Shown: positions 1-64,000 of the stretch, piece by piece
Layout of the letters: each line of letters starts with the position of its first letter
Numbering within the stretch: the first letter of the stretch is position 1
From: Actinomycetes bacterium
GTDB lineage: Bacteria > Actinomycetota > Actinomycetes > Mycobacteriales > Mycobacteriaceae
Direction of reading: 5' to 3'
Length of the DNA: 64,000 nucleotides
NCBI GenBank assembly: GCA_029780675.1
Contig: JAKOYE010000204.1
Span: 1-64,000 of the forward strand
The notes under the pieces: generated by a model
What the model saw: only the letters and a program-made list of their open reading frames with translations
What the model was told of the DNA's origin: nothing
Database searches by the model: none
Made by a program: the position numbers and the translations under genes

Positions 1-9
1 GCGGCCCTG

Positions 10-219
10 ATGGCCGGTGGCGTGGTTGCAGGTCTCCTGGCGCTGGGCACGGGCGTCGCCAGCGCCGACGTGATCCAGGTCGAGGGCAGCTACTCGACCC
101 TGGCTGCCTGCCAGGCCGACGGGCCGCACGTTCAGATTGCCGAGAACGACGGCGCCTATACCCAGTGGGCCTGCGAGCAGGGCGACGACGGCCTGTACTA
201 CTTGTTCCTGAGCAACTAG
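10..219 (+). CDS. small secreted protein, hypothetical (reading frame open to window edge, probably 5'-truncated)
   Basis: ORF with signal-peptide-like Ala-rich N-terminus (GVVAGLLALGTGVASAD); frame is open from base 1. Confidence 0.55.
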   Translation: MAGGVVAGLLALGTGVASADVIQVEGSYSTLAACQADGPHVQIAENDGAYTQWACEQGDDGLYYLFLSN

Positions 220-353
220 CACCGCTTCCACGGGCAGCGGCGGATTTTTGGGCCGCCGCTGACCTGGTGTAGCTTCGGCGCCGGTTCCTGGTCGTCCGGC
301 GCAGGTGTTTCGCCGGGCTTCGCGATGCATTCCGGAAGGAGCGACCACTCAGC

Positions 354-1049
354 ATGGTCATCACACGTTTCGCGGCAGCGGCGATGATCGCGCTGACCGC
401 CGGTCTGGGACTCCCCGCGGGCGCTGGCGCGGCGCCCAAGAACTACTGCACCGAACTGAAGGGCATCGAGACCAGCGGGGTGTGCAAGATCGCCCTGACC
501 GATCCCGGTTACACCGTCGACATCAGCTTTCCGACCGCGTACCCGGACCTGAAATCGGTCGCCGATTACATCTCGAAGACGCGGGACGACTTCCTCAACA
601 TCGCGCGCGGTTCCGCCGCGCGGACGTCGCCCTACGCGTTGAGCATTACGGCGACCAAGTACGGATCGGCGATTCCGCCGCGCGGAACCACCGGAATGGT
701 GCTGACGACCTACCAGAACGTCGGCGCCGCGCACCCCCAGATTTCCTACAAATCGTTCAACTGGGATCAGACCTACCGCAAGCCGATCACCTGGGAGACG
801 CTGTGGCAGCCGACCGCCGACCCGCTCCCGGTGGTGTTCCGCACGGTCCAGAACGATGTGAATGCCCAAGCGGGGCAGCCTGTTCCGATCTCACCCGAGG
901 CCGGCCTGGATCCGGCGAACTACCAGAACTTCGCCGTCACCAATGACGGGGTGATCTTCTTCTTCAGCCGGGGCACGCTCCTGCCCGAGGCGGCCGGCGC
1001 CATGCAGGTGCTGGTCCCGCGTTCGCTCATCGACCCGATGCTGGCCTGA
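354..1049 (+). CDS. secreted MPT64/RsiV-like (DUF3298-type) protein
   Basis: 231 aa, N-terminal signal peptide ending AGAGAAP, mycobacterial MPT64-like composition and motifs. Confidence 0.65.
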   Translation: MVITRFAAAAMIALTAGLGLPAGAGAAPKNYCTELKGIETSGVCKIALTDPGYTVDISFPTAYPDLKSVADYISKTRDDFLNIARGSAARTSPYALSITATKYGSAIPPRGTTGMVLTTYQNVGAAHPQISYKSFNWDQTYRKPITWETLWQPTADPLPVVFRTVQNDVNAQAGQPVPISPEAGLDPANYQNFAVTNDGVIFFFSRGTLLPEAAGAMQVLVPRSLIDPMLA

Positions 1050-1063
1050 GCTGCTGACCCGTA

Positions 1064-2515
1064 TCAGGTCGGCGCGGCGACGTTGTCACGGCGGGCACGC
1101 CACCGCCACAGTCGGCCGAGCGAGCTGAGCCTGGTCTCCGGCGGCGGCAGAGTGACGTCGTCGGCCCCGAGTTCCGCGGCGATGAGGTCGTCGAGTCGAC
1201 GGTCCAGATCCTCGATCAGCGGACCGGCCTCGGGTCCGCTCGACTTCGAAGAGCCGTTCAAGCCTGGGTACGCGAGGTTGCGCATCTCGGTGGGGTCCGC
1301 GGTGCGGTCGTAGAGTTCGAGGTCGGCTGCCGCCCGGCCGAGGTGTTGGTCACCCGGTCTGAAATAGCGCCCGTACTTATGGGTTTCGGTGATGATGCCG
1401 CGGAGGAAGCCCCGGTGCGGTCCGGCCGCCCCCATGCTGGAGTAGGCGTCGCTGGTGATGAGCACACTGTCGCGCACGGCCCGGTCCGGATCCGACCACA
1501 GCGGGCTCAGATCGCGCCCGGGTAGGTCCTCCGTTGGGCGCGCACCGGCGACGGACAGCAGGGTGGGCAGCAGATCCACCGCACCGGAGAGTCGCCGCGT
1601 CGTCGATGCGGCAGGGATGGTCCCGGGCCAGGCCATGGTCAGCGGCACCTGGGCGTTCTCCCGATAGAGGTTCGCGGCCTTTTGGCGCAGGCCGTGCGCC
1701 CCGGCGAGGTCACCGTGGTCGGAGGTGCTCAGCACCAGGGTGTTGGACTCCGCCCCCGAGGACGTCAGCGCGGACAGGACGGTCCCGATGTGCCGGTCCA
1801 CCTCGATGGTCAAGTCGATGTAGGCGTTGATCAGCCTGCGCCAGGCATGGTCGTCGCGGACGGTGCCCCCGGTGATGTCGCAGGTCACCTTCCAGTAGCG
1901 CTGGGTGACGGGTTTGGTCAGCAGGGTGTCGCCGAAGTTCGGTGGGAGTTGTGCCCCGTGGTCGGTAACCCGCGGTTTGCGGAAGCGCGGGTACAGCATG
2001 ATGTCATGCGGGTTGACGAATGAGCAGACCAGCAGCCAGGGCCGATCGTCGGCCGCATGGCGGCTGATCCAGCGCGCGGCCTGCTCGGCGGTTCGGCCGT
2101 CGATGAAGTGGCCCAGGTACGGGGTGCCGTGGGTGTCGGGGGCTCGCCAGTCGGTGAAGCCGTACGGCAGAAGGCCGTTTCGCCGGGATTCGCCGCCGAG
2201 ATGCCACTTTCCGAGATACCCGCAGCGGTAGCCCGCGGTCGACAACAGCCGGCCGAGTGTGGGAATGGCGGGATTCAGTGGTCGCTGCCAGCTGAAGTTG
2301 ACGTTGTCGAACATCCCGGTTTGGGTGGCGTGCCGGCCGGTGAGGATCGTCGCCCGACTCGGGGTGCACGGAAAGGTGTGAACGTGGTGGTTGGTGAACC
2401 GCATCCCGCGCGCGGCCAGTCGCTCGCGGTGCGGGAACCGCACATGGTCGGGAAACCACACCCGCTCACGTTCCTCGTCGGTGAGCACGATCAGGATGTT
2501 CGGCCGACCGCTCAT
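1064..2515 (-). CDS. type I sulfatase / arylsulfatase family
   Basis: MSGRPNILIVLTDEE start inside the 1064..2707 ORF; formylglycine-type motif CTPSRATILTGR. Confidence 0.85.
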   Translation of the reverse strand: MSGRPNILIVLTDEERERVWFPDHVRFPHRERLAARGMRFTNHHVHTFPCTPSRATILTGRHATQTGMFDNVNFSWQRPLNPAIPTLGRLLSTAGYRCGYLGKWHLGGESRRNGLLPYGFTDWRAPDTHGTPYLGHFIDGRTAEQAARWISRHAADDRPWLLVCSFVNPHDIMLYPRFRKPRVTDHGAQLPPNFGDTLLTKPVTQRYWKVTCDITGGTVRDDHAWRRLINAYIDLTIEVDRHIGTVLSALTSSGAESNTLVLSTSDHGDLAGAHGLRQKAANLYRENAQVPLTMAWPGTIPAASTTRRLSGAVDLLPTLLSVAGARPTEDLPGRDLSPLWSDPDRAVRDSVLITSDAYSSMGAAGPHRGFLRGIITETHKYGRYFRPGDQHLGRAAADLELYDRTADPTEMRNLAYPGLNGSSKSSGPEAGPLIEDLDRRLDDLIAAELGADDVTLPPPETRLSSLGRLWRWRARRDNVAAPT

Positions 2516-3312
2516 CCGCACCCCTTCCACGGCAGCGGGTTGACCGCCAGAACGCGGGTGGTGCCCTCGACGAGCCAGCCGGCCCCGGGGTTTTCCAGCG
2601 CGGCCCGGTAGACCGTGACGGCCGCGGTGCCGGTGAGTTCGCCGCAGGAGAGGAAGCGGCGGTTCGCGGACGGGGCCAGGAAGTCCGGCGGCGGCGGGCC
2701 CGGCCACACCACGGAACCGGGGTCCTCGTGGCGGCCCGGCAGCGGCTCGTAGACCGCCACCCGGTCGGGGGAGTAGGGCTGCCGGACGGCCCCGGCGGGC
2801 AACCCGGAGGCCTTCTCGATGAGGCTGCGCAGCCGGTCACGGGCATCGCGCTGGGCCGGGGTGAGCCCGGCCTCGAATTGCCGGTCGAGGGCGTACACCC
2901 GCACCTGCGCCGGTTCGCCGTCGCCGTGCACCAGCACCGTCGTGGTGGGCAGGTCGGTCATCCGCGGGGCGCCGAAGTCGGTGTTGCCGTCGAGCAGTCC
3001 GCCGGACCGGGCCTCGGCGATGAACTGCCGCACGGTATCCGGCTCGATCCGGGCGAGTTCGTAGCGTGCGGGCACAGGCTGCAGTGCGGGGCCGGGAACG
3101 GTGGTCAGCACCCGGCCGTCACCGTAGATCGCCAGCGACGGTGACTGCATGGCGTAGACGACCGAGGGCGCCATGCCGCCGGCGGACAGCACCATGAACA
3201 CCATCTGGTCGCCCGGCAGCGCGGCGGCGCGCGGGAGGGAACCCGGCGCGAAACCGGTCATCGTCAGCGCGGACAGCAGCGCTGCCACCGCCCGGATACG
3301 GTGCGACCTCAC
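2512..3312 (-). CDS. secreted hypothetical protein
   Basis: GTG start (VRSHRIRAVAALLSALTMTGF) with signal peptide; 4-bp overlap with sulfatase start. Confidence 0.6.
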   Translation of the reverse strand: MRSHRIRAVAALLSALTMTGFAPGSLPRAAALPGDQMVFMVLSAGGMAPSVVYAMQSPSLAIYGDGRVLTTVPGPALQPVPARYELARIEPDTVRQFIAEARSGGLLDGNTDFGAPRMTDLPTTTVLVHGDGEPAQVRVYALDRQFEAGLTPAQRDARDRLRSLIEKASGLPAGAVRQPYSPDRVAVYEPLPGRHEDPGSVVWPGPPPPDFLAPSANRRFLSCGELTGTAAVTVYRAALENPGAGWLVEGTTRVLAVNPLPWKGCG

Positions 3313-3385
3313 GATCTGCCAATCTATGTCCCGGCAGGCCGTGGCGTGCCGCCTTGCGACAGCCCGTTGTGATGGGATCGAGGGC

Positions 3386-4099
3386 ATGGTGGCGCGGGTC
3401 GTGGTGCTGATGGCGGCCACCCTGATGGCAGGATGCGCCACTGGGGTGTCAACCGCCGTACAGGATGCGCCGATCGCCCCGACGCCCGCGCCGGCGCCGT
3501 CGGTTTCGGCACCGAAGGCGGTGCCGGCAACGCCCCATTCCCGGCCGGCCGTCGTCCACCCCGTCACCGCCGCGGATCTCGGTGCCAGCTGGCGTCCGGA
3601 GTGCCCGGTCCCACCGGCCGACCTGCGCCGGGTCGAGGTGGACCACCTCGGCTACGACGGCGTCATCCGTCGCGGAAACCTGGTGGTCCATCGCGATGTC
3701 GTCGGCGATGTGATCGCCATCTTCGCCGACCTGGCCAGGATGCGATATCCCATCGAGCGCATGCGGACCGTCGAGCAGTATCCCGGCGCCGAGGACGAGG
3801 CCTCGATGCGCGATAACAACACCTCGGCGTTCAACTGCCGGCCGCTGCCCGGGAGCGCGCGGTGGTCCGAACACGCCTATGGACGGGCGATCGACGTCAA
3901 CCCGCTGGTCAATCCCTATCTCGACGCGGCGGGTGACCTACAGCCCACGACCGCGGGCCGCTATCTCGACCGCACCCGGGACGATCTCGGTCTGCTGCAT
4001 CCCGGCGACGCGGCGGTGGCCGCGTTCACCGACCGCGGCTGGACCTGGGGTGGAACGTGGCGCGATCCGGTCGACTACCAGCACTTCGAGGTCGGTTGA
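3386..4099 (+). CDS. M15-family D-Ala-D-Ala carboxypeptidase-like lipoprotein
   Basis: Lipobox LMAGC; SEHAYGRAIDVNP and YQHFEVG C-terminal motif of the M15 fold. Confidence 0.75.
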   Translation: MVARVVVLMAATLMAGCATGVSTAVQDAPIAPTPAPAPSVSAPKAVPATPHSRPAVVHPVTAADLGASWRPECPVPPADLRRVEVDHLGYDGVIRRGNLVVHRDVVGDVIAIFADLARMRYPIERMRTVEQYPGAEDEASMRDNNTSAFNCRPLPGSARWSEHAYGRAIDVNPLVNPYLDAAGDLQPTTAGRYLDRTRDDLGLLHPGDAAVAAFTDRGWTWGGTWRDPVDYQHFEVG

Positions 4100-4156
4100 G
4101 CGGCGCTCTGGCCCGATCCGGCATGGCCGGGCGGACTCATCACGGACAATGGGCCG

Positions 4157-5797
4157 ATGGCGACCCAACAGCGGCAACGGCTCGGGATCCAGGATGCGCT
4201 CTGGCTGGAGATGGACCGACCGAACAACCTGATGGTGGTCGACTCGGTCATCTGGACCGCTGAGCCGCTCGACTTCGGCGAGGTTCAGAAGGTGGTCACC
4301 GAGCGACTGCTGCGTCGCTACCCGGTGTTTCGCAGCCGGGCCGTCCAGGACGACGACGGCCAGTGGTGGTGGGAGCCCGATCCGCACTTCAAGTTCGACA
4401 ACCACGTCGCCCTGGTGTCGCTGGCGAACCCCGACGACCCGCGGGCGCTGCAGGAACTCGTCGCCGCCCATCGCACCGAGATGCTCGACCGGGACCGGCC
4501 GCTGTGGCAGGCGATCTGGGTGCGCCGCTACCGGGAGGGCAGCGCGATGATCCTGCGCAGCCACCACGCCATCGCCGACGGGATGCGGATGGTGCAGCTG
4601 TCGATGAGCCTGTTCGACGCCGAGCCCGAGGGCGGGCCGATCCTTGCTCCGGCCGTCGCTCAGGTCGCGGCCCGGCCGCACCCGCCCGGCCAGCCGCTGG
4701 CCAGCCGGTTACGGTCCGGTGTGGCCGGTATCGCCCAGCGGGCCGGCGCCACGGTGTCGCGGGCCACCGACGTCATCAGCGGACTGTCGGATGCCCCCCT
4801 GGCGCTCCAGCAGGCCGGCCGGCTGGGCCGCTTCGCCCTGCGCAACCCGCTGGGAGCCGCCGACACCCTGGTCCATGCCGCGCAGGCCACCGGTGCAGGT
4901 ATCGCCGACACGGTCCGTTCGGTGCTGCCCGGTGGCGGCCGGCTCGTCGACGTGTTCTCCGGCGCTCCCGGCGATGTGGACACGCTGCGCAAACTGCTGC
5001 TGGGCACGCGCAACGACGTGACGATCTGGACCGGCACCGCCGGCGGGTCCAAGAGTGTGGCCTGGTCGGAGCCGCTGTCGCTGGCCGCGGTGAAGGCGGT
5101 CGCCGCGGCAAACCAGTGCACCGTCAACGACGTGCTGGTGGCCACCGTCGCCGGGTGTCTGCACGATTATCTGCAGGCTCATCAGGCCCGCTGCTCATCG
5201 GTGACCTTCATGGTGCCGGTCAACCTCAAACCACTGGATCTGACCCTTCCCGAAACCCTGGGTAACGAGTTCGCGCTGGTCCAATTGGAACTGCCCACCG
5301 ACGAACCCGACGCCCACGAGGTGCTGGAGGTCGCCAAGCGACGGATGGACCGGATCAAGAACGGGCACGAAGCGGCCGTCGCCTTCCGGTTCCAGGAGAC
5401 CATCGCCGGGTTCAGTCGTGGGCTCTATGAGGCGTCGGTGGACCTGTTCGCCAACCGCACCGTCGGCACCCTCACCAACGTGCCCGGTCCGCCGATGCCG
5501 GTCTATCTGGCGGGCAGCCTGGTCGACGGGATGGTCGGCTGGGCGCCGATCTCCGGCGATCAGCCGATGAGCTTCACCATCTACAGCTACAACGGCGAGG
5601 TGACGGTCGGGATCGCCTGCGACACCGCACTGGTGCCCGACCACGAGATGATCGTGGACGGTTTCTCCGCAGCGTTCGGCCGACTCGTCGAAGCCACCCC
5701 GAGCGCGGATCTCATGCAGATCACCTGGGGGAGCGCGGGGAGTTTCCGGCAGGGTCCCCGGAGGGGTCCGGGGAGAGGTCACGACCGAAGGCGATGA
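4157..5797 (+). CDS. wax ester synthase / diacylglycerol acyltransferase (WS/DGAT)
   Basis: 546 aa, HHAIADG active-site motif, mycobacterial Tgs-like sequence. Confidence 0.9.
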   Translation: MATQQRQRLGIQDALWLEMDRPNNLMVVDSVIWTAEPLDFGEVQKVVTERLLRRYPVFRSRAVQDDDGQWWWEPDPHFKFDNHVALVSLANPDDPRALQELVAAHRTEMLDRDRPLWQAIWVRRYREGSAMILRSHHAIADGMRMVQLSMSLFDAEPEGGPILAPAVAQVAARPHPPGQPLASRLRSGVAGIAQRAGATVSRATDVISGLSDAPLALQQAGRLGRFALRNPLGAADTLVHAAQATGAGIADTVRSVLPGGGRLVDVFSGAPGDVDTLRKLLLGTRNDVTIWTGTAGGSKSVAWSEPLSLAAVKAVAAANQCTVNDVLVATVAGCLHDYLQAHQARCSSVTFMVPVNLKPLDLTLPETLGNEFALVQLELPTDEPDAHEVLEVAKRRMDRIKNGHEAAVAFRFQETIAGFSRGLYEASVDLFANRTVGTLTNVPGPPMPVYLAGSLVDGMVGWAPISGDQPMSFTIYSYNGEVTVGIACDTALVPDHEMIVDGFSAAFGRLVEATPSADLMQITWGSAGSFRQGPRRGPGRGHDRRR

Positions 5798-6380
5798 GTG
5801 CCCGCCGGCCGATGGCCAGGATCTGCTCATCGAAATCGCCGCCGCGGTAGGACAGTTCCAGCACCCGGTCGGCCATCTCGACGGCCACCAGCATCGCGCG
5901 CGGATCCGTATCGGCCGCAATGAGCCCGGCCGCCGACAGGATTCCGTACATCCGGTCGGCCAGCGTCTGCATCCTGGCCCGGACGTAACCGGTGACGGCG
6001 GGGGAGGTGCGCCCGCCCATCCAGATCCGAGCGGTACTGGGGTGCTGACGGTAGTAGTGCACGTGCAGAGCTATTTCTTTGTCGAGCAGGTCGGCGACCG
6101 AGGTGACCCGCCAGGCGCCTTCGGCCTCCTCGCAGCGCGCATCCAGTTCGGCGCACTGTCGTTCGAGAAGTTCTCCCAGGATGGCCTCGCGGTCGGGGAA
6201 GAACCGGTAGAGCGAGGGGTAGGACACCCCGGCCCGGTCGGCGATGGCTCGGGTGGTGGCGGCGTCGACGCCCTGTTCGTCGGCGATGGCGGCGGCGGCA
6301 TCCAGAATCCGGGTCACCGTCTGGCGGCTGCGTTCCTGCACCGGCGCCCGGCGGGCCGCGCTCGCGGTCGTCACAGTCAC
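5721..6380 (-). CDS. TetR family transcriptional regulator
   Basis: N-terminal HTH: ILDAAAAIADEQGVDAATTRAIADRAGVSYPSLYRFFPDREAIL. Confidence 0.9.
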   Translation of the reverse strand: MTVTTASAARRAPVQERSRQTVTRILDAAAAIADEQGVDAATTRAIADRAGVSYPSLYRFFPDREAILGELLERQCAELDARCEEAEGAWRVTSVADLLDKEIALHVHYYRQHPSTARIWMGGRTSPAVTGYVRARMQTLADRMYGILSAAGLIAADTDPRAMLVAVEMADRVLELSYRGGDFDEQILAIGRRALIAFGRDLSPDPSGDPAGNSPRSPR

Positions 6381-6401
6381 ACCGCCTTTCGGTCGATTCC
6401 C

Positions 6402-6434
6402 TTGACAGCTGTCGGCAAAACTATAACATTGTTA
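6402..6434 (+). promoter_or_regulatory. putative monooxygenase promoter with TetR operator
   Basis: TTGACA (6402-6407), 16-bp spacer, TAACAT (6424-6429); palindrome TAACATTGTTA at 6424-6434. Confidence 0.45.
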
Positions 6435-6477
6435 GCGTTTACTGCACCCCGCTCCGTCCATTGATCCGGGAGACCCG

Positions 6478-7995
6478 ATGACCGTCGCCACCTTCAACCA
6501 GACCCGACCCAAGGATGCGTTCACCGGTCACGTGAACGTGCTGATCGTGGGTGCCGGAATCTCGGGCCTGGGGCTCGCGCACTACCTGACGACGCAGTTG
6601 CCGGGCAAGAGTTTCGCGATCCTCGACAGTCGGGACGCCATCGGCGGCACCTGGGACCTGTTCCGCTACCCGGGCATCCGGTCGGACTCCGACCTGCATA
6701 CCTTCGGCTACGAGTTCAAGCCGTGGACTTCCGAGAACGCGATCGCCGACGCCCACGAGATTCTCGACTATCTGCATGAGGTCATCGCGGAGGATCGGCT
6801 GGCCCCCCGGATCTACCTGCAGCACAAGGTCATTCGTGCCGCGTTCGACACCGGGACGGCGCAGTGGACGGTCACCGTCGAACGCGACGGCAGCCAGTGG
6901 GACGTCACCTGCGACTTCCTGTTCGGCGCCACGGGCTACTACGACTACGCCGGCGGCTACTCCCCGCACTTCGAGGGGCAGGAGGACTTCGAGGGCACGA
7001 TCGTGCACCCGCAGTCCTGGCCGGAGGATCTGGACTACGCAGGCAAGAACGTCGTTGTGATCGGCAGCGGGGCCACCGCCGTCACCCTCATCCCGGCGAT
7101 GGCCGACACGGCAGGCCACATCACCATGCTGCAGCGCTCGCCGTCCTACGTGATGCCGCTGCCCCGTAAGGACCCGATCGCCAACACCCTGAACAAGTTG
7201 CTGCCCGAGAAGGTGGCCTACGCCGCCACCCGCCGGTTCAACATCGGTAAGGGCAGGTTCATCTACAACTTATGCCAGCGTCACCCCAGCGTGGCCAAGC
7301 GCATCATCCGGTCGGCCAACGTGAAGTTCCTGCCCAAGGACTTCGACGTCGCCACGCACTTCAGCCCCACCTACAACCCGTGGGACCAGAGGCTGTGTGC
7401 GGTGCCCGACGCCGACCTGTTCCGCGTCATCGGTCAGGGCAAGGCCTCGGTGGTCACCGACCGGATCGCCCGGTTCACCAAGACCGGCATCCTGCTGCAG
7501 AGTGGCCGGGAACTGCCCGCCGACATCATCGTCACCGCCACCGGGCTGAACGTGAAGTTGTTCGGCGGTATCGAGGTCTCGGTGGACGGCGAGGTCAAGG
7601 ACCCCAGCGAAAGCCTGGTCTACAAGGCCTTCATGCTCTCGGGCATCCCGAATCTGGCCTTCATGTTCGGCTACACCAACTCATCGTGGACGCTCAAGGT
7701 CGGCCTGGTCTGCGACCACCTCTGCCGAATGCTGAGCTACATGGATCAGCACGGCTTCACCACGGTCATGCCGGTCGCCGACGACCCGGGTATCCAGACC
7801 CGCCCGATGCTCGACTTCGAGGCCGGCTACATCCTGCGGGCCGCCGACGGGCTCCCCAGGCAGGGCGACAGCGGGCCGTGGACCATCGAGATGGACTACT
7901 GGGCCGACCACGCGCGCTTGCGCAAGGGTTCGGTCGAGGACGCCGCACTGCGGTTCAGCGTGGCCGACCGTGCCCCGGTGGGGTCGACTGTCTGA
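6478..7995 (+). CDS. flavin-containing / Baeyer-Villiger monooxygenase (MymA/EthA-like)
   Basis: GAGISGLGLAHYL FAD motif, GGTWDLFRYPGIRSDSDLHTFGY, second Rossmann VVIGSGATAVTL. Confidence 0.9.
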   Translation: MTVATFNQTRPKDAFTGHVNVLIVGAGISGLGLAHYLTTQLPGKSFAILDSRDAIGGTWDLFRYPGIRSDSDLHTFGYEFKPWTSENAIADAHEILDYLHEVIAEDRLAPRIYLQHKVIRAAFDTGTAQWTVTVERDGSQWDVTCDFLFGATGYYDYAGGYSPHFEGQEDFEGTIVHPQSWPEDLDYAGKNVVVIGSGATAVTLIPAMADTAGHITMLQRSPSYVMPLPRKDPIANTLNKLLPEKVAYAATRRFNIGKGRFIYNLCQRHPSVAKRIIRSANVKFLPKDFDVATHFSPTYNPWDQRLCAVPDADLFRVIGQGKASVVTDRIARFTKTGILLQSGRELPADIIVTATGLNVKLFGGIEVSVDGEVKDPSESLVYKAFMLSGIPNLAFMFGYTNSSWTLKVGLVCDHLCRMLSYMDQHGFTTVMPVADDPGIQTRPMLDFEAGYILRAADGLPRQGDSGPWTIEMDYWADHARLRKGSVEDAALRFSVADRAPVGSTV

Positions 7996-9329
7996 GCCCG
8001 GTGCCTCGCCGCCCGGCCCCGCTCCATGAGTGAGGAATGACGCAGACTGCTACTCGCAGGTTGTCTGCGTAGCTCCTCACTCGGTGCCGGTCTGGCGGCT
8101 GAACTCGGCGCCGGCGGCACCGCAGGTATGGCCACCGTCGTCGCCAGCGGGGTCGGTGGCCCGTACGGGTCGACGGCACCGGCGTTCACCGGCGGTCCGC
8201 CCACCCCGTACGGGCCTTGCGGCGTGGTGTGGAAGGGCCGGTTGGCGGGGTCGCCGGTGAGGTAGGCGATCCCGTTGTCCCAGCCGGTGGGCACCGCGAC
8301 CAGGAAGTTGACCGCCGTCGTGATCGGGTTGGGGAAGTAGAGGTACTTCGCGGGCGTCGGGGCGCCCGGGTTGATGGTCCGGTCGTAACCGGCTTCCACG
8401 AGCACCCGCAACGGGGGGTCCAGCACGGTCGCCAGCAGGGGGCCCAGATAGGGCACCGCAGTCAGGGGACGGACCAGCGGCAGGGTCTCGGCGGGGAACA
8501 TGTAGTACGTCGAATCCTGGAACTGCCCCTGCAGCATCGGGGTCCCGGTACGGAACTCGGGATGGTCGTAGGCGAATTCGATCAGCGCGTTGAGGGCCGC
8601 GAGAAGATTCAGCGGGTTGGTGGGGAAATCCGCGACGAGGTCGTACTGGTGGACGACGTCGACGGTGGTCAGCGGGGTGGGCTGCGGCGAATTGGTCACG
8701 GTCGCGCCGTTGAACGTCACCCCGAGAATCGGAAGGTGAACCCCGACGAATCGTTCCAGGATGCCGCCATTGGGCCGGTTGCCGCTGGAGACGAGCACGA
8801 AGGTGACCACCCCGGCCGGCGGATGGGCGATCAGGTTGCTCTTGGCGATGCTGGCGATCGTCGCGCTGTCGGAGTAGCCGAACACCGTGAAGTCCGGGCC
8901 GCCGAGAATCTGCACTCCGCTGGAGGTGTACGGCGGGTCGGTGACCGTGCAGGGTCGATGGCCCAGACAGTCCTCAAGGTTGACCAAGCCGATCGCCACC
9001 GACTCGTCGAAGGTCAACGAATCCAGTCCGGTGTTCGGCCAGAACTCGGCGGGCGTGTAGACCGCCGTCGGTGTGCAGGACACTCCACACAGTTCCGAAG
9101 GCCCCACGAAGTTGTCATACGCCCAGTCCACGTACCGGTCGATATACGAGGGTGGATCCGGGCCCGGGATGGTGAGGGTATGCCCGGTTCCTCCCATGTA
9201 CAAGGCGGTGGCGGTCAGATCGACGGCGACGTCGACTGCTGCCGACGGCAAAACGGTCGCAATTCCAGCGCCTGTCAGGGCGTCGGCCACCAGTGCGGCC
9301 GCGATGGCGAATCTGCCGATGGCGCGCAT
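7896..9329 (-). CDS. PE-PPE-domain (alpha/beta hydrolase) secreted protein
   Basis: Signal peptide, ALYMGGTGHTLTIPGP start and GYSDSAT nucleophile-elbow motif; extreme C-terminus questionable (see finding). Confidence 0.75.
   Translation of the reverse strand: MRAIGRFAIAAALVADALTGAGIATVLPSAAVDVAVDLTATALYMGGTGHTLTIPGPDPPSYIDRYVDWAYDNFVGPSELCGVSCTPTAVYTPAEFWPNTGLDSLTFDESVAIGLVNLEDCLGHRPCTVTDPPYTSSGVQILGGPDFTVFGYSDSATIASIAKSNLIAHPPAGVVTFVLVSSGNRPNGGILERFVGVHLPILGVTFNGATVTNSPQPTPLTTVDVVHQYDLVADFPTNPLNLLAALNALIEFAYDHPEFRTGTPMLQGQFQDSTYYMFPAETLPLVRPLTAVPYLGPLLATVLDPPLRVLVEAGYDRTINPGAPTPAKYLYFPNPITTAVNFLVAVPTGWDNGIAYLTGDPANRPFHTTPQGPYGVGGPPVNAGAVDPYGPPTPLATTVAIPAVPPAPSSAARPAPSEELRRQPASSSLRHSSLMERGRAARHRAQTVDPTGARSATLNRSAASSTEPLRKRAWSAQ
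8028..8082. terminator. long imperfect palindrome / bidirectional terminator-like hairpin
   Basis: gagtgagga..acgcagac - 15-nt loop - gtctgcgt..tcctcactc. Confidence 0.6.
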
Positions 9330-9393
9330 GAGTCCCCTCAGCCCCGGGTAAGCGGCAATCTACCTGCCAGGACTGAGGAAAGGAAGTCCGTGG

Positions 9394-10059
9394 TCAGCTG
9401 ACCGGAACGTCGACGATGGGTCGCTGCACTCCCGCACCGGGTCCGTCGAAGTGCCACCACTCACCCGGGTAGACGGCAAGACCACCCAGGGCCATCGCCT
9501 CGCGTAACCGGGCCCGGTTGGCCTGTTGGGCTGCGCTGACCCCCTCGGTCGCGAAAGCCGTTGCCCGGGCGCTGAAATCGTCGAAATCGGTGCCCATGTC
9601 CAGCAGTCGTCCGTCGCGGGCCAGGGTGACGTCGACGGAGCGGCCAGTCTCGTGGCTGCGTGAATACGGTCCGGGCGGGGCTACCCAGGCCGGGTCGGGT
9701 ACCGCCTGGAACATCCGGACCTGCACACTGTGCGGCCGGTAGCAGTCCCAGAACACCAGCGTCAGCCCTTCGGCGCGCAGTGCGCCGGCCGCGGTCGCCA
9801 GCCCCGGTGCCAGCGACTCGTGCACCAGGCAGCGGGCGTCGGCGGGGTAGAGCGGCACCCCGACGAAGTTGTCGGCGGTGGCGTAGCGCAGGTCGATGAT
9901 CGCGTCGGGCACCACAGATCGGACGTCGAGCAGACCGACGGCCCTGGCCTGCTGGCTGACCGGCGGCACCCCGTCGCCGGGTGTCGCGGACGTCGGTGGT
10001 GGGGTGAAGGCGGCCAGCAGAGCCGCTGCCGACACTGCCAGGCCCAAGGTCAACCGCAT
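9394..10059 (-). CDS. D-alanyl-D-alanine dipeptidase (VanX/DdpX, M15D) secreted
   Basis: SHETGRSVDVT and EWWHFD zinc/catalytic motifs; signal peptide. Confidence 0.88.
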   Translation of the reverse strand: MRLTLGLAVSAAALLAAFTPPPTSATPGDGVPPVSQQARAVGLLDVRSVVPDAIIDLRYATADNFVGVPLYPADARCLVHESLAPGLATAAGALRAEGLTLVFWDCYRPHSVQVRMFQAVPDPAWVAPPGPYSRSHETGRSVDVTLARDGRLLDMGTDFDDFSARATAFATEGVSAAQQANRARLREAMALGGLAVYPGEWWHFDGPGAGVQRPIVDVPVS

Positions 10060-10078
10060 CGGTGCATTCTCCTGTCCG

Positions 10079-10978
10079 TCAGTCCCTGCCGGCTACCTGG
10101 TCCACGTCGAGACGCTCGGCTTCGGAGCGGTAGCGCGGATAGGACAGTTGCCGACGGGTTGCCACCGCAAGAGCTCCGGCGGCCAGCGCGGCGGCGCCGA
10201 GCGCGCCCAGACCGGCGCAGAACTGCGCGGCGTCGGAGGAGATGACGCCGCGGTCGGCCAGGATCAGGACCCACGTCGCAGTGCCGTTGACGGATCCGTG
10301 CAACAGCATCACCAGCAGCAGGCTGGCTCCGGTGTTGTTCGACAGCCAGGTGAACAGCACGCTGACGCTCACCGTGAACGCGACGAAGACAGCCAGGCCG
10401 GCCAGTCCCACGGCCCCGTCGGAGATCCAGCCCGGCGCATACAGGAAGAAGTGCCAGCCCGCCCACAGGCCGCCAAGCAGCAGGGTCCCGCGCATCGGAC
10501 CGAACCGGTGCTGCAGGCGTGGCAGAGCGAAACCGCGCCAGCCGGTCTCCTCGAACAGCGGTCCGAAGACGAAGTGGGCCGCGAAGGCGGCCGGGTACAG
10601 CGCCAGCGCGGCCGACGTCAGTGCCCGCAGGACGTCGGGGCCCATCACCGCGGCGGTGAGGGCAAGTTCCAGGAGAGGAATCGTCAGCAGCGCCACCAGA
10701 TACCACCGGGCGCCGACCCGCCAGCAGGTCAATCGCTGCAGCAATCTGCGGACCGCGGCGCGGCCACCGGTGACCGCGGTCATCACGAAGGCCGTCCCGG
10801 TGACGCCCACGGCGACGGCCGGCAGCGCGAACCACGATGGCAAGTGGCGGGTTTCGGAGAACGCCGGGACACCGGCGAACACCACCGGTGACCACAAAAT
10901 CCAGGTGACGGCGTAGGCCAGGACGAAGAACGCGGTGAGCGGGTATGCGCGCATCAGCCTCGCGACCTGGAAAGCCAC
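10079..10978 (-). CDS. CPBP family intramembrane metalloprotease (CAAX protease-like)
   Basis: GTG start VAFQVARLMRAYPL; EETGWRGFALPRLQ motif and multiple TM segments. Confidence 0.8.
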   Translation of the reverse strand: MAFQVARLMRAYPLTAFFVLAYAVTWILWSPVVFAGVPAFSETRHLPSWFALPAVAVGVTGTAFVMTAVTGGRAAVRRLLQRLTCWRVGARWYLVALLTIPLLELALTAAVMGPDVLRALTSAALALYPAAFAAHFVFGPLFEETGWRGFALPRLQHRFGPMRGTLLLGGLWAGWHFFLYAPGWISDGAVGLAGLAVFVAFTVSVSVLFTWLSNNTGASLLLVMLLHGSVNGTATWVLILADRGVISSDAAQFCAGLGALGAAALAAGALAVATRRQLSYPRYRSEAERLDVDQVAGRD

Positions 10979-11201
10979 CTGTCCCTCCTTCGTGCGGCCC
11001 ACGTCGGGCAGAGTCGTCCGGACAGTGTCGTTGTACCCCGGCGCGGGTCGGCGCTCCAATTTTCTCCGCCGCCCGACACGGCGGGATCGTCGGTCGACTG
11101 CGTGGGAGCTGTAACAGGGTCGAACTGGCGGCTGTAACAAAAGCCGGGCATGATCAGATGCAGTCTGTAGGAGACGTCCGCACGATGCGGACCTGGCGGG
11201 A

Positions 11202-11759
11202 GTGGAGAACGCGATGGCCTGTGCGGCGACCATGCGTGCCCGGGCGGCCCGTGCCGGACTCGGTGGACTGGTAGGCGGAATCGGAATCGCGCTGGCGGTG
11301 CTGGTCAGCCCGCATGCCGCTGCCGAACCCGAGAACACGCCCGCCGAACCGCCGCCGCCGCTGGCCGCCGTGGCCCCCGCCCCCATGCTGCCGGGGGAGG
11401 GCCAGACCGCTGCACCTGCCGCTGCACCTGCCGCTGATCCTGCTGCCGCACCGTTGGCGGCCCCGGTCGAGGGTGTTCCGCACTTGCCCAGCCCGGATAA
11501 TCTGCCGCCCGGAGCCACCCAGGCCCCCAGCGAGGGCAGCAAGCTCGGTTACATCCGTGATCTGTGGCACGCGGTGCGCACCCAGGACGTCACCATGAGC
11601 GATGCGCTGCTGCTGTTCACCCAACGCCCGATGGACGCCGACACGCCGCTGTCGGAGATGACGCCGCGCAGCGCACCGATCGTGGTGCCGGACCCGGCGG
11701 CCCCGCCCGCAGCCGAGGCGCCCATCCTCCCGGACGTCCCGGCACCGCCGGCCCCCTAG
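11202..11759 (+). CDS. Ala/Pro-rich secreted hypothetical protein
   Basis: Signal peptide followed by low-complexity AAPAAAPAAD linker; C-terminal LGYIRDLWHAVRTQDVTMSDALLLFTQRPM. Confidence 0.6.
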   Translation: MENAMACAATMRARAARAGLGGLVGGIGIALAVLVSPHAAAEPENTPAEPPPPLAAVAPAPMLPGEGQTAAPAAAPAADPAAAPLAAPVEGVPHLPSPDNLPPGATQAPSEGSKLGYIRDLWHAVRTQDVTMSDALLLFTQRPMDADTPLSEMTPRSAPIVVPDPAAPPAAEAPILPDVPAPPAP

Positions 11760-11765
11760 CGTCGA

Positions 11766-12404
11766 TCAGACCGTCACTCCGACGACGACTTCGTTGCGCC
11801 GCCGGAAGGGCAGCGTCCAGGGCGGATCGTAGAACCAGGTCACCGGGGCACCGGTGGTCTCGATGCCGGCCTTCTGGAGCGAGGCGAGCAATTCGGCCGT
11901 CTTAGCCTCCACGGCCTCCGGGCTTGCCACACCTGAGAAGCGCAGCACCGCAACGCTTTCGGCGGGTACCTCGATCAATCGCACCCGATCGTCGTTCGGA
12001 GTGGGCAGGGTGTCCATCGTCTGTTCGGAGGGCATGAAGAACCGGATGACCCATTCCCCGGTCTGGTTGCGCTGGGCGGCGACCGGCGCTGTCATGGCGA
12101 TCTTCTGGCTCTGCTGCTGGGCGACCGGCGCCGTCATCGCGATCTTTGCCTTCGTGGTGTTGCCGCCGAAGATGTAGCGGGCCAGTCGGCGGAAGCCCTC
12201 GTTGCGGGCGGACTCCTCGTCGGCCTCGATCGTGGTCTCGGCGGCGATCCGGGCGCCGTACCGGCGAATCTCGACCGCATCGACGCGGCGCTGAACGGTG
12301 AACGGCGGTTCCTCGGTGCCATTGCGAATCCCCACGACGGACCCGCCCGCCTCGGCGACCTGAGATGCGGCCTGCCCCAAGGCCCCGGCAATCTTGTTGA
12401 ACAT
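11766..12404 (-). CDS. SOUL-family heme-binding protein
   Basis: KIAMTAPV motif twice, EWVIRFFMPSEQTMDTLPTPND. Confidence 0.85.
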   Translation of the reverse strand: MFNKIAGALGQAASQVAEAGGSVVGIRNGTEEPPFTVQRRVDAVEIRRYGARIAAETTIEADEESARNEGFRRLARYIFGGNTTKAKIAMTAPVAQQQSQKIAMTAPVAAQRNQTGEWVIRFFMPSEQTMDTLPTPNDDRVRLIEVPAESVAVLRFSGVASPEAVEAKTAELLASLQKAGIETTGAPVTWFYDPPWTLPFRRRNEVVVGVTV

Positions 12405-12448
12405 CCGTCCAATCTACCGGCCACCGCGGTCAGCGGCCGGGCCCGCGA

Positions 12449-13591
12449 TCAGCCGCGGGTGAGCTGGGCGTACCGGGTCCGGTGGGCGTCGGTCGACCCG
12501 AATTCGTACTGCAGCGCGGTCAGCCGCCGGAAATAGTGTCCGACGGCCAGTTCCTCGGTCATGCCCATGCCGCCGTGCAGTTGCACCGCGTTCTGGCCGA
12601 CGAACCGTGCCGCCCGGCCGACGGTCGCCTTGGCGGCCGACACCGCGCGGGCCCGCACCGCCGGTTCGGCGTCGAGTCGCAGCGTCGCCAGGTAGGCCGC
12701 CGCCACCGACTGCTCGAGTTCCATGTACATGTCCACCATGCGGTGCTGGAGCACCTGGAACCCGCCGATCGGCTGTCCGAACTGCTGGCGTTGCTTGCAG
12801 TACGCCACCGTGTCGGCCAGCACGGTACGCATGGCCCCGACCGCCTCGGCGCACACCGCGGCGGCACCCTGATCGTGGGCCAGCAGGAGCGACGGCCGGG
12901 CGTCCTCGTCGATCAGCGACTCGGCCGGCACCCGAAGTCCGGTGAAAACCAGGTCCGCCGCCCGCCGGTCGTCGATCGTGCGATACGGATGCATCTCGAC
13001 CCCGGGCGGGGGATCGGCCGCGTCGAACTCGGTGAGGAACAGCGCTGTCCGGGGGCTCTCGCCGGTGGTGTCCTCGGTCCGCGCGGTGATCAGCAGGTGG
13101 GTGGCCAGCGGCGCCGCGATCACCACCGTTTTCGCGCCGGTGATCACCCAGTCCGCGCCATCGCGCACCGCGGTGGTGGAGGGCTCCTCCCAGCGGTCCC
13201 CGTCGGCGGGCTCCCCGGCGGCGAGGGCCACGATCGCATCGCCCTCGCCCAGGGCGGTCAGCACTTCGGCCGCGCGGGCGGACGGCGATCTCTGCAGCAA
13301 CCCGCCGGACACCACCACGACGTCGATGTAGGGCTCGACGACCAGGGCGCGACCCAGTTCCTCGGCGATCACCATCACCTCGACGGGGCCACCGCCGATG
13401 CCGCCGGCGGACTCGGGCAGGGGGGCGGCCAGGATGCCCAGTTCCTCGGCGAAGGACCGCCAGATCTCGGGCCGCCAGCCCGGTCCGGTCTTGGCGGCGG
13501 TCCGGCTGGACTCCAGGTCGTAACGGGTCGCCAGAAACCTGCCGAGACCGTCGCGCAGCAGTTCCTGCTCCTTGGTCAAGCGGAAGTCCAC
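12449..13591 (-). CDS. acyl-CoA dehydrogenase
   Basis: MDFRLTKEQELLRDGLGRFL; C-terminal VQLHGGMGMTEELAVGHYFRR. Confidence 0.9.
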   Translation of the reverse strand: MDFRLTKEQELLRDGLGRFLATRYDLESSRTAAKTGPGWRPEIWRSFAEELGILAAPLPESAGGIGGGPVEVMVIAEELGRALVVEPYIDVVVVSGGLLQRSPSARAAEVLTALGEGDAIVALAAGEPADGDRWEEPSTTAVRDGADWVITGAKTVVIAAPLATHLLITARTEDTTGESPRTALFLTEFDAADPPPGVEMHPYRTIDDRRAADLVFTGLRVPAESLIDEDARPSLLLAHDQGAAAVCAEAVGAMRTVLADTVAYCKQRQQFGQPIGGFQVLQHRMVDMYMELEQSVAAAYLATLRLDAEPAVRARAVSAAKATVGRAARFVGQNAVQLHGGMGMTEELAVGHYFRRLTALQYEFGSTDAHRTRYAQLTRG

Positions 13592-13643
13592 GGTGCTCCT
13601 CGGGGTTCGTCGGTGCTCGTGAGAGCGATTGCGGGTCCGGCGC

Positions 13644-14852
13644 CTAGAGGCCCAGGGTCGCCTTGGCCAGGATGTTGCGCTGAATCTCGTTGCTGCCCGC
13701 GTAGATCGAACCGGCGCGGTCGTTGAAGTACCGCAGCGGAGCGACGGCCTGCCACGGCAGGCCGCTGACGTAACCGTCGGCCGGCGGCAGATAGTCCGCC
13801 ACCGGACCGCCCGGACGGGCGGCGTGCGGCTGGTACACCCGACGCGCCGGCCCGGCGGCTTCCATGGCCAGTTCGGTGATGGCCTGGCTCAGTTCGGTGG
13901 AAAGAATCTTCAGCATCGAGGACGCCGCCCCGGGATTGCCGCCCTCGGCCACCGTCGTCAGCACCCGGTACTCGAGGATCTCCAGAACCTCGGTGCGGAT
14001 CCGGACATCGGCCAACCTCGCGGCGAAGGCCGGGTCATCGAGCAGGGCGCCGGCCTCGGCGGCGATCCGCTCGGTCATCACCTGCAGCGCCGGTGCGGCC
14101 GCACCGCCACCGCGTTCGAACTCCAGCAGGTATTTGGCCACCGTCCAGCCGTCGTCGATCGCACCGATGACGTTGGATACCGGCACCCGGACGGAGTCGA
14201 AGAAGATCTGGGTCTGGATCTCCTCCCCGGACGTCATCACCAGTGGCCGGATCTCGATACCGGGGCTGTTCATGTCGATCAGCAGGAAGGTGATGCCCTG
14301 CTGTTTGCGGCCGGTGCGACTGGTCCTGACCAGCGCGAAGATCCAGTTCGCCTCGGCGGCATGGGTGGTCCAGATCTTCGATCCGGTGCACACCAGGTCG
14401 TCGCCGTCGCGGACGGCGGCCATCGACAGTGACGCCAGGTCGGACCCGGATTCCGGCTCCGAGTAGCCCTGGCAGAAGAACACCTCCCCGGTCAGGATGC
14501 GGGGCAGGAAGTACGCCTTCTGCTCCGGAGTGCCGAAGGCGACGATGGCGTGTGCCACCATGCTGATCCCCATCGGCGACAGCGACGGCGCCCCGGCCAG
14601 TGCGCACTCCCGGCTGAAGATGTAGTGCTGGGTCAACGTCCAGTCGCAGCCGCCGTACTCGACCGGCCACGCCGGCGCCGCCCAGCCCCGCTCGTGCAGG
14701 ATGGCCTGCCAGGCCATGCTCGCCTCGTGGTCGGCATAGACGCTGGTCATCAGCCGTCCGGCCTGCCGCAGATCGGGGGTGAGCTTCTCGTCGAGGAAGC
14801 TCCGCACCTCGTCGCGGAATGCGAGATCCTGCTCCGACCAGGCCAGGTCCAT
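13644..14852 (-). CDS. acyl-CoA dehydrogenase
   Basis: YSEPESGSDLASL and WTTHAAEANWIF motifs; C-terminal YAGSNEIQRNILAK. Confidence 0.92.
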   Translation of the reverse strand: MDLAWSEQDLAFRDEVRSFLDEKLTPDLRQAGRLMTSVYADHEASMAWQAILHERGWAAPAWPVEYGGCDWTLTQHYIFSRECALAGAPSLSPMGISMVAHAIVAFGTPEQKAYFLPRILTGEVFFCQGYSEPESGSDLASLSMAAVRDGDDLVCTGSKIWTTHAAEANWIFALVRTSRTGRKQQGITFLLIDMNSPGIEIRPLVMTSGEEIQTQIFFDSVRVPVSNVIGAIDDGWTVAKYLLEFERGGGAAAPALQVMTERIAAEAGALLDDPAFAARLADVRIRTEVLEILEYRVLTTVAEGGNPGAASSMLKILSTELSQAITELAMEAAGPARRVYQPHAARPGGPVADYLPPADGYVSGLPWQAVAPLRYFNDRAGSIYAGSNEIQRNILAKATLGL

Positions 14853-14901
14853 CGGGTCCCCAATCTGTGCAGCCGCATCTGAGTATCGGCGTTATCACTT
14901 C

Positions 14902-15045
14902 AGACGGTAACCCCGTCGGCCGCGCGCTGCGGACGCGGGGGTTTGGCACCGCGCGCTTCGGGGAACACAACGGCCACGACCTCGACGGAGGTCATCGGCA
15001 TGACTCTGAGAGGCCCGGTCCCTGTATCAAGGGGCCGGGTCTTTC
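14902..15045 (+). ncRNA. candidate structured small RNA (unverified)
   Basis: Intergenic; hairpin gacctc-gacg-gaggtc (14978-14993) followed by cccggtccc/ggggccggg hairpin and tcttt. Confidence 0.3.
15014..15044 (+). terminator. Rho-independent terminator-like hairpin
   Basis: cccggtccc - tgtatcaa - ggggccggg followed by tcttt. Confidence 0.55.
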
Positions 15046-15082
15046 GTCGGTGCCGGGTCGGGTTCGGCGGGCTCGACAGGGC

Positions 15083-15286
15083 TCAGCAGCAGCGGGCGCC
15101 CGGATCCGCCTCGGTCATCCGGTGGCGCATCCGCCAGTAATCGGACTCTGACATGACCGCCTCACCGGGGTGGGTACGCCGACGGCTTTCCAGGTAGCGC
15201 TGATAGTGGTTGTCGCCCATCAGCGAGCCGATGTACCACCGGATCCGGCGGGCCGGCCCCGTCACGGAACGGATAACTCGTCCCAC
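15083..15286 (-). CDS. YbdD/YjiX family protein
   Basis: 67 aa, MGDNHYQRYLESRRRTHPGEAVMSESDYWR...CC, immediately downstream of cstA. Confidence 0.85.
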   Translation of the reverse strand: MGRVIRSVTGPARRIRWYIGSLMGDNHYQRYLESRRRTHPGEAVMSESDYWRMRHRMTEADPGARCC

Positions 15287-17523
15287 TGCTTCTGCACCTC
15301 GCGTTCGGGGCCGGTGGCGATCAGGCTGGCCGGGCCGAAGATCCGGGACGGGACGGGGTTCTCCTCGGCTACGGGCCGCCCGGTGCCCCGGACCGCGCGT
15401 ACCGACACGATCACCCCGGCCGCCACGACGACGATCACCAGCAGGGCGAAGACGATCGACAGGGTGCCCTGGATGAACGTGTTGCGGATGACCGCGTCGA
15501 GTTGGTCGGCGTTCTTCGCCGCGCCGAAGGACGTCTTACCCGCATCGCGCGCCTCCAGGTACTGGAAGTGCTGTGTCCAGTAGCCCAGCTTCGGGTCGCC
15601 GGAGAAGATCTTCTGCCAGGACGCGGTGAGCGTCACCGTCAAGTCCCAGGCCAGCGGCAGCCCGGGAATCCATGCCCAGCGCAGCAGGCCCTTCTTGATC
15701 ACCACGACGGTGACCACGGTCAGCGCGATGGCGGCGAGCAGTTGGTTGGCAATTCCGAACAGCGGGAACAGGGTGTTGATTCCGCCGAGGGGGTCGGTCA
15801 CCCCCATCAGCAGGATGCTGCCCCAGCCGGCGACGACGATCAGGCTGGACACCCACGCGCCCACGCGCCAGCTGGGGTCGCGCAGCCGGTGCAGCGGACC
15901 GCCCAGGTTGGCCAGCCCGTCGGAGAACATGAACCGGGCCACCCGGGTCCCCGCATCCACGGTGGTCAGGATGAACAGCGCCTCGAACATGATCGCGAAG
16001 TGGTACCAGAAGGCCTTGAGCGCGGTACCGCCGAACGCGCTGGAGAGCACCTCGGACATCCCGAACGCCAGCGTCGGCGCCCCACCGGTGCGCGAGACGA
16101 TGGATTTCTCCTCGACACTGGCCGCCGCGTCGGTGATCTCCTGCGCGGTCGCCGGTGGTCCGGACAGTCCCAGTCCGTTGACATAGGTGGCGGCGGTCTC
16201 GGCGGTGCCCTCGGTGGCCGCCGCGGGCGCGTTGATGGCGAAGTAAAGGTGCTGGTCAAGGATGGAGGCGGTGATCAGCGCCATGATCGCCACGAACGAT
16301 TCGGTGAGCATCCCGCCGTAGCCGATGACCCGCATCTGGCTTTCCTTCTCCAGCAACTTGGGCGTGGTGCCGGAGGAGATCAGCGAGTGGAAGCCGGACA
16401 GCGCCCCGCAGGCGATGGTGATGAACAGGAACGGGAACAGCGAACCGGCGAACACCGGACCGGCGCCGGATGAGGCGAACTGCGAGATCGCCGGGGCCTG
16501 CATGACCGGGCGGGCCAGCACAATCCCGAGCGCCAGCAGCGCGATGGTGCCGACCTTCATGAACGTCGACAGGTAATCGCGGGGGGCCAGCAGGAGCCAG
16601 ACCGGCAGCACCGACGCGGCCAGACCGTAGATGATGATGCACCAGGACAAGGTGACCTTCGACAGCGTGAACCACTGCGCGCCCCACTCCGTTTCGGCGA
16701 TCCAGCCGCCGGCGACGACCGCCAGCAACAGCAGCGCCACGCCGATCAGCGACACCTCAGACACCCGGCCGGGACGGAACACCCTCAGATACAGGCCCAT
16801 GAAGATCGCGATCGGGATCGTCATCGCGATCGAGAAGACACCCCACGGGCTCTCGGCGAGCGCGTTGACGACGACCAGGGCCAGGACGGCAAGCAGGATC
16901 ACCATGATCACCAGCACGCCGATGATCGCCGCCGCCCCGCCGACCGTGCCGAGTTCGTCGCGGGCCATCTGCCCCAGCGAGCGTCCCCGCCGGCGGGTGG
17001 AGATGGACAGCACCAGGTAGTCCTGTACGCAGCCGGCCAGCACGGCTCCGACCAAAATCCAGATGGTGCCCGGGAGATAGCCCATCTGGGTGGCCAGCAC
17101 CGGCCCGACGAGCGGCCCGGCCCCGGCGATCGCCGCGAAGTGGTGGCCGAACAGCACCCGCCGGTCGGTGGGCATGTAATCGGTGCCGTTGTCGTGGATC
17201 TCGGCCGGGGTGGCGTGGTCGTCCCGGGGCTTGACGATCTTCATCTCGATCAACCGGGCATAGAACCGGAAGCCGATGACGTAGGTGCAGATCGCCGCTA
17301 GGACGAACCACACCGCGTTGACGTTCTCCCCGCGCACGAACGCGATGACCGCCCAGGCGACCGCCCCGAGCAGGGCAATGGCCGCGAACACCAGTTTCGC
17401 GCGGATCCCCATCGGCCGGCGGTCGATGATCGCCACCGGTGGCAGGTCTGCACAGGTGCGGATATAGGTGACTTCGCCGCGGGTCTCCTCGGTCCGGTCC
17501 GGCGCGGCGGCGGGTGACGACAT
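15262..17523 (-). CDS. cstA: carbon starvation protein A (peptide/pyruvate transporter family)
   Basis: 753 aa polytopic; GPLVGPVLATQMGYLPG, TDYMPTDRRVLFGHHFAAIAGAGP. Confidence 0.93.
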   Translation of the reverse strand: MSSPAAAPDRTEETRGEVTYIRTCADLPPVAIIDRRPMGIRAKLVFAAIALLGAVAWAVIAFVRGENVNAVWFVLAAICTYVIGFRFYARLIEMKIVKPRDDHATPAEIHDNGTDYMPTDRRVLFGHHFAAIAGAGPLVGPVLATQMGYLPGTIWILVGAVLAGCVQDYLVLSISTRRRGRSLGQMARDELGTVGGAAAIIGVLVIMVILLAVLALVVVNALAESPWGVFSIAMTIPIAIFMGLYLRVFRPGRVSEVSLIGVALLLLAVVAGGWIAETEWGAQWFTLSKVTLSWCIIIYGLAASVLPVWLLLAPRDYLSTFMKVGTIALLALGIVLARPVMQAPAISQFASSGAGPVFAGSLFPFLFITIACGALSGFHSLISSGTTPKLLEKESQMRVIGYGGMLTESFVAIMALITASILDQHLYFAINAPAAATEGTAETAATYVNGLGLSGPPATAQEITDAAASVEEKSIVSRTGGAPTLAFGMSEVLSSAFGGTALKAFWYHFAIMFEALFILTTVDAGTRVARFMFSDGLANLGGPLHRLRDPSWRVGAWVSSLIVVAGWGSILLMGVTDPLGGINTLFPLFGIANQLLAAIALTVVTVVVIKKGLLRWAWIPGLPLAWDLTVTLTASWQKIFSGDPKLGYWTQHFQYLEARDAGKTSFGAAKNADQLDAVIRNTFIQGTLSIVFALLVIVVVAAGVIVSVRAVRGTGRPVAEENPVPSRIFGPASLIATGPEREVQKQWDELSVP

Positions 17524-17652
17524 GCGCCCGATCCTCGCACCCCGGCCCGCCGCAGGGCGAGTTCACCGCGGAAAAATCCTCGGCGGTGTAACCCGGACGG
17601 GCAAGACGGCTTTCACGAAACCGTAAGCCCGAATGATCACAGTGGTAAAACA

Positions 17653-18000
17653 GTGCACATGGCAACTGCGGGACGGGTCGCCGGACGCCGCTCGGCGAGC
17701 GGTTCGGACAGCGATGACGAGGACACCCCCGAGCGGGGCTGGACGTTTCTGACCAACCACGGCCACGTGTTGCTGTGCCTGGCTCGCGGCGAGCCGCTGA
17801 CCGCCCGCGAGCTCGGCCTGCAGATCGGGATCACCGAGCGGGCCGTGCAGGTCATTCTGGCCGATCTGACGCGGGGCTCGTATCTGATCAAGCGCAAGGA
17901 GGGCCGGCGCAACGTCTACACCGTCAACCGGCGGGGGAGGCTGCGTCATCCGCTGGAGGCCCACCACAGCGTCGGGGAACTGATCGCAGCCCTGGAGTAG
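17653..18000 (+). CDS. winged-helix transcriptional regulator (ArsR/MarR-like)
   Basis: LTARELGLQIGITERAVQVILADLTRGSYLIKRKEGRRNVYTVN wHTH; divergent from cstA. Confidence 0.75.
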   Translation: MHMATAGRVAGRRSASGSDSDDEDTPERGWTFLTNHGHVLLCLARGEPLTARELGLQIGITERAVQVILADLTRGSYLIKRKEGRRNVYTVNRRGRLRHPLEAHHSVGELIAALE

Positions 18001-18092
18001 GGAACCGCCCGGCTCCCGGCCAACTCGTTGGTAGGCGGTAACGTCAGACGTGCTGCCCGACTGTGCCGGTGCCACGCCCTCCAGGAGATTTC

Positions 18093-20249
18093 ATGCCCAT
18101 TGCCCTGACCGACGACCACCGCGAACTGGGCGATGTCGCCCGGTCCTTCCTGACCGCCCAGAAGGCCCGCGGTGCGGCCCGGGACCTGCTCGACGCGGAC
18201 GCCGACTCCAGGCCCCCGTTCTGGGCTGAGCTGGCCGAGCTCGGCTGGCTGGGTCTGCACATCGACGAGCGTCACGGCGGTTCGGGATTCGGCCTGCCGG
18301 AACTCGTCGTCGTCATCGACGAACTCGGCCGTGCGGTGGCACCCGGCCCCTTCGTGCCCACCGTGGTCGTTTCCGCCGTGATCGACGCCGTCGGCAGCGA
18401 CGAGCAAAAGAACCGGTTACTTCCCGGACTGGTGGACGGAACGCGCACGGCGGCAATCGGATTGGATGGCGCGGTCACCCTGTCCGGGACCCGCGCCTCC
18501 GGCGACGCCGGTGTCGTCATCGGCGCGGCTCAGGCCGATCTTTTGCTGCTCGCCGCCGGCGATGACGTCCTGATCGTCGGCCGTACGGCGGACGGGGTCG
18601 AGGTGGACGTCCCGGGAAATCTCGACCGGACCCGGCGTTCCGGCCGGGTGACCCTGTCGGACGCCGCTGTCGAGGTGCTGCCCGGTGCCCGGGACGCGGC
18701 ACTGGCCCGCGCCCGCACCCTGTTCGGGGCGGAGGCCGTCGGGGGCGCCTCGGACTGTGTGGACGCCGCGGTGGAGTACGCGAAGGTGCGCGAACAGTTC
18801 GGCCGCACCATCGCCACGTTCCAGGCGGTCAAACACCACTGCGCCAACATGCTGGTGGCCGCCGAGTCCGCCGTCGCATGCGTCTGGGACGCGGCCAGGG
18901 CGGCCGGTGAGGACGAGCAGCAGTTCCGTCTGATCGCCGCCGCCGCGGCCACGCTGGCCTTCCCGGCGTACGTCCGCAACGCCGAACTCAACATCCAGGT
19001 GCACGGCGGTATCGGATTCACCTGGGAGCATGACGCGCATCTGCATCTGCGTCGGGCACTGACCCTGGCCGCCCTGCTCGGCGGCGACAGGCCCGCCGGG
19101 GACACATTCGCCCTGACCGTCGCCGGGGTCTCCCGGGCCAACACCGTCGACCTGCCCGAGGAGGCCGAAAGCCTCCGCGCCGAGATCCGTGCCGAGGCCC
19201 GGCGGATCGCCGAACTCGACGAGCAGGCCCAACTCGACGAACTGATCGCCACCGGGTACCTGATGCCGCACTGGCCCACGCCGTGGGGCCGGGCCGCCGG
19301 TGCGGTGGAACAGTTGCTGTGCGAGGAGGAGTTCACCGCCGCCGGTATCAAGCGTCCCGACTACGGCATCACCAGCTGGGTGATCCTCACCCTGATCCAG
19401 CACGGAACCGCGTCGCAGATCGAACGATTCGTGGAGAAGGCACTGCGCAAGGATGAGATCTGGTGCCAGCTTTTCTCCGAACCCGCGGCGGGCTCTGACG
19501 CCGCCGCGGTCAAGACCCGGGCCACCCGCACCGACGGCGGCTGGATCGTCAACGGACAGAAGGTCTGGACCAGCGGGGCGCACTACTGCAAGCGCGGCCT
19601 GGCCACGGTGCGGACGGACTTCGACGGCCCCAAGCACGCGGGGATCACCATGGTGATCCTGGATATGACGGCGCCCGGGGTCGAAGTCCGCCCGCTGCGG
19701 CAGATCACCGGCGGCTCGGAGTTCAACGAGGTGTTCTTCAACGACGTGTTCGTCCCCGACGAGGACGTGGTGGGCGAGGTGAACGCGGGGTGGACGGTGG
19801 CCCGCGCCACCCTGGGCAATGAGCGGGTCAGCATCGGCGGTGGCACCGGCGGGATTGCTCCCGCGACGGCGTGGCTGGTCGACCTGGCCAAACGGCACGG
19901 TGACCGGGTGGTGGGAGCCCCGCAGTGGCTGGGCCGGTTCCTGGCCGAGGATCATGCGCTCCGGTTGCTCAACCTGCGCCGGGCGGTGCGCAGCATCGAA
20001 GGCTCCGGCCCGGGCCCGGAGGGCAACATCACCAAACTCAAACTGGCCGAACACTTCCAGGAACAGGGCGCAATCGCGGTGTCGCTGCTCGGACCGGAGA
20101 TGGTGCTCGACGCCGGCGAGGGTGCGCTCGCCGCGCGTGCGGCGATGGGCGCCCGCGGGATGGCGATCGCCGGCGGCACCTCGGAGATCGCCCGTAATCA
20201 GATCGCCGAACGCATCCTCGGGATGCCGCGCGACCCCCTGATCACGTGA
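18093..20249 (+). CDS. fadE22: two-domain acyl-CoA dehydrogenase, FadE22-like
   Basis: Two fused ACAD domains (~718 aa); AGGAGA RBS before ATG 18093. Confidence 0.85.
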   Translation: MPIALTDDHRELGDVARSFLTAQKARGAARDLLDADADSRPPFWAELAELGWLGLHIDERHGGSGFGLPELVVVIDELGRAVAPGPFVPTVVVSAVIDAVGSDEQKNRLLPGLVDGTRTAAIGLDGAVTLSGTRASGDAGVVIGAAQADLLLLAAGDDVLIVGRTADGVEVDVPGNLDRTRRSGRVTLSDAAVEVLPGARDAALARARTLFGAEAVGGASDCVDAAVEYAKVREQFGRTIATFQAVKHHCANMLVAAESAVACVWDAARAAGEDEQQFRLIAAAAATLAFPAYVRNAELNIQVHGGIGFTWEHDAHLHLRRALTLAALLGGDRPAGDTFALTVAGVSRANTVDLPEEAESLRAEIRAEARRIAELDEQAQLDELIATGYLMPHWPTPWGRAAGAVEQLLCEEEFTAAGIKRPDYGITSWVILTLIQHGTASQIERFVEKALRKDEIWCQLFSEPAAGSDAAAVKTRATRTDGGWIVNGQKVWTSGAHYCKRGLATVRTDFDGPKHAGITMVILDMTAPGVEVRPLRQITGGSEFNEVFFNDVFVPDEDVVGEVNAGWTVARATLGNERVSIGGGTGGIAPATAWLVDLAKRHGDRVVGAPQWLGRFLAEDHALRLLNLRRAVRSIEGSGPGPEGNITKLKLAEHFQEQGAIAVSLLGPEMVLDAGEGALAARAAMGARGMAIAGGTSEIARNQIAERILGMPRDPLIT

Positions 20250-20283
20250 GCGGCCGTCACGTCGTCCGCATGGTCCTGCCCAG

Positions 20284-22419
20284 GTGACCGGCCTCCCGCG
20301 CATTCGGTCGTGGAGCGAGGTGGGCCGCCTCGTCATCCTGGTCTTCGCGGCCTTCGCCGCCTTTACGGCGCTGTCCTGGGATTTTCGGACCGTTGGGGGG
20401 CCGTCGTTCTTCTATCCGGCGGCCGGAGTCACGGTATCGGCGATGATTCTCAGCCGCCGCGCCGCCTGGCCCTGGATCGCCGCGGCGGTGGTCGCGGCGG
20501 AGCTCCTGGCCGATGTCCACTACGGCACCCCGGTACGGCTGTCCCTCTATTTCGCCGCCGCCAACGTGGTGGAGTCGGTCGTCGGCGCCGGTATGGTTGT
20601 GGCAGTTTGTGCCGGCCGCCCTGATCTGCGTAGACGTCGGGACTTCGCGGTCTTCGTCGCGGGCGCCTGCCTGGTCGGTCCGGCTTTCGGCGCGCTGATC
20701 GGCGGAACCGCCGCCTGTTTCGCCTACGGGCAATCCTGGCTCGGTGAGGTGGCGGGATGGTGGGCCGGTGACGCACTCAGCATCCTGGTGATCGCGTCGC
20801 CGATCCTGCTCTGGCCCCTGCAGTCTTCGGTGTTGCGGCGGCGGCCCTGGGAGACGGTGGTCGTTCTGATCGCGACTGCTGCCCTCTCCGTCACGGCACT
20901 GCGGACCGGTATCCCGCCCTCGGTGGTGATCCTGCCGGTCCTGGTGTGGGCGGCGTTCCGGCTGGACATGCTGGGCGCCGCGACAGCGGGGGCGCTGGCG
21001 TCCTTCCTGGCGGACATCCTGGACAAGCCGGGGCCGGGGCTGCTGGGCCGGCCCGACGAATCGCCGGAGGTCCAACTGGTTCTCGCCCAAGTCTACGTCG
21101 CGGTGATCGTCGTGGTCGCGATGCTGATCGCGCAGGAGTCGGCCGCCAGGCTGAACGCCGTACGGGAACGCGAGGCGGAACGCCGGGAACGGATCCAGTT
21201 GGAGACGCTGTCGCGGTTGGCCCGTCGGCTGTCGGCCGCGCTGACACCGGAGGACATCAGCAACGCGCTACGTACCCATGTGCTCGACGAGGCCGGCGCC
21301 CGGGCGGTGAACCTCTATCTGGTCAGCCCTCTCGGCGACACTCTGGATCTGATCACCACCACCGGCCACCGGGAGTCGCTGATCGACCGATACGGCAGGG
21401 GAGTCCCGCTGGGTGGTCGTTCGGTGGCCGGTGACGTCGTCCGCGACGGTGCCGCGGTCGACATCCGGACAGCCGCTGCGTACGCCCGGGCCTATCCCGA
21501 ACTGGCGGAGTGGCCGATCAGCGAGGGAGTGCAGACCGTGGTGGGCCGGCCGTTGGTGTGCGGAGCGGACACCTTCGGTGCGATGGTGATGCTCTGGTCG
21601 GACCCGCAACCGCTGGATTCTGCTCAGCGGGCCTATATCTCCGCAGTGGCGACCATGGTGAGCCAGGCACTGGTCCGAGCGCGGGTCTACGTCGACGAAC
21701 GGGAACGGGCCGCGGTGTTGCAGAGCGTGGCGCAACCGCCCGCCCGGGTCGATGCCGTCGGACTGGAGTACCGCGCGCTGTACCGCTCGGCGGATGCGTC
21801 GAACGGACTGGGCGGGGACTGGTACAGCGTGCTCACACTCGACGGCGACCGGACCTATCTGGCGGTGGGCGACGTCCTCGGCCACGGGCTGACCGCCGTT
21901 GAGGACATGGCCCAGTTGCGGATCGCCGGCAACGCCTACGCGTACCTCGGCTTCGGCCCTGCCCAGCTACTCGGCCAGACCGGACGCTACGCCGGCCGGA
22001 TCAGCGGGGCCGAGTTCGCGACGGCGACGGTGGGCGTCTACGACGCCACCACCGGTGTGCTGTCCTACAGTTCGGCGGGCCATCCGCCCCCGCTGCTGCG
22101 GCGGTCCGCGACCGCGGAGGTGATCCGACTGGCCGCCGCCCGCGGTCCGGTCCTCGGGCTGATGGACGACGCCGGATACACCGAGAGCAGCGTGCGGGTA
22201 GAGGACGGCGACGTCCTGGTGATGTACACCGACGGCCTGGTGGAGCACGGCGAGTCCGAGATCCAGTCGGGGATCGAGCATTTCGAACGGGTGATCGCGG
22301 ACTGGCCTCCGGAAGCACTTCTGGACTGCGAGGCACTGGCCGAGGCCGTTGTGCCCACACCGCGCACCGACGACATCTGCCTGGTCATCGTTCGCTTCGG
22401 GACCGGAGCCCAAAACTGA
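20284..22419 (+). CDS. MASE1-GAF-SpoIIE (PP2C-type) serine phosphatase
   Basis: N-terminal multi-TM MASE1-like domain, GAF region, GGDWYSVLTLDGDRTYLAVGDVLGHGLTAVEDM and MYTDGLVE. Confidence 0.88.
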   Translation: MTGLPRIRSWSEVGRLVILVFAAFAAFTALSWDFRTVGGPSFFYPAAGVTVSAMILSRRAAWPWIAAAVVAAELLADVHYGTPVRLSLYFAAANVVESVVGAGMVVAVCAGRPDLRRRRDFAVFVAGACLVGPAFGALIGGTAACFAYGQSWLGEVAGWWAGDALSILVIASPILLWPLQSSVLRRRPWETVVVLIATAALSVTALRTGIPPSVVILPVLVWAAFRLDMLGAATAGALASFLADILDKPGPGLLGRPDESPEVQLVLAQVYVAVIVVVAMLIAQESAARLNAVREREAERRERIQLETLSRLARRLSAALTPEDISNALRTHVLDEAGARAVNLYLVSPLGDTLDLITTTGHRESLIDRYGRGVPLGGRSVAGDVVRDGAAVDIRTAAAYARAYPELAEWPISEGVQTVVGRPLVCGADTFGAMVMLWSDPQPLDSAQRAYISAVATMVSQALVRARVYVDERERAAVLQSVAQPPARVDAVGLEYRALYRSADASNGLGGDWYSVLTLDGDRTYLAVGDVLGHGLTAVEDMAQLRIAGNAYAYLGFGPAQLLGQTGRYAGRISGAEFATATVGVYDATTGVLSYSSAGHPPPLLRRSATAEVIRLAAARGPVLGLMDDAGYTESSVRVEDGDVLVMYTDGLVEHGESEIQSGIEHFERVIADWPPEALLDCEALAEAVVPTPRTDDICLVIVRFGTGAQN

Positions 22420-22434
22420 CGCCGATGTCATAGG

Positions 22435-24624
22435 GTGGCCGACATGGGCCTGACGGGAGGAGGTCCGGGCCGCGCTCCGGCTCCCGCCGGCCAGGCTCCC
22501 GGGTTGTCCTGGCGCGCCGACCGCCTGAGCCGCGTGACCGGACTGTTCGTGCTGCTCTTCGTGGCGTACGGAGCCGGGTTGGTGCTGACCTGGCACTCCT
22601 TCGCCGACTCCGTTGCGCCGGCGTTCTTCCCGGCAGCGGGGGTGACCGTCGCCGCGCTGCTCCTTGCCCGGCGTGCGCTGTGGCCCGTGGTGTTCGCCGC
22701 GATCGCGCTCGCCGAGTTGGTGATCGATCTGTTCTACGGGGAGTCCCTTCCCCGGATCCTCGGCTACGTGCTGGCCAACTGTTTGGTTCCTGCCGTCGGC
22801 GCTTCCGCGGTTCTGCGGTGGTGCGGCGGTCGGCCGGATCTGCGGCGCCGGCGTGATCTCACGGCTTTCCTCATCGGGGCGTGTCTGGCCGGTCCGTTGG
22901 TCGGCGGATTGCTCGGCGGTTGGGCCACCACACGTGACGGCGGCCCGACCTGGTTGGCCAACTCGCTGTATTGGGCCGCCGGTGACGCCATTGGGGTGCT
23001 GGTGATCGCCACACCGATTCTGTTGTGGCCCCAACAGTGGCGCGTCATCGTGGACCGGCGACTGGAGACCGCGGCGGTTCTGGTCCTCACCGCTGCGCTG
23101 TCGCTGGCCGCCTTCTCCGTCGCGGCCGCGCCGGCGATGCTGATACTGCCGGTGCTGGCCTGGGCGGCGTTCCGTCTCGACATGATCGGCGCGGCGCTGG
23201 CCGGGGTGGTGATCGCCGTACCGGCCAATCTCATGACCCGCGCCGGCCGCGGCATGTTCGTCGGAGTCGATTTCTCGGCCCCGACCAGACTGGCGCTCAC
23301 CCAGGTGTTTCTCGCGGTGATCCTCGTGGTCGCGCTACTGATCGCGCAGGAGGTCGCCGGTCGCACCACAGCGGTGCGGGCCCACCAGTCCGAGCGACGC
23401 GAACGACTGCGACTGGAGGGGCTTTCCGCCCTGGCCCAGCGGCTGTCGGCGGCCCTGACCCCGCACGACGTCGGCCGGGCGGTGGTCGACCAGGTGTTGA
23501 CCGAGGCTGGTGCTGCGGCGGTGAACATCGGGCTGCTCAGTAATGACGGGCAGACCCTGGAGTGGGTCGTCATGGAGGGTCACCCTTCGGCTGTGGTGGA
23601 CGAATACGCCGGTGGGGTCGCCCTCGCCGTGCGCACGGTCGCCACCGACGCTGCTCGAACCGGCCGCACCGTCGTGGTCAGCAGCGCCGTCGAGTACGCG
23701 GATTTCTATCCGGAGAAGGTGCGCTGGGTCCAGATCAGCGGTGCCGAATCGGTGGTCGGCTGGCCGCTGACCGACCACGGGGCGCCGATCGGTGCCCTGT
23801 TGCTGGTGTGGCGGGAGCTGCAACCGCTGGATGCCGCGCAGTTGGCGTACGGTTCGGCGGTTGCGGCCATGGTCAGTCAGGCGATGGTCCGGGCGCGGGT
23901 CTACGCCGACGAGGATGCCCGGGCGACCGTGCTTCAGGCGGCGGTGCTGCCCGACACACCCGCCGAGGTGCCGGGTCTGGAACTGTGCGTCGCCTACCAA
24001 CCGGCCGACGTCTTCGAGGGTCTCGGTGGGGATTGGTACGACTCCCTACTGCTGCCCGGCGGGCGTATCTATCTGGCGGTCGGCGACGTCGTCGGGCACG
24101 GTCTGCCGGCCGTCGAGGATATGGCGCAGTTGCGTTCGGCCGGAAGGGCTTTGGCGAACCGGGGTCTGTCGCCGGGCCGGGTCCTCGCCGGGCTCAACGG
24201 TTTCACCCGGCATGCCAGCCAGGGCAAGTTCGCCACCATGGTGGTCGCGATGATCGAGCCGGACGGGGACACGCTGACGTACGCGACGGCCGGGCACCCG
24301 CCGCCGCTGTTGCGCCGGGCCCGCACGGGTGAAGTGGTGCGTCTGGACGCGGAATCGGGACCGGTGCTCGGCCCGGTTCCGGGTGCCGAGTTTCCCGATG
24401 TGAGTGTCCGGGTGGAACGTGGCGACACTCTGCTGATGTACACCGACGGATTGGTCGAACGGCGCGGTCTCGATATCGACGAGGGCATTGCCCGCGTCGT
24501 GCGGACGGTCGCCGACTGGGGATCGGACTCCCGGTTGGACGACCTGTGTGGACGACTTCCGGAAGTTCTGGCCCCGAGACCGCGGGCCGACGACGTCTGT
24601 CTGTTGGCCGCTCGTTTCGGCTAA
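22435..24624 (+). CDS. MASE1-GAF-SpoIIE (PP2C-type) serine phosphatase, tandem paralogue
   Basis: Same architecture; GGDWYDSLLLPGGRIYLAVGDVVGHGLPAVEDM, MYTDGLVER. Confidence 0.88.
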   Translation: MADMGLTGGGPGRAPAPAGQAPGLSWRADRLSRVTGLFVLLFVAYGAGLVLTWHSFADSVAPAFFPAAGVTVAALLLARRALWPVVFAAIALAELVIDLFYGESLPRILGYVLANCLVPAVGASAVLRWCGGRPDLRRRRDLTAFLIGACLAGPLVGGLLGGWATTRDGGPTWLANSLYWAAGDAIGVLVIATPILLWPQQWRVIVDRRLETAAVLVLTAALSLAAFSVAAAPAMLILPVLAWAAFRLDMIGAALAGVVIAVPANLMTRAGRGMFVGVDFSAPTRLALTQVFLAVILVVALLIAQEVAGRTTAVRAHQSERRERLRLEGLSALAQRLSAALTPHDVGRAVVDQVLTEAGAAAVNIGLLSNDGQTLEWVVMEGHPSAVVDEYAGGVALAVRTVATDAARTGRTVVVSSAVEYADFYPEKVRWVQISGAESVVGWPLTDHGAPIGALLLVWRELQPLDAAQLAYGSAVAAMVSQAMVRARVYADEDARATVLQAAVLPDTPAEVPGLELCVAYQPADVFEGLGGDWYDSLLLPGGRIYLAVGDVVGHGLPAVEDMAQLRSAGRALANRGLSPGRVLAGLNGFTRHASQGKFATMVVAMIEPDGDTLTYATAGHPPPLLRRARTGEVVRLDAESGPVLGPVPGAEFPDVSVRVERGDTLLMYTDGLVERRGLDIDEGIARVVRTVADWGSDSRLDDLCGRLPEVLAPRPRADDVCLLAARFG

Positions 24625-25028
24625 GCGCCCAGCAGGTTGGTTCCCGGCAGGCCGGCCCGCGCCGCACGGAGAGCGGCCGGATCCACCGTCCCCTCGCGCA
24701 GTATCGTCGCGCCGGTTCGTGACCACCCGGCCAGTACCGAGGCCGCCGGTGCGCCCGTGTACACCACGACGGCTGCGGTGGATCCCACCGGGATGGCCGC
24801 GGCGACGAGGTCGAGGTCGGCCTGACCGAGCAGTCGGGAGTCCAGTGCGTCGAGTGCGCGCAGGGAGTGATTGACGCGGCTTGCCGGAACGGTGCTGGCC
24901 ACGCCATGGATGGAGTGGATGAACTCGATGTCGATCACGTCGAGTTCGCTCCCGATGACCGGAACCTGTGCCGGGTCGGAGAAGCCGATGACGACGTAGC
25001 CGATCGCACTCGGAATTTCATCGGTCAT
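24621..25028 (-). CDS. hypothetical protein coupled to hypB (possibly DUF1269/DUF6325-like)
   Basis: MTDEIPSAIGYVVIGFSDPAQ...; ATGA overlap with hypB stop. Confidence 0.7.
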   Translation of the reverse strand: MTDEIPSAIGYVVIGFSDPAQVPVIGSELDVIDIEFIHSIHGVASTVPASRVNHSLRALDALDSRLLGQADLDLVAAAIPVGSTAAVVVYTGAPAASVLAGWSRTGATILREGTVDPAALRAARAGLPGTNLLGA

Positions 25029-25798
25029 GTCGTGGACGTCCTTTCCTGTGAGGTGGTGAACCGGCGCAGCCAGTCGAACCACATGTCCATACCGGCACCG
25101 GTGCGGGCGCTCACCGGCAGCACGGTGGCCGTCGGGTTGACCTCCCGGATCCTGGCGAGGTAGGTCTCGACGTCGGCGTCGAGATGCGGGATCAGATCGA
25201 TCTTGTTGAGCAGGACCACATCCACCGCCCGGAACATCACCGGATACTTCAGCGGCTTGTCCTCGCCCTCGGTCACCGAGTAGACCATGGCCTTGGCGTG
25301 CTCTCCGACGTCGAACTCGGCCGGGCACACCAGGTTGCCGACGTTCTCGATGACCACCAGGTCCAGAGGGCCGAGGTCCAGGCCGGCCAGGGCCCTGCTG
25401 ACCATCGGAGCGTCCAGATGGCATTCACCGCCGAACCCGTTGCTGGTGTTCAGCAGCGAGATCTGCGCGCCCCGGCCGCCCAGTCGGGCCGCGTCGATGT
25501 CGGTGGCGATATCGCCCTCGATGATGCCGATCGCCATCTCGGCTGCCAGGGCGTCGAGCGTGGCGGCCAGGACGGTGGTCTTACCCGACCCCGGCGAGCT
25601 CATCAGGTTCAGGGCCCGGACCCCGTTCTCCTCGAACGCCTTCCGGTTGACCGCCGCGCGGCTGTCGTTTTCGGAGAAGATCGCCTCGAGAATCTCGATG
25701 CGCTCGCCGCCGGTCGCGTACCCGCTGTGGTCGCCGTGCTCGTGGTCGTGGTCGTGGCTGTGCTCAGTGCCGTCCTCGTGACGGTGGAATCGCCCCAA
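25025..25798 (-). CDS. hypB: hydrogenase nickel incorporation GTPase HypB
   Basis: His-rich N-terminus (HEDGTEHSHDHDHEHGDH), P-loop SSPGSGKTT, GGECHLDAPMV. Confidence 0.95.
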   Translation of the reverse strand: MGRFHRHEDGTEHSHDHDHEHGDHSGYATGGERIEILEAIFSENDSRAAVNRKAFEENGVRALNLMSSPGSGKTTVLAATLDALAAEMAIGIIEGDIATDIDAARLGGRGAQISLLNTSNGFGGECHLDAPMVSRALAGLDLGPLDLVVIENVGNLVCPAEFDVGEHAKAMVYSVTEGEDKPLKYPVMFRAVDVVLLNKIDLIPHLDADVETYLARIREVNPTATVLPVSARTGAGMDMWFDWLRRFTTSQERTSTT

Positions 25799-25827
25799 CG
25801 TTTCGCCCTTTCGCTAGCTGGTGTCGA

Positions 25828-26163
25828 CTAGGCGACATCGACGGAGGTGACCAGGAACTCCTCGCCGCTCACCACCGACACATCCGTACTGGAACATCGC
25901 GGACACGCCACCGACCACCGGGAGGTGATCTCGGACAGTTGTTCGCAACGATGGCAGCGCACCTCGGCCGCGACCAGTTCCAGTTCCAGTTCGGCCTCCG
26001 GCATGTCCTCATGATCGCGGACCAGACTCCAGCAGAATGTCAGCGAGTCCGGGACCACCTGCCGCAGCGCGCCGACGCGCACCCGGACCACCTCGACCCG
26101 TCGTCCGGCGGCGTGCGTTTTGACCACGCCGGCGATCGCCCGGCACAGCGACAACTCGTGCAT
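25828..26163 (-). CDS. hypA: hydrogenase maturation nickel metallochaperone HypA
   Basis: MHELSLCRAI start; two CxxC zinc motifs (CHRC, CPRC). Confidence 0.95.
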   Translation of the reverse strand: MHELSLCRAIAGVVKTHAAGRRVEVVRVRVGALRQVVPDSLTFCWSLVRDHEDMPEAELELELVAAEVRCHRCEQLSEITSRWSVACPRCSSTDVSVVSGEEFLVTSVDVA

Positions 26164-26212
26164 CGATTCCGCACCCTACTTCTTGGGGCCCCCGGCGACT
26201 ACCGTGATCGAC

Positions 26213-28564
26213 GTGACCGTCCGGGTTCGCCTCGACATCACCGGCGTCGTGCAGGGGGTGGGTTTCCGTCCGGCCGTTGCCCGGATCGCCGCCGAGTACG
26301 GACTCGCCGGGTGGGTATGCAACGACGCCGGTGCGGTGCACTGCGAGTGGGAAGGCGCCCCGGGCGACATCGACGCGGCGGTGGTCGCCCTGCGGGATCA
26401 CCCGCCGCCGATGGCGCGCATCGACACCCTCGACCGCACGGCGGTGGCGCCGGTGGGGGAGCAGGGATTCGCGATCATCGCCAGTCGGTCGCAGGACACC
26501 GAACGGACCCTGGTACCTCCGGATATCGCGGTGTGCGCCGAGTGCCTGGCCGAGATGCGCGATCCCGCCGACCGCCGGCACGGCCACCCGTTCATCACCT
26601 GCACCAACTGCGGGCCGCGCTACACGGTCATCACCGATCTGCCCTACGACCGCCCGGCCACCACCATGGCCGGATTCCCGATGTGCAGCGCCTGCGCAGC
26701 GGAGTACCACGACCCCGCCGACCGCCGATTCCATGCGCAGACCATCGCCTGCGCGGACTGCGGGCCGCGGCTCTCCTGGGATCCCGGTGGTTCGGCCGGT
26801 GGGGCTGGGAGCCCCATCCCGACTGATCTCGGCGCGCGCGACCCCATCGCGCCCAGTCCTATCGAGAAGGCGGCCGCCGCCCTCCGGGATGGGAAGATCG
26901 TCGCGGTCAAGGGCGTCGGCGGCTACCACCTCGCCTGCCGCGCGGACGACGACGCCGTGGTGTCCCGGCTGCGCGCGCGAAAGACCCGTCCCGCCAAGCC
27001 GTTCGCGGTGATGGTCGCCGATGTGGCCGCCGCACGCGACATCGCCGAGATCGACGACGCGGCGGCCGCCGCCCTGGCCGGCCCGGCGGCCCCCATCGTC
27101 CTGGTGCCGGCCCGGCCGGGGGCGGTCGGCGATGCGGTCGCACCCGGACTCGCCGACCTCGGCGTGATGCTGGCCTATTCACCGGTGCACCATCTGCTCT
27201 TCGACGCGCTCGGCCGGTTGCCGTTGGTGATGACTTCGGCAAACCATGGCGGCTCGCCGATCGTGTTCCGCGACGCGGATCTGGGGTGGATCGACGGGCT
27301 GGCCGACGCGGTGCTCGGCCATGACCGTCCGATCCATGTGCCCTGCGAGGACTCGGTGATCATGGTGGACGACCGCGGGCGGCACACGCCGCTGCGCCGG
27401 TCTCGCGGTTACGCACCGCTGCCGGTGCGGGTGCCGGCGGCAGGCACGACGACACCGGTCATCCTGGCCACGGGCGGTGATCTGAAGACCACGTTCTGCC
27501 TGATGGGCCGAACCGGTGACGGGACGGGCCACGCGCACCTGTCATCGCATCTCGGTGACATGTCCGACCCGCGTACCCAGGAGTGCTTCACCGCTGCGTT
27601 GGATCACCTGGCCTTCATGACCGACCGACGTCCCGCCGTTATCGCCTGTGACCAGCACCCCGGTTACGCGACCACCCGGTGGGCTCAGCGCCACGCCGAC
27701 GGTCGGTCCGTCATCGCCGTCCAGCACCATCACGCCCACGCGGTGTCGCTGCTGGCCGAGTGCGGTCGGCTGGGCACCCCGATGCTGGCGGTGGCTTACG
27801 ACGGCACCGGCTACGGCACCGACGGCACCATCTGGGGCGGGGAACTGCTGGTGGTGGACGATCCGGCGACGTTCAGCCGTGTCGGACACCTCACCCCGTT
27901 CGCTCTTCCGGGCGGTGACGGTGCGACCCGCCAGCCCGCCCGCATCGCCCTGGACCTGCTGTATCGCGCCGGCATCGCCTGGGAGCCCGACCTGCCATCG
28001 GTCGCGGCGGTCGGCCCGGACGGCCTGCATGTGCTGGCGCAGCAGATTCCGCGGGGCCTCCGCTGCGTCCCGACCACCAGCATGGGCCGGCTGTTCGACG
28101 CGGTCGCCAGCCTGCTCGGCGTCTGCCAGCAGGTGAGTTACGAAGGCCAGGCTGCCGTCGAACTCGAGCACCTCGCCCGCCGCGGCATCCCGGTCGACCT
28201 GGAGTTCGCGGTCTCGGGTGGGGTGATGGACCCGGCTCCGGTGATCACGGGCATCGCCGCGGGTCTGCGGGCCGGCGCCGATCCGGCCGACCTTGCCGCC
28301 GGCTTCCACCAGGCGGTGATTCGGGCCACCGCCACCGCGGCCGGCCGCACCGCCCACTCGGCGGGGGTCGGCGTGATCGGACTGACCGGCGGCGTGTTCG
28401 CCAATCGCCTACTGCTGCAGGGCCTTCGACGGAGTCTGGTCAACAGCGGCTATGAGGTGCTGACCCACCGTATCGTTCCTTGTAACGACGGCGGTCTGGC
28501 GCTCGGTCAGGCGACCGTCGCGGCCGCGTTGCTGGCACAGGAAAGGACAAGCTCATGTGCCTAG
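26213..28564 (+). CDS. hypF: carbamoyltransferase HypF
   Basis: Acylphosphatase motif VQGVGFRPAV, double zinc finger CAEC...CTNC...CSAC...CADC, YrdC-like and Kae1-like domains. Confidence 0.95.
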   Translation: MTVRVRLDITGVVQGVGFRPAVARIAAEYGLAGWVCNDAGAVHCEWEGAPGDIDAAVVALRDHPPPMARIDTLDRTAVAPVGEQGFAIIASRSQDTERTLVPPDIAVCAECLAEMRDPADRRHGHPFITCTNCGPRYTVITDLPYDRPATTMAGFPMCSACAAEYHDPADRRFHAQTIACADCGPRLSWDPGGSAGGAGSPIPTDLGARDPIAPSPIEKAAAALRDGKIVAVKGVGGYHLACRADDDAVVSRLRARKTRPAKPFAVMVADVAAARDIAEIDDAAAAALAGPAAPIVLVPARPGAVGDAVAPGLADLGVMLAYSPVHHLLFDALGRLPLVMTSANHGGSPIVFRDADLGWIDGLADAVLGHDRPIHVPCEDSVIMVDDRGRHTPLRRSRGYAPLPVRVPAAGTTTPVILATGGDLKTTFCLMGRTGDGTGHAHLSSHLGDMSDPRTQECFTAALDHLAFMTDRRPAVIACDQHPGYATTRWAQRHADGRSVIAVQHHHAHAVSLLAECGRLGTPMLAVAYDGTGYGTDGTIWGGELLVVDDPATFSRVGHLTPFALPGGDGATRQPARIALDLLYRAGIAWEPDLPSVAAVGPDGLHVLAQQIPRGLRCVPTTSMGRLFDAVASLLGVCQQVSYEGQAAVELEHLARRGIPVDLEFAVSGGVMDPAPVITGIAAGLRAGADPADLAAGFHQAVIRATATAAGRTAHSAGVGVIGLTGGVFANRLLLQGLRRSLVNSGYEVLTHRIVPCNDGGLALGQATVAAALLAQERTSSCA

Positions 28565-28800
28565 GAATCCCGGGCAAGGTGATCGACATCTGGGAGGAAG
28601 CGGGCACCCGGATGTCCACCGTCGATTTCGGCGGCACCACCAAGACGGTGTGCCTGGCCTATCTGCCGGACCTCGTGATCGGTGAGTACACCATCGTGCA
28701 CGCGGGCTTCGCCATCACCCGCCTCGACGAGGCCTCCGCCAACGAGACCCTGCGGATGTTCGCCGAACTGGGCATCCTCGAGGAGGAGTTGGGGGCATGA
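28555..28800 (+). CDS. hypC: HypC/HybG/HupF chaperone
   Basis: [11 protein letters not shown]-terminus, 81 aa. Confidence 0.96.
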
Positions 28801-29897
28801 AGTACCTCGACGAGTTTCGCGATCCGACAGCCGCCAGGGCTCTGGTCGAGCGGATCCGCGGCACCGCGACCCAGACCTGGACCGTGATGGAGGTCTGCGG
28901 CGGGCAGACCCACTCCATCATCAGAAACGGCATCGACCAGCTACTCGAGGGCGCGGTGGAATTCATCCACGGACCCGGCTGCCCGGTGTGCGTCACCCCG
29001 TTGGAGATGATCGACCGGGCATTGGAGATCGCCGCCCGGGACGACGTCATCTTCTGCTCGTTCGGTGACATGTTGCGGGTACCGGGCAGCAGGCACGACC
29101 TGTTCAGCGTGCGCGCCCGCGGGGGCGACGTCCGGGTCGTCTACTCCCCGCTGGACGCCACCCGCATCGCCGCCGAGAACCCCGGCAAGCAGGTTGTGTT
29201 CTTCGGTGTCGGGTTCGAGACCACCGCTCCGGCCAACGCCATGTCGATCCTGCACGCCCAGCGGCTCGGGCTCACCAATTTCTCGGTGCTGGTGTCCCAC
29301 GTCCTGGTGCCGCCGGCGATGACGGCCATCCTCAGTTCGCCGACCAACCGGGTGCAGGGATTCCTGGCCGCCGGCCACGTCTGCACCGTGATGGGCACCG
29401 GCGAATACGGCCCGCTGGTCGAACGATTCGGGGTGCCCATCGTGGTCACCGGGTTCGAGCCGCTCGACCTGCTCGAAGGTGTTCGTCAGGTGGTGGAACT
29501 GCTCGAGGCGGGCACCCCCGAACTGCGCAACGCCTACCCGCGGGCGGTCACCGCGGCCGGTAACGCCGTCGCGAGGGAGGCGCTGGCCGATGTGTTCACG
29601 GTCACTGACCGGCAGTGGCGGGGCATCGGGATGATCCCGCAGTCCGGGTGGACGCTCTCGCCCCGCTACGCGGAGTTCGACGCGGAGCGGCGATTCGGGG
29701 TGGGGACGCTGCAGGTGGCCGAGTCCGACCAGTGCCACGCCGGTGAGGTCCTGCAGGGTCTGCTCAAACCCAACCAGTGCCCGGCGTTCGGGACCACCTG
29801 CACCCCGCGAACCCCGCTGGGCGCCACCATGGTCTCCAGTGAGGGCGCCTGCGCGGCGTACTACCAGTTCCGGCGGCTGGCGTCCGCCGGTGTCTGA
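28797..29897 (+). CDS. hypD: hydrogenase formation protein HypD
   Basis: [24 protein letters not shown], 366 aa. Confidence 0.96.
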
Positions 29898-30966
29898 GCC
29901 GGGATCTTTGGTGCCGGACCCCGCCAACTGGGTGTGCCCGCTGCCGCTGCGAGAGACCAGCCGGATCGTGCTGGGTCACGGCGGCGGGGGGATCCTCTCC
30001 GAGGAATTGATCGAGAACCTGTTTCTGCCCGCGTTCGGCTCGACCGGTGGCCCGTCGCGGGATTCGGCCGTGCTGGCCGTCCACGGCGGGCGGATCGCCC
30101 TGACCACGGACTCCTACGTCGTCAACCCGCTGTTCTTCCCGGGCGGCAACATCGGCGACCTCGCCGTCAACGGAACGATCAACGACCTGGCCTGCAGCGG
30201 CGCCCAGCCGATCGGCCTGACCGCCGGGTTCATCCTGGAGGAGGGTCTGGAACTGGAGGTGCTCGGCGCCGTCGCGGACGCGATGGGCCGGGCGGCGGCC
30301 TCCGCCGGGGTCGGAATCGTGACGGGGGACACCAAGGTCGTCGGACGGGGCGGTGCGGACGGGCTTTTCGTCAACACCGCCGGTGTCGGCGTGATCCCCG
30401 ACGGCGTCGACATCGGCCCGCAGCGGGCCAGGCCGGGCGACCACGTCATCGTGTCGGGCAACATCGGCGAGCACGGGGTGGCGATCATGAGCGTGCGGGA
30501 GGGCATCGACTTCGGCACCACGGTCACCACCGACAGCGCTCCACTGCACCGGATGGTGGCGGCGATGCTCGAGTCCGTCGACGACCCGAATGTCATTCAC
30601 GCCCTTCGGGATCCGACGCGCGGCGGACTGGTGGCGGCGGTGGTCGAGATCGCCCGCAGCGCCGGTGTCGGCGTCGAACTCGACGAGCAGCGCATCCCGG
30701 TTCCCGACACGGTGGCCTCAGCGTGCGGATTCCTCGGTCTCGACCCGCTTCAGGTGGCCAACGAGGGGAAACTGGTGGCCTTCGTGGATCCGTCGTACAG
30801 CGAAGCGGTGCTGGCGGCGATGCGGTCCCGCCCGGAGGGGGCCGACGCGGCGCTGATCGGCCGGGCGGTCGCCGAGCACCCGGGGATGGTAGTGGCGCGC
30901 ACCGCGTTCGGGACCACCCGAGTCGTGGAACGCGAACTGGGCGAACAACTTCCGCGGATCTGCTGA
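29890..30966 (+). CDS. hypE: hydrogenase expression/formation protein HypE
   Basis: AIR-synthase fold sequence; C-terminal PRIC carbamoylation motif; GTG start overlapping hypD stop. Confidence 0.95.
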
Positions 30967-30980
30967 AATGGTTGCGACCC

Positions 30981-32066
30981 ATGCCTGAAGCCAGGCCCGA
31001 ACCGATGGTGCCCGGTATCACCGGCACGCTCGATGACGCGGCCGTCGCCGCGGTGACCTCCTGGGTGCGCGCTCAGGGACTCGGGGAGACCGTCGGCGAC
31101 GTGGTTCCCCTGGCCGGCGGCAGCCAGAACATCGTGGTTCGGCTGACCATCGACGGCCGCCGGCTGGTGCTGCGGCGTCCGCCGCCGCACCCGCGGTCCA
31201 ACAGCAACCGCACGATGCAACGCGAGATCGCCGTGCTGAGCACCCTGGCCGGCAGCGATGTTCCGCATCCACGACTCGTGGCCGCCTGCGAGAATCTCGA
31301 CGTTCTCGGGGTGGTGTTCTACCTGATGGAGGATGTCGACGGGTTCAACCCCGGCAACGAGATCGCCCCGGCCTATGTCGACGACCCGGCGATGCGCCAC
31401 CAGGTCGGGCTCAACTACGCCGCCGCCGTCGCCCGGTTGGGGCAGGCGCGGTGGCAGGGAAGCGCGCTGGAGTCCTGGCGCCGGCCCGGTTCGTTCCTCG
31501 AGCGGCAGGTTCCCCAATGGCGGTCGGCCGTCGCCGGTTACCGGCAGCAGGAGGGCTATGCCCACGACTCGCTGCCCGGAGTCGACGACCTGTGCGACTG
31601 GCTGGATGCGCATCGACCCGCCGACTACATGCCCGGCATCGTTCACGGGGATATCCACCTGAACAACACCATGCTGCGCCGCGACGTACCGGATGTGGCC
31701 GCCTTCGTCGACTGGGAGATGTGCACCATCGGCGATCCGCTGCTCGATCTCGGATGGATGCTGGTGTGCTGGCCGCTGGATCCCAACCCGCTCGGGTCGG
31801 CCGGTTACCTGGCCGCGCTGGGCGGATTGGCTTCGAGGGCTGAGCTTTTCGACGCCTACGTCGCCGCCGGCGGCCAGCGGACCCCGGACCTGGAGTGGTA
31901 CCTGGTGCTGGCCTGCGTCAAACTCGGCGTGGTGATCGAGGGTACTTGGGCGCGCTATCTAGCCGGTCGGGCGACCCGGGAGGCGGGGGAGCGCCTGCAC
32001 GCCTCGGCGGTCACCCTGATGGGTCTGGGTGCCGCCGTGGCGGCCGGCGAGAATCCCTTCGGTTAG
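30981..32066 (+). CDS. phosphotransferase family protein (APH / ACAD10-type kinase-like)
   Basis: GIVHGDIHLNNTML and FVDWEMCTIGDPLLDLGW kinase-fold motifs. Confidence 0.85.
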   Translation: MPEARPEPMVPGITGTLDDAAVAAVTSWVRAQGLGETVGDVVPLAGGSQNIVVRLTIDGRRLVLRRPPPHPRSNSNRTMQREIAVLSTLAGSDVPHPRLVAACENLDVLGVVFYLMEDVDGFNPGNEIAPAYVDDPAMRHQVGLNYAAAVARLGQARWQGSALESWRRPGSFLERQVPQWRSAVAGYRQQEGYAHDSLPGVDDLCDWLDAHRPADYMPGIVHGDIHLNNTMLRRDVPDVAAFVDWEMCTIGDPLLDLGWMLVCWPLDPNPLGSAGYLAALGGLASRAELFDAYVAAGGQRTPDLEWYLVLACVKLGVVIEGTWARYLAGRATREAGERLHASAVTLMGLGAAVAAGENPFG

Positions 32067-32091
32067 CTCCCGCGCCGTGACGTGCCGACGG

Positions 32092-32223
32092 TCAGCGTTG
32101 GGTCGCCGACTGGCAGGTGCACTGCTGCACTTTCGGCACCGACCGCATCACGTCCTCGACGTGTTCGCCGCAGCCACCCCAGGTGGTCTTGTGGCAGCGC
32201 GGGCATTCAACGGGGTAACACAT
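32092..32223 (-). CDS. 43-aa Cys-rich small (putative zinc-binding) protein
   Basis: Not in ORF track; MCYPVECPRCHKTTWGGCGEHVEDVMRSVPKVQQCTCQSATQR with ggaggag RBS upstream of ATG. Confidence 0.75.
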   Translation of the reverse strand: MCYPVECPRCHKTTWGGCGEHVEDVMRSVPKVQQCTCQSATQR

Positions 32224-32263
32224 GATCGTTCTCCTCCCGGTTCGGTCAGACGGTTCGGTCAGA

Positions 32264-32650
32264 CTAGGCGTTGCTGGCTTGGGTATCGGGTCTGGCGTTG
32301 GTGGCGATCTGCGCCCGGACCTCGTCCATGTCGAGTTCCTTGATCTTGGTGATCAGTTCTTCCAGCGCCGGCCCCGGAAGGGCTCCGGGCTGGGCGAAGA
32401 GCAGGATGCCGTCGCGGAACGCCATGATCGTCGGGATCGATCGGATCTGCAGGGCGGCGGCCAACTGCTGTTCGGCCTCGGTGTTGATCTTGGCGTGCAC
32501 CACGTCCGGGTGCGCGGTCGCCGAGGACTCGAAGACCGGCGCGAAGGCGCGGCACGGACCGCACCACGATGCCCAGAAGTCGACGAGCACGATCGGGTTG
32601 CCGGTGATGGTGGACTCGAAGTCGGCTGCGGTCAGCTCGACGGTGGCCAT
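32264..32650 (-). CDS. thioredoxin
   Basis: DFWASWCGPCRAFAPVFE; cis-Pro region RSIPTIMAF. Confidence 0.93.
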   Translation of the reverse strand: MATVELTAADFESTITGNPIVLVDFWASWCGPCRAFAPVFESSATAHPDVVHAKINTEAEQQLAAALQIRSIPTIMAFRDGILLFAQPGALPGPALEELITKIKELDMDEVRAQIATNARPDTQASNA

Positions 32651-32692
32651 GGGATGTCCTTTCGGAGTGGTTCGGGGAACACTCTCATCAAT

Positions 32693-32706
32693 TACCCCGG
32701 GGGGTA
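32693..32706. promoter_or_regulatory. CsoR/CstR-type operator 1 (TACCCCGGGGGGTA)
   Basis: Palindromic TACCCC..GGGTA. Confidence 0.65.
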
Positions 32707-32726
32707 TTCTATTCCACTGTTGCGAG

Positions 32727-32740
32727 TACCCCGCCGGGTA
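32727..32740. promoter_or_regulatory. CsoR/CstR-type operator 2 (TACCCCGCCGGGTA)
   Basis: Same 14-bp pattern. Confidence 0.65.
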
Positions 32741-32760
32741 TGTCTATCATGGAGTCAATA

Positions 32761-32774
32761 TACCCCGCAGGGTA
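32761..32774. promoter_or_regulatory. CsoR/CstR-type operator 3 (TACCCCGCAGGGTA)
   Basis: Same 14-bp pattern. Confidence 0.65.
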
Positions 32775-32796
32775 TCGAACGAAGGGGATCATCGAC

Positions 32797-33381
32797 ATGC
32801 AGACACCCGCCGTCCTCCGGGCCGCGGAACTCAACGGCCTGTTGTCCTCTCCGACCCCGCCGCGGATCATCGACGTGCGCACACCCGGCGAGTTCGAGAC
32901 CGTCCACATCCAGGGCGCCTACAACGTGCCCCTCGACCTGCTCCGGGAGCACCGCGACGAAATCCGGGCCCACCTCGACGAGCAGGTGGTGCTGGTCTGT
33001 CAGTCCGGTCAGCGGGCCGCGCAGGCGGAGGAGACCCTGCGCGGGGCGGGCCTGGCCAATGTGCACATCCTCGACGGCGGCATGAGCGCATGGGAGGCCG
33101 CCGGTTTGGCGGTCAACCGCGGCGCCCGGCGGTGGGATCTGCAACGGCAGGTCCGTTTCGTCGCCGGGACGATCGTCGCGCTGAGCGTCCTGGCCAGCAT
33201 CGTCGTGCCCGGCCTGAAGTGGGTGGCCTTCGCCATGGGTGCGGGACTGAGCATCACCGCCGTGACCAACACCTGCCTGATGGGGATGCTGCTGGCCAAG
33301 TTGCCCTACAACCGGGGTCCGCGTTGTGACGCGGAGTCCGTGGTGGCGCAACTGGTCGGGCCGGGCGGGGCCGGACGGTAA
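32797..33381 (+). CDS. rhodanese-like sulfurtransferase fused to DUF2892 membrane domain
   Basis: PPRIIDVRTPGEFETVHI, VLVCQSGQRA active-site loop; C-terminal TM pair. Confidence 0.9.
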   Translation: MQTPAVLRAAELNGLLSSPTPPRIIDVRTPGEFETVHIQGAYNVPLDLLREHRDEIRAHLDEQVVLVCQSGQRAAQAEETLRGAGLANVHILDGGMSAWEAAGLAVNRGARRWDLQRQVRFVAGTIVALSVLASIVVPGLKWVAFAMGAGLSITAVTNTCLMGMLLAKLPYNRGPRCDAESVVAQLVGPGGAGR

Positions 33382-33386
33382 CGACG

Positions 33387-34558
<1,172 letters not shown>

Positions 34559-34589
34559 CTCTGTCAGCGAATCGGTGGCCGCTGACGCG

Positions 34590-36086
34590 TCAGCGAATCG
34601 GCTTCAGCACGATCGGCATTCCGTCGATCGGGATCGGCATGCCCGCGAAGTCGTACCTCGGCGTGTAGTTCGGGTGCGGTAGTTCCAGGCGGTAGTTGCG
34701 CAGCACCCGGTGCATGACCGACTTGATCTCCAGCTGGCCGAACACCAGGCCGATGCATTTGTGCGCGCCGCCGCCGAACGGTGCGAACGCGTAGCGGTGC
34801 CGCTTGTGCTCGGAACGCGGCGCGGCGAATCGGTCGGGATCGAACTTCTCCGGGTTGTCCCACAGTTCCGGGAGCATGTGGTTCAGGCCCGGCCACAGGT
34901 TGACGTTGGTGCCGGCCGGAACGTAGTAGCCCTGAATCGAGGTATCCCGGACAGCGCGACGGACGTTGAACGGCAGCGGGGTGACCATGCGCAGGCACTC
35001 GTTGATCACCAGGTCGAAGCTTTCCAGCTTGTCGAGGGTGTCGATGTCCAGCGGACCGTCGCCGATCAACCGGTCGCCCTCCTCACGGAGGCGTTCCTGC
35101 CACTCCGGGTTGGCCGCCAGGTGGTAGGCCATGGTGGTCATCGTCGACGACGAGGTGTCGTGGGCCGCCATCATCAGGAAGATCATGTGGTTGACGATGT
35201 CGGCATCGCTGAAGCTGTTGCCGTCCTCGTCGGCGATGTGGCAGAGCACCGTGAGCATGTCGGTGCCGTCGGTACCGCGCTTTTCGGCGACGCGCTGGGT
35301 GAAGTAGTCCTCGAGAACCTTGCGGGCCTGCAGTCCACGCCACCACTTGAACGGGGGGACGGGGGTGCGGATGATCGCCCCGCCCGCCCGGGTGGTGGTC
35401 TCGTAGGCCCCCTTGATCCTGGTCACCAGTTCGTGGTCGCTGCCAGGCTCGTGGCCCATGAACACCACGGCGCCGATGTCGAGGGTGAGTTCCTTGATCG
35501 CCGGCATGAACAGGAACCGGTTGTCGTTGACGGGCCAGGCCCCGTTCGGTGGGCTGGCCACCACCTTGGTGGCGACGGCGTCCATATGCGCGATGTAGCC
35601 GGACAGCCGGGTGCGGGTGAACGCCTCCTGCATGATCCGCCGGTGGAACATGTGCTCCTCGCCGTCCATCAGCAGGAGACCGCGGTTGAAGAACGGACCG
35701 ATGACGTCGTTCCACGCGACCGTCGTGAAGTCCTTGTTCCGGTTGGAGAAGACTTCCTGGGTGGCGTCGGGCCCGAGTGCGGCTATCGCGTTCAGTGCCG
35801 GGGTCTTGGTGAAGTAGACGGGTCCGTACTTGCGGTAGCTCTCCAGGACGAACTCCGGGCCGCCGCGGAAGATCTCGATGAGGTGGCCCAGCACGGGCAG
35901 ACCGGAGTTGCCCATCACGGGCTTGAGGCCGCTGCCGGCGGGCGGTTCGGCGTAGACGAACTCGTCCCAGTCCTGCTTGCGCAGATGCTCGTCGATGATG
36001 CCCATCCCGGGAATCGTCTGCAGCGTCGGCGTCAACCGCCGCCGCGCCTGGTCGAGCAGATAGTGCGGTGTGCTGATGGTTGCCAT
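34590..36086 (-). CDS. cyp136: cytochrome P450, CYP136-like
   Basis: FGGGAHKCIG heme-binding motif; start MATISTPHYLLDQARRR; divergent TetR and SDR as near M. tuberculosis cyp136. Confidence 0.85.
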   Translation of the reverse strand: MATISTPHYLLDQARRRLTPTLQTIPGMGIIDEHLRKQDWDEFVYAEPPAGSGLKPVMGNSGLPVLGHLIEIFRGGPEFVLESYRKYGPVYFTKTPALNAIAALGPDATQEVFSNRNKDFTTVAWNDVIGPFFNRGLLLMDGEEHMFHRRIMQEAFTRTRLSGYIAHMDAVATKVVASPPNGAWPVNDNRFLFMPAIKELTLDIGAVVFMGHEPGSDHELVTRIKGAYETTTRAGGAIIRTPVPPFKWWRGLQARKVLEDYFTQRVAEKRGTDGTDMLTVLCHIADEDGNSFSDADIVNHMIFLMMAAHDTSSSTMTTMAYHLAANPEWQERLREEGDRLIGDGPLDIDTLDKLESFDLVINECLRMVTPLPFNVRRAVRDTSIQGYYVPAGTNVNLWPGLNHMLPELWDNPEKFDPDRFAAPRSEHKRHRYAFAPFGGGAHKCIGLVFGQLEIKSVMHRVLRNYRLELPHPNYTPRYDFAGMPIPIDGMPIVLKPIR

Positions 36087-36186
36087 GGGCGGTCGCTCCC
36101 TCGGCTCGGTGGTTGCCTCGAATGGCCGGACCGGCGGTACCGCAATCTTGGAGTTCGGGTTGACGGCTGTCAAGTTTTCTTCCGGC

Positions 36187-36849
36187 ATGGCGGTGGTGCA
36201 AGGTGAACGGGTGAGCGAAGCGCGGGAGTCCGATGAGGCGCCGCGCCGCCGCGGCGATCGGCAGCGACATGCGATCGTGCAGGCGGTGCGCGAGCTGCTG
36301 ACCGAAAAGCCGTTCGCCGAACTGTCGGTCAGCACCATCAGTGACCGGGCCGGGGTGGCGCGCTCGGGCTTCTACTTCTACTTCGACTCCAAGTACGCCG
36401 TGCTGGCGCACATCCTCGGCGAGGTCGCCGAGGAACTCGTGGAACTCACCGGCGACTTCGCCCCCCGAGGCGACGACGAGACACCTGCCCAGTTCGCCAA
36501 GCGGATGGTGCGCAGTGCCGCGGCGGTGTACGCCCACAACGACCCGGTGATGTCGGCGTGTAACAGCGCGCGCAGCACCGACGCCGAGATCCGCGACATC
36601 CTCGACGGGTACAACGAGGCCGTCATCGATCAGGTCGTGGCGATCGTCGAACCGGAGATCGCCGCGGGCACTGCCGATCCGATCACCGGCGACGTTCGAG
36701 GTCTGGTCCGCACGCTTTCGGCCGCGACCGCCCTGGCGCTGTCTGGGGAGTCGCTGTTCCTGGGCCCGGAGCGGGAACTCGACCGCACCGTGGACGTCTT
36801 GGAGAAACTTTGGCTGCACGCGCTGTGGGGCGGTCGCGCGGAGGAGTAG
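36187..36849 (+). CDS. TetR family transcriptional regulator
   Basis: FAELSVSTISDRAGVARSGFYFYFDSKYAVL HTH; divergent from cyp136. Confidence 0.88.
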   Translation: MAVVQGERVSEARESDEAPRRRGDRQRHAIVQAVRELLTEKPFAELSVSTISDRAGVARSGFYFYFDSKYAVLAHILGEVAEELVELTGDFAPRGDDETPAQFAKRMVRSAAAVYAHNDPVMSACNSARSTDAEIRDILDGYNEAVIDQVVAIVEPEIAAGTADPITGDVRGLVRTLSAATALALSGESLFLGPERELDRTVDVLEKLWLHALWGGRAEE

Positions 36850-36865
36850 CGGTATCATCCCCGCC

Positions 36866-37735
36866 ATGACCGACACCTTCGCCGGCAAGCGGGTTCTGGT
36901 GACCGGCGCGGCCAGCGGTATCGGACGGGCAGTCGCCCTCCGGTTGGCCGCCGATGGGGCGGTGCTCTTTCTGACCGACGTCAATCGGGAGGGCCTGGAG
37001 GCCACCGTCGAGGCGGCGCGAGACGCCGGGGCCGAGGTTGCCGACCATCGGGCGCTGGACATCGCCGACTACGACGCGGTGGCCCGCTTCGGCGCCGACA
37101 TCCACTCTCGGCACCCGGCGATGGACGCGGTGCTGAACGTTGCCGGTGTGTCGGCCTGGGGGACTGTCGACCAACTGACCCACCGGCACTGGCGGGCGAT
37201 GGTCGATGTGAACCTGATGGGGCCGATCCACGTCATCGAGGCCTTCATACCGCCGATGGTGGCGGCCGGACGTGGCGGGTATCTGGTGAACGTGTCCTCG
37301 GCGGCCGGGTTGCTGGCGCTGCCGTGGCATGCCGCCTACAGCGCCAGTAAGTACGGGCTGCGGGGGCTGTCGGAGGTCCTGCGTTTCGATCTCGCGCGCC
37401 ACGACATCGGCGTCTCGGTGGTGGTGCCCGGCGCCGTCAACACCCCACTGGTGAACTCGGTGGAGATCGCCGGTGTGGACCGCGACCACCCGCACGTGCA
37501 GCGTTGGGTCCGGCTGTTCAGCGGCCATGCCGTGGCGTCCGAGAAGGTCGCCGACCAGATCCTCAAGGGGATGGCCCGAAACCGGTTCCTGATCTACACC
37601 TCCGCCGACATCCGCGCCCTGTACGCGTTCAAGAGATTGGCCTGGTGGCCCTACAGCGTCGTGATGACCCGGGTGAACGTCCTGTTCACCCGGGCGCTGC
37701 GGCCGCGTGGTGCCCGATCCCTCCCGCCGGCCTAG
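36866..37735 (+). CDS. short-chain dehydrogenase/reductase
   Basis: VTGAASGIGRAVALRLA; YSASKYGLRGLSEVLR. Confidence 0.92.
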   Translation: MTDTFAGKRVLVTGAASGIGRAVALRLAADGAVLFLTDVNREGLEATVEAARDAGAEVADHRALDIADYDAVARFGADIHSRHPAMDAVLNVAGVSAWGTVDQLTHRHWRAMVDVNLMGPIHVIEAFIPPMVAAGRGGYLVNVSSAAGLLALPWHAAYSASKYGLRGLSEVLRFDLARHDIGVSVVVPGAVNTPLVNSVEIAGVDRDHPHVQRWVRLFSGHAVASEKVADQILKGMARNRFLIYTSADIRALYAFKRLAWWPYSVVMTRVNVLFTRALRPRGARSLPPA

Positions 37736-38373
37736 CGTCGGCGGGACCGCCGCACAGTTTCGCGGCGACACAGTTTCACCGCTACCTCGGCCCAGCCGTC
37801 GGCCAGTTCCTCCGGGGTCCGGTGGCGATCGAGTAGCTGATGGCGGACGTACCCGGCGTTCACCAGGCTCAGCAGCGCGTCGGCCTGGATGTCGAGATCC
37901 CCGTCTGCGCCGGCCCGGGCGAGCAGCAACCGGACATGGGTGTGCAGCACCGCCCCGGCGGGGCCGTACCCGCCGGGACTGTCGCGCTCGGCTTCGCAGA
38001 GCACGTCGGAGTGCCGGCGGACGAAGTCCAGGCGCAGCCGACCGAAGGCCAGCAGCCGTGGCAGCGGCGGGGCCTGCGGACCCAGCGGCGGCGGCCCGAA
38101 CATGAATGCCTGCTGCATCTCCTGCTCGTCGGCGTCGAGGAGGGCGCGCATCAGGCCGGCGCGGCTGCCGAACCGGCGGAACAGGGTGCCCTTGCCCACC
38201 CCGGCCGCCGCGGCGACGTCATCCATGGTCACCGCGGCGGCTCCCTGATCCATGACCAGTCGGCGGGCGGCATCAAGTACCCGGCTCCGGTTGCGGGTGG
38301 CGTCTCCGCGCTGCCGAGGGACCAGCAGCGGCAGGTCGGTGACCGCATCGGCACCGGGGTCTGACGCTGGCAC
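37732..38373 (-). CDS. TetR family transcriptional regulator
   Basis: AAAVTMDDVAAAAGVGKGTLFRRFGSRAGLM HTH. Confidence 0.88.
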   Translation of the reverse strand: MPASDPGADAVTDLPLLVPRQRGDATRNRSRVLDAARRLVMDQGAAAVTMDDVAAAAGVGKGTLFRRFGSRAGLMRALLDADEQEMQQAFMFGPPPLGPQAPPLPRLLAFGRLRLDFVRRHSDVLCEAERDSPGGYGPAGAVLHTHVRLLLARAGADGDLDIQADALLSLVNAGYVRHQLLDRHRTPEELADGWAEVAVKLCRRETVRRSRRR

Positions 38374-38476
38374 CCATTCACGATAGCGCAGGCCGGAATA
38401 AAGCGGACTGTAGTCCGCTTGGACTGACGGGATGGCGTGGGACGTGCGCCACCGGGATCACGAGAGGGGAAGCGGT

Positions 38477-39031
38477 ATGACAGAGGTGTTGGCGGAGGTG
38501 AACGTGCTGGTGCTGGTGGGCAGTCTGCGGGAAGCATCGGTGAACCGGAGGTTGGCGGAACTGGCCGTCGGGACCGCCCCCGACGGGGTGCGGCTGACGG
38601 TGTATCCCGGTCTTGCCGAACTGCCGTTCTACAACGAGGACATCGACTCCGGCACCCCGCCCGGTCCGGCAGCTGAACTGCGCGCCGCGGCGGGCGAGGC
38701 CGACGCTTTACTGGTGGTGACGCCGGAGTACAACGGCACGATCCCGGCGGTGCTCAAGAACGCCATCGACTGGTTGTCCCGGCCGTACGGCAACAGTGCC
38801 ATCACCGGCACCCCGGTGGCGGTCATCGGCGCCGCTCAGGGTCGCTATGGCGGTACCTGGGCGCACGACGAGGCGCGCAAGTCGTTCGGTATCGCCGGTG
38901 CGCGGGTACTGGAAGGCGGCAGGTTCTCGCTGCCCATCGCCGATCTCGACGGTGCGGAGCCGGCGGACAGCCCCCGGGTTGCCGCCGCGGTACGCCAGGC
39001 CGTCGTGGATCTCGTCGCGGCGGTGGCCTGA
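38477..39031 (+). CDS. NAD(P)H-dependent FMN reductase
   Basis: VGSLREASVNRRLAEL and VVTPEYNGTIPAVLKNAIDWLSRP. Confidence 0.9.
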   Translation: MTEVLAEVNVLVLVGSLREASVNRRLAELAVGTAPDGVRLTVYPGLAELPFYNEDIDSGTPPGPAAELRAAAGEADALLVVTPEYNGTIPAVLKNAIDWLSRPYGNSAITGTPVAVIGAAQGRYGGTWAHDEARKSFGIAGARVLEGGRFSLPIADLDGAEPADSPRVAAAVRQAVVDLVAAVA

Positions 39032-39154
39032 TCCTGTCGGTGGCGGCTGGTAGACAGCGATTATGCAACGACGGCTGCGGCGTGTTGTGACATGCGACAC
39101 GCCGCAGCGGGCGTCCGCCAACCACTTACGACCTGGGAATTTCACAAATGTCAT

Positions 39155-39202
39155 TCGGAATATGTTGTAGGCCTTCTGTTGGTCACCCACTAGGTGTAGT
39201 GT
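39155..39202 (+). promoter_or_regulatory. paired NrdR-box-like sites upstream of nrdHIE
   Basis: TCGGAATATGTTGTAG (39155-39170) and CCACTAGGTGTAGTGT (39187-39202), 32-bp spacing. Confidence 0.5.
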
Positions 39203-39319
39203 TTGGCAGGCCGACGGACCGGGGATCCTCCGGTAGCCGGAACACCGATTTCGCACAATTCGCCAGGGCGTCCTTCGTCATGATCGACGCCCCGTCCAGC
39301 CCGAGGAGCTGAGCCGCAG

Positions 39320-39559
39320 ATGACCATCACCGTCTACACCAAACCCGCCTGCGTTCAGTGCAACGCCACCTACAAGGCGCTCGACAAGCAGGGCCTGGCC
39401 TACGAGGTCGTCGACATCACCGAAGTTCCCGAGGCCCGCGACTACGTGATGGCGCTCGGCTACCTGCAGGCTCCGGTGGTCGTGGCCGGTGGCGAGCACT
39501 GGTCGGGCTTCCGTCCGGACCGGATCAAAGCGCTCGGCGCCGCGGCGCTGTCGGCCTGA
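39320..39559 (+). CDS. nrdH: glutaredoxin-like protein NrdH
   Basis: [38 protein letters not shown]. Confidence 0.96.
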
Positions 39560-39582
39560 CGCGCGGAATCTCGGGGGCAGCG

Positions 39583-40080
39583 GTGGAACCGGAGAGCGGC
39601 CCGGTGCGGGTGGTGTACTTCTCCAGCGTTTCGGAGAACACCCACCGCTTCGTGCAGAAGCTCGGGCTTCCCGCCGTCCGGATTCCGCTGCACGGCCGGA
39701 TCGAGGTGGACGAACCGTACGTCCTGATCCTGCCGACCTACGGCGGTGGAAAGGCTAACGGTCCCGATGCTGATCCCGGTTCCAATGCCGGGGGCTACGT
39801 CCCCAAGCAGGTCATCGCATTTTTGAACAACGAGCACAACCGATCGCTGATCCGCGGCGTGATCGCAGCGGGCAACACCAACTTTGGCGCGGAGTTCTGC
39901 TACGCGGGCAATGTGGTCTCCCGAAAGTGCGGGGTGCCCTATCTGTACCGATTCGAGTTAATGGGAACCGCGGAGGACGTCGAGGCCGTCCGTGCGGGTC
40001 TGGCTGATTTTTGGACGGACCTTGGTGTCCGAGAAAGGGACGACACGTGTCACCAACCGTCGCAGCTGCAGAGCCTGTAA
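39583..40080 (+). CDS. nrdI: class Ib RNR flavodoxin NrdI
   Basis: [39 protein letters not shown]. Confidence 0.95.
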
Positions 40081-42215
40081 CGATCACCCCGCATCCGCTG
40101 CAGGGGGAGACCGACTATCACGCGCTCAACGCGATGCTGAACCTGTATGACGCCGACGGCAAGATTCAGTTCGACATGGACGTCCTGGCCGCGCGGCAGT
40201 ACTTCCTCGAGCACGTCAACCAGAACACGGTCTTCTTCCACAATCAGGACGAGAAGCTCGACTACCTGATCAGGGAGAACTATTACGAGCGTGAGGTTCT
40301 CGACCAGTACTCACGCAACTTCGTCAAGACGCTGCTGGACCGCGCCTACGCCAAGAAGTTCCGCTTCCCGACCTTCCTCGGCGCGTTCAAGTACTACACC
40401 TCCTACACCCTGAAGACCTTCGACGGGAAGCGCTATCTGGAGCGCTTCGAGGACCGCGTCGTCATGGTGTCGCTGACGCTGGCCGCCGGCGACACCGCGC
40501 TGGCCGAGCACCTGGTCGACGAGATCATGGACGGCCGGTTCCAGCCGGCCACGCCGACCTTCCTCAACTCCGGCAAGAAGCAACGCGGCGAGCCCGTCAG
40601 CTGCTTCCTGCTGCGTATCGAGGACAACATGGAGTCCATCGGACGCTCGATCAACTCCGCGTTGCAGCTGTCCAAGCGCGGTGGCGGAGTCGCCCTGCTG
40701 CTGAGCAACATTCGCGAACATGGCGCGCCGATCAAGAACATCGAGAACCAGAGCTCGGGCGTCATCCCGATCATGAAGCTGCTGGAGGACTCGTTCTCCT
40801 ATGCCAACCAGCTGGGTGCGCGTCAGGGTGCCGGGGCGGTGTACCTGCATGCCCACCATCCCGACATCTACCGCTTCCTGGACACCAAGCGAGAGAACGC
40901 CGACGAGAAGATCCGGATCAAGACGCTCAGCCTGGGCGTGGTGATTCCCGACATCACCTTCGAGCTGGCCAAGCACAACGAGGACATGTACCTGTTCTCG
41001 CCCTACGACGTCGAGCGCGTCTACGGGGTGCCGTTCGCCGACATCTCGGTCACCGAGAAGTACTACGAGATGGTCGACGACGCGCGAATCCGCAAGCACA
41101 AGATCAAGGCCCGCGAGTTCTTCCAGACGCTGGCCGAGCTGCAGTTCGAGTCCGGCTACCCGTACATCATGTTCGAGGACACGGTCAACCGCGCCAATCC
41201 CATCGACGGCAAGATCACGCACTCCAACCTGTGCTCGGAGATTCTGCAGGTCTCGACGCCCTCGACGTTCAACGAGGACCTCTCGTACTCCCATGTGGGC
41301 AAGGACATTTCCTGCAACCTCGGTTCGCTGAACATCGCCAAGGCGATGGACTCCCCGGACTTCGCTCAGACCATCGAGGTGGCCATCCGGGCGTTGACGG
41401 CCGTCAGCGACCAGACCCACATCACGTCGGTGCCCTCGATCGAGAAGGGCAACAGCGAGGCCCATGCGATCGGTCTGGGGCAGATGAACCTGCACGGATA
41501 CCTTGCGCGCGAGCGGATCTTCTACGGTTCCGAAGAGGGCGTCGACTTCACGAACATCTACTTCTACACGGTGCTCTACCACGCATTGCGCGCGTCGAAC
41601 AAGATCGCCATCGAACGGGGTACGGCCTTCACCGGCTTCGAGAAGTCCAAGTACGCCAGCGGTGAGTTCTTCGACAAGTACACCGAGCAGATCTGGGAGC
41701 CCAAGACCGACCGGGTCCGAAAGTTGTTCGCCGACGCCGGAATCCGTATCCCGAACACCGACGACTGGCAGCGGCTCAAGGAGTCGGTGATGGCCCACGG
41801 TATCTACAACCAGAACCTGCAGGCTGTCCCACCGACGGGGTCGATCTCCTACATCAACCACTCGACGAGTTCGATCCACCCGATCGCGTCGAAGGTCGAG
41901 ATCCGCAAGGAGGGCAAGATCGGCCGGGTCTACTACCCGGCGCCCTACATGACCAACGACAACCTGGAGTACTACCAGGACGCCTACGAGATCGGCTACG
42001 AGAAGATCATCGACACCTACGCCGCGGCCACCCAGCATGTGGACCAGGGGCTGAGTCTGACGCTGTTCTTCAAGGACACCGCGACGACCCGCGATGTGAA
42101 CAAGGCGCAAATCTACGCCTGGCGCAAGGGCATCAAGACGCTGTACTACATCCGGTTGCGGCAGATGGCACTGGAGGGCACCGAGGTCGAGGGCTGCGTG
42201 TCCTGCATGCTGTAG
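40047..42215 (+). CDS. nrdE: class Ib ribonucleotide reductase alpha subunit NrdE
   Basis: Full-length RNR large subunit; [19 protein letters not shown]-terminal CVSCML; no intein. Confidence 0.97.
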
Positions 42216-42233
42216 GGGTTTTCCGGACGAGTC

Positions 42234-42271
42234 GCAGGCCAGGGGCGAAATACCCCCTGGCCTGCTTCTTT
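42234..42271 (+). terminator. Rho-independent terminator after nrdE
   Basis: gcaggccagggg - loop - cccctggcctgc followed by ttcttt. Confidence 0.85.
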
Positions 42272-42297
42272 ATCCGATGGCGAGCCCGCTCAAGGAA

Positions 42298-42325
42298 TGC
42301 ACAGTTAGATTGATCTATCTGTGCA
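42298..42325. promoter_or_regulatory. 28-bp near-perfect palindrome, putative autoregulatory operator
   Basis: tgcacagttagat-tg-atctatctgtgca (13-bp arms, one mismatch). Confidence 0.6.
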
Positions 42326-42345
42326 TCGGGCCTACGATCGTGCTC

Positions 42346-43020
42346 GTGTCCGAAACTCTCACCATCGATCCGGCGTGCACCTCCGAAGCCGAGTGGATAG
42401 TCATCCTCCGCGATCGGTTCAACGCGGCAAAGGCTGCCGGTGAGGTCGTCGACATCAGTACTCGGATCGAAACCTTCAGCCCTTCTGAAGTGGCCAGGCG
42501 CCTCGGGTTGGACCGTTCGACGATCAGCCGCAAAATTAAGGCAGGGGAGATCGAGGCGATCCGGGTCGGAGCCCACCACCGCATTACCCGTCGGGAGTTT
42601 GAACGCTTCCGTGACGGGCTGGCGCCTGACCCGTCGTTCACCTATCGGGATTTCGTCGACATTGTCTCCGGCGGCGAAGATTGGCATTTCGCCGCGCGGC
42701 AGCTCCGGGAATTGGTGATCCGCAGCAAGCGCGCCGGGTCGGTGGAGGCGGTCGATGCGATCCATCGCGACCCGGGATTGACCGGAATTCGCGGCTGGGA
42801 CGCCATCGTCGGTGGGGTGGCGCACCTGACCGGACGCGACCGCGTTTCCGGCTCCGCTCTCCTCGACTGGTGCTTCGAACCGGAAAGATATTGCCCGAGC
42901 GTTATTTTCGACCCATTTGGTGTACCCACGAAGTATTTCTGGATCGACTATCTGCGCACCCCGATCGAGTTACGAGTGCGCAATGTGCTGTATCCCGCGG
43001 GGAACCTGGAAGGAGTCTGA
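42346..43020 (+). CDS. HTH (excisionase/MerR-like) DNA-binding protein, putative antitoxin
   Basis: FSPSEVARRLGLDRSTISRKIKAGEIEAIRVGAHHRITRREFERF. Confidence 0.7.
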   Translation: MSETLTIDPACTSEAEWIVILRDRFNAAKAAGEVVDISTRIETFSPSEVARRLGLDRSTISRKIKAGEIEAIRVGAHHRITRREFERFRDGLAPDPSFTYRDFVDIVSGGEDWHFAARQLRELVIRSKRAGSVEAVDAIHRDPGLTGIRGWDAIVGGVAHLTGRDRVSGSALLDWCFEPERYCPSVIFDPFGVPTKYFWIDYLRTPIELRVRNVLYPAGNLEGV

Positions 43021-43024
43021 GGCG

Positions 43025-43552
43025 GTGTTCAGGAGGGAATTCACCGCCGATCAGATGCGCGATCTGCTGGCCGAACTCGATGCGGAACTTCAGCGTGTCG
43101 GCAAAGCCGCCATCATCTTCGTCGTCGGGGGCGCGGCGATGGCGCTGGCCTACAACGCCGAGTGTGCTTCTGCCGACATCGATGGAACGTTCGAGCCCCG
43201 AGACGTGGTGTTGGACGCCGCGGCTGTTGTCGCCCGTCGCTTCAACCTCGACAGGAACTGGCTCAGTGACGGTGTCCGGGACTTCATGCCGCCGGTGCCC
43301 GATGACCACCCTCGTGGGGAGCGGATCGGTCCGGCGCTTGTCATCGAGATCGCCTCTCCTGAGTACGTGTTGGCGATGAAGTCGATGACCAGCCGTAAGT
43401 CCGATGGCGATCTCATCGACGCGGTCGATCTCTGCAGGATGTTGGGCATCGAGGATGAGGCTGCGCTGGAAGCTGTTGTGCGCCGGTACTTTCCCGAAGG
43501 AGCTTTCGGAACCCAGGAACTGTTCTTTGAACGGATCATCGACGCCCTGTGA
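43025..43552 (+). CDS. nucleotidyltransferase-fold (DUF6036/AbiEii-like) protein, putative toxin
   Basis: VVGGAAMALAYNAECASADIDGTFEP; starts 4 bp after the HTH gene stop. Confidence 0.7.
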   Translation: MFRREFTADQMRDLLAELDAELQRVGKAAIIFVVGGAAMALAYNAECASADIDGTFEPRDVVLDAAAVVARRFNLDRNWLSDGVRDFMPPVPDDHPRGERIGPALVIEIASPEYVLAMKSMTSRKSDGDLIDAVDLCRMLGIEDEAALEAVVRRYFPEGAFGTQELFFERIIDAL

Positions 43553-43627
43553 GGGCGGGTTGATGGTGCTCTACCGTGTCCGGGTCTGGGGCGGGGCGCG
43601 CTGGTGAAGCCGTTGGCGCCGTGACGA

Positions 43628-44014
43628 TTACCGTTTGCGGGCCTTATCGGCCTGCGACGCCTTGAGCCTGCGCTTCTCCTGCAGCACCGCCTGGTAGCTC
43701 TCACGTTCGGCGATCAGCCATTCCGGCTTGTCCGCCAGCAGCGCGTCGATCTGTGCGGTGGTCAGCGGATCGACCACGCCGCCGCGTGCCAGACCGGAGA
43801 TCGAGACGCCAAGTTTGGCCGCCACGAGATTTTTCGGATGCGGGCCGTTCATGCGGAGGTCGATGAGCCACTGCGGCGGATCGGCCGATAGCGCGGCCAA
43901 TTCGGCCCGGGTGATGGAGTTCTCCCGGAACTCGGCCGGGGTTGCGGGCAGGTACACGTCCAGCTTCTTGGCCGCCGTGGCGGGCTTCATGGACTGTGCG
44001 TCAGGCCTGCTCAT
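43628..44014 (-). CDS. DUF5997-like protein
   Basis: MKPATAAKKLDVYLPATPAEFRE...LAALSADPPQWLIDLRMNGPHPKNLVAAKLGVSISGLARGG. Confidence 0.75.
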   Translation of the reverse strand: MSRPDAQSMKPATAAKKLDVYLPATPAEFRENSITRAELAALSADPPQWLIDLRMNGPHPKNLVAAKLGVSISGLARGGVVDPLTTAQIDALLADKPEWLIAERESYQAVLQEKRRLKASQADKARKR

Positions 44015-44042
44015 GACACGAGCTTATCGGTAGCCTGGGGCG

Positions 44043-44747
44043 GTGACGCAGTCCTCGCTCACCCTCGGATACGTTCCCGGCGCAACGCCGGCGAGGTGGG
44101 CGCGGACCTGGTCGGACCGCCACCCCGGCATAGCTCTGCGGCTGCACCTGGTCACCGCGGCAGAAGCGCCCGCCGACGTTCGGGACGGCAGGGTCGATGT
44201 CGCGCTTGTTCGACTACCGGCCGATACCGCCGGGCTGGCTGTGATCCCGCTCTACGAGGAGACGATGGTGGCGGTCGTGCCGACCGGCCACCTGCTGTCC
44301 GCGGCCGACGAGATCGCCTCCTCGGACCTCGCCGATGAGCCGATCCTGGTGCCCCGGGACGACGTCATCGAATGGTCGGACCGGCCTGGAACGCTCGTCG
44401 ATCACCGCCCTGAAACAACCGCGGATGCAATAGAACTCGCCGCCGCAGGGATGGGCGTGCTCATCGTCCCGCAGTCGCTGGCGCGACTGCACCATCGGCG
44501 GGACCTCACGTATCGCCCGATCGTCGACGCGCCGGCGTGCCCGGTGGCGCTGGCATTCCCCGAAGGGTCGCCGTCGGCTCTCGTCGAGGAGTTCATCGGG
44601 ATCGTTAGGGGCCGCAGATCGGGTTCCTCGCGGGGCCGGAATCAGCCCGCGCCGAAGCGGACCGCGCGGGAAAAGACGTTGGCCAAGCAGGCTGCCCGCG
44701 CCACTGCCGGGAAGGTCGCCCGCAAGTCGCGGCGCGGTAGCCGCTGA
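44043..44747 (+). CDS. LysR-type substrate-binding domain protein lacking the HTH
   Basis: LTLGYVPGATPARWARTWSDRHPGIALRLH... effector-binding domain from residue 5; Lys/Arg-rich tail. Confidence 0.75.
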   Translation: MTQSSLTLGYVPGATPARWARTWSDRHPGIALRLHLVTAAEAPADVRDGRVDVALVRLPADTAGLAVIPLYEETMVAVVPTGHLLSAADEIASSDLADEPILVPRDDVIEWSDRPGTLVDHRPETTADAIELAAAGMGVLIVPQSLARLHHRRDLTYRPIVDAPACPVALAFPEGSPSALVEEFIGIVRGRRSGSSRGRNQPAPKRTAREKTLAKQAARATAGKVARKSRRGSR

Positions 44748-45038
44748 TACGCGGCCGCTGCCGAGGAACGCGCGGTGTTGGTTGTTCGGCCGTGTCGTGC
44801 GTCAGTCACTCGGCACTCCGCGGGCGATCCTGGCGATCCGCGCGCATCGGTGCGTCGACGACACTGCCGCCACTGCCACGGCACGGCCGCACACCATTCA
44901 CGACTTCTGCGGATTGCTGGCTGAACTCTTCGAGATGTGTTGGCCCGCAAAGGGTTCACCGACAGCAAGCCTACGATTCGCTGTCGATGACGATGCGTCG
45001 TAGGTCTGGGCCCGCTAAACGGGCCGCGACCCCTTGGA

Positions 45039-45057
45039 TAAGGCAAGGCTTGCCTAA
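45039..45057. promoter_or_regulatory. DtxR/IdeR-family iron-box-like operator
   Basis: TAAGGCAAGGCTTGCCTAA; 14/19 match to TTAGGTTAGGCTAACCTAA, near-perfect palindrome. Confidence 0.6.
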
Positions 45058-45078
45058 AGAAAGCCAACCTCGTACATT
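45050..45078 (+). promoter_or_regulatory. putative promoter of iron-box operon
   Basis: TTGCCT (45050-45055), 17-bp spacer, TACATT (45073-45078). Confidence 0.4.
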
Positions 45079-45114
45079 GCTCGGAACGGTTTCCGGACGA
45101 GTGGAGGGGCGGTC

Positions 45115-45621
45115 ATGATGCGATGGCGTTGCGGTGCCGCCGCGGCGTGGCGCGTGGCGGCGATGGTGCTGGTGATGGCCGCGGTGATGCCGGTTCCGGG
45201 TGCAGCCGCCGATTCGGAGGGCCAAGCCGATCCAATGGTCCCGGAGGAGTTCGCGATCACCTCCGAGGTGCCGACGCTGGCCGAACTCGACGCGCAGATC
45301 CGGCTACTGGTGGGAACCTCCGCGCCGGACTGGGCCAAGGCCGCGCAGTTGGAAGGCGGAGACCGCGCCGTTGTCGTGCCTAAGATGATCTACCGCGCCG
45401 GGTTCTTCCGCTCGCCCAAGGGTTTCAGCACGGTGACCGGTCCGGAGACGCACGAGGTCGGTCGACACACCGCCGTCATCAACGCCAGCCGCCAGGGCGC
45501 GCCCACCATTCAGATCGTCGCCGAATGGCGACGTATCGATGGCCGATGGAAGCTGGCGAGCAAGTCGCTGTGCAACGGCATCGCGACGGTCGGCCTGCCG
45601 ATTCCCTGCAACTTCCAATGA
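45115..45621 (+). CDS. secreted Mtb12/CFP-2-like low-molecular-weight protein
   Basis: Signal peptide; EVPTLAELDAQIRLLVGTSAPDWAKAAQLEGG...WKLASKSLCN. Confidence 0.7.
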   Translation: MMRWRCGAAAAWRVAAMVLVMAAVMPVPGAAADSEGQADPMVPEEFAITSEVPTLAELDAQIRLLVGTSAPDWAKAAQLEGGDRAVVVPKMIYRAGFFRSPKGFSTVTGPETHEVGRHTAVINASRQGAPTIQIVAEWRRIDGRWKLASKSLCNGIATVGLPIPCNFQ

Positions 45622-46319
45622 TCGAAACCCACTCTCTGATCAAGTCTTTCGGTGCCAAGCGAGCGCTCGACGATGTCACGGTCACCCTGCCGGCCGGTAC
45701 GGTGACCGCGCTGCTGGGACTCAACGGCGCAGGAAAGACCACTCTGCTGCGGCTGATCGCGGGACTGGACCGGCCGGACGGCGGCACGGTCACCGTGTGC
45801 GGCCGGACGCCGTTCGGTGACCCGAGGCTCGTAGGCGCACATCTCGGCCCCGATGCACTGGATCCACGGCACACAGTCACTCGGCACCTCCGCTGGTTGG
45901 CGGCGCTGGCCGGCGTCAACGGCACCCGAGTCGGACAGGTGCTGGAGGAGACCGGTCTGTCCTCCCAGCGCCGCGACCGGATCGCCACGCTGTCCCTGGG
46001 GGCCCGACAGCGCCTCGCCGTGGCGGGGGTGCTGCTGTGCCGGCCGCGGGCGGTGCTCTTCGACGAGCCGCTCAACGGGCTCGATGTGCCGGGGATCGTG
46101 TGGTTCCGCGGACTTCTCCGCCAGCTTGCCGACGCCGGCTGCGCCGTCGTGGTGGCGACCCACCTGCTGGCCGAGGTCGTGCTCTCCGCCGATCGTGTCG
46201 TGCTTCTCGCCGACGGGCGACTGCACCTCGACGGATCCTTGAACGAGATGCTCCCGGTCGGTGCCGAGTCCCGCGACTGGCTGGAGTCCAGGCTGCTCGA
46301 TCGCGTGGTGTGCGCGTGA
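45618..46319 (+). CDS. ABC transporter ATP-binding protein
   Basis: Walker A GLNGAGKTT, SLGARQRLAVAGVLL, Walker B AVLFDEPLNGLD; ATGA overlap with upstream gene. Confidence 0.92.
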   Translation: MIETHSLIKSFGAKRALDDVTVTLPAGTVTALLGLNGAGKTTLLRLIAGLDRPDGGTVTVCGRTPFGDPRLVGAHLGPDALDPRHTVTRHLRWLAALAGVNGTRVGQVLEETGLSSQRRDRIATLSLGARQRLAVAGVLLCRPRAVLFDEPLNGLDVPGIVWFRGLLRQLADAGCAVVVATHLLAEVVLSADRVVLLADGRLHLDGSLNEMLPVGAESRDWLESRLLDRVVCA

Positions 46320-47098
46320 GCATGGCCCACGTCGCGCGGGGTGTCCGCGCTGAGATCGTCCGGACTGGGGGCCGCAGTCGGCTCTGGACCGTGCTGATGC
46401 CCGCGGCTATCGCCGCGCCGCTGGCCATCACCTTTGCGATCGCGCTGGCGGCCGAAGTGTTTGCGCGTGTTCCTGGCCAGCTCTCGGTGTTGCAGGTGCC
46501 GACCTCCAACGCGGCCTACTGGGTCGTCACCGTCACCACCGTCGTGGTGGCGATCGCGGCCGCGGACGGTCAGGCCTCGGAAAACCGCTATCGGACAGGT
46601 GAATACGTCCGAATCGCGGTTGGTCGCCAATGGTCCGTGCTTGTTGGACGCTGGCTGTTCTACGGCGTGACGGGTTCGCTGGTGGCCGTCGCGACGCTTC
46701 TTGTCGTACTCATCGCTCTGCCCATGCTGTCGCCACATGTGTACGGAACGGTCTCGGCTACCGACCCGGTCGGGCTGCGTTTGCTGTGGACGGTTCCGCT
46801 GATCAGCTTCTTCGCCGCGGGCGCGGGGGTCGGGGTCGGCGCGTTCGTCGGATCCCCGCTCGGTGCCGCGGCCGTGGTCCTGGGGTGGGTCTACGTATTC
46901 GAGGCTGCAGCCGGCTACTTGCCCAATGGCGCTTTCCTGCAACGCTTCATGCCGGTTCTCAACGCGGTTTTCGGCGCCGGCCAGGACGCCGTTCTGACGC
47001 CTCCATGGGGGCAGGACGCCGCCTTGCTCTATGTGTGTGCACTGTCCACGGCGATCTTCGGGGTCGCCGCCGTCGAAAGGACCATCCGTTATGGCTAA
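46316..47098 (+). CDS. ABC-2 type transporter permease
   Basis: About six TM segments; start overlaps the ATPase stop. Confidence 0.85.
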   Translation: MSMAHVARGVRAEIVRTGGRSRLWTVLMPAAIAAPLAITFAIALAAEVFARVPGQLSVLQVPTSNAAYWVVTVTTVVVAIAAADGQASENRYRTGEYVRIAVGRQWSVLVGRWLFYGVTGSLVAVATLLVVLIALPMLSPHVYGTVSATDPVGLRLLWTVPLISFFAAGAGVGVGAFVGSPLGAAAVVLGWVYVFEAAAGYLPNGAFLQRFMPVLNAVFGAGQDAVLTPPWGQDAALLYVCALSTAIFGVAAVERTIRYG

Positions 47099-47897
47099 CT
47101 CGCCTCTGCCACTCGCAGAGCGGTCGGACGCCGATCTTCCCGGGCACTGGCTGCTTGCTCGCCTCGGGAAGCGGGTGCTGCGTCCAGGAGGTCTCGAACT
47201 GACCAGCCGACTGCTCGCCGCGGCCCGGATCGGCGGCTGCGACGTCGTCGAACTCGGACCCGGCCTGGGCCGGACGGCTGCCGATATCATCGTTCAGCGG
47301 CCCTGCTCCTACGTCGGAGTGGACGACACCGCCGCGGCGACCGAGAACGTCCGCGCCATCGTCGCGCCTGTGGACGGCTCGGTGGTTGTCGCCGACGCGG
47401 CGTGCACCGGGTTGCCAGAGGGCAGCGCCGACGTCGTCGTCGGCGAGGCGATGCTGACGATGCAGGGCGACAAGGCCAAGCGCGCCATCGTCGCCGAAGC
47501 GTTCCGGGTGCTGAGGCCGGGCGGCCGCTACGCCATTCACGAACTCGGCCTGACCCCCGACGAACTGCCCCAACAGATCAAGGACGACATCCGGCGGGAG
47601 ATGTCGCGGGCCATCAAAGTCAACGCCCGTCCGCTGACCACCGCCGAATGGACCGGGCTTCTGACCGAGGCGGGCTTCCAGGTCGAGACCGTTCATCACG
47701 CCCCGATGGCGCTTCTCAATCCTGCCCGGGTGCTGGCCGACGAGGGACTCTTCGGTGCGCTGCGCATCGTCGGAAACATGATCCGTCGTCCCGACGCACG
47801 CCGCCGGGTCCTGGGAATGCGCAGCACCTTCCAGCGGTACCGCCGCTCGCTGACCGCGGTCGCGGTGGTCGGTGTCGTGCCGGGCGGCAGGGCATGA
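47091..47897 (+). CDS. SAM-dependent methyltransferase
   Basis: VVELGPGLGRTA, AFRVLRPGGRYAIHELGL; overlaps permease 3' end. Confidence 0.88.
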   Translation: MANSPLPLAERSDADLPGHWLLARLGKRVLRPGGLELTSRLLAAARIGGCDVVELGPGLGRTAADIIVQRPCSYVGVDDTAAATENVRAIVAPVDGSVVVADAACTGLPEGSADVVVGEAMLTMQGDKAKRAIVAEAFRVLRPGGRYAIHELGLTPDELPQQIKDDIRREMSRAIKVNARPLTTAEWTGLLTEAGFQVETVHHAPMALLNPARVLADEGLFGALRIVGNMIRRPDARRRVLGMRSTFQRYRRSLTAVAVVGVVPGGRA

Positions 47898-47972
47898 TTC
47901 ACGAAGTGATCGAGCCGAATGCGGGGTCGGTTGACTCTTCGTGCGACCGGAGTTGATCACCACGAGGAAAGG

Positions 47973-48314
47973 ATGGCGACCGTGGACGCATTCTCGTTGC
48001 GGAGAGTGGGGGACGAACAACTCGACGCCGCGCGGGCGGCGCGTGCGGGGCGGGCCGCACACACCGTGTTCGGTGGGCAGGATCGAGCGCTGCGACAGAC
48101 CGTTCTCGCGCTCGCCGCGGGACACCGTCTCGATGACCACCAAAGCCCTGGGGAGGCAACACTTCTGGTGTTGCGAGGCAAGGTGCAGATCGGGACGGCG
48201 ACACACACCGTCGACGGAGCGGAAGGTGACTTCCTGGTGATCCCGGATGAGGTCCATAACCTGGTGGCACTGGAGGATTCCGCCGTTTTGCTTACCGTGG
48301 TCGCCCGCCGCTGA
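47973..48314 (+). CDS. cupin-domain protein
   Basis: GEATLLVLRGKVQI...GDFLVIPDEVHNLVALEDSAVLLTV. Confidence 0.82.
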   Translation: MATVDAFSLRRVGDEQLDAARAARAGRAAHTVFGGQDRALRQTVLALAAGHRLDDHQSPGEATLLVLRGKVQIGTATHTVDGAEGDFLVIPDEVHNLVALEDSAVLLTVVARR

Positions 48315-48320
48315 TACACG

Positions 48321-48372
48321 ACAGTAACGCCATGGCGGTCGTGTGCGAGATCTGCCGCCCTGGCGTTACCGT
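48321..48372. terminator. long imperfect palindrome between convergent genes
   Basis: acagtaacgccatggcgg - 16-nt loop - ccgccctggcgttaccgt (18-bp arms, two mismatches). Confidence 0.6.
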
Positions 48373-48481
48373 CGGGAGCGCTCTGATCGGCGGGGCCGGG
48401 TCATACCGGATGTAACGGCGCAACTCGGGGCATGAACGCACCCGACTCCGATTGCGATCCGCGCTGTCCGGGACCCCGGAC

Positions 48482-49660
48482 CTAGGTGTGAGAGGGGCTC
48501 TGCGCCTTCTTGTACAGCGACTTCAGCAGCAGATCCCGGAAAGTGTGGTTCTCCAGCAACTTCAGTCCGGCTCCGGCCACCTTGGGGTAACCGGCCAGCT
48601 TGTTGAAGAAGCGGCCGCGACGGTATTCGCGACCCCACGCGGCTTCCATCCGCAGCTGGTAGTTGGTGAAGTCGTCGGGACCACCGTTCTCCAGTGCGGC
48701 CATGGCGCACTCACCGGCGGCAAGCCCGGATTCCAGCGCCTTGGAGATGCCCGCGCCCGACGCCGGCTTTCCCGCCCCCAGCGAATCACCGACGAACAGC
48801 ACCCCGGGACGCCACGGCGGCCAGGCGGTGAAGCCCATCGGCAGCCGCCAGGCCCGAACCGTCTTGTTCTTCTTCAGTTCCTCCACGGACGGCAGTTCCC
48901 ACTCCCGCGGGAGGCTGTTGAGGAACTCCCCGAAGAAGTGCGTGGCGTTGATGGCCTGCCAGTTCTTGTAACTGTTGACGTATCCCAGGCCGATGTTGAA
49001 CCGGCCGTCGCCCATCGGGAAGATCCAGCCGTAGCCGGGCAGTTGATCGCCCTGGAACAACAGCTTGAGGTAGATCTCGAAGCGGTCCGAGTCGGGTCGG
49101 TTGGCCGACATCTCCGAGCGGATCGCAATGGCCGAGTAGCCGTTGTAATCGGAGTCGATCTTGAGCGCCCGTTTGATGGGGGAGTAGGCGCCGTCGGCGG
49201 CGATCACCGCGTCACCGGAGACCTTCTCACCGCTCTTGAGCACCACACCGACCACCCGGCCGCGCTCGTCGAGGTCCGGACCGGCCACCTCGCAGCCCTG
49301 GCGCACCACCGCGCCGGCCGACTCGGCGTGCTTGAGCAGCATGGTGTCCAGTTCAGTGCGGCTGGCGGTGTGGCCGTGGTCGGGCATTCCGGGCCGCTTC
49401 GGGAACGACAGCTCCCACTCCGAAGGGCTGTACACGGTGACCCCGTTGATCCGGTGGAACTGCGACACCTCGTGGGCCAGACCCATTTTCTGTAGGTAGC
49501 TGACCGCGCGGGCGGTCAGTCCGTCACCGCAGGGCTTGTCCCGCGGGAAGACGGCTTTGTCGAGCACCACCACCTTGGCGCCGGTCTGGGCGGCCTGCCA
49601 GGCCGCCGCGGCGCCGGACGGTCCGCCGCCGGCGATCACCAGGTCGAAATGCTCCGTCAC
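48482..49660 (-). CDS. geranylgeranyl reductase family FAD-dependent oxidoreductase (MenJ-like)
   Basis: VIAGGGPSGAAAAW, PRDKPCGDGLTARAV, PGYGWIFPMGDGRFNIGLG. Confidence 0.88.
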   Translation of the reverse strand: MTEHFDLVIAGGGPSGAAAAWQAAQTGAKVVVLDKAVFPRDKPCGDGLTARAVSYLQKMGLAHEVSQFHRINGVTVYSPSEWELSFPKRPGMPDHGHTASRTELDTMLLKHAESAGAVVRQGCEVAGPDLDERGRVVGVVLKSGEKVSGDAVIAADGAYSPIKRALKIDSDYNGYSAIAIRSEMSANRPDSDRFEIYLKLLFQGDQLPGYGWIFPMGDGRFNIGLGYVNSYKNWQAINATHFFGEFLNSLPREWELPSVEELKKNKTVRAWRLPMGFTAWPPWRPGVLFVGDSLGAGKPASGAGISKALESGLAAGECAMAALENGGPDDFTNYQLRMEAAWGREYRRGRFFNKLAGYPKVAGAGLKLLENHTFRDLLLKSLYKKAQSPSHT

Positions 49661-49699
49661 AGTCCTTGGCCCGCTCTTGTTACTGGTCAGTTCGGGTCG

Positions 49700-50443
49700 A
49701 TGCTAGTCGACGGCGGTACAGTTCTGCTCGTGCGCGGACTGGGGAACAAGGTCGACGCGCGCAGTTCCCGGTGGCGCGAGCACCGCAAGAAAGTCCGGGC
49801 CGAGATCGTCGACGCCGCGTTCCGGGCTATCGACCGGTGCGGCCCGGGGGTGAGCCTGCAGGAGATCGCCGCCGAGGCCGGGACCGCCAAGCCCAAGATC
49901 TACCGGCACTTCCACGACAAGGCCGACCTGTTCGGCGCGATCGGCAAGCGACTGCGCGAGATGCTCGTGGCGGCCATTTTCCCCACCATCGACTTCGCCG
50001 CCGACCCCACCCGCGAGGTGGTGCGCCGCACCGTGGCCGAGTACGTCGCCCTGGTCGAACAGCATCCCAACGTGCTGCGTCTGATCCTGGCCGGGCGGTT
50101 CCCCGAACCCTCCGAATCCAGCACCCGGGCGCTCAACGAGGGCAGGGAGATCACCATGGCGATCGCCCAGATGATCAACAACGAACTGCGCGATATGCAG
50201 CTCCAACCGGCCGCACTGGAGTTGGCGGCGGCGGCGACGTTCGGTTCGGCCGCCTCGGCCACCGACTGGTGGCTCGGGCCCGATCCCGACTGCCCGCGGC
50301 GGATGCCGGCCGCGGAGTTCGTCACGCACCTGACCACCATCATGTTGGGCACCATCAACGGCACCGCGGACGTTCTCGGCATCGACCTGGACCCCGACCT
50401 GCCGATCGGTCGTGCCGTGCCGCGACGCGACGCGGCCGATTGA
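49700..50443 (+). CDS. TetR family transcriptional regulator (start uncertain)
   Basis: VSLQEIAAEAGTAKPKIYRHFHDKADLFGAIG. Confidence 0.88.
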   Translation: MLVDGGTVLLVRGLGNKVDARSSRWREHRKKVRAEIVDAAFRAIDRCGPGVSLQEIAAEAGTAKPKIYRHFHDKADLFGAIGKRLREMLVAAIFPTIDFAADPTREVVRRTVAEYVALVEQHPNVLRLILAGRFPEPSESSTRALNEGREITMAIAQMINNELRDMQLQPAALELAAAATFGSAASATDWWLGPDPDCPRRMPAAEFVTHLTTIMLGTINGTADVLGIDLDPDLPIGRAVPRRDAAD

Positions 50444-50479
50444 CGCGTGCCGGGTCGACGACACGCCGCGACACGCCAG

Positions 50480-51562
<1,083 letters not shown>

Positions 51563-51626
51563 CGATCTCCGATGAACGGCTGGTGAATTCGCTGCACCAT
51601 GGCCGCCGAACCGACAGACTGATGCC

Positions 51627-51971
51627 ATGACTGAGAAGTCTCTCGTCCGTTCCGTCCTCGACTGGCTCCGTGCCGGCTATCCCGGTGGGGTCCCCGGACC
51701 CGACCGGGTGCCGTTGCTGGCACTGCTGCGCGACACCCCGCTGACTGAGGAACAGATCAAAGAGGTGGTTCGCGAGATCACGGCGCACAAGGACGAGGTA
51801 TTGGCGGACGGCGTCCTCGACCGCGACGAGATCGAGAAGTTCATCGAGGGCGTGGCCCACCACGACGGCGGCCCGGAGAACGTCAAGCGGGTCGCCGACC
51901 TCCTGGCAGCCGCCGGGTGGACGCTGTCGCCCGCGCTGGAGGCCGCCGACGAGAAGATCGCCGAGGAATAG
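51627..51971 (+). CDS. DUF3349 domain protein
   Basis: SLVRSVLDWLRAGYPGGVPGPDRVPLLALLRDTPLTEEQIKEV. Confidence 0.88.
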   Translation: MTEKSLVRSVLDWLRAGYPGGVPGPDRVPLLALLRDTPLTEEQIKEVVREITAHKDEVLADGVLDRDEIEKFIEGVAHHDGGPENVKRVADLLAAAGWTLSPALEAADEKIAEE

Positions 51972-51980
51972 CGGGCCCCC

Positions 51981-52014
51981 GCGCGCCGCTTACGCGTCGC
52001 GCAGGGACTCGGTA
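51981..52014 (+). repeat. 34-bp direct repeat, copy 1
   Basis: gcgcgccgcttacgcgtcgcgcagggactcggta, identical to 52043-52076. Confidence 0.95.
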
Positions 52015-52042
52015 GCTTGTTCGGTTTCGATCCCTCGTTCCT

Positions 52043-52076
52043 GCGCGCCGCTTACGCGTCGCGCAGGGACTCGGTA
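52043..52076 (+). repeat. 34-bp direct repeat, copy 2 (overlaps adhC 3' end)
   Basis: Identical to copy 1, 62 bp apart. Confidence 0.95.
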
Positions 52077-53104
52077 TCGATCACAAACCGGTACCGGACG
52101 TCGCTGGCCACCACCCGCTCGTAGGCCTCGTTGATGTAGTCGGGCGCGATCACCTCGATCTCCGGTGTCACATCGTGCTCGGCGCAGAAGTCGAGCATCT
52201 CCTGGGTCTCCGGGATGCCGCCGATGGCCGAGCCCGTGATGCTGCGCCGCATCCCCATCAGCGCGAACGACGGCACCACCAGCGGGTTCTCCGGTAGGCC
52301 GAGCTCCACGAACACCCCGTCGAGGTCGAGCATGCCCAGGAAGCGGCCGAGGTCCAGATCCGCGGAAACGGTGTTGAGGATCAGGTCGAAGGAGTTCCGC
52401 AACTTCTTGAAGGTGTCGCGTTCACTGGTGGCGTAGTAGTGCTTGGCCCCCAACCGCAGTCCGTCTTCCATCTTCTTGAGCGACTGCGACAGGACCGTCA
52501 CCTCGGCGCCCATCGCCGCGCCCAGCTTGACCGCCATGTGGCCCAACCCACCCAGGCCGATCACCGCGACCCGGGTGCCGGGCCCGGCCTTCCAGTGCCG
52601 AAGTGGGGAGTAGGTGGTGATCCCGGCGCACAGCAGTGGGGCGGCGGCATCCAGTCCCAGGCTGTCGGGAACCCGCAGCACATAGTTCTCGTCCACCACG
52701 ATGCTGCCGCTGTAGCCGCCGTAGGTCGGCATCCCATCGCGGCCGACGGCGTTGTAGGTGCCGGTCATCCCGCCGCCGGTGCAGTACTGCTGCAGGCCCG
52801 CGCCGCAGTTGGCGCAGTTCCGGCAGGAGTCGACGAAGCAACCCACCCCCACCCGGTCGCCCACCGCGAATCGGGTCACATCGGAACCGACCTCGGTCAC
52901 CACGCCGGCGATCTCGTGCCCGGGCACCACCGGGTAGCGCGGCTGGCCCCATTCCGCGCGGACGGTGTGGATGTCGGAATGGCAGATCCCGGCGAAGTGA
53001 ATGTCGAAACGGACATCATGCGAACCGACCTCGCGACGGGTGATCGTGGTCGGGGTCAGCGGGGCGGTGGCCGAGGTGGCGGCATAGGCGGCGACGGTTG
53101 TCAT
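52052..53104 (-). CDS. adhC: NAD(P)-dependent zinc alcohol dehydrogenase
   Basis: [28 protein letters not shown], four-Cys structural zinc loop, [13 protein letters not shown]. Confidence 0.93.
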
Positions 53105-53171
53105 ACCTCCGACAGTAGGCGGTTGCCGATGACGGGCCTGCGGGGATCACCGGAGCACTACCATTCCGCCC

Positions 53172-54479
53172 ATGACGTTCTGGCTGCCTTCGGTTCCACG
53201 GCCGCCGTTGGGCCTGCCCGACCCGCTGCGACGAGTCCGCATTCCGAAGGACCTCGACGAGGTGATCGACGTCGGCGACGAGGACACCCCCGGCGACGGG
53301 GGAGTGGAACCTTCGGCCGTGCAGTCGATCTGGAAGTCCGTCCTCGACTGGTACCGCAGTGGGGTGCACCCGGCACTGCAGATCTGCGTGCGACGGCACG
53401 GGGCGGTGATCCTCAACCGCTCGATCGGTCACGCCCGCGGTAACGGGCCCCACGACGGACCCGACGTACCCCGGGTGCCCGCGACGGTCGACACCCCCTT
53501 CTGCGTGTACTCGACTTCGAAGGCCATTACCGCCTTCGTCGTCCACAAACTTGCCGAACGTGGCCTCATCGACCTGCATGCCCCCGTGGCCGAGTACATC
53601 CCCGGCTACGAGAAGAACCGCAAGCACCGGATCACCGTGGGCCATGTGCTCGCCCACCGGGCCGCCGTGCCCAACCTCCCGCGCCACGCGCTGGATCTCG
53701 ACAATCTCGGCGACCGTGGCTACATGACCGAGATCCTCAGCAGCGCAGCGCCCTTCGCGAAGCCCGGGCGCTACCTCGCCTACCACGCCGTTTCCGGCGG
53801 GTTCATCCTCGGTGAGGTCGTCCATGCCGCCACCGGCAAGGACATCCGAGCGGTCCTCGCCGAGGAGTTCCTCGACCCGCTGGGCTTCCGCTGGACCAAC
53901 TACGGTGTCGATCCCGCCGACACCGGCCGGGTCGCCGTCAACTACGTCACCGGGCCACCCACGGCCCCGCCGCTGTCGAACCTGCTCAGCCGGGCGCTCG
54001 GAGTCGGCCTGGACAGCTTGGTGAAACTCACCAACGATCCACGTTTCCTGACCGGGATCGTGCCGGCCGCCAACACCATCACCACCGCGTGGGAACTGAG
54101 CAGATTCTTCGAGGTGATGCGCCGCGGCGGGGAACTCGACGGGGTGCGGGTCATCGAGACCGAGACCATCCGCCAGGCCCTCGAGGAGCGCTCCCACCTC
54201 GAGGTCGACCTGTCACTGGGATACCCGACCCGGTTCTCCTACGGGCTGATGCTCGGCGCCCGCGTCGTCAGCCTCTACGGACTGGACACCCAGCACGCCT
54301 TCGGGCACCTCGGCTTCACCAACATGCTGGCCTGGGCCGATCCGGAACGGGCCATCTCGGTGGCGGTGCTCAACAGCGGTAAGCCGATCGTCTATCCCGA
54401 GATCTACCGATTCCTGGGCACGATGCAGAACATCACCTCGGCGATGCCGAAGGTGCCGGAGTCCGATCGGATCCTCTGA
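53172..54479 (+). CDS. beta-lactamase-family serine hydrolase (esterase-like)
   Basis: CVYSTSKAITAFVVHKL SxxK motif; FGHLGFTNMLAWADP. Confidence 0.88.
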   Translation: MTFWLPSVPRPPLGLPDPLRRVRIPKDLDEVIDVGDEDTPGDGGVEPSAVQSIWKSVLDWYRSGVHPALQICVRRHGAVILNRSIGHARGNGPHDGPDVPRVPATVDTPFCVYSTSKAITAFVVHKLAERGLIDLHAPVAEYIPGYEKNRKHRITVGHVLAHRAAVPNLPRHALDLDNLGDRGYMTEILSSAAPFAKPGRYLAYHAVSGGFILGEVVHAATGKDIRAVLAEEFLDPLGFRWTNYGVDPADTGRVAVNYVTGPPTAPPLSNLLSRALGVGLDSLVKLTNDPRFLTGIVPAANTITTAWELSRFFEVMRRGGELDGVRVIETETIRQALEERSHLEVDLSLGYPTRFSYGLMLGARVVSLYGLDTQHAFGHLGFTNMLAWADPERAISVAVLNSGKPIVYPEIYRFLGTMQNITSAMPKVPESDRIL

Positions 54480-54534
54480 CCCTGGTCGCGGCGCAATTCA
54501 GGGCGCAGCTCGGGGCGCAATGCGGAAGGAAAAC

Positions 54535-55368
54535 ATGTCGCGACACCTGAACGGCAAGGTCACCTTGGTCACGGGCGCGGGCAGCGGATTCGGTGCCCTC
54601 ATCGCGCAGAAGTGCGCCGCGGGCGGGGCCAGGGTGGTGGCGGTGGACATCGCCGACGCGGTCGACGACGTGGTCGAGGGCATCCGGGCCGCGGGCGGGC
54701 AGGCCAGCGGCCGGCGGGCCGATGTCACCGATATCGAGCAGATGCGCGCCGCCGCGGGTCATGCGGTCGCCGAGTTCGGCGCCCTCGACGTCCTGGTCAA
54801 CAACGCCGGCACGATGCCGCTGTCCTACTTCGCGGACCACGAGAAGGCCTGGCACCGTTGGCATCAGGCCATTGACGTCAACATCAAGGGTGTGGTCAAC
54901 GGGATCGCCGCCGTCTACGACCAGATGCTCGCCCAGGGCCGCGGACAGGTGGTCAACATCTCCTCGATCTACGGCAACGGCGGCGTCGCCGGCGCCGGCG
55001 TGTACAGCGCGACCAAGGCGGCCGTCGCCGTCATCTCCGACGCGCTACGGGTCGAGGCCCAGGGCCTGATCAAGGTGACCACCGTCAAACCCACCGGGGT
55101 ACTGGGCACCAACCTGGCCTCCGGCGTGGTCAACCCGGCGGCGATCACCGAACTTGCCGGTCAGCACGGGGCCCGCTTCACCGAGAACCTCGGCAACTAT
55201 TTCACCGGCGCGCTGCGGCCCGAGCAGACCGACGTCGACTCACCCGCCTACTGGGTGATCACCCCCGACGAACTGGCCGACGCCGTCGTGCATGTCATCG
55301 ACCAGCCGTGGGGGATCAGCATCAGCGACATCACCGTGCGTGCCAGCGGCGAGGATTACACCCGCTAG
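54535..55368 (+). CDS. short-chain dehydrogenase/reductase
   Basis: VTLVTGAGSGFGALIAQ; YSATKAAVAVISDALR. Confidence 0.92.
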   Translation: MSRHLNGKVTLVTGAGSGFGALIAQKCAAGGARVVAVDIADAVDDVVEGIRAAGGQASGRRADVTDIEQMRAAAGHAVAEFGALDVLVNNAGTMPLSYFADHEKAWHRWHQAIDVNIKGVVNGIAAVYDQMLAQGRGQVVNISSIYGNGGVAGAGVYSATKAAVAVISDALRVEAQGLIKVTTVKPTGVLGTNLASGVVNPAAITELAGQHGARFTENLGNYFTGALRPEQTDVDSPAYWVITPDELADAVVHVIDQPWGISISDITVRASGEDYTR

Positions 55369-55376
55369 CGGACGGG

Positions 55377-56531
55377 TCAGTTGATCGGCGCGTTGAGCCA
55401 GCGCAGGTCGTCGATGATCCCGCGAGCGGCGACGATGCCCTGCCCGCTCTGCCACACCTCGTTGTTGACCACGAACACCCGGTTGTCCCGGTTGGCGGAG
55501 AGGCGCCGCCAGGCGTCGCTGTTCAGCAGCGCCGGAGCCCGGTCCCGGGCAGCTGCCGAGTCAAAGGACATGTAGACGATGTCGCCCTCGGCGGCGCCGA
55601 AGTCCGCCGATCCCTCAAGGTCGGAGTCGCTGATCCCGATCTCCATGTAGGGCCTGTCGGTGAAGCGTTGGGCCGGGGGGCGATCCACGCCCACCGCGGC
55701 GAGCACGCTGGCCGGGAAGTTATCGGCACCCCACACCCGAAGGGTCGACGCGGTGAGTTGGACCACCGAGGCCTGGAAATGGGCGGCGTCATTGGCGACG
55801 CCGGCGGCACGGGCCTGCTCGTCGAAACCGGCGACCAACCTGCGGGCGGCCTCGGCGCGGCCGGTGGCCGCCCCCACCAGGAGCAGGTTCTCCCGCCAGT
55901 CGGCTCCCGGGGGGCCGGTGAACACGGTCGGGGCGATCCTGGCCAGTTCGGGATATGCCGTCGAGGTCAACGACTGTGACCCGAGGATGAGATCCGGTTT
56001 CGAGCCCGCGACGGCGGCCAGGTCGGGGGTGCTTCGCGTGCCCGCCGGTGGCACGTTGTGAATCACGGTGCCCAGGTAGGACGGCTGAGTCTCGGAACCG
56101 TCCGGCAGAGCCGCCGCCACGATCCTCGACTGCAGACCCAGGGCGCAGAGGGCGTCGAGTTCGTCGCCGGCGAGTACCACGATGCGTTGTGGATCCGGAA
56201 CCGTCGCGGTCTCACCGGCGGCGTGACGCAGGGGCCTAGGCAGGGGAGCGTCCAGGGCGGCCGGTTCGGGAGCGCACGACTCGTCCGGCCGGCGCTGATT
56301 ACCCAGAACTCCCGCGGAGGCGATCTTGGTGACGGAGGTCACCGGGGTTGATGGGGTGACGGAGGTCACCGGGGTTGATGGGGTGACGGCCGACCCGCCC
56401 GACCCGGTCCCGGTGTCGTCGGGGGCGGCGCAGCCGGCCAGTAGCACCGCGACAGCGACGAGGGCGACCCCCTGTCGGCGGAAGCGCCGAGCGGCGGTTC
56501 GGCGCGGTTCGCAGGACACTCCGATCAGCAC
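55377..56531 (-). CDS. fecB: Fe(III)-siderophore/dicitrate-binding lipoprotein FecB
   Basis: Lipobox LLAGC; RIVVLAGDELDALCALGLQSRIVAA periplasmic-binding fold; synteny with ctaD and adhC. Confidence 0.88.
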   Translation of the reverse strand: MLIGVSCEPRRTAARRFRRQGVALVAVAVLLAGCAAPDDTGTGSGGSAVTPSTPVTSVTPSTPVTSVTKIASAGVLGNQRRPDESCAPEPAALDAPLPRPLRHAAGETATVPDPQRIVVLAGDELDALCALGLQSRIVAAALPDGSETQPSYLGTVIHNVPPAGTRSTPDLAAVAGSKPDLILGSQSLTSTAYPELARIAPTVFTGPPGADWRENLLLVGAATGRAEAARRLVAGFDEQARAAGVANDAAHFQASVVQLTASTLRVWGADNFPASVLAAVGVDRPPAQRFTDRPYMEIGISDSDLEGSADFGAAEGDIVYMSFDSAAARDRAPALLNSDAWRRLSANRDNRVFVVNNEVWQSGQGIVAARGIIDDLRWLNAPIN

Positions 56532-56747
56532 CTCGCGACCGTAGCACCGGCGGCCCCGCAGGCCGCTGACCTGCGCACCGGGCGGACCGGGGGAGATCAG
56601 CGGCGGGTCCGGGAAATTCATTACGACAGAATGTAGGACCCATGGCGCACGGCGGTGCGTTTGGGGATAGGATGCGCCTTGGAGGGCAGCGCTCTCCGGG
56701 TGCGTCGTTACGAAACGGTGCTCTCGTACTGATGGTGGGAGGAACTC

Positions 56748-58454
56748 GTGACAGCCGTTGTGCCCTCGCGTGGAGAAGTCGAAGCCGGTCGCCCGGTCTC
56801 GGCGGGGATCGGCCCTAAGGGCAACCTGATCTACAAGCTGATCACGACGACCGATCACAAGATGATCGGCATCATGTACGTGGTCACCTGCTTCATCTTC
56901 TTCGCCCTGGCCGGCCTCATGGCGCTGTTCATCCGCGCCGAGCTCACCGTGCCCGGGCTGCAGTTCCTCTCCAATGAGCAGTACAACCAGCTGTTCACCA
57001 TGCATGGCACGGCGATGCTGCTGTTCTACGCGACCCCGGTCGTGTTCGGCTTCGCCAACCTGGTGCTGCCGCTGCAGATCGGCGCCCCCGACGTCGCCTT
57101 CCCGCGCCTGAACGCCCTGTCCTACTGGCTGTTCACCTTCGGCGCACTGATCGCTCTCGGCGGGTTCATCACCCCCGGTGGTGCCGCGGACTTCGGTTGG
57201 ACGGTGTACGTGCCGCTCTCCGACGCCGCCCACTCCCCGGGTGCCGGTGCCGACCTGTGGATCCTCGGCGTCGCCGTCGGTGGCCTGGGCACCATCCTGG
57301 GTGCGGTCAACATGATCACCACGGTGGTCTGCATGCGCTGCCCGGGGATGACCATGTTCCGGATGCCGATCTTCACCTGGAACATCTTCGTCACGTCGAT
57401 CCTCGTCATCCTGATCTTCCCGCTGCTCACCGCGGCTGCCTTCGGCCTGGCCGCCGACCGCCGCCTGGGCGCGCACATCTACGACCCGGCCAACGGCGGC
57501 ATCACCCTGTTCCAGCACCTGTTCTGGTACTTCGGGCATCCCGAGGTGTACGTGCTCGCGCTGCCGTTCTTCGGCATCGTCTCGGAGATCTTCCCGGTGT
57601 TCGCCCGCAAGCCGATCTTCGGCTACTCGACCCTGGTCTACGCGACCATCGCGATCGCCGCGCTGTCGATGGCGGTGTGGGCCCACCACATGTACGTCAC
57701 CGGAGCGGTGCTGCTGCCCTTCTTCTCCTTCATGACGTTCCTCATCGCGGTGCCGACCGGTATCAAGTTCTTCAACTGGATCGGCACGATGTGGAAGGGG
57801 CAGTTGACGTTCGAAACGCCGATGCTGTTCAGCTTCGGCTTCCTGGTCACCTTCCTCTGTGGCGGTCTGTCCGGCGTCCTGTTGGCCAGCCCTCCGCTGG
57901 ACTTCCACGTCAGCGACACCTACTTCGTCATCGCGCACTTCCACTACGTGCTCTTCGGCGTGATCGTGTTCGCGACCTACGCCGGAACATACTTCTGGTT
58001 CCCGAAGATGACCGGTCGCCTGCTCGACGAGCGCTTGGGCAAGGTCCACTTCTGGCTGACGTTCATCGGCTTCAACCTCACCTTCCTGGTGCAGCACTGG
58101 CTGGGTAACGAGGGCATGCCGCGTCGCTACGCCGACTACCTGCCCGGTGACGGTTTCACCACGCTGAACATCATCTCCACGGTGGGCTCGTTCATCGTGG
58201 GCGCCTCGATCCTCCCGTTCTTCTGGAACGTGTTCAAGAGCTGGCGCTACGGCGAGGTTGTCACCGTGGACGATCCGTGGGGCCACGGCAACTCCCTGGA
58301 GTGGGCCACCAGCTGCCCGCCGCCGCGGCACAACTTCACCGAGCTGCCCAACATCCGTTCGGAGCGTCCGGCGTTCGAGTTGCACTACCCGCACATGGTC
58401 GAGCGGATGCGCAGCGAAGCGCACGTGGGCCGGTCCCACGGTTCGGAGAAGTAG
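56748..58454 (+). CDS. ctaD: cytochrome c oxidase subunit I
   Basis: [51 protein letters not shown]. Confidence 0.98.
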
Positions 58455-58457
58455 TAG

Positions 58458-59729
<1,272 letters not shown>

Positions 59730-59802
59730 CTCGACTCGAGTCGACGATGCCGCCGAGGGACGAGGTGGAGGAGGAGCGAGACGGTCTGACTCGAGTCCAG
59801 GC

Positions 59803-61248
59803 TCAGATCACCACGGCCGTGCTGGGCGGGGTAGTCGCCCCGGTGACGCTTTGCCAGGCCAGCGCGAGCAGTGGGATGGCCTCGCTCAGCTGATCTGGGG
59901 GCAGAACGTAGGGAATCCGAACGAACCTCTCCAAGGTGCCGTCCACACCGAAGCGGGGGCCCGGTGGCAGTTCCACACCCAACCGCGATGCCGCGGCGCA
60001 CAGCGCCGTACTGATGGGCGCCGGCAGTTGGACCCACAGCGACATCCCGCCGCGCCCGGGCAGGGGCCGCCAGTCCGGCAGGTGCGCCGCCAGCAGATCC
60101 AGCAGCAGCGCCCGGCGTTCCCGCAGCATCTCCCGGCGTTCGGGCAGAACGTCGGCGGCACGTTCGGTGAGCAGCCAGGCGGCGGCCAGTTGGTCGACCA
60201 CCGACGTGCCCAGGTCGATGGAGGGGCGCAGTGCCCGGACGGTCGCCAGCACGCCCGGTTCGGCCCGGATCCAGCCGATGCGCATCCCGCCCCAGAAGGA
60301 CTTCGACATCGAACCCACCGTCAACAGCAGGTCGGCGCGCGCACCCAGTGACGCTGCGACCGGGGCCGGAACGGGCTCGTCGAGCCATACGTCGGTCAGG
60401 GTTTCGTCGATGATGGTCCGGGTCCGAGTCTCACCAACGATGTCGCACAACCGTTTACGGTCGTCCACCGACATCGACATGCCGGTGGGATTCTGGTTGT
60501 CGGGAACCAGATAGGCCAAGGCGGGCGCCAACTGGCGCGCCGTCGTCTGGACGGCGTCGAGATCCCAACCCTCGCTGGTCATCGGGACCGGAATCGGGCG
60601 GGCGCCTGCGAGGTCGATCGCCGTCAGTACCCCGTGATAGGTGGGCTGCTCCACCAGCACCCGGTCGCCCGGTTGGGTGTAGGCAGCCACGATCAGGGCG
60701 ATCGCGTGCTGCGCCCCGCTGGTGACCATGATCTGGTCGGCGGTGGTGGGAAGACCTCTGGCGGTGTACCTTTCGGCGATCGCGGTACGCAGTACCGGTA
60801 GCCCCGTCATATCGTGCGCGGTGCGCTGCAGGTAGGCGGCCGATTGCCGGGCCGCCTCGGTGAAGGCGTCCTGCATCGCTGCGGCGGGCGCGGCGGATGC
60901 CGCGACGGCGAGATTGATGGTGCCGACCGGCTGTTCGGGCATCGGGGTCGGGGTGTGGGGCAGAGCGACCGTGCTGCGGGCACCCCGGCGCGCATGCAGG
61001 TAGCCGTCCTCTCGCAGATCGGCGTAGGCCGCGGTGACGGTGGTGCGCGAGACCCGCAGCACGTCGGCGAGTGCCCGCTCACTGGGCAGGCGGGAGCCGA
61101 CCGGCAGGCGGCCGTCCACGATGAGCATGCGCAGGCAGTCGGCCAGCGCCTGATACGTCGGCCCGCTCCGGCTGGATGTCCGCCAGTTCCCCAGTTCCCG
61201 GGCCAGAATGCTCGGATCCAGGGTGCGCTGCGGTAATGATGTCGTCAT
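59803..61248 (-). CDS. MocR/PdxR-type GntR regulator with aminotransferase domain (start could be 61287)
   Basis: N-terminal wHTH LPSERALADVLRVSRTTVTAAYADLREDGYL; aminotransferase VPDNQNPTG and TVGSMSKSFWGGMRIGW. Confidence 0.9.
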   Translation of the reverse strand: MTTSLPQRTLDPSILARELGNWRTSSRSGPTYQALADCLRMLIVDGRLPVGSRLPSERALADVLRVSRTTVTAAYADLREDGYLHARRGARSTVALPHTPTPMPEQPVGTINLAVAASAAPAAAMQDAFTEAARQSAAYLQRTAHDMTGLPVLRTAIAERYTARGLPTTADQIMVTSGAQHAIALIVAAYTQPGDRVLVEQPTYHGVLTAIDLAGARPIPVPMTSEGWDLDAVQTTARQLAPALAYLVPDNQNPTGMSMSVDDRKRLCDIVGETRTRTIIDETLTDVWLDEPVPAPVAASLGARADLLLTVGSMSKSFWGGMRIGWIRAEPGVLATVRALRPSIDLGTSVVDQLAAAWLLTERAADVLPERREMLRERRALLLDLLAAHLPDWRPLPGRGGMSLWVQLPAPISTALCAAASRLGVELPPGPRFGVDGTLERFVRIPYVLPPDQLSEAIPLLALAWQSVTGATTPPSTAVVI

Positions 61249-61253
61249 TTCAA

Positions 61254-61296
61254 GGCCAGTATTGCTCAACTGGCTATTGATGGACAAGCCAGTTGA
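61254..61296. promoter_or_regulatory. putative MocR operator array
   Basis: TCAACTGGCT (61266-61275) / AGCCAGTTGA (61287-61296) perfect inverted repeat plus third half-site GGCCAGT (61254-61260). Confidence 0.55.
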
Positions 61297-61313
61297 TCGG
61301 AACCATGATCGCT

Positions 61314-61496
61314 ATGAGTACCTGGTTATCCCGACTGGCCGGCAGGCTGGCTGTGTTGTGGGATCCCGACAACGGACCGTGGAAACCGTGCCCGCCGGGG
61401 TGGTTCGATCCGGAATGGGGGGACGCCGACGCCGACCTCCGCCGGATGCACCGGGACCTGGATGCCATCCGGGTCCGGTACGCGGAGCCCCGGTGA
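61314..61496 (+). CDS. small hypothetical protein
   Basis: MSTWLSRLAGRLAVLWDPDNGPWKPCPPGWFDPEWGDADADLRRMHRDLDAIRVRYAEPR; stop overlaps next start. Confidence 0.55.
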   Translation: MSTWLSRLAGRLAVLWDPDNGPWKPCPPGWFDPEWGDADADLRRMHRDLDAIRVRYAEPR

Positions 61497-62221
61497 GCCC
61501 TGCTGCCGGCCCCGGTGACGGCATGGTGACCGCCGCGGTGCGCGCCGCCGCATTGCTGACCGGCCTGTGCTGCTACGGGCTGTCGATGGCCATGATGGTG
61601 CGGGCCGAACTGGGACTTGATCCATGGGACGTCTTCCATCAGGGCCTGTCCCTGCACACGCCGATGACGATCGGGGTCGCCTCGGCGGTCGTGGGCGCCG
61701 TGGTGCTGCTGGCCTGGATCCCGCTGCGGTCCCGGCCGGGTGTCGGCACGATCGCCAATGTGGTCGTGATCGCCGTCACCGTCGACGCCGGCCTCGCAGT
61801 TCTGGATGTGCCGCCGTCCACGCTCGGCAGGGTGGCGCTGATGCTGGGCGCTGTGCTCCTCAACGCGGTGGCGACCGTGCTGTACGTGGGTGCGGGCCTG
61901 GGTGCGGGTCCGCGGGACGGGTTGATGACCGCGCTGGTGGCGCGGACCGGACTGTCGGTGCGGCGGATCCGCACCGGGATCGAGGTGTCGGTCCTCGCCG
62001 CGGGGTGGCTGCTCGGCGGCAGTGTCGGCGCCGGAACGGTGGTCTACGCGTTCGGGATCGGGCCGCTGATCCACCTGGTGCTGGCGTTGAGCCCCGCACC
62101 GGTGCTGGCCCGAAGCGGCTGGGCGCGGATCGGTGCCGCCCCGGCACCCGCCCCGGTAGCCGGGTGCGGCACGATGGAGCGGTGTCCGACTCTGCCGACG
62201 CGGTCGACCCCGACCTGCTGA
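61493..62221 (+). CDS. YczE/YitT-like integral membrane protein
   Basis: GLSMAMMVRAELGLDPWDVFHQGLSLHTPMTIG; GAGLGAGPRDGLMTAL. Confidence 0.82.
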   Translation: MSPAAGPGDGMVTAAVRAAALLTGLCCYGLSMAMMVRAELGLDPWDVFHQGLSLHTPMTIGVASAVVGAVVLLAWIPLRSRPGVGTIANVVVIAVTVDAGLAVLDVPPSTLGRVALMLGAVLLNAVATVLYVGAGLGAGPRDGLMTALVARTGLSVRRIRTGIEVSVLAAGWLLGGSVGAGTVVYAFGIGPLIHLVLALSPAPVLARSGWARIGAAPAPAPVAGCGTMERCPTLPTRSTPTC

Positions 62222-63021
62222 TCGACTTCCGGAAGGTGTCGCTGCGCCGCGGCGGCCGGGTCCTGGTCGGTCCCGTCACCTGGCAGGTCGAACTCGACGA
62301 ACGCTGGGTGGTGATCGGACCCAACGGGGCCGGCAAGACCTCGCTGTTGCGGATGGCCGCCGCGATGGAGCACCCGTCATCGGGTACCGCGTACGTGCTG
62401 GGGGAGCGGCTGGGCCGGGTCGACATGTCCGAACTGCGCCAGCGGGTCGGGCTGAGCAGTTCGGCGCTCTCGCAGCGCATCCCGGACAACGAGGTGGTGC
62501 GGGATCTGGTGGTGTCGGCGGGCTACGCGGTGCTCGGCCGATGGCGGGAGAACTACGACGCCGTCGACTACGCCCGGGCCGTCGACACGCTGGAGAGCAT
62601 CGGAGCCGAACACCTGGCCGAGCGGGTCTACGGCACCCTGTCCGAGGGCGAACGCAAACGGGTGCTGATCGCCCGGTCCCTGATGACCGATCCCGAACTC
62701 CTGCTGCTCGACGAGCCCGCCGCCGGACTGGACCTCGGAGGCCGCGAGGAACTCGTCGCGCGCCTGACCGACCTGGCCGCCGACCCGGACTCCCCGGCGT
62801 TGGTGCTGGTCACCCATCACGTCGAGGAGATACCCCCGGGCTTCAGCCACTGCCTGATCCTCTCCGAGGGCACGGTGGTGGCTGCGGGACTGCTGCAGGA
62901 CACCCTGACGGCCGAGAACCTCTCCCTGGCGTTCGGGCAGTCGATCGCGTTGGATCTCATCGACGGCCGCTACTTCGCTCGACGGGTCCGCAGTCGGGCG
63001 GCACACAGGAGGCGCTCGTGA
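62182..63021 (+). CDS. ABC transporter ATP-binding protein
   Basis: Walker A GPNGAGKTS, signature LSEGERKRVLIARSLM, Walker B LLLLDEPAAGLD. Confidence 0.92.
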   Translation: MSDSADAVDPDLLIDFRKVSLRRGGRVLVGPVTWQVELDERWVVIGPNGAGKTSLLRMAAAMEHPSSGTAYVLGERLGRVDMSELRQRVGLSSSALSQRIPDNEVVRDLVVSAGYAVLGRWRENYDAVDYARAVDTLESIGAEHLAERVYGTLSEGERKRVLIARSLMTDPELLLLDEPAAGLDLGGREELVARLTDLAADPDSPALVLVTHHVEEIPPGFSHCLILSEGTVVAAGLLQDTLTAENLSLAFGQSIALDLIDGRYFARRVRSRAAHRRRS

Positions 63022-63857
63022 GCGACAAACCCGAACCGCTGCCGGTGCGTCCGGCCGCGACGGTGATGCTGGTACGGGACACCGGCAGCGGTCCTTCCGG
63101 TATCGAGGTGTTTCTGATGCGCCGCCATGCGGCCATGCACTTCGCCGCCGGGATGACGGTGTTCCCCGGCGGCGGGGTCGACGACCGGGACCGCGACGCC
63201 GGCCTGGTCGGGGACCGCGCCTGGTATGGGCCCGAACCCGATTGGTGGGCAGCACGATTCGGGATCGAAGAGGATCTCGCCGAGGCACTGGTCTGTGCCG
63301 CGGCGCGGGAGACCTTCGAGGAGTCCGGTGTCCTGTTCGCCGGGCCCGCCGACGACCCGGACGGGATCGTCGCCGACGCCTCGGTCTACCGCCACGAGCG
63401 GGCCGCGCTGGAGGACCGGAGCCTGTCCTTCGCCGACTTCCTTCGTGCCGAAAAGTTGGTGCTGCGCGCCGATCTGCTTCGGCCGTGGTCGAACTGGGTC
63501 ACCCCGGAGGAGGAGCGCACCCGCCGGTACGACACCTATTTCTTCGTCGGCGCGCTGCCCGAGGGGCAACGGGCCGACGGGGAGAACACCGAGTCCGACC
63601 AGGCCGACTGGTCCCGCCCGGAGGCGGCCATCGATGACTTCGCCCGGGGACGTGCGTTGCTGCTGCCGCCGACCTGGAGCCAGTTGGACTCCCTGGTGGG
63701 CCGGACGGTCAGCGAGGTCCTCGCGCTCGAGCGCCAGATCTCCAAGGTTCAGCCGAAGCTGACTGTGCTGCAGGACAACTGGGAGATCGAGTTCTTCGAC
63801 AGCGACCGTTACAACGCCGCGCGGCACAGCGGCGGCCAGTTGAAGGGAAACTTCTAG
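63018..63857 (+). CDS. NUDIX hydrolase family protein
   Basis: AGMTVFPGGGVDDRD and RETFEESGVLF. Confidence 0.85.
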   Translation: MSDKPEPLPVRPAATVMLVRDTGSGPSGIEVFLMRRHAAMHFAAGMTVFPGGGVDDRDRDAGLVGDRAWYGPEPDWWAARFGIEEDLAEALVCAAARETFEESGVLFAGPADDPDGIVADASVYRHERAALEDRSLSFADFLRAEKLVLRADLLRPWSNWVTPEEERTRRYDTYFFVGALPEGQRADGENTESDQADWSRPEAAIDDFARGRALLLPPTWSQLDSLVGRTVSEVLALERQISKVQPKLTVLQDNWEIEFFDSDRYNAARHSGGQLKGNF

Positions 63858-63860
63858 AAC

Positions 63861-64000
63861 GTGCGCGAGTTCGTGACGGTGCACGTCAGTGAGCAGCAAC
63901 CCGGCATCGGGACCGTGCTGCTGAACCGGGAACCCACCAACGCCCTGACCCGGCAGGTGTACCGGGAACTGGCCGCCGTCGCCGCTGAGGTGTCCCAGCG
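63861..64000 (+). CDS. enoyl-CoA hydratase/isomerase, 3'-truncated by window end
   Basis: VREFVTVHVSEQQPGIGTVLLNREPTNALTRQVYRELAAVAAEVSQ; synteny with M. tuberculosis echA17. Confidence 0.7.
   Translation, partial: MREFVTVHVSEQQPGIGTVLLNREPTNALTRQVYRELAAVAAEVSQ

What the first reader, a model, noticed from the sequence alone, without database searches (positions are those of the whole stretch)
42298..43552. Putative toxin-antitoxin cassette behind a 28-bp palindrome between nrdE and the downstream accessory genes
Sequence: a near-perfect palindrome (tgcacagttagat-tg-atctatctgtgca) lies 20 bp before an HTH gene; 4 bp after it begins a nucleotidyltransferase-fold gene (GGAAMALAY…ADIDG). The block follows the strong nrdE terminator and appears less GC-rich in parts. 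Established: nucleotidyltransferase toxins with HTH antitoxins (AbiEii/MenT families) exist in mycobacteria. Inference: an autoregulated TA or defence module with a divergent antitoxin C-terminal domain.
Basis: partly seen in the sequence, partly recalled or inferred. Interest (0 to 1): 0.62.

Follow-up and report, generated by a model that had tools for sequence, protein, structure and literature searches.

The report
Nucleotidyltransferase toxin-antitoxin cassette with own operator
Two coupled genes in a mycobacterial genome form what looks like a mobile poison-and-antidote cassette: a transferase-type toxin related to the tuberculosis MenT toxins, held in check by an antidote of a previously uncharacterised family that carries its own DNA switch.

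Summary
A near-perfect 30-bp palindrome (42297-42326) precedes an HTH gene (GTG 42346-43020), followed 4 bp later by a nucleotidyltransferase-fold gene (43025-43552). Comparative evidence supports a toxin-antitoxin module. Nearly all of 80 genome relatives carry the same two-gene order, usually overlapping by 4 nt. The proteins co-diverge (Mantel r 0.86) and are fused in both orders elsewhere. About ten loci keep the antitoxin with a broken toxin; none keeps a full toxin without an antitoxin, except where sequence is missing. MenT1 active-site residues T39/D41/K137/D152 align with S49/D51/K119/D132, conserved in 73/73 (S or T at 49). The palindrome recurs before all four HTH_17-fused orthologues, in different genomic contexts, and nowhere else in this genome; it sits over the -35 region of a probably leaderless promoter. 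Relatives lack the cassette between nrdE and DUF5997. It is not AbiE or MenAT by definition: the toxin is DUF6036 and the antitoxin C-terminal domain matches no curated family. Best read as a new variant of NTase toxin-antitoxin system, widespread in Actinomycetota and on plasmids. Toxicity and target (tRNA ends, by analogy) are untested; this copy has Cys47 where 68/73 have Arg, so it could be attenuated.

The parts
42234..42265 (+). intrinsic terminator of nrdE (flank of the cassette)
   Evidence: 12-bp perfect stem, 8-nt loop, T-rich tail
42297..42326 (.). operator-like palindrome, core TGCACA-N16-TGTGCA
   Evidence: 14-bp arms, 1 mismatch; same 28-bp layout before gene 1 in L047, L048, L049; only site in the genome at up to 3 mismatches, none in 400 other family genomes at up to 1
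42333..42338 (+). probable -10 element TACGAT; transcript predicted to begin at or next to the GTG (leaderless)
   Evidence: TANNNT at the same position in the orthologues, 6-7 nt before the start codon; inference. The sigma-70 consensus scan found no promoter
42346..43020 (+). gene 1, antitoxin and repressor: N-terminal strand-helix-strand, HTH_17/excisionase domain (aa 44-89), C-terminal antitoxin domain (about aa 98-224)
   Evidence: Pfam HTH_17 1.3e-10, TIGR01764 4.1e-11; AF2 pLDDT 87; C-domain one family, hhalign prob 99, E 3.8e-18
43025..43552 (+). gene 2, nucleotidyltransferase toxin of the DUF6036 family; active-site residues S49, D51, D53, K119, D129, D132
   Evidence: Pfam DUF6036 at 0.0044 (sub-threshold alone) but 73/73 family members match; AF2 pLDDT 95; profile finds MenT1 8AN4 at 0.0015
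43628..44014 (-). DUF5997 gene, right flank of the cassette; directly next to nrdE in relatives without the cassette
   Evidence: Pfam 1.2e-48; adjacency in L137, L151

Best explanation
The block is a mobile two-gene toxin-antitoxin cassette. Gene 2 encodes a DNA-polymerase-beta-fold nucleotidyltransferase toxin (DUF6036) that most likely adds nucleotides to an RNA target, by analogy with MenT the 3' end of tRNA, and stops translation. Gene 1 encodes a modular antitoxin. Its C-terminal domain probably binds the toxin next to its active site; it might also, as MenA does, drive phosphorylation of the hydroxyl residue two positions before the catalytic Asp (S49). Its N-terminal HTH_17 part probably binds the palindrome as a dimer over the -35 region and represses a leaderless transcript, with the two genes translationally coupled. 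Shown by sequence comparison: conserved pairing, co-divergence, fusion in both orders, loss polarity, conserved active site, operator travelling with the HTH version, and the empty site in relatives. Inferred: toxicity, neutralisation, tRNA target, binding to the operator.
For: Pairing: among 80 genome loci plus plasmid, family and phylum loci, 104 locus records hold both domains in full (includes a few repeats of one locus). In an unselected draw of 297 phylum genomes, 20 of 21 strong toxin hits have the antitoxin domain directly upstream and the other is a broken toxin. Coupling: 38 of 81 pairs overlap by 4 nt, 11 by 1 nt; distances co-vary, Mantel r 0.865 against a permutation maximum of 0.15. 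Fusion: M. kansasii plasmid protein HTH-antitoxin-toxin in one chain (L015) and toxin-antitoxin in one open frame (L008). Polarity: about ten loci keep the antitoxin with a toxin broken or lost (L007, L011, L012, L106, L112, L173/L197, L196, L198, L200, L213); the two with a full toxin and incomplete antitoxin are one with unread bases and one at a contig edge. Active site: D51, K119, R124, D129, D132 73/73, S/T49 73/73, D53 70/73, matching MenT1 T39, D41, K137, D152 (PMC11375011). Operator. Mobility: empty site in L137 and L151; 26 plasmid records; GC3 lower than neighbours.
Against: No toxicity or binding data were found for any member. Foldseek match of the toxin model to MenT1 is weak (prob 0.6, TM 0.43, E 0.35), and the antitoxin C-domain has no PDB match, so the mode of inhibition is unknown. 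The window toxin has Cys47 where 68/73 have Arg; the matching MenT3 R76 contacts the nucleotide phosphates in simulations (PMC11375011), so this copy may be weak or inactive. The polarity counts are small and some breaks may be assembly errors. Many relatives lack any detected HTH, so autoregulation through this palindrome can hold only for the HTH_17 group of four.
Confidence: 0.82

Rival explanations
1. Reversed roles: the nucleotidyltransferase is the antitoxin and gene 1 carries the toxin, as in MNT-HEPN systems, where a minimal nucleotidyltransferase modifies and silences a HEPN RNase.
For: Nucleotidyltransferases are antitoxins in MNT-HEPN systems, which also occur in mycobacteria (PMC13284704). 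Gene 1's C-domain is mostly helical.
Against: Loss polarity is opposite: gene 1 is kept while gene 2 is broken in about ten loci, and a full gene 2 is never clearly kept without gene 1. No conserved HEPN motif (R-x4-6-H in only 26 of 81 and not at conserved columns), no MNT-type GS motif (0 of 81), and no Pfam HEPN match.
Confidence: 0.06
2. A type IV-like AbiE mode: antitoxin and toxin do not touch, and the antitoxin acts on the toxin's target.
For: Same two-domain antitoxin layout, N-terminal HTH for repression and C-terminal antitoxin domain, as described for AbiE (PMC3985639).
Against: Both-order fusions and strong co-divergence suggest direct contact. The antitoxin C-domain is not COG5340.
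Confidence: 0.15
3. An ordinary accessory enzyme with its own regulator: a nucleotidyltransferase modifying a small molecule (like ANT(2''), which the fold resembles about as well) under control of an HTH repressor.
For: Foldseek gives ANT(2'')-Ia scores similar to MenT1.
Against: A regulator would not be needed in most relatives, where gene 1 has no detected HTH yet is always present; it would not explain loss polarity or fusions. The best PDB profile match is MenT1, and 52/73 members match Pfam AbiEii.
Confidence: 0.08
4. The window copy is a decaying cassette whose toxin is no longer active because of the Cys47 change (compatible with the main explanation for the family, not exclusive of it).
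For: Cys47 is unique among 73; orthologues L047-L050 have Arg.
Against: Both frames are intact, the operator is intact, and all catalytic acids and the Lys are kept.
Confidence: 0.2

Closest known systems
MenAT (MenT1/MenA1 Rv0078A-Rv0078B, MenT3/MenA3 Rv1045-Rv1044) of M. tuberculosis
   Same: Nucleotidyltransferase toxin as second gene; T/S-x-D, Lys and D-x-x-D active-site residues align; MenT1 is the best PDB profile match.
   Different: Toxin is DUF6036, not DUF1814; antitoxin is neither COG5340 (MenA3/4) nor the short MenA1; fold match weak.
AbiE (AbiEi/AbiEii), type IV toxin-antitoxin and phage-abortive-infection system
   Same: Antitoxin with N-terminal HTH and C-terminal antitoxin domain; inverted-repeat operator; NTase toxin with GG...DxD and DxxD motifs (PMC3985639).
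   Different: Antitoxin C-domain unrelated to AbiEi by Pfam/NCBIfam; in the window toxin the motif-II Arg and the positive residue before DxxD are replaced (C47, G128).
HTH_17/excisionase-type antitoxins of PIN-domain toxins in actinobacteria
   Same: The HTH half of gene 1 is alike; several such genes precede genes that look like PIN toxins (L026, L028, L032, L039, L041).
   Different: Here joined to the DUF6036-partner domain and followed by an NTase, not a PIN nuclease.
MNT-HEPN systems
   Same: A nucleotidyltransferase in a two-gene module.
   Different: Opposite loss polarity and no HEPN or MNT motifs.

Membership tests
DUF6036 nucleotidyltransferase family (PF19502) | match to the Pfam model at its gathering score | tested here: inconclusive
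   Window protein 17.3 bits against a cut-off of 23.6; all 73 aligned relatives match at E up to 0.01, best 2e-10; NCBI names close relatives DUF6036
Nucleotidyltransferase (pol-beta) fold toxins | hG[G/S]...DhD motif and distal Lys/Asp | tested here: met
   G36, D51, K119, D129, D132 in 73/73; D53 70/73
AbiE | AbiEii/DUF1814 toxin | tested here: not met
   Window protein has no AbiEii match at E up to 1 in Pfam or PADLOC; 52/73 relatives match Pfam AbiEii, best 4e-8
AbiE | COG5340 antitoxin C-terminal domain | tested here: not met
   Only the HTH resembles AbiEi_4 (E 0.001); no AbiEi C-domain match in 73 members
MenAT | MenT1 catalytic and phosphorylated residues T39, D41, K137, D152 | tested here: met
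   S49, D51, K119, D132, by profile alignment to 8AN4 and family counts
MenAT | structural match to MenT | tested here: inconclusive
   Foldseek prob 0.35-0.60, TM 0.36-0.43, E 0.3-0.5
MenAT | DUF1814 toxin with COG5340 or MenA1-type antitoxin | tested here: not met
   Toxin is DUF6036; antitoxin C-domain has no match
MenAT | nucleotide addition to tRNA 3' end | not testable with these tools
   needs biochemistry
Toxin-antitoxin module (general) | coupled pair, found on mobile replicons, antitoxin first, toxin not retained without antitoxin | tested here: met
Toxin-antitoxin module (general) | growth inhibition by toxin, relief by antitoxin | not testable with these tools
MNT-HEPN | HEPN R-x4-6-H motif and MNT GS motif | tested here: not met
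   26/81 scattered and 0/81; no HEPN match in Pfam

The most novel reading that the evidence does not exclude
Probability: 0.3. Interest if true: 0.7.

Novelty: new variant of a known kind. Interest (0 to 1): 0.52.

Why it matters
Both partners are annotated as unknown (DUF6036; hypothetical protein), and no paper in the open library names DUF6036 or PF19502. The comparative data turn them into a defined, testable toxin-antitoxin family related to the tuberculosis MenT toxins but with an unrelated antitoxin domain. The Ser/Thr two residues before the catalytic Asp, kept in 73/73, lets one ask whether antitoxin-induced autophosphorylation is a general rule of these toxins or a MenA invention. 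The separable HTH and antitoxin domains, and single-chain fusions, are a natural series for studying how antitoxins acquire autoregulation.

Tried and rejected
Direct family searches of gene 2 alone (NCBIfam, PHROGs, PADLOC, PDB by single sequence) gave nothing useful; the profile of 73 relatives was needed. Relatives in viral contigs and phages: none, so no evidence of phage carriage. Rfam: no RNA in the block, so an RNA antitoxin is not suggested. Sigma-70 scan: no promoter; the -10 assignment rests on orthologue comparison. Palindrome as a chance repeat: possible by symmetry alone (0.4 expected per 64 kb), rejected because of conservation. Palindrome in HTH-less relatives: absent, as expected if it is the HTH's site. 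A search for separate XRE genes just upstream of HTH-less pairs, with a crude profile, gave no hits. The coding start at ATG 42277 (palindrome inside the ORF) was rejected because orthologues start at the position of GTG 42346.

Full report
OBSERVATION. The features are present as described. The palindrome spans 42297-42326 (14-bp arms, one mismatch, 2-bp centre). Its symmetry alone is modest evidence: a few other inverted repeats in the window score as well or better, and about 0.4 of this quality is expected by base composition. Gene 1 is best started at GTG 42346, gene 2 at GTG 43025, with 4 bp between them. The nrdE terminator stem is 42234-42265. Genes 1 and 2 have GC 61.6% and GC3 73-74%, against 80-91% GC3 in neighbours.

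DOMAINS. Gene 1 has an HTH_17/excisionase domain (aa 44-89; E 1e-10) and a C-terminal half with no match in Pfam, NCBIfam, PHROGs, PADLOC or PDB. Gene 2 alone gives only a sub-threshold DUF6036 match, but with relatives the assignment is firm: all 73 aligned members match DUF6036 and 52 match AbiEii. The family profile's best PDB match is MenT1 of M. tuberculosis (8AN4, E 0.0015). The AF2 model of gene 2 is confident (pLDDT 95), though Foldseek finds only weak pol-beta-superfamily matches, MenT1 and ANT(2'') among them.

RELATIVES. Relatives were found in Mycobacterium, Gordonia, Rhodococcus and many other Actinomycetota, single MAGs labelled Thermoflexus and Fimbriimonadales, a Brevibacillus plasmid, and 26 plasmid records in all. 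Gene 2 is preceded by a gene with the same C-terminal domain almost everywhere. The near and distant versions of that domain are one family (hhalign prob 99, E 3.8e-18), with nearly invariant R118, P143, G147, D152, W175 and P206. The N-terminal part varies: HTH_17 in the window and L047-L049 only, XRE-type HTH in about 13 of 73, none detected in most others. The HTH half of gene 1 itself resembles antitoxins that precede PIN-like genes (PIN identity judged by eye from the sequences), so gene 1 looks like a domain recombinant.

POLARITY AND CONTACT. In an unselected sample of 297 phylum genomes, 20 of 21 strong toxin hits lie directly behind the antitoxin domain; the exception is a broken toxin. 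Across all loci, 104 records have both domains complete, about ten have a complete antitoxin with a broken or missing toxin, and none has a complete toxin with a truly missing antitoxin. This asymmetry is what toxin-antitoxin addiction predicts, and it speaks against the reversed MNT-HEPN arrangement. The two proteins co-diverge (Mantel r 0.865), and they occur fused as antitoxin-toxin (L015) and as toxin-antitoxin (L008), which suggests direct contact.

ACTIVE SITE. MenT1 T39, D41, K137 and D152, shown in the literature to matter for activity or phosphorylation (PMC11375011, PMC10435456), align with S49, D51, K119 and D132 here; these are conserved in 73/73 (69 Thr and 4 Ser at 49). The window copy has Cys47 where 68 of 73 have Arg; the corresponding MenT3 R76 contacts the nucleotide phosphates in simulations. 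Its three nearest orthologues have Arg. Whether the window toxin is fully active is therefore open.

OPERATOR. The 28-bp core TGCACA[CG]TT[AG]-N8-TATCTGTGCA stands just before gene 1 in all four HTH_17-fused members and in none of the roughly 90 other loci scanned. It occurs once in the 4.03-Mb assembly at up to 3 mismatches and in none of 400 other family genomes at up to 1 mismatch. The nrdE and DUF5997 flanks of the window are absent from the other three loci, so the site travels with the HTH gene. It is followed by TANNNT 6-7 nt before the start codon in each (TACGAT 42333-42338 here), which implies a leaderless transcript, common for mycobacterial toxin-antitoxin genes (PMC8485053 abstract), with the operator covering the -35 region. 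Binding is inferred.

MOBILITY. In relatives L137 and L151 nrdE and the DUF5997 gene are next to each other without the cassette; here 1.41 kb lies between them. No integrase or transposase lies in the block.

COMPARISON. By layout and proposed mechanism the module works like AbiE/MenAT. It is not filed as either: the toxin is DUF6036 rather than DUF1814, and the antitoxin is not COG5340 or MenA1-like. No paper in the open library mentions DUF6036 or PF19502; subscription papers and preprints could not be searched. Verdict: a new variant of a known kind, well supported as a toxin-antitoxin module by comparison, with function and target still to be tested.

Noticed in passing
L015:2431-3507 (M. 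kansasii pMK12478; similar DUF6036 hits on M. avium/intracellulare plasmids): Single 359-aa protein with HTH-like start, the antitoxin domain and the DUF6036 toxin in one chain; annotated only as DUF6036 nucleotidyltransferase.
   Followed up: partly
L008, minus strand, open frame of the toxin hit: One open frame holds the toxin domain first and the antitoxin domain after it, the reverse order of the usual operon.
   Followed up: partly
window:42216-43627 and L130, L150-L152, L155: The stretch between nrdE and DUF5997 differs among relatives (36 bp to about 1 kb; a small ORF in L150 and L152, a long inverted repeat in L151), suggesting a recurrent insertion site.
   Followed up: partly
window:43025-43549, residue 47: Cys where 68 of 73 members have Arg; the nearest orthologues all have Arg.
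   Followed up: partly
L056-L058: Micrococcales MAG pairs form an intermediate group between the mycobacterial and the wider antitoxin domains.
   Followed up: no
L022, L023: Genes with two tandem HTH-like repeats resembling the HTH of gene 1 and no neighbouring toxin gene found in the stretch held.
   Followed up: no
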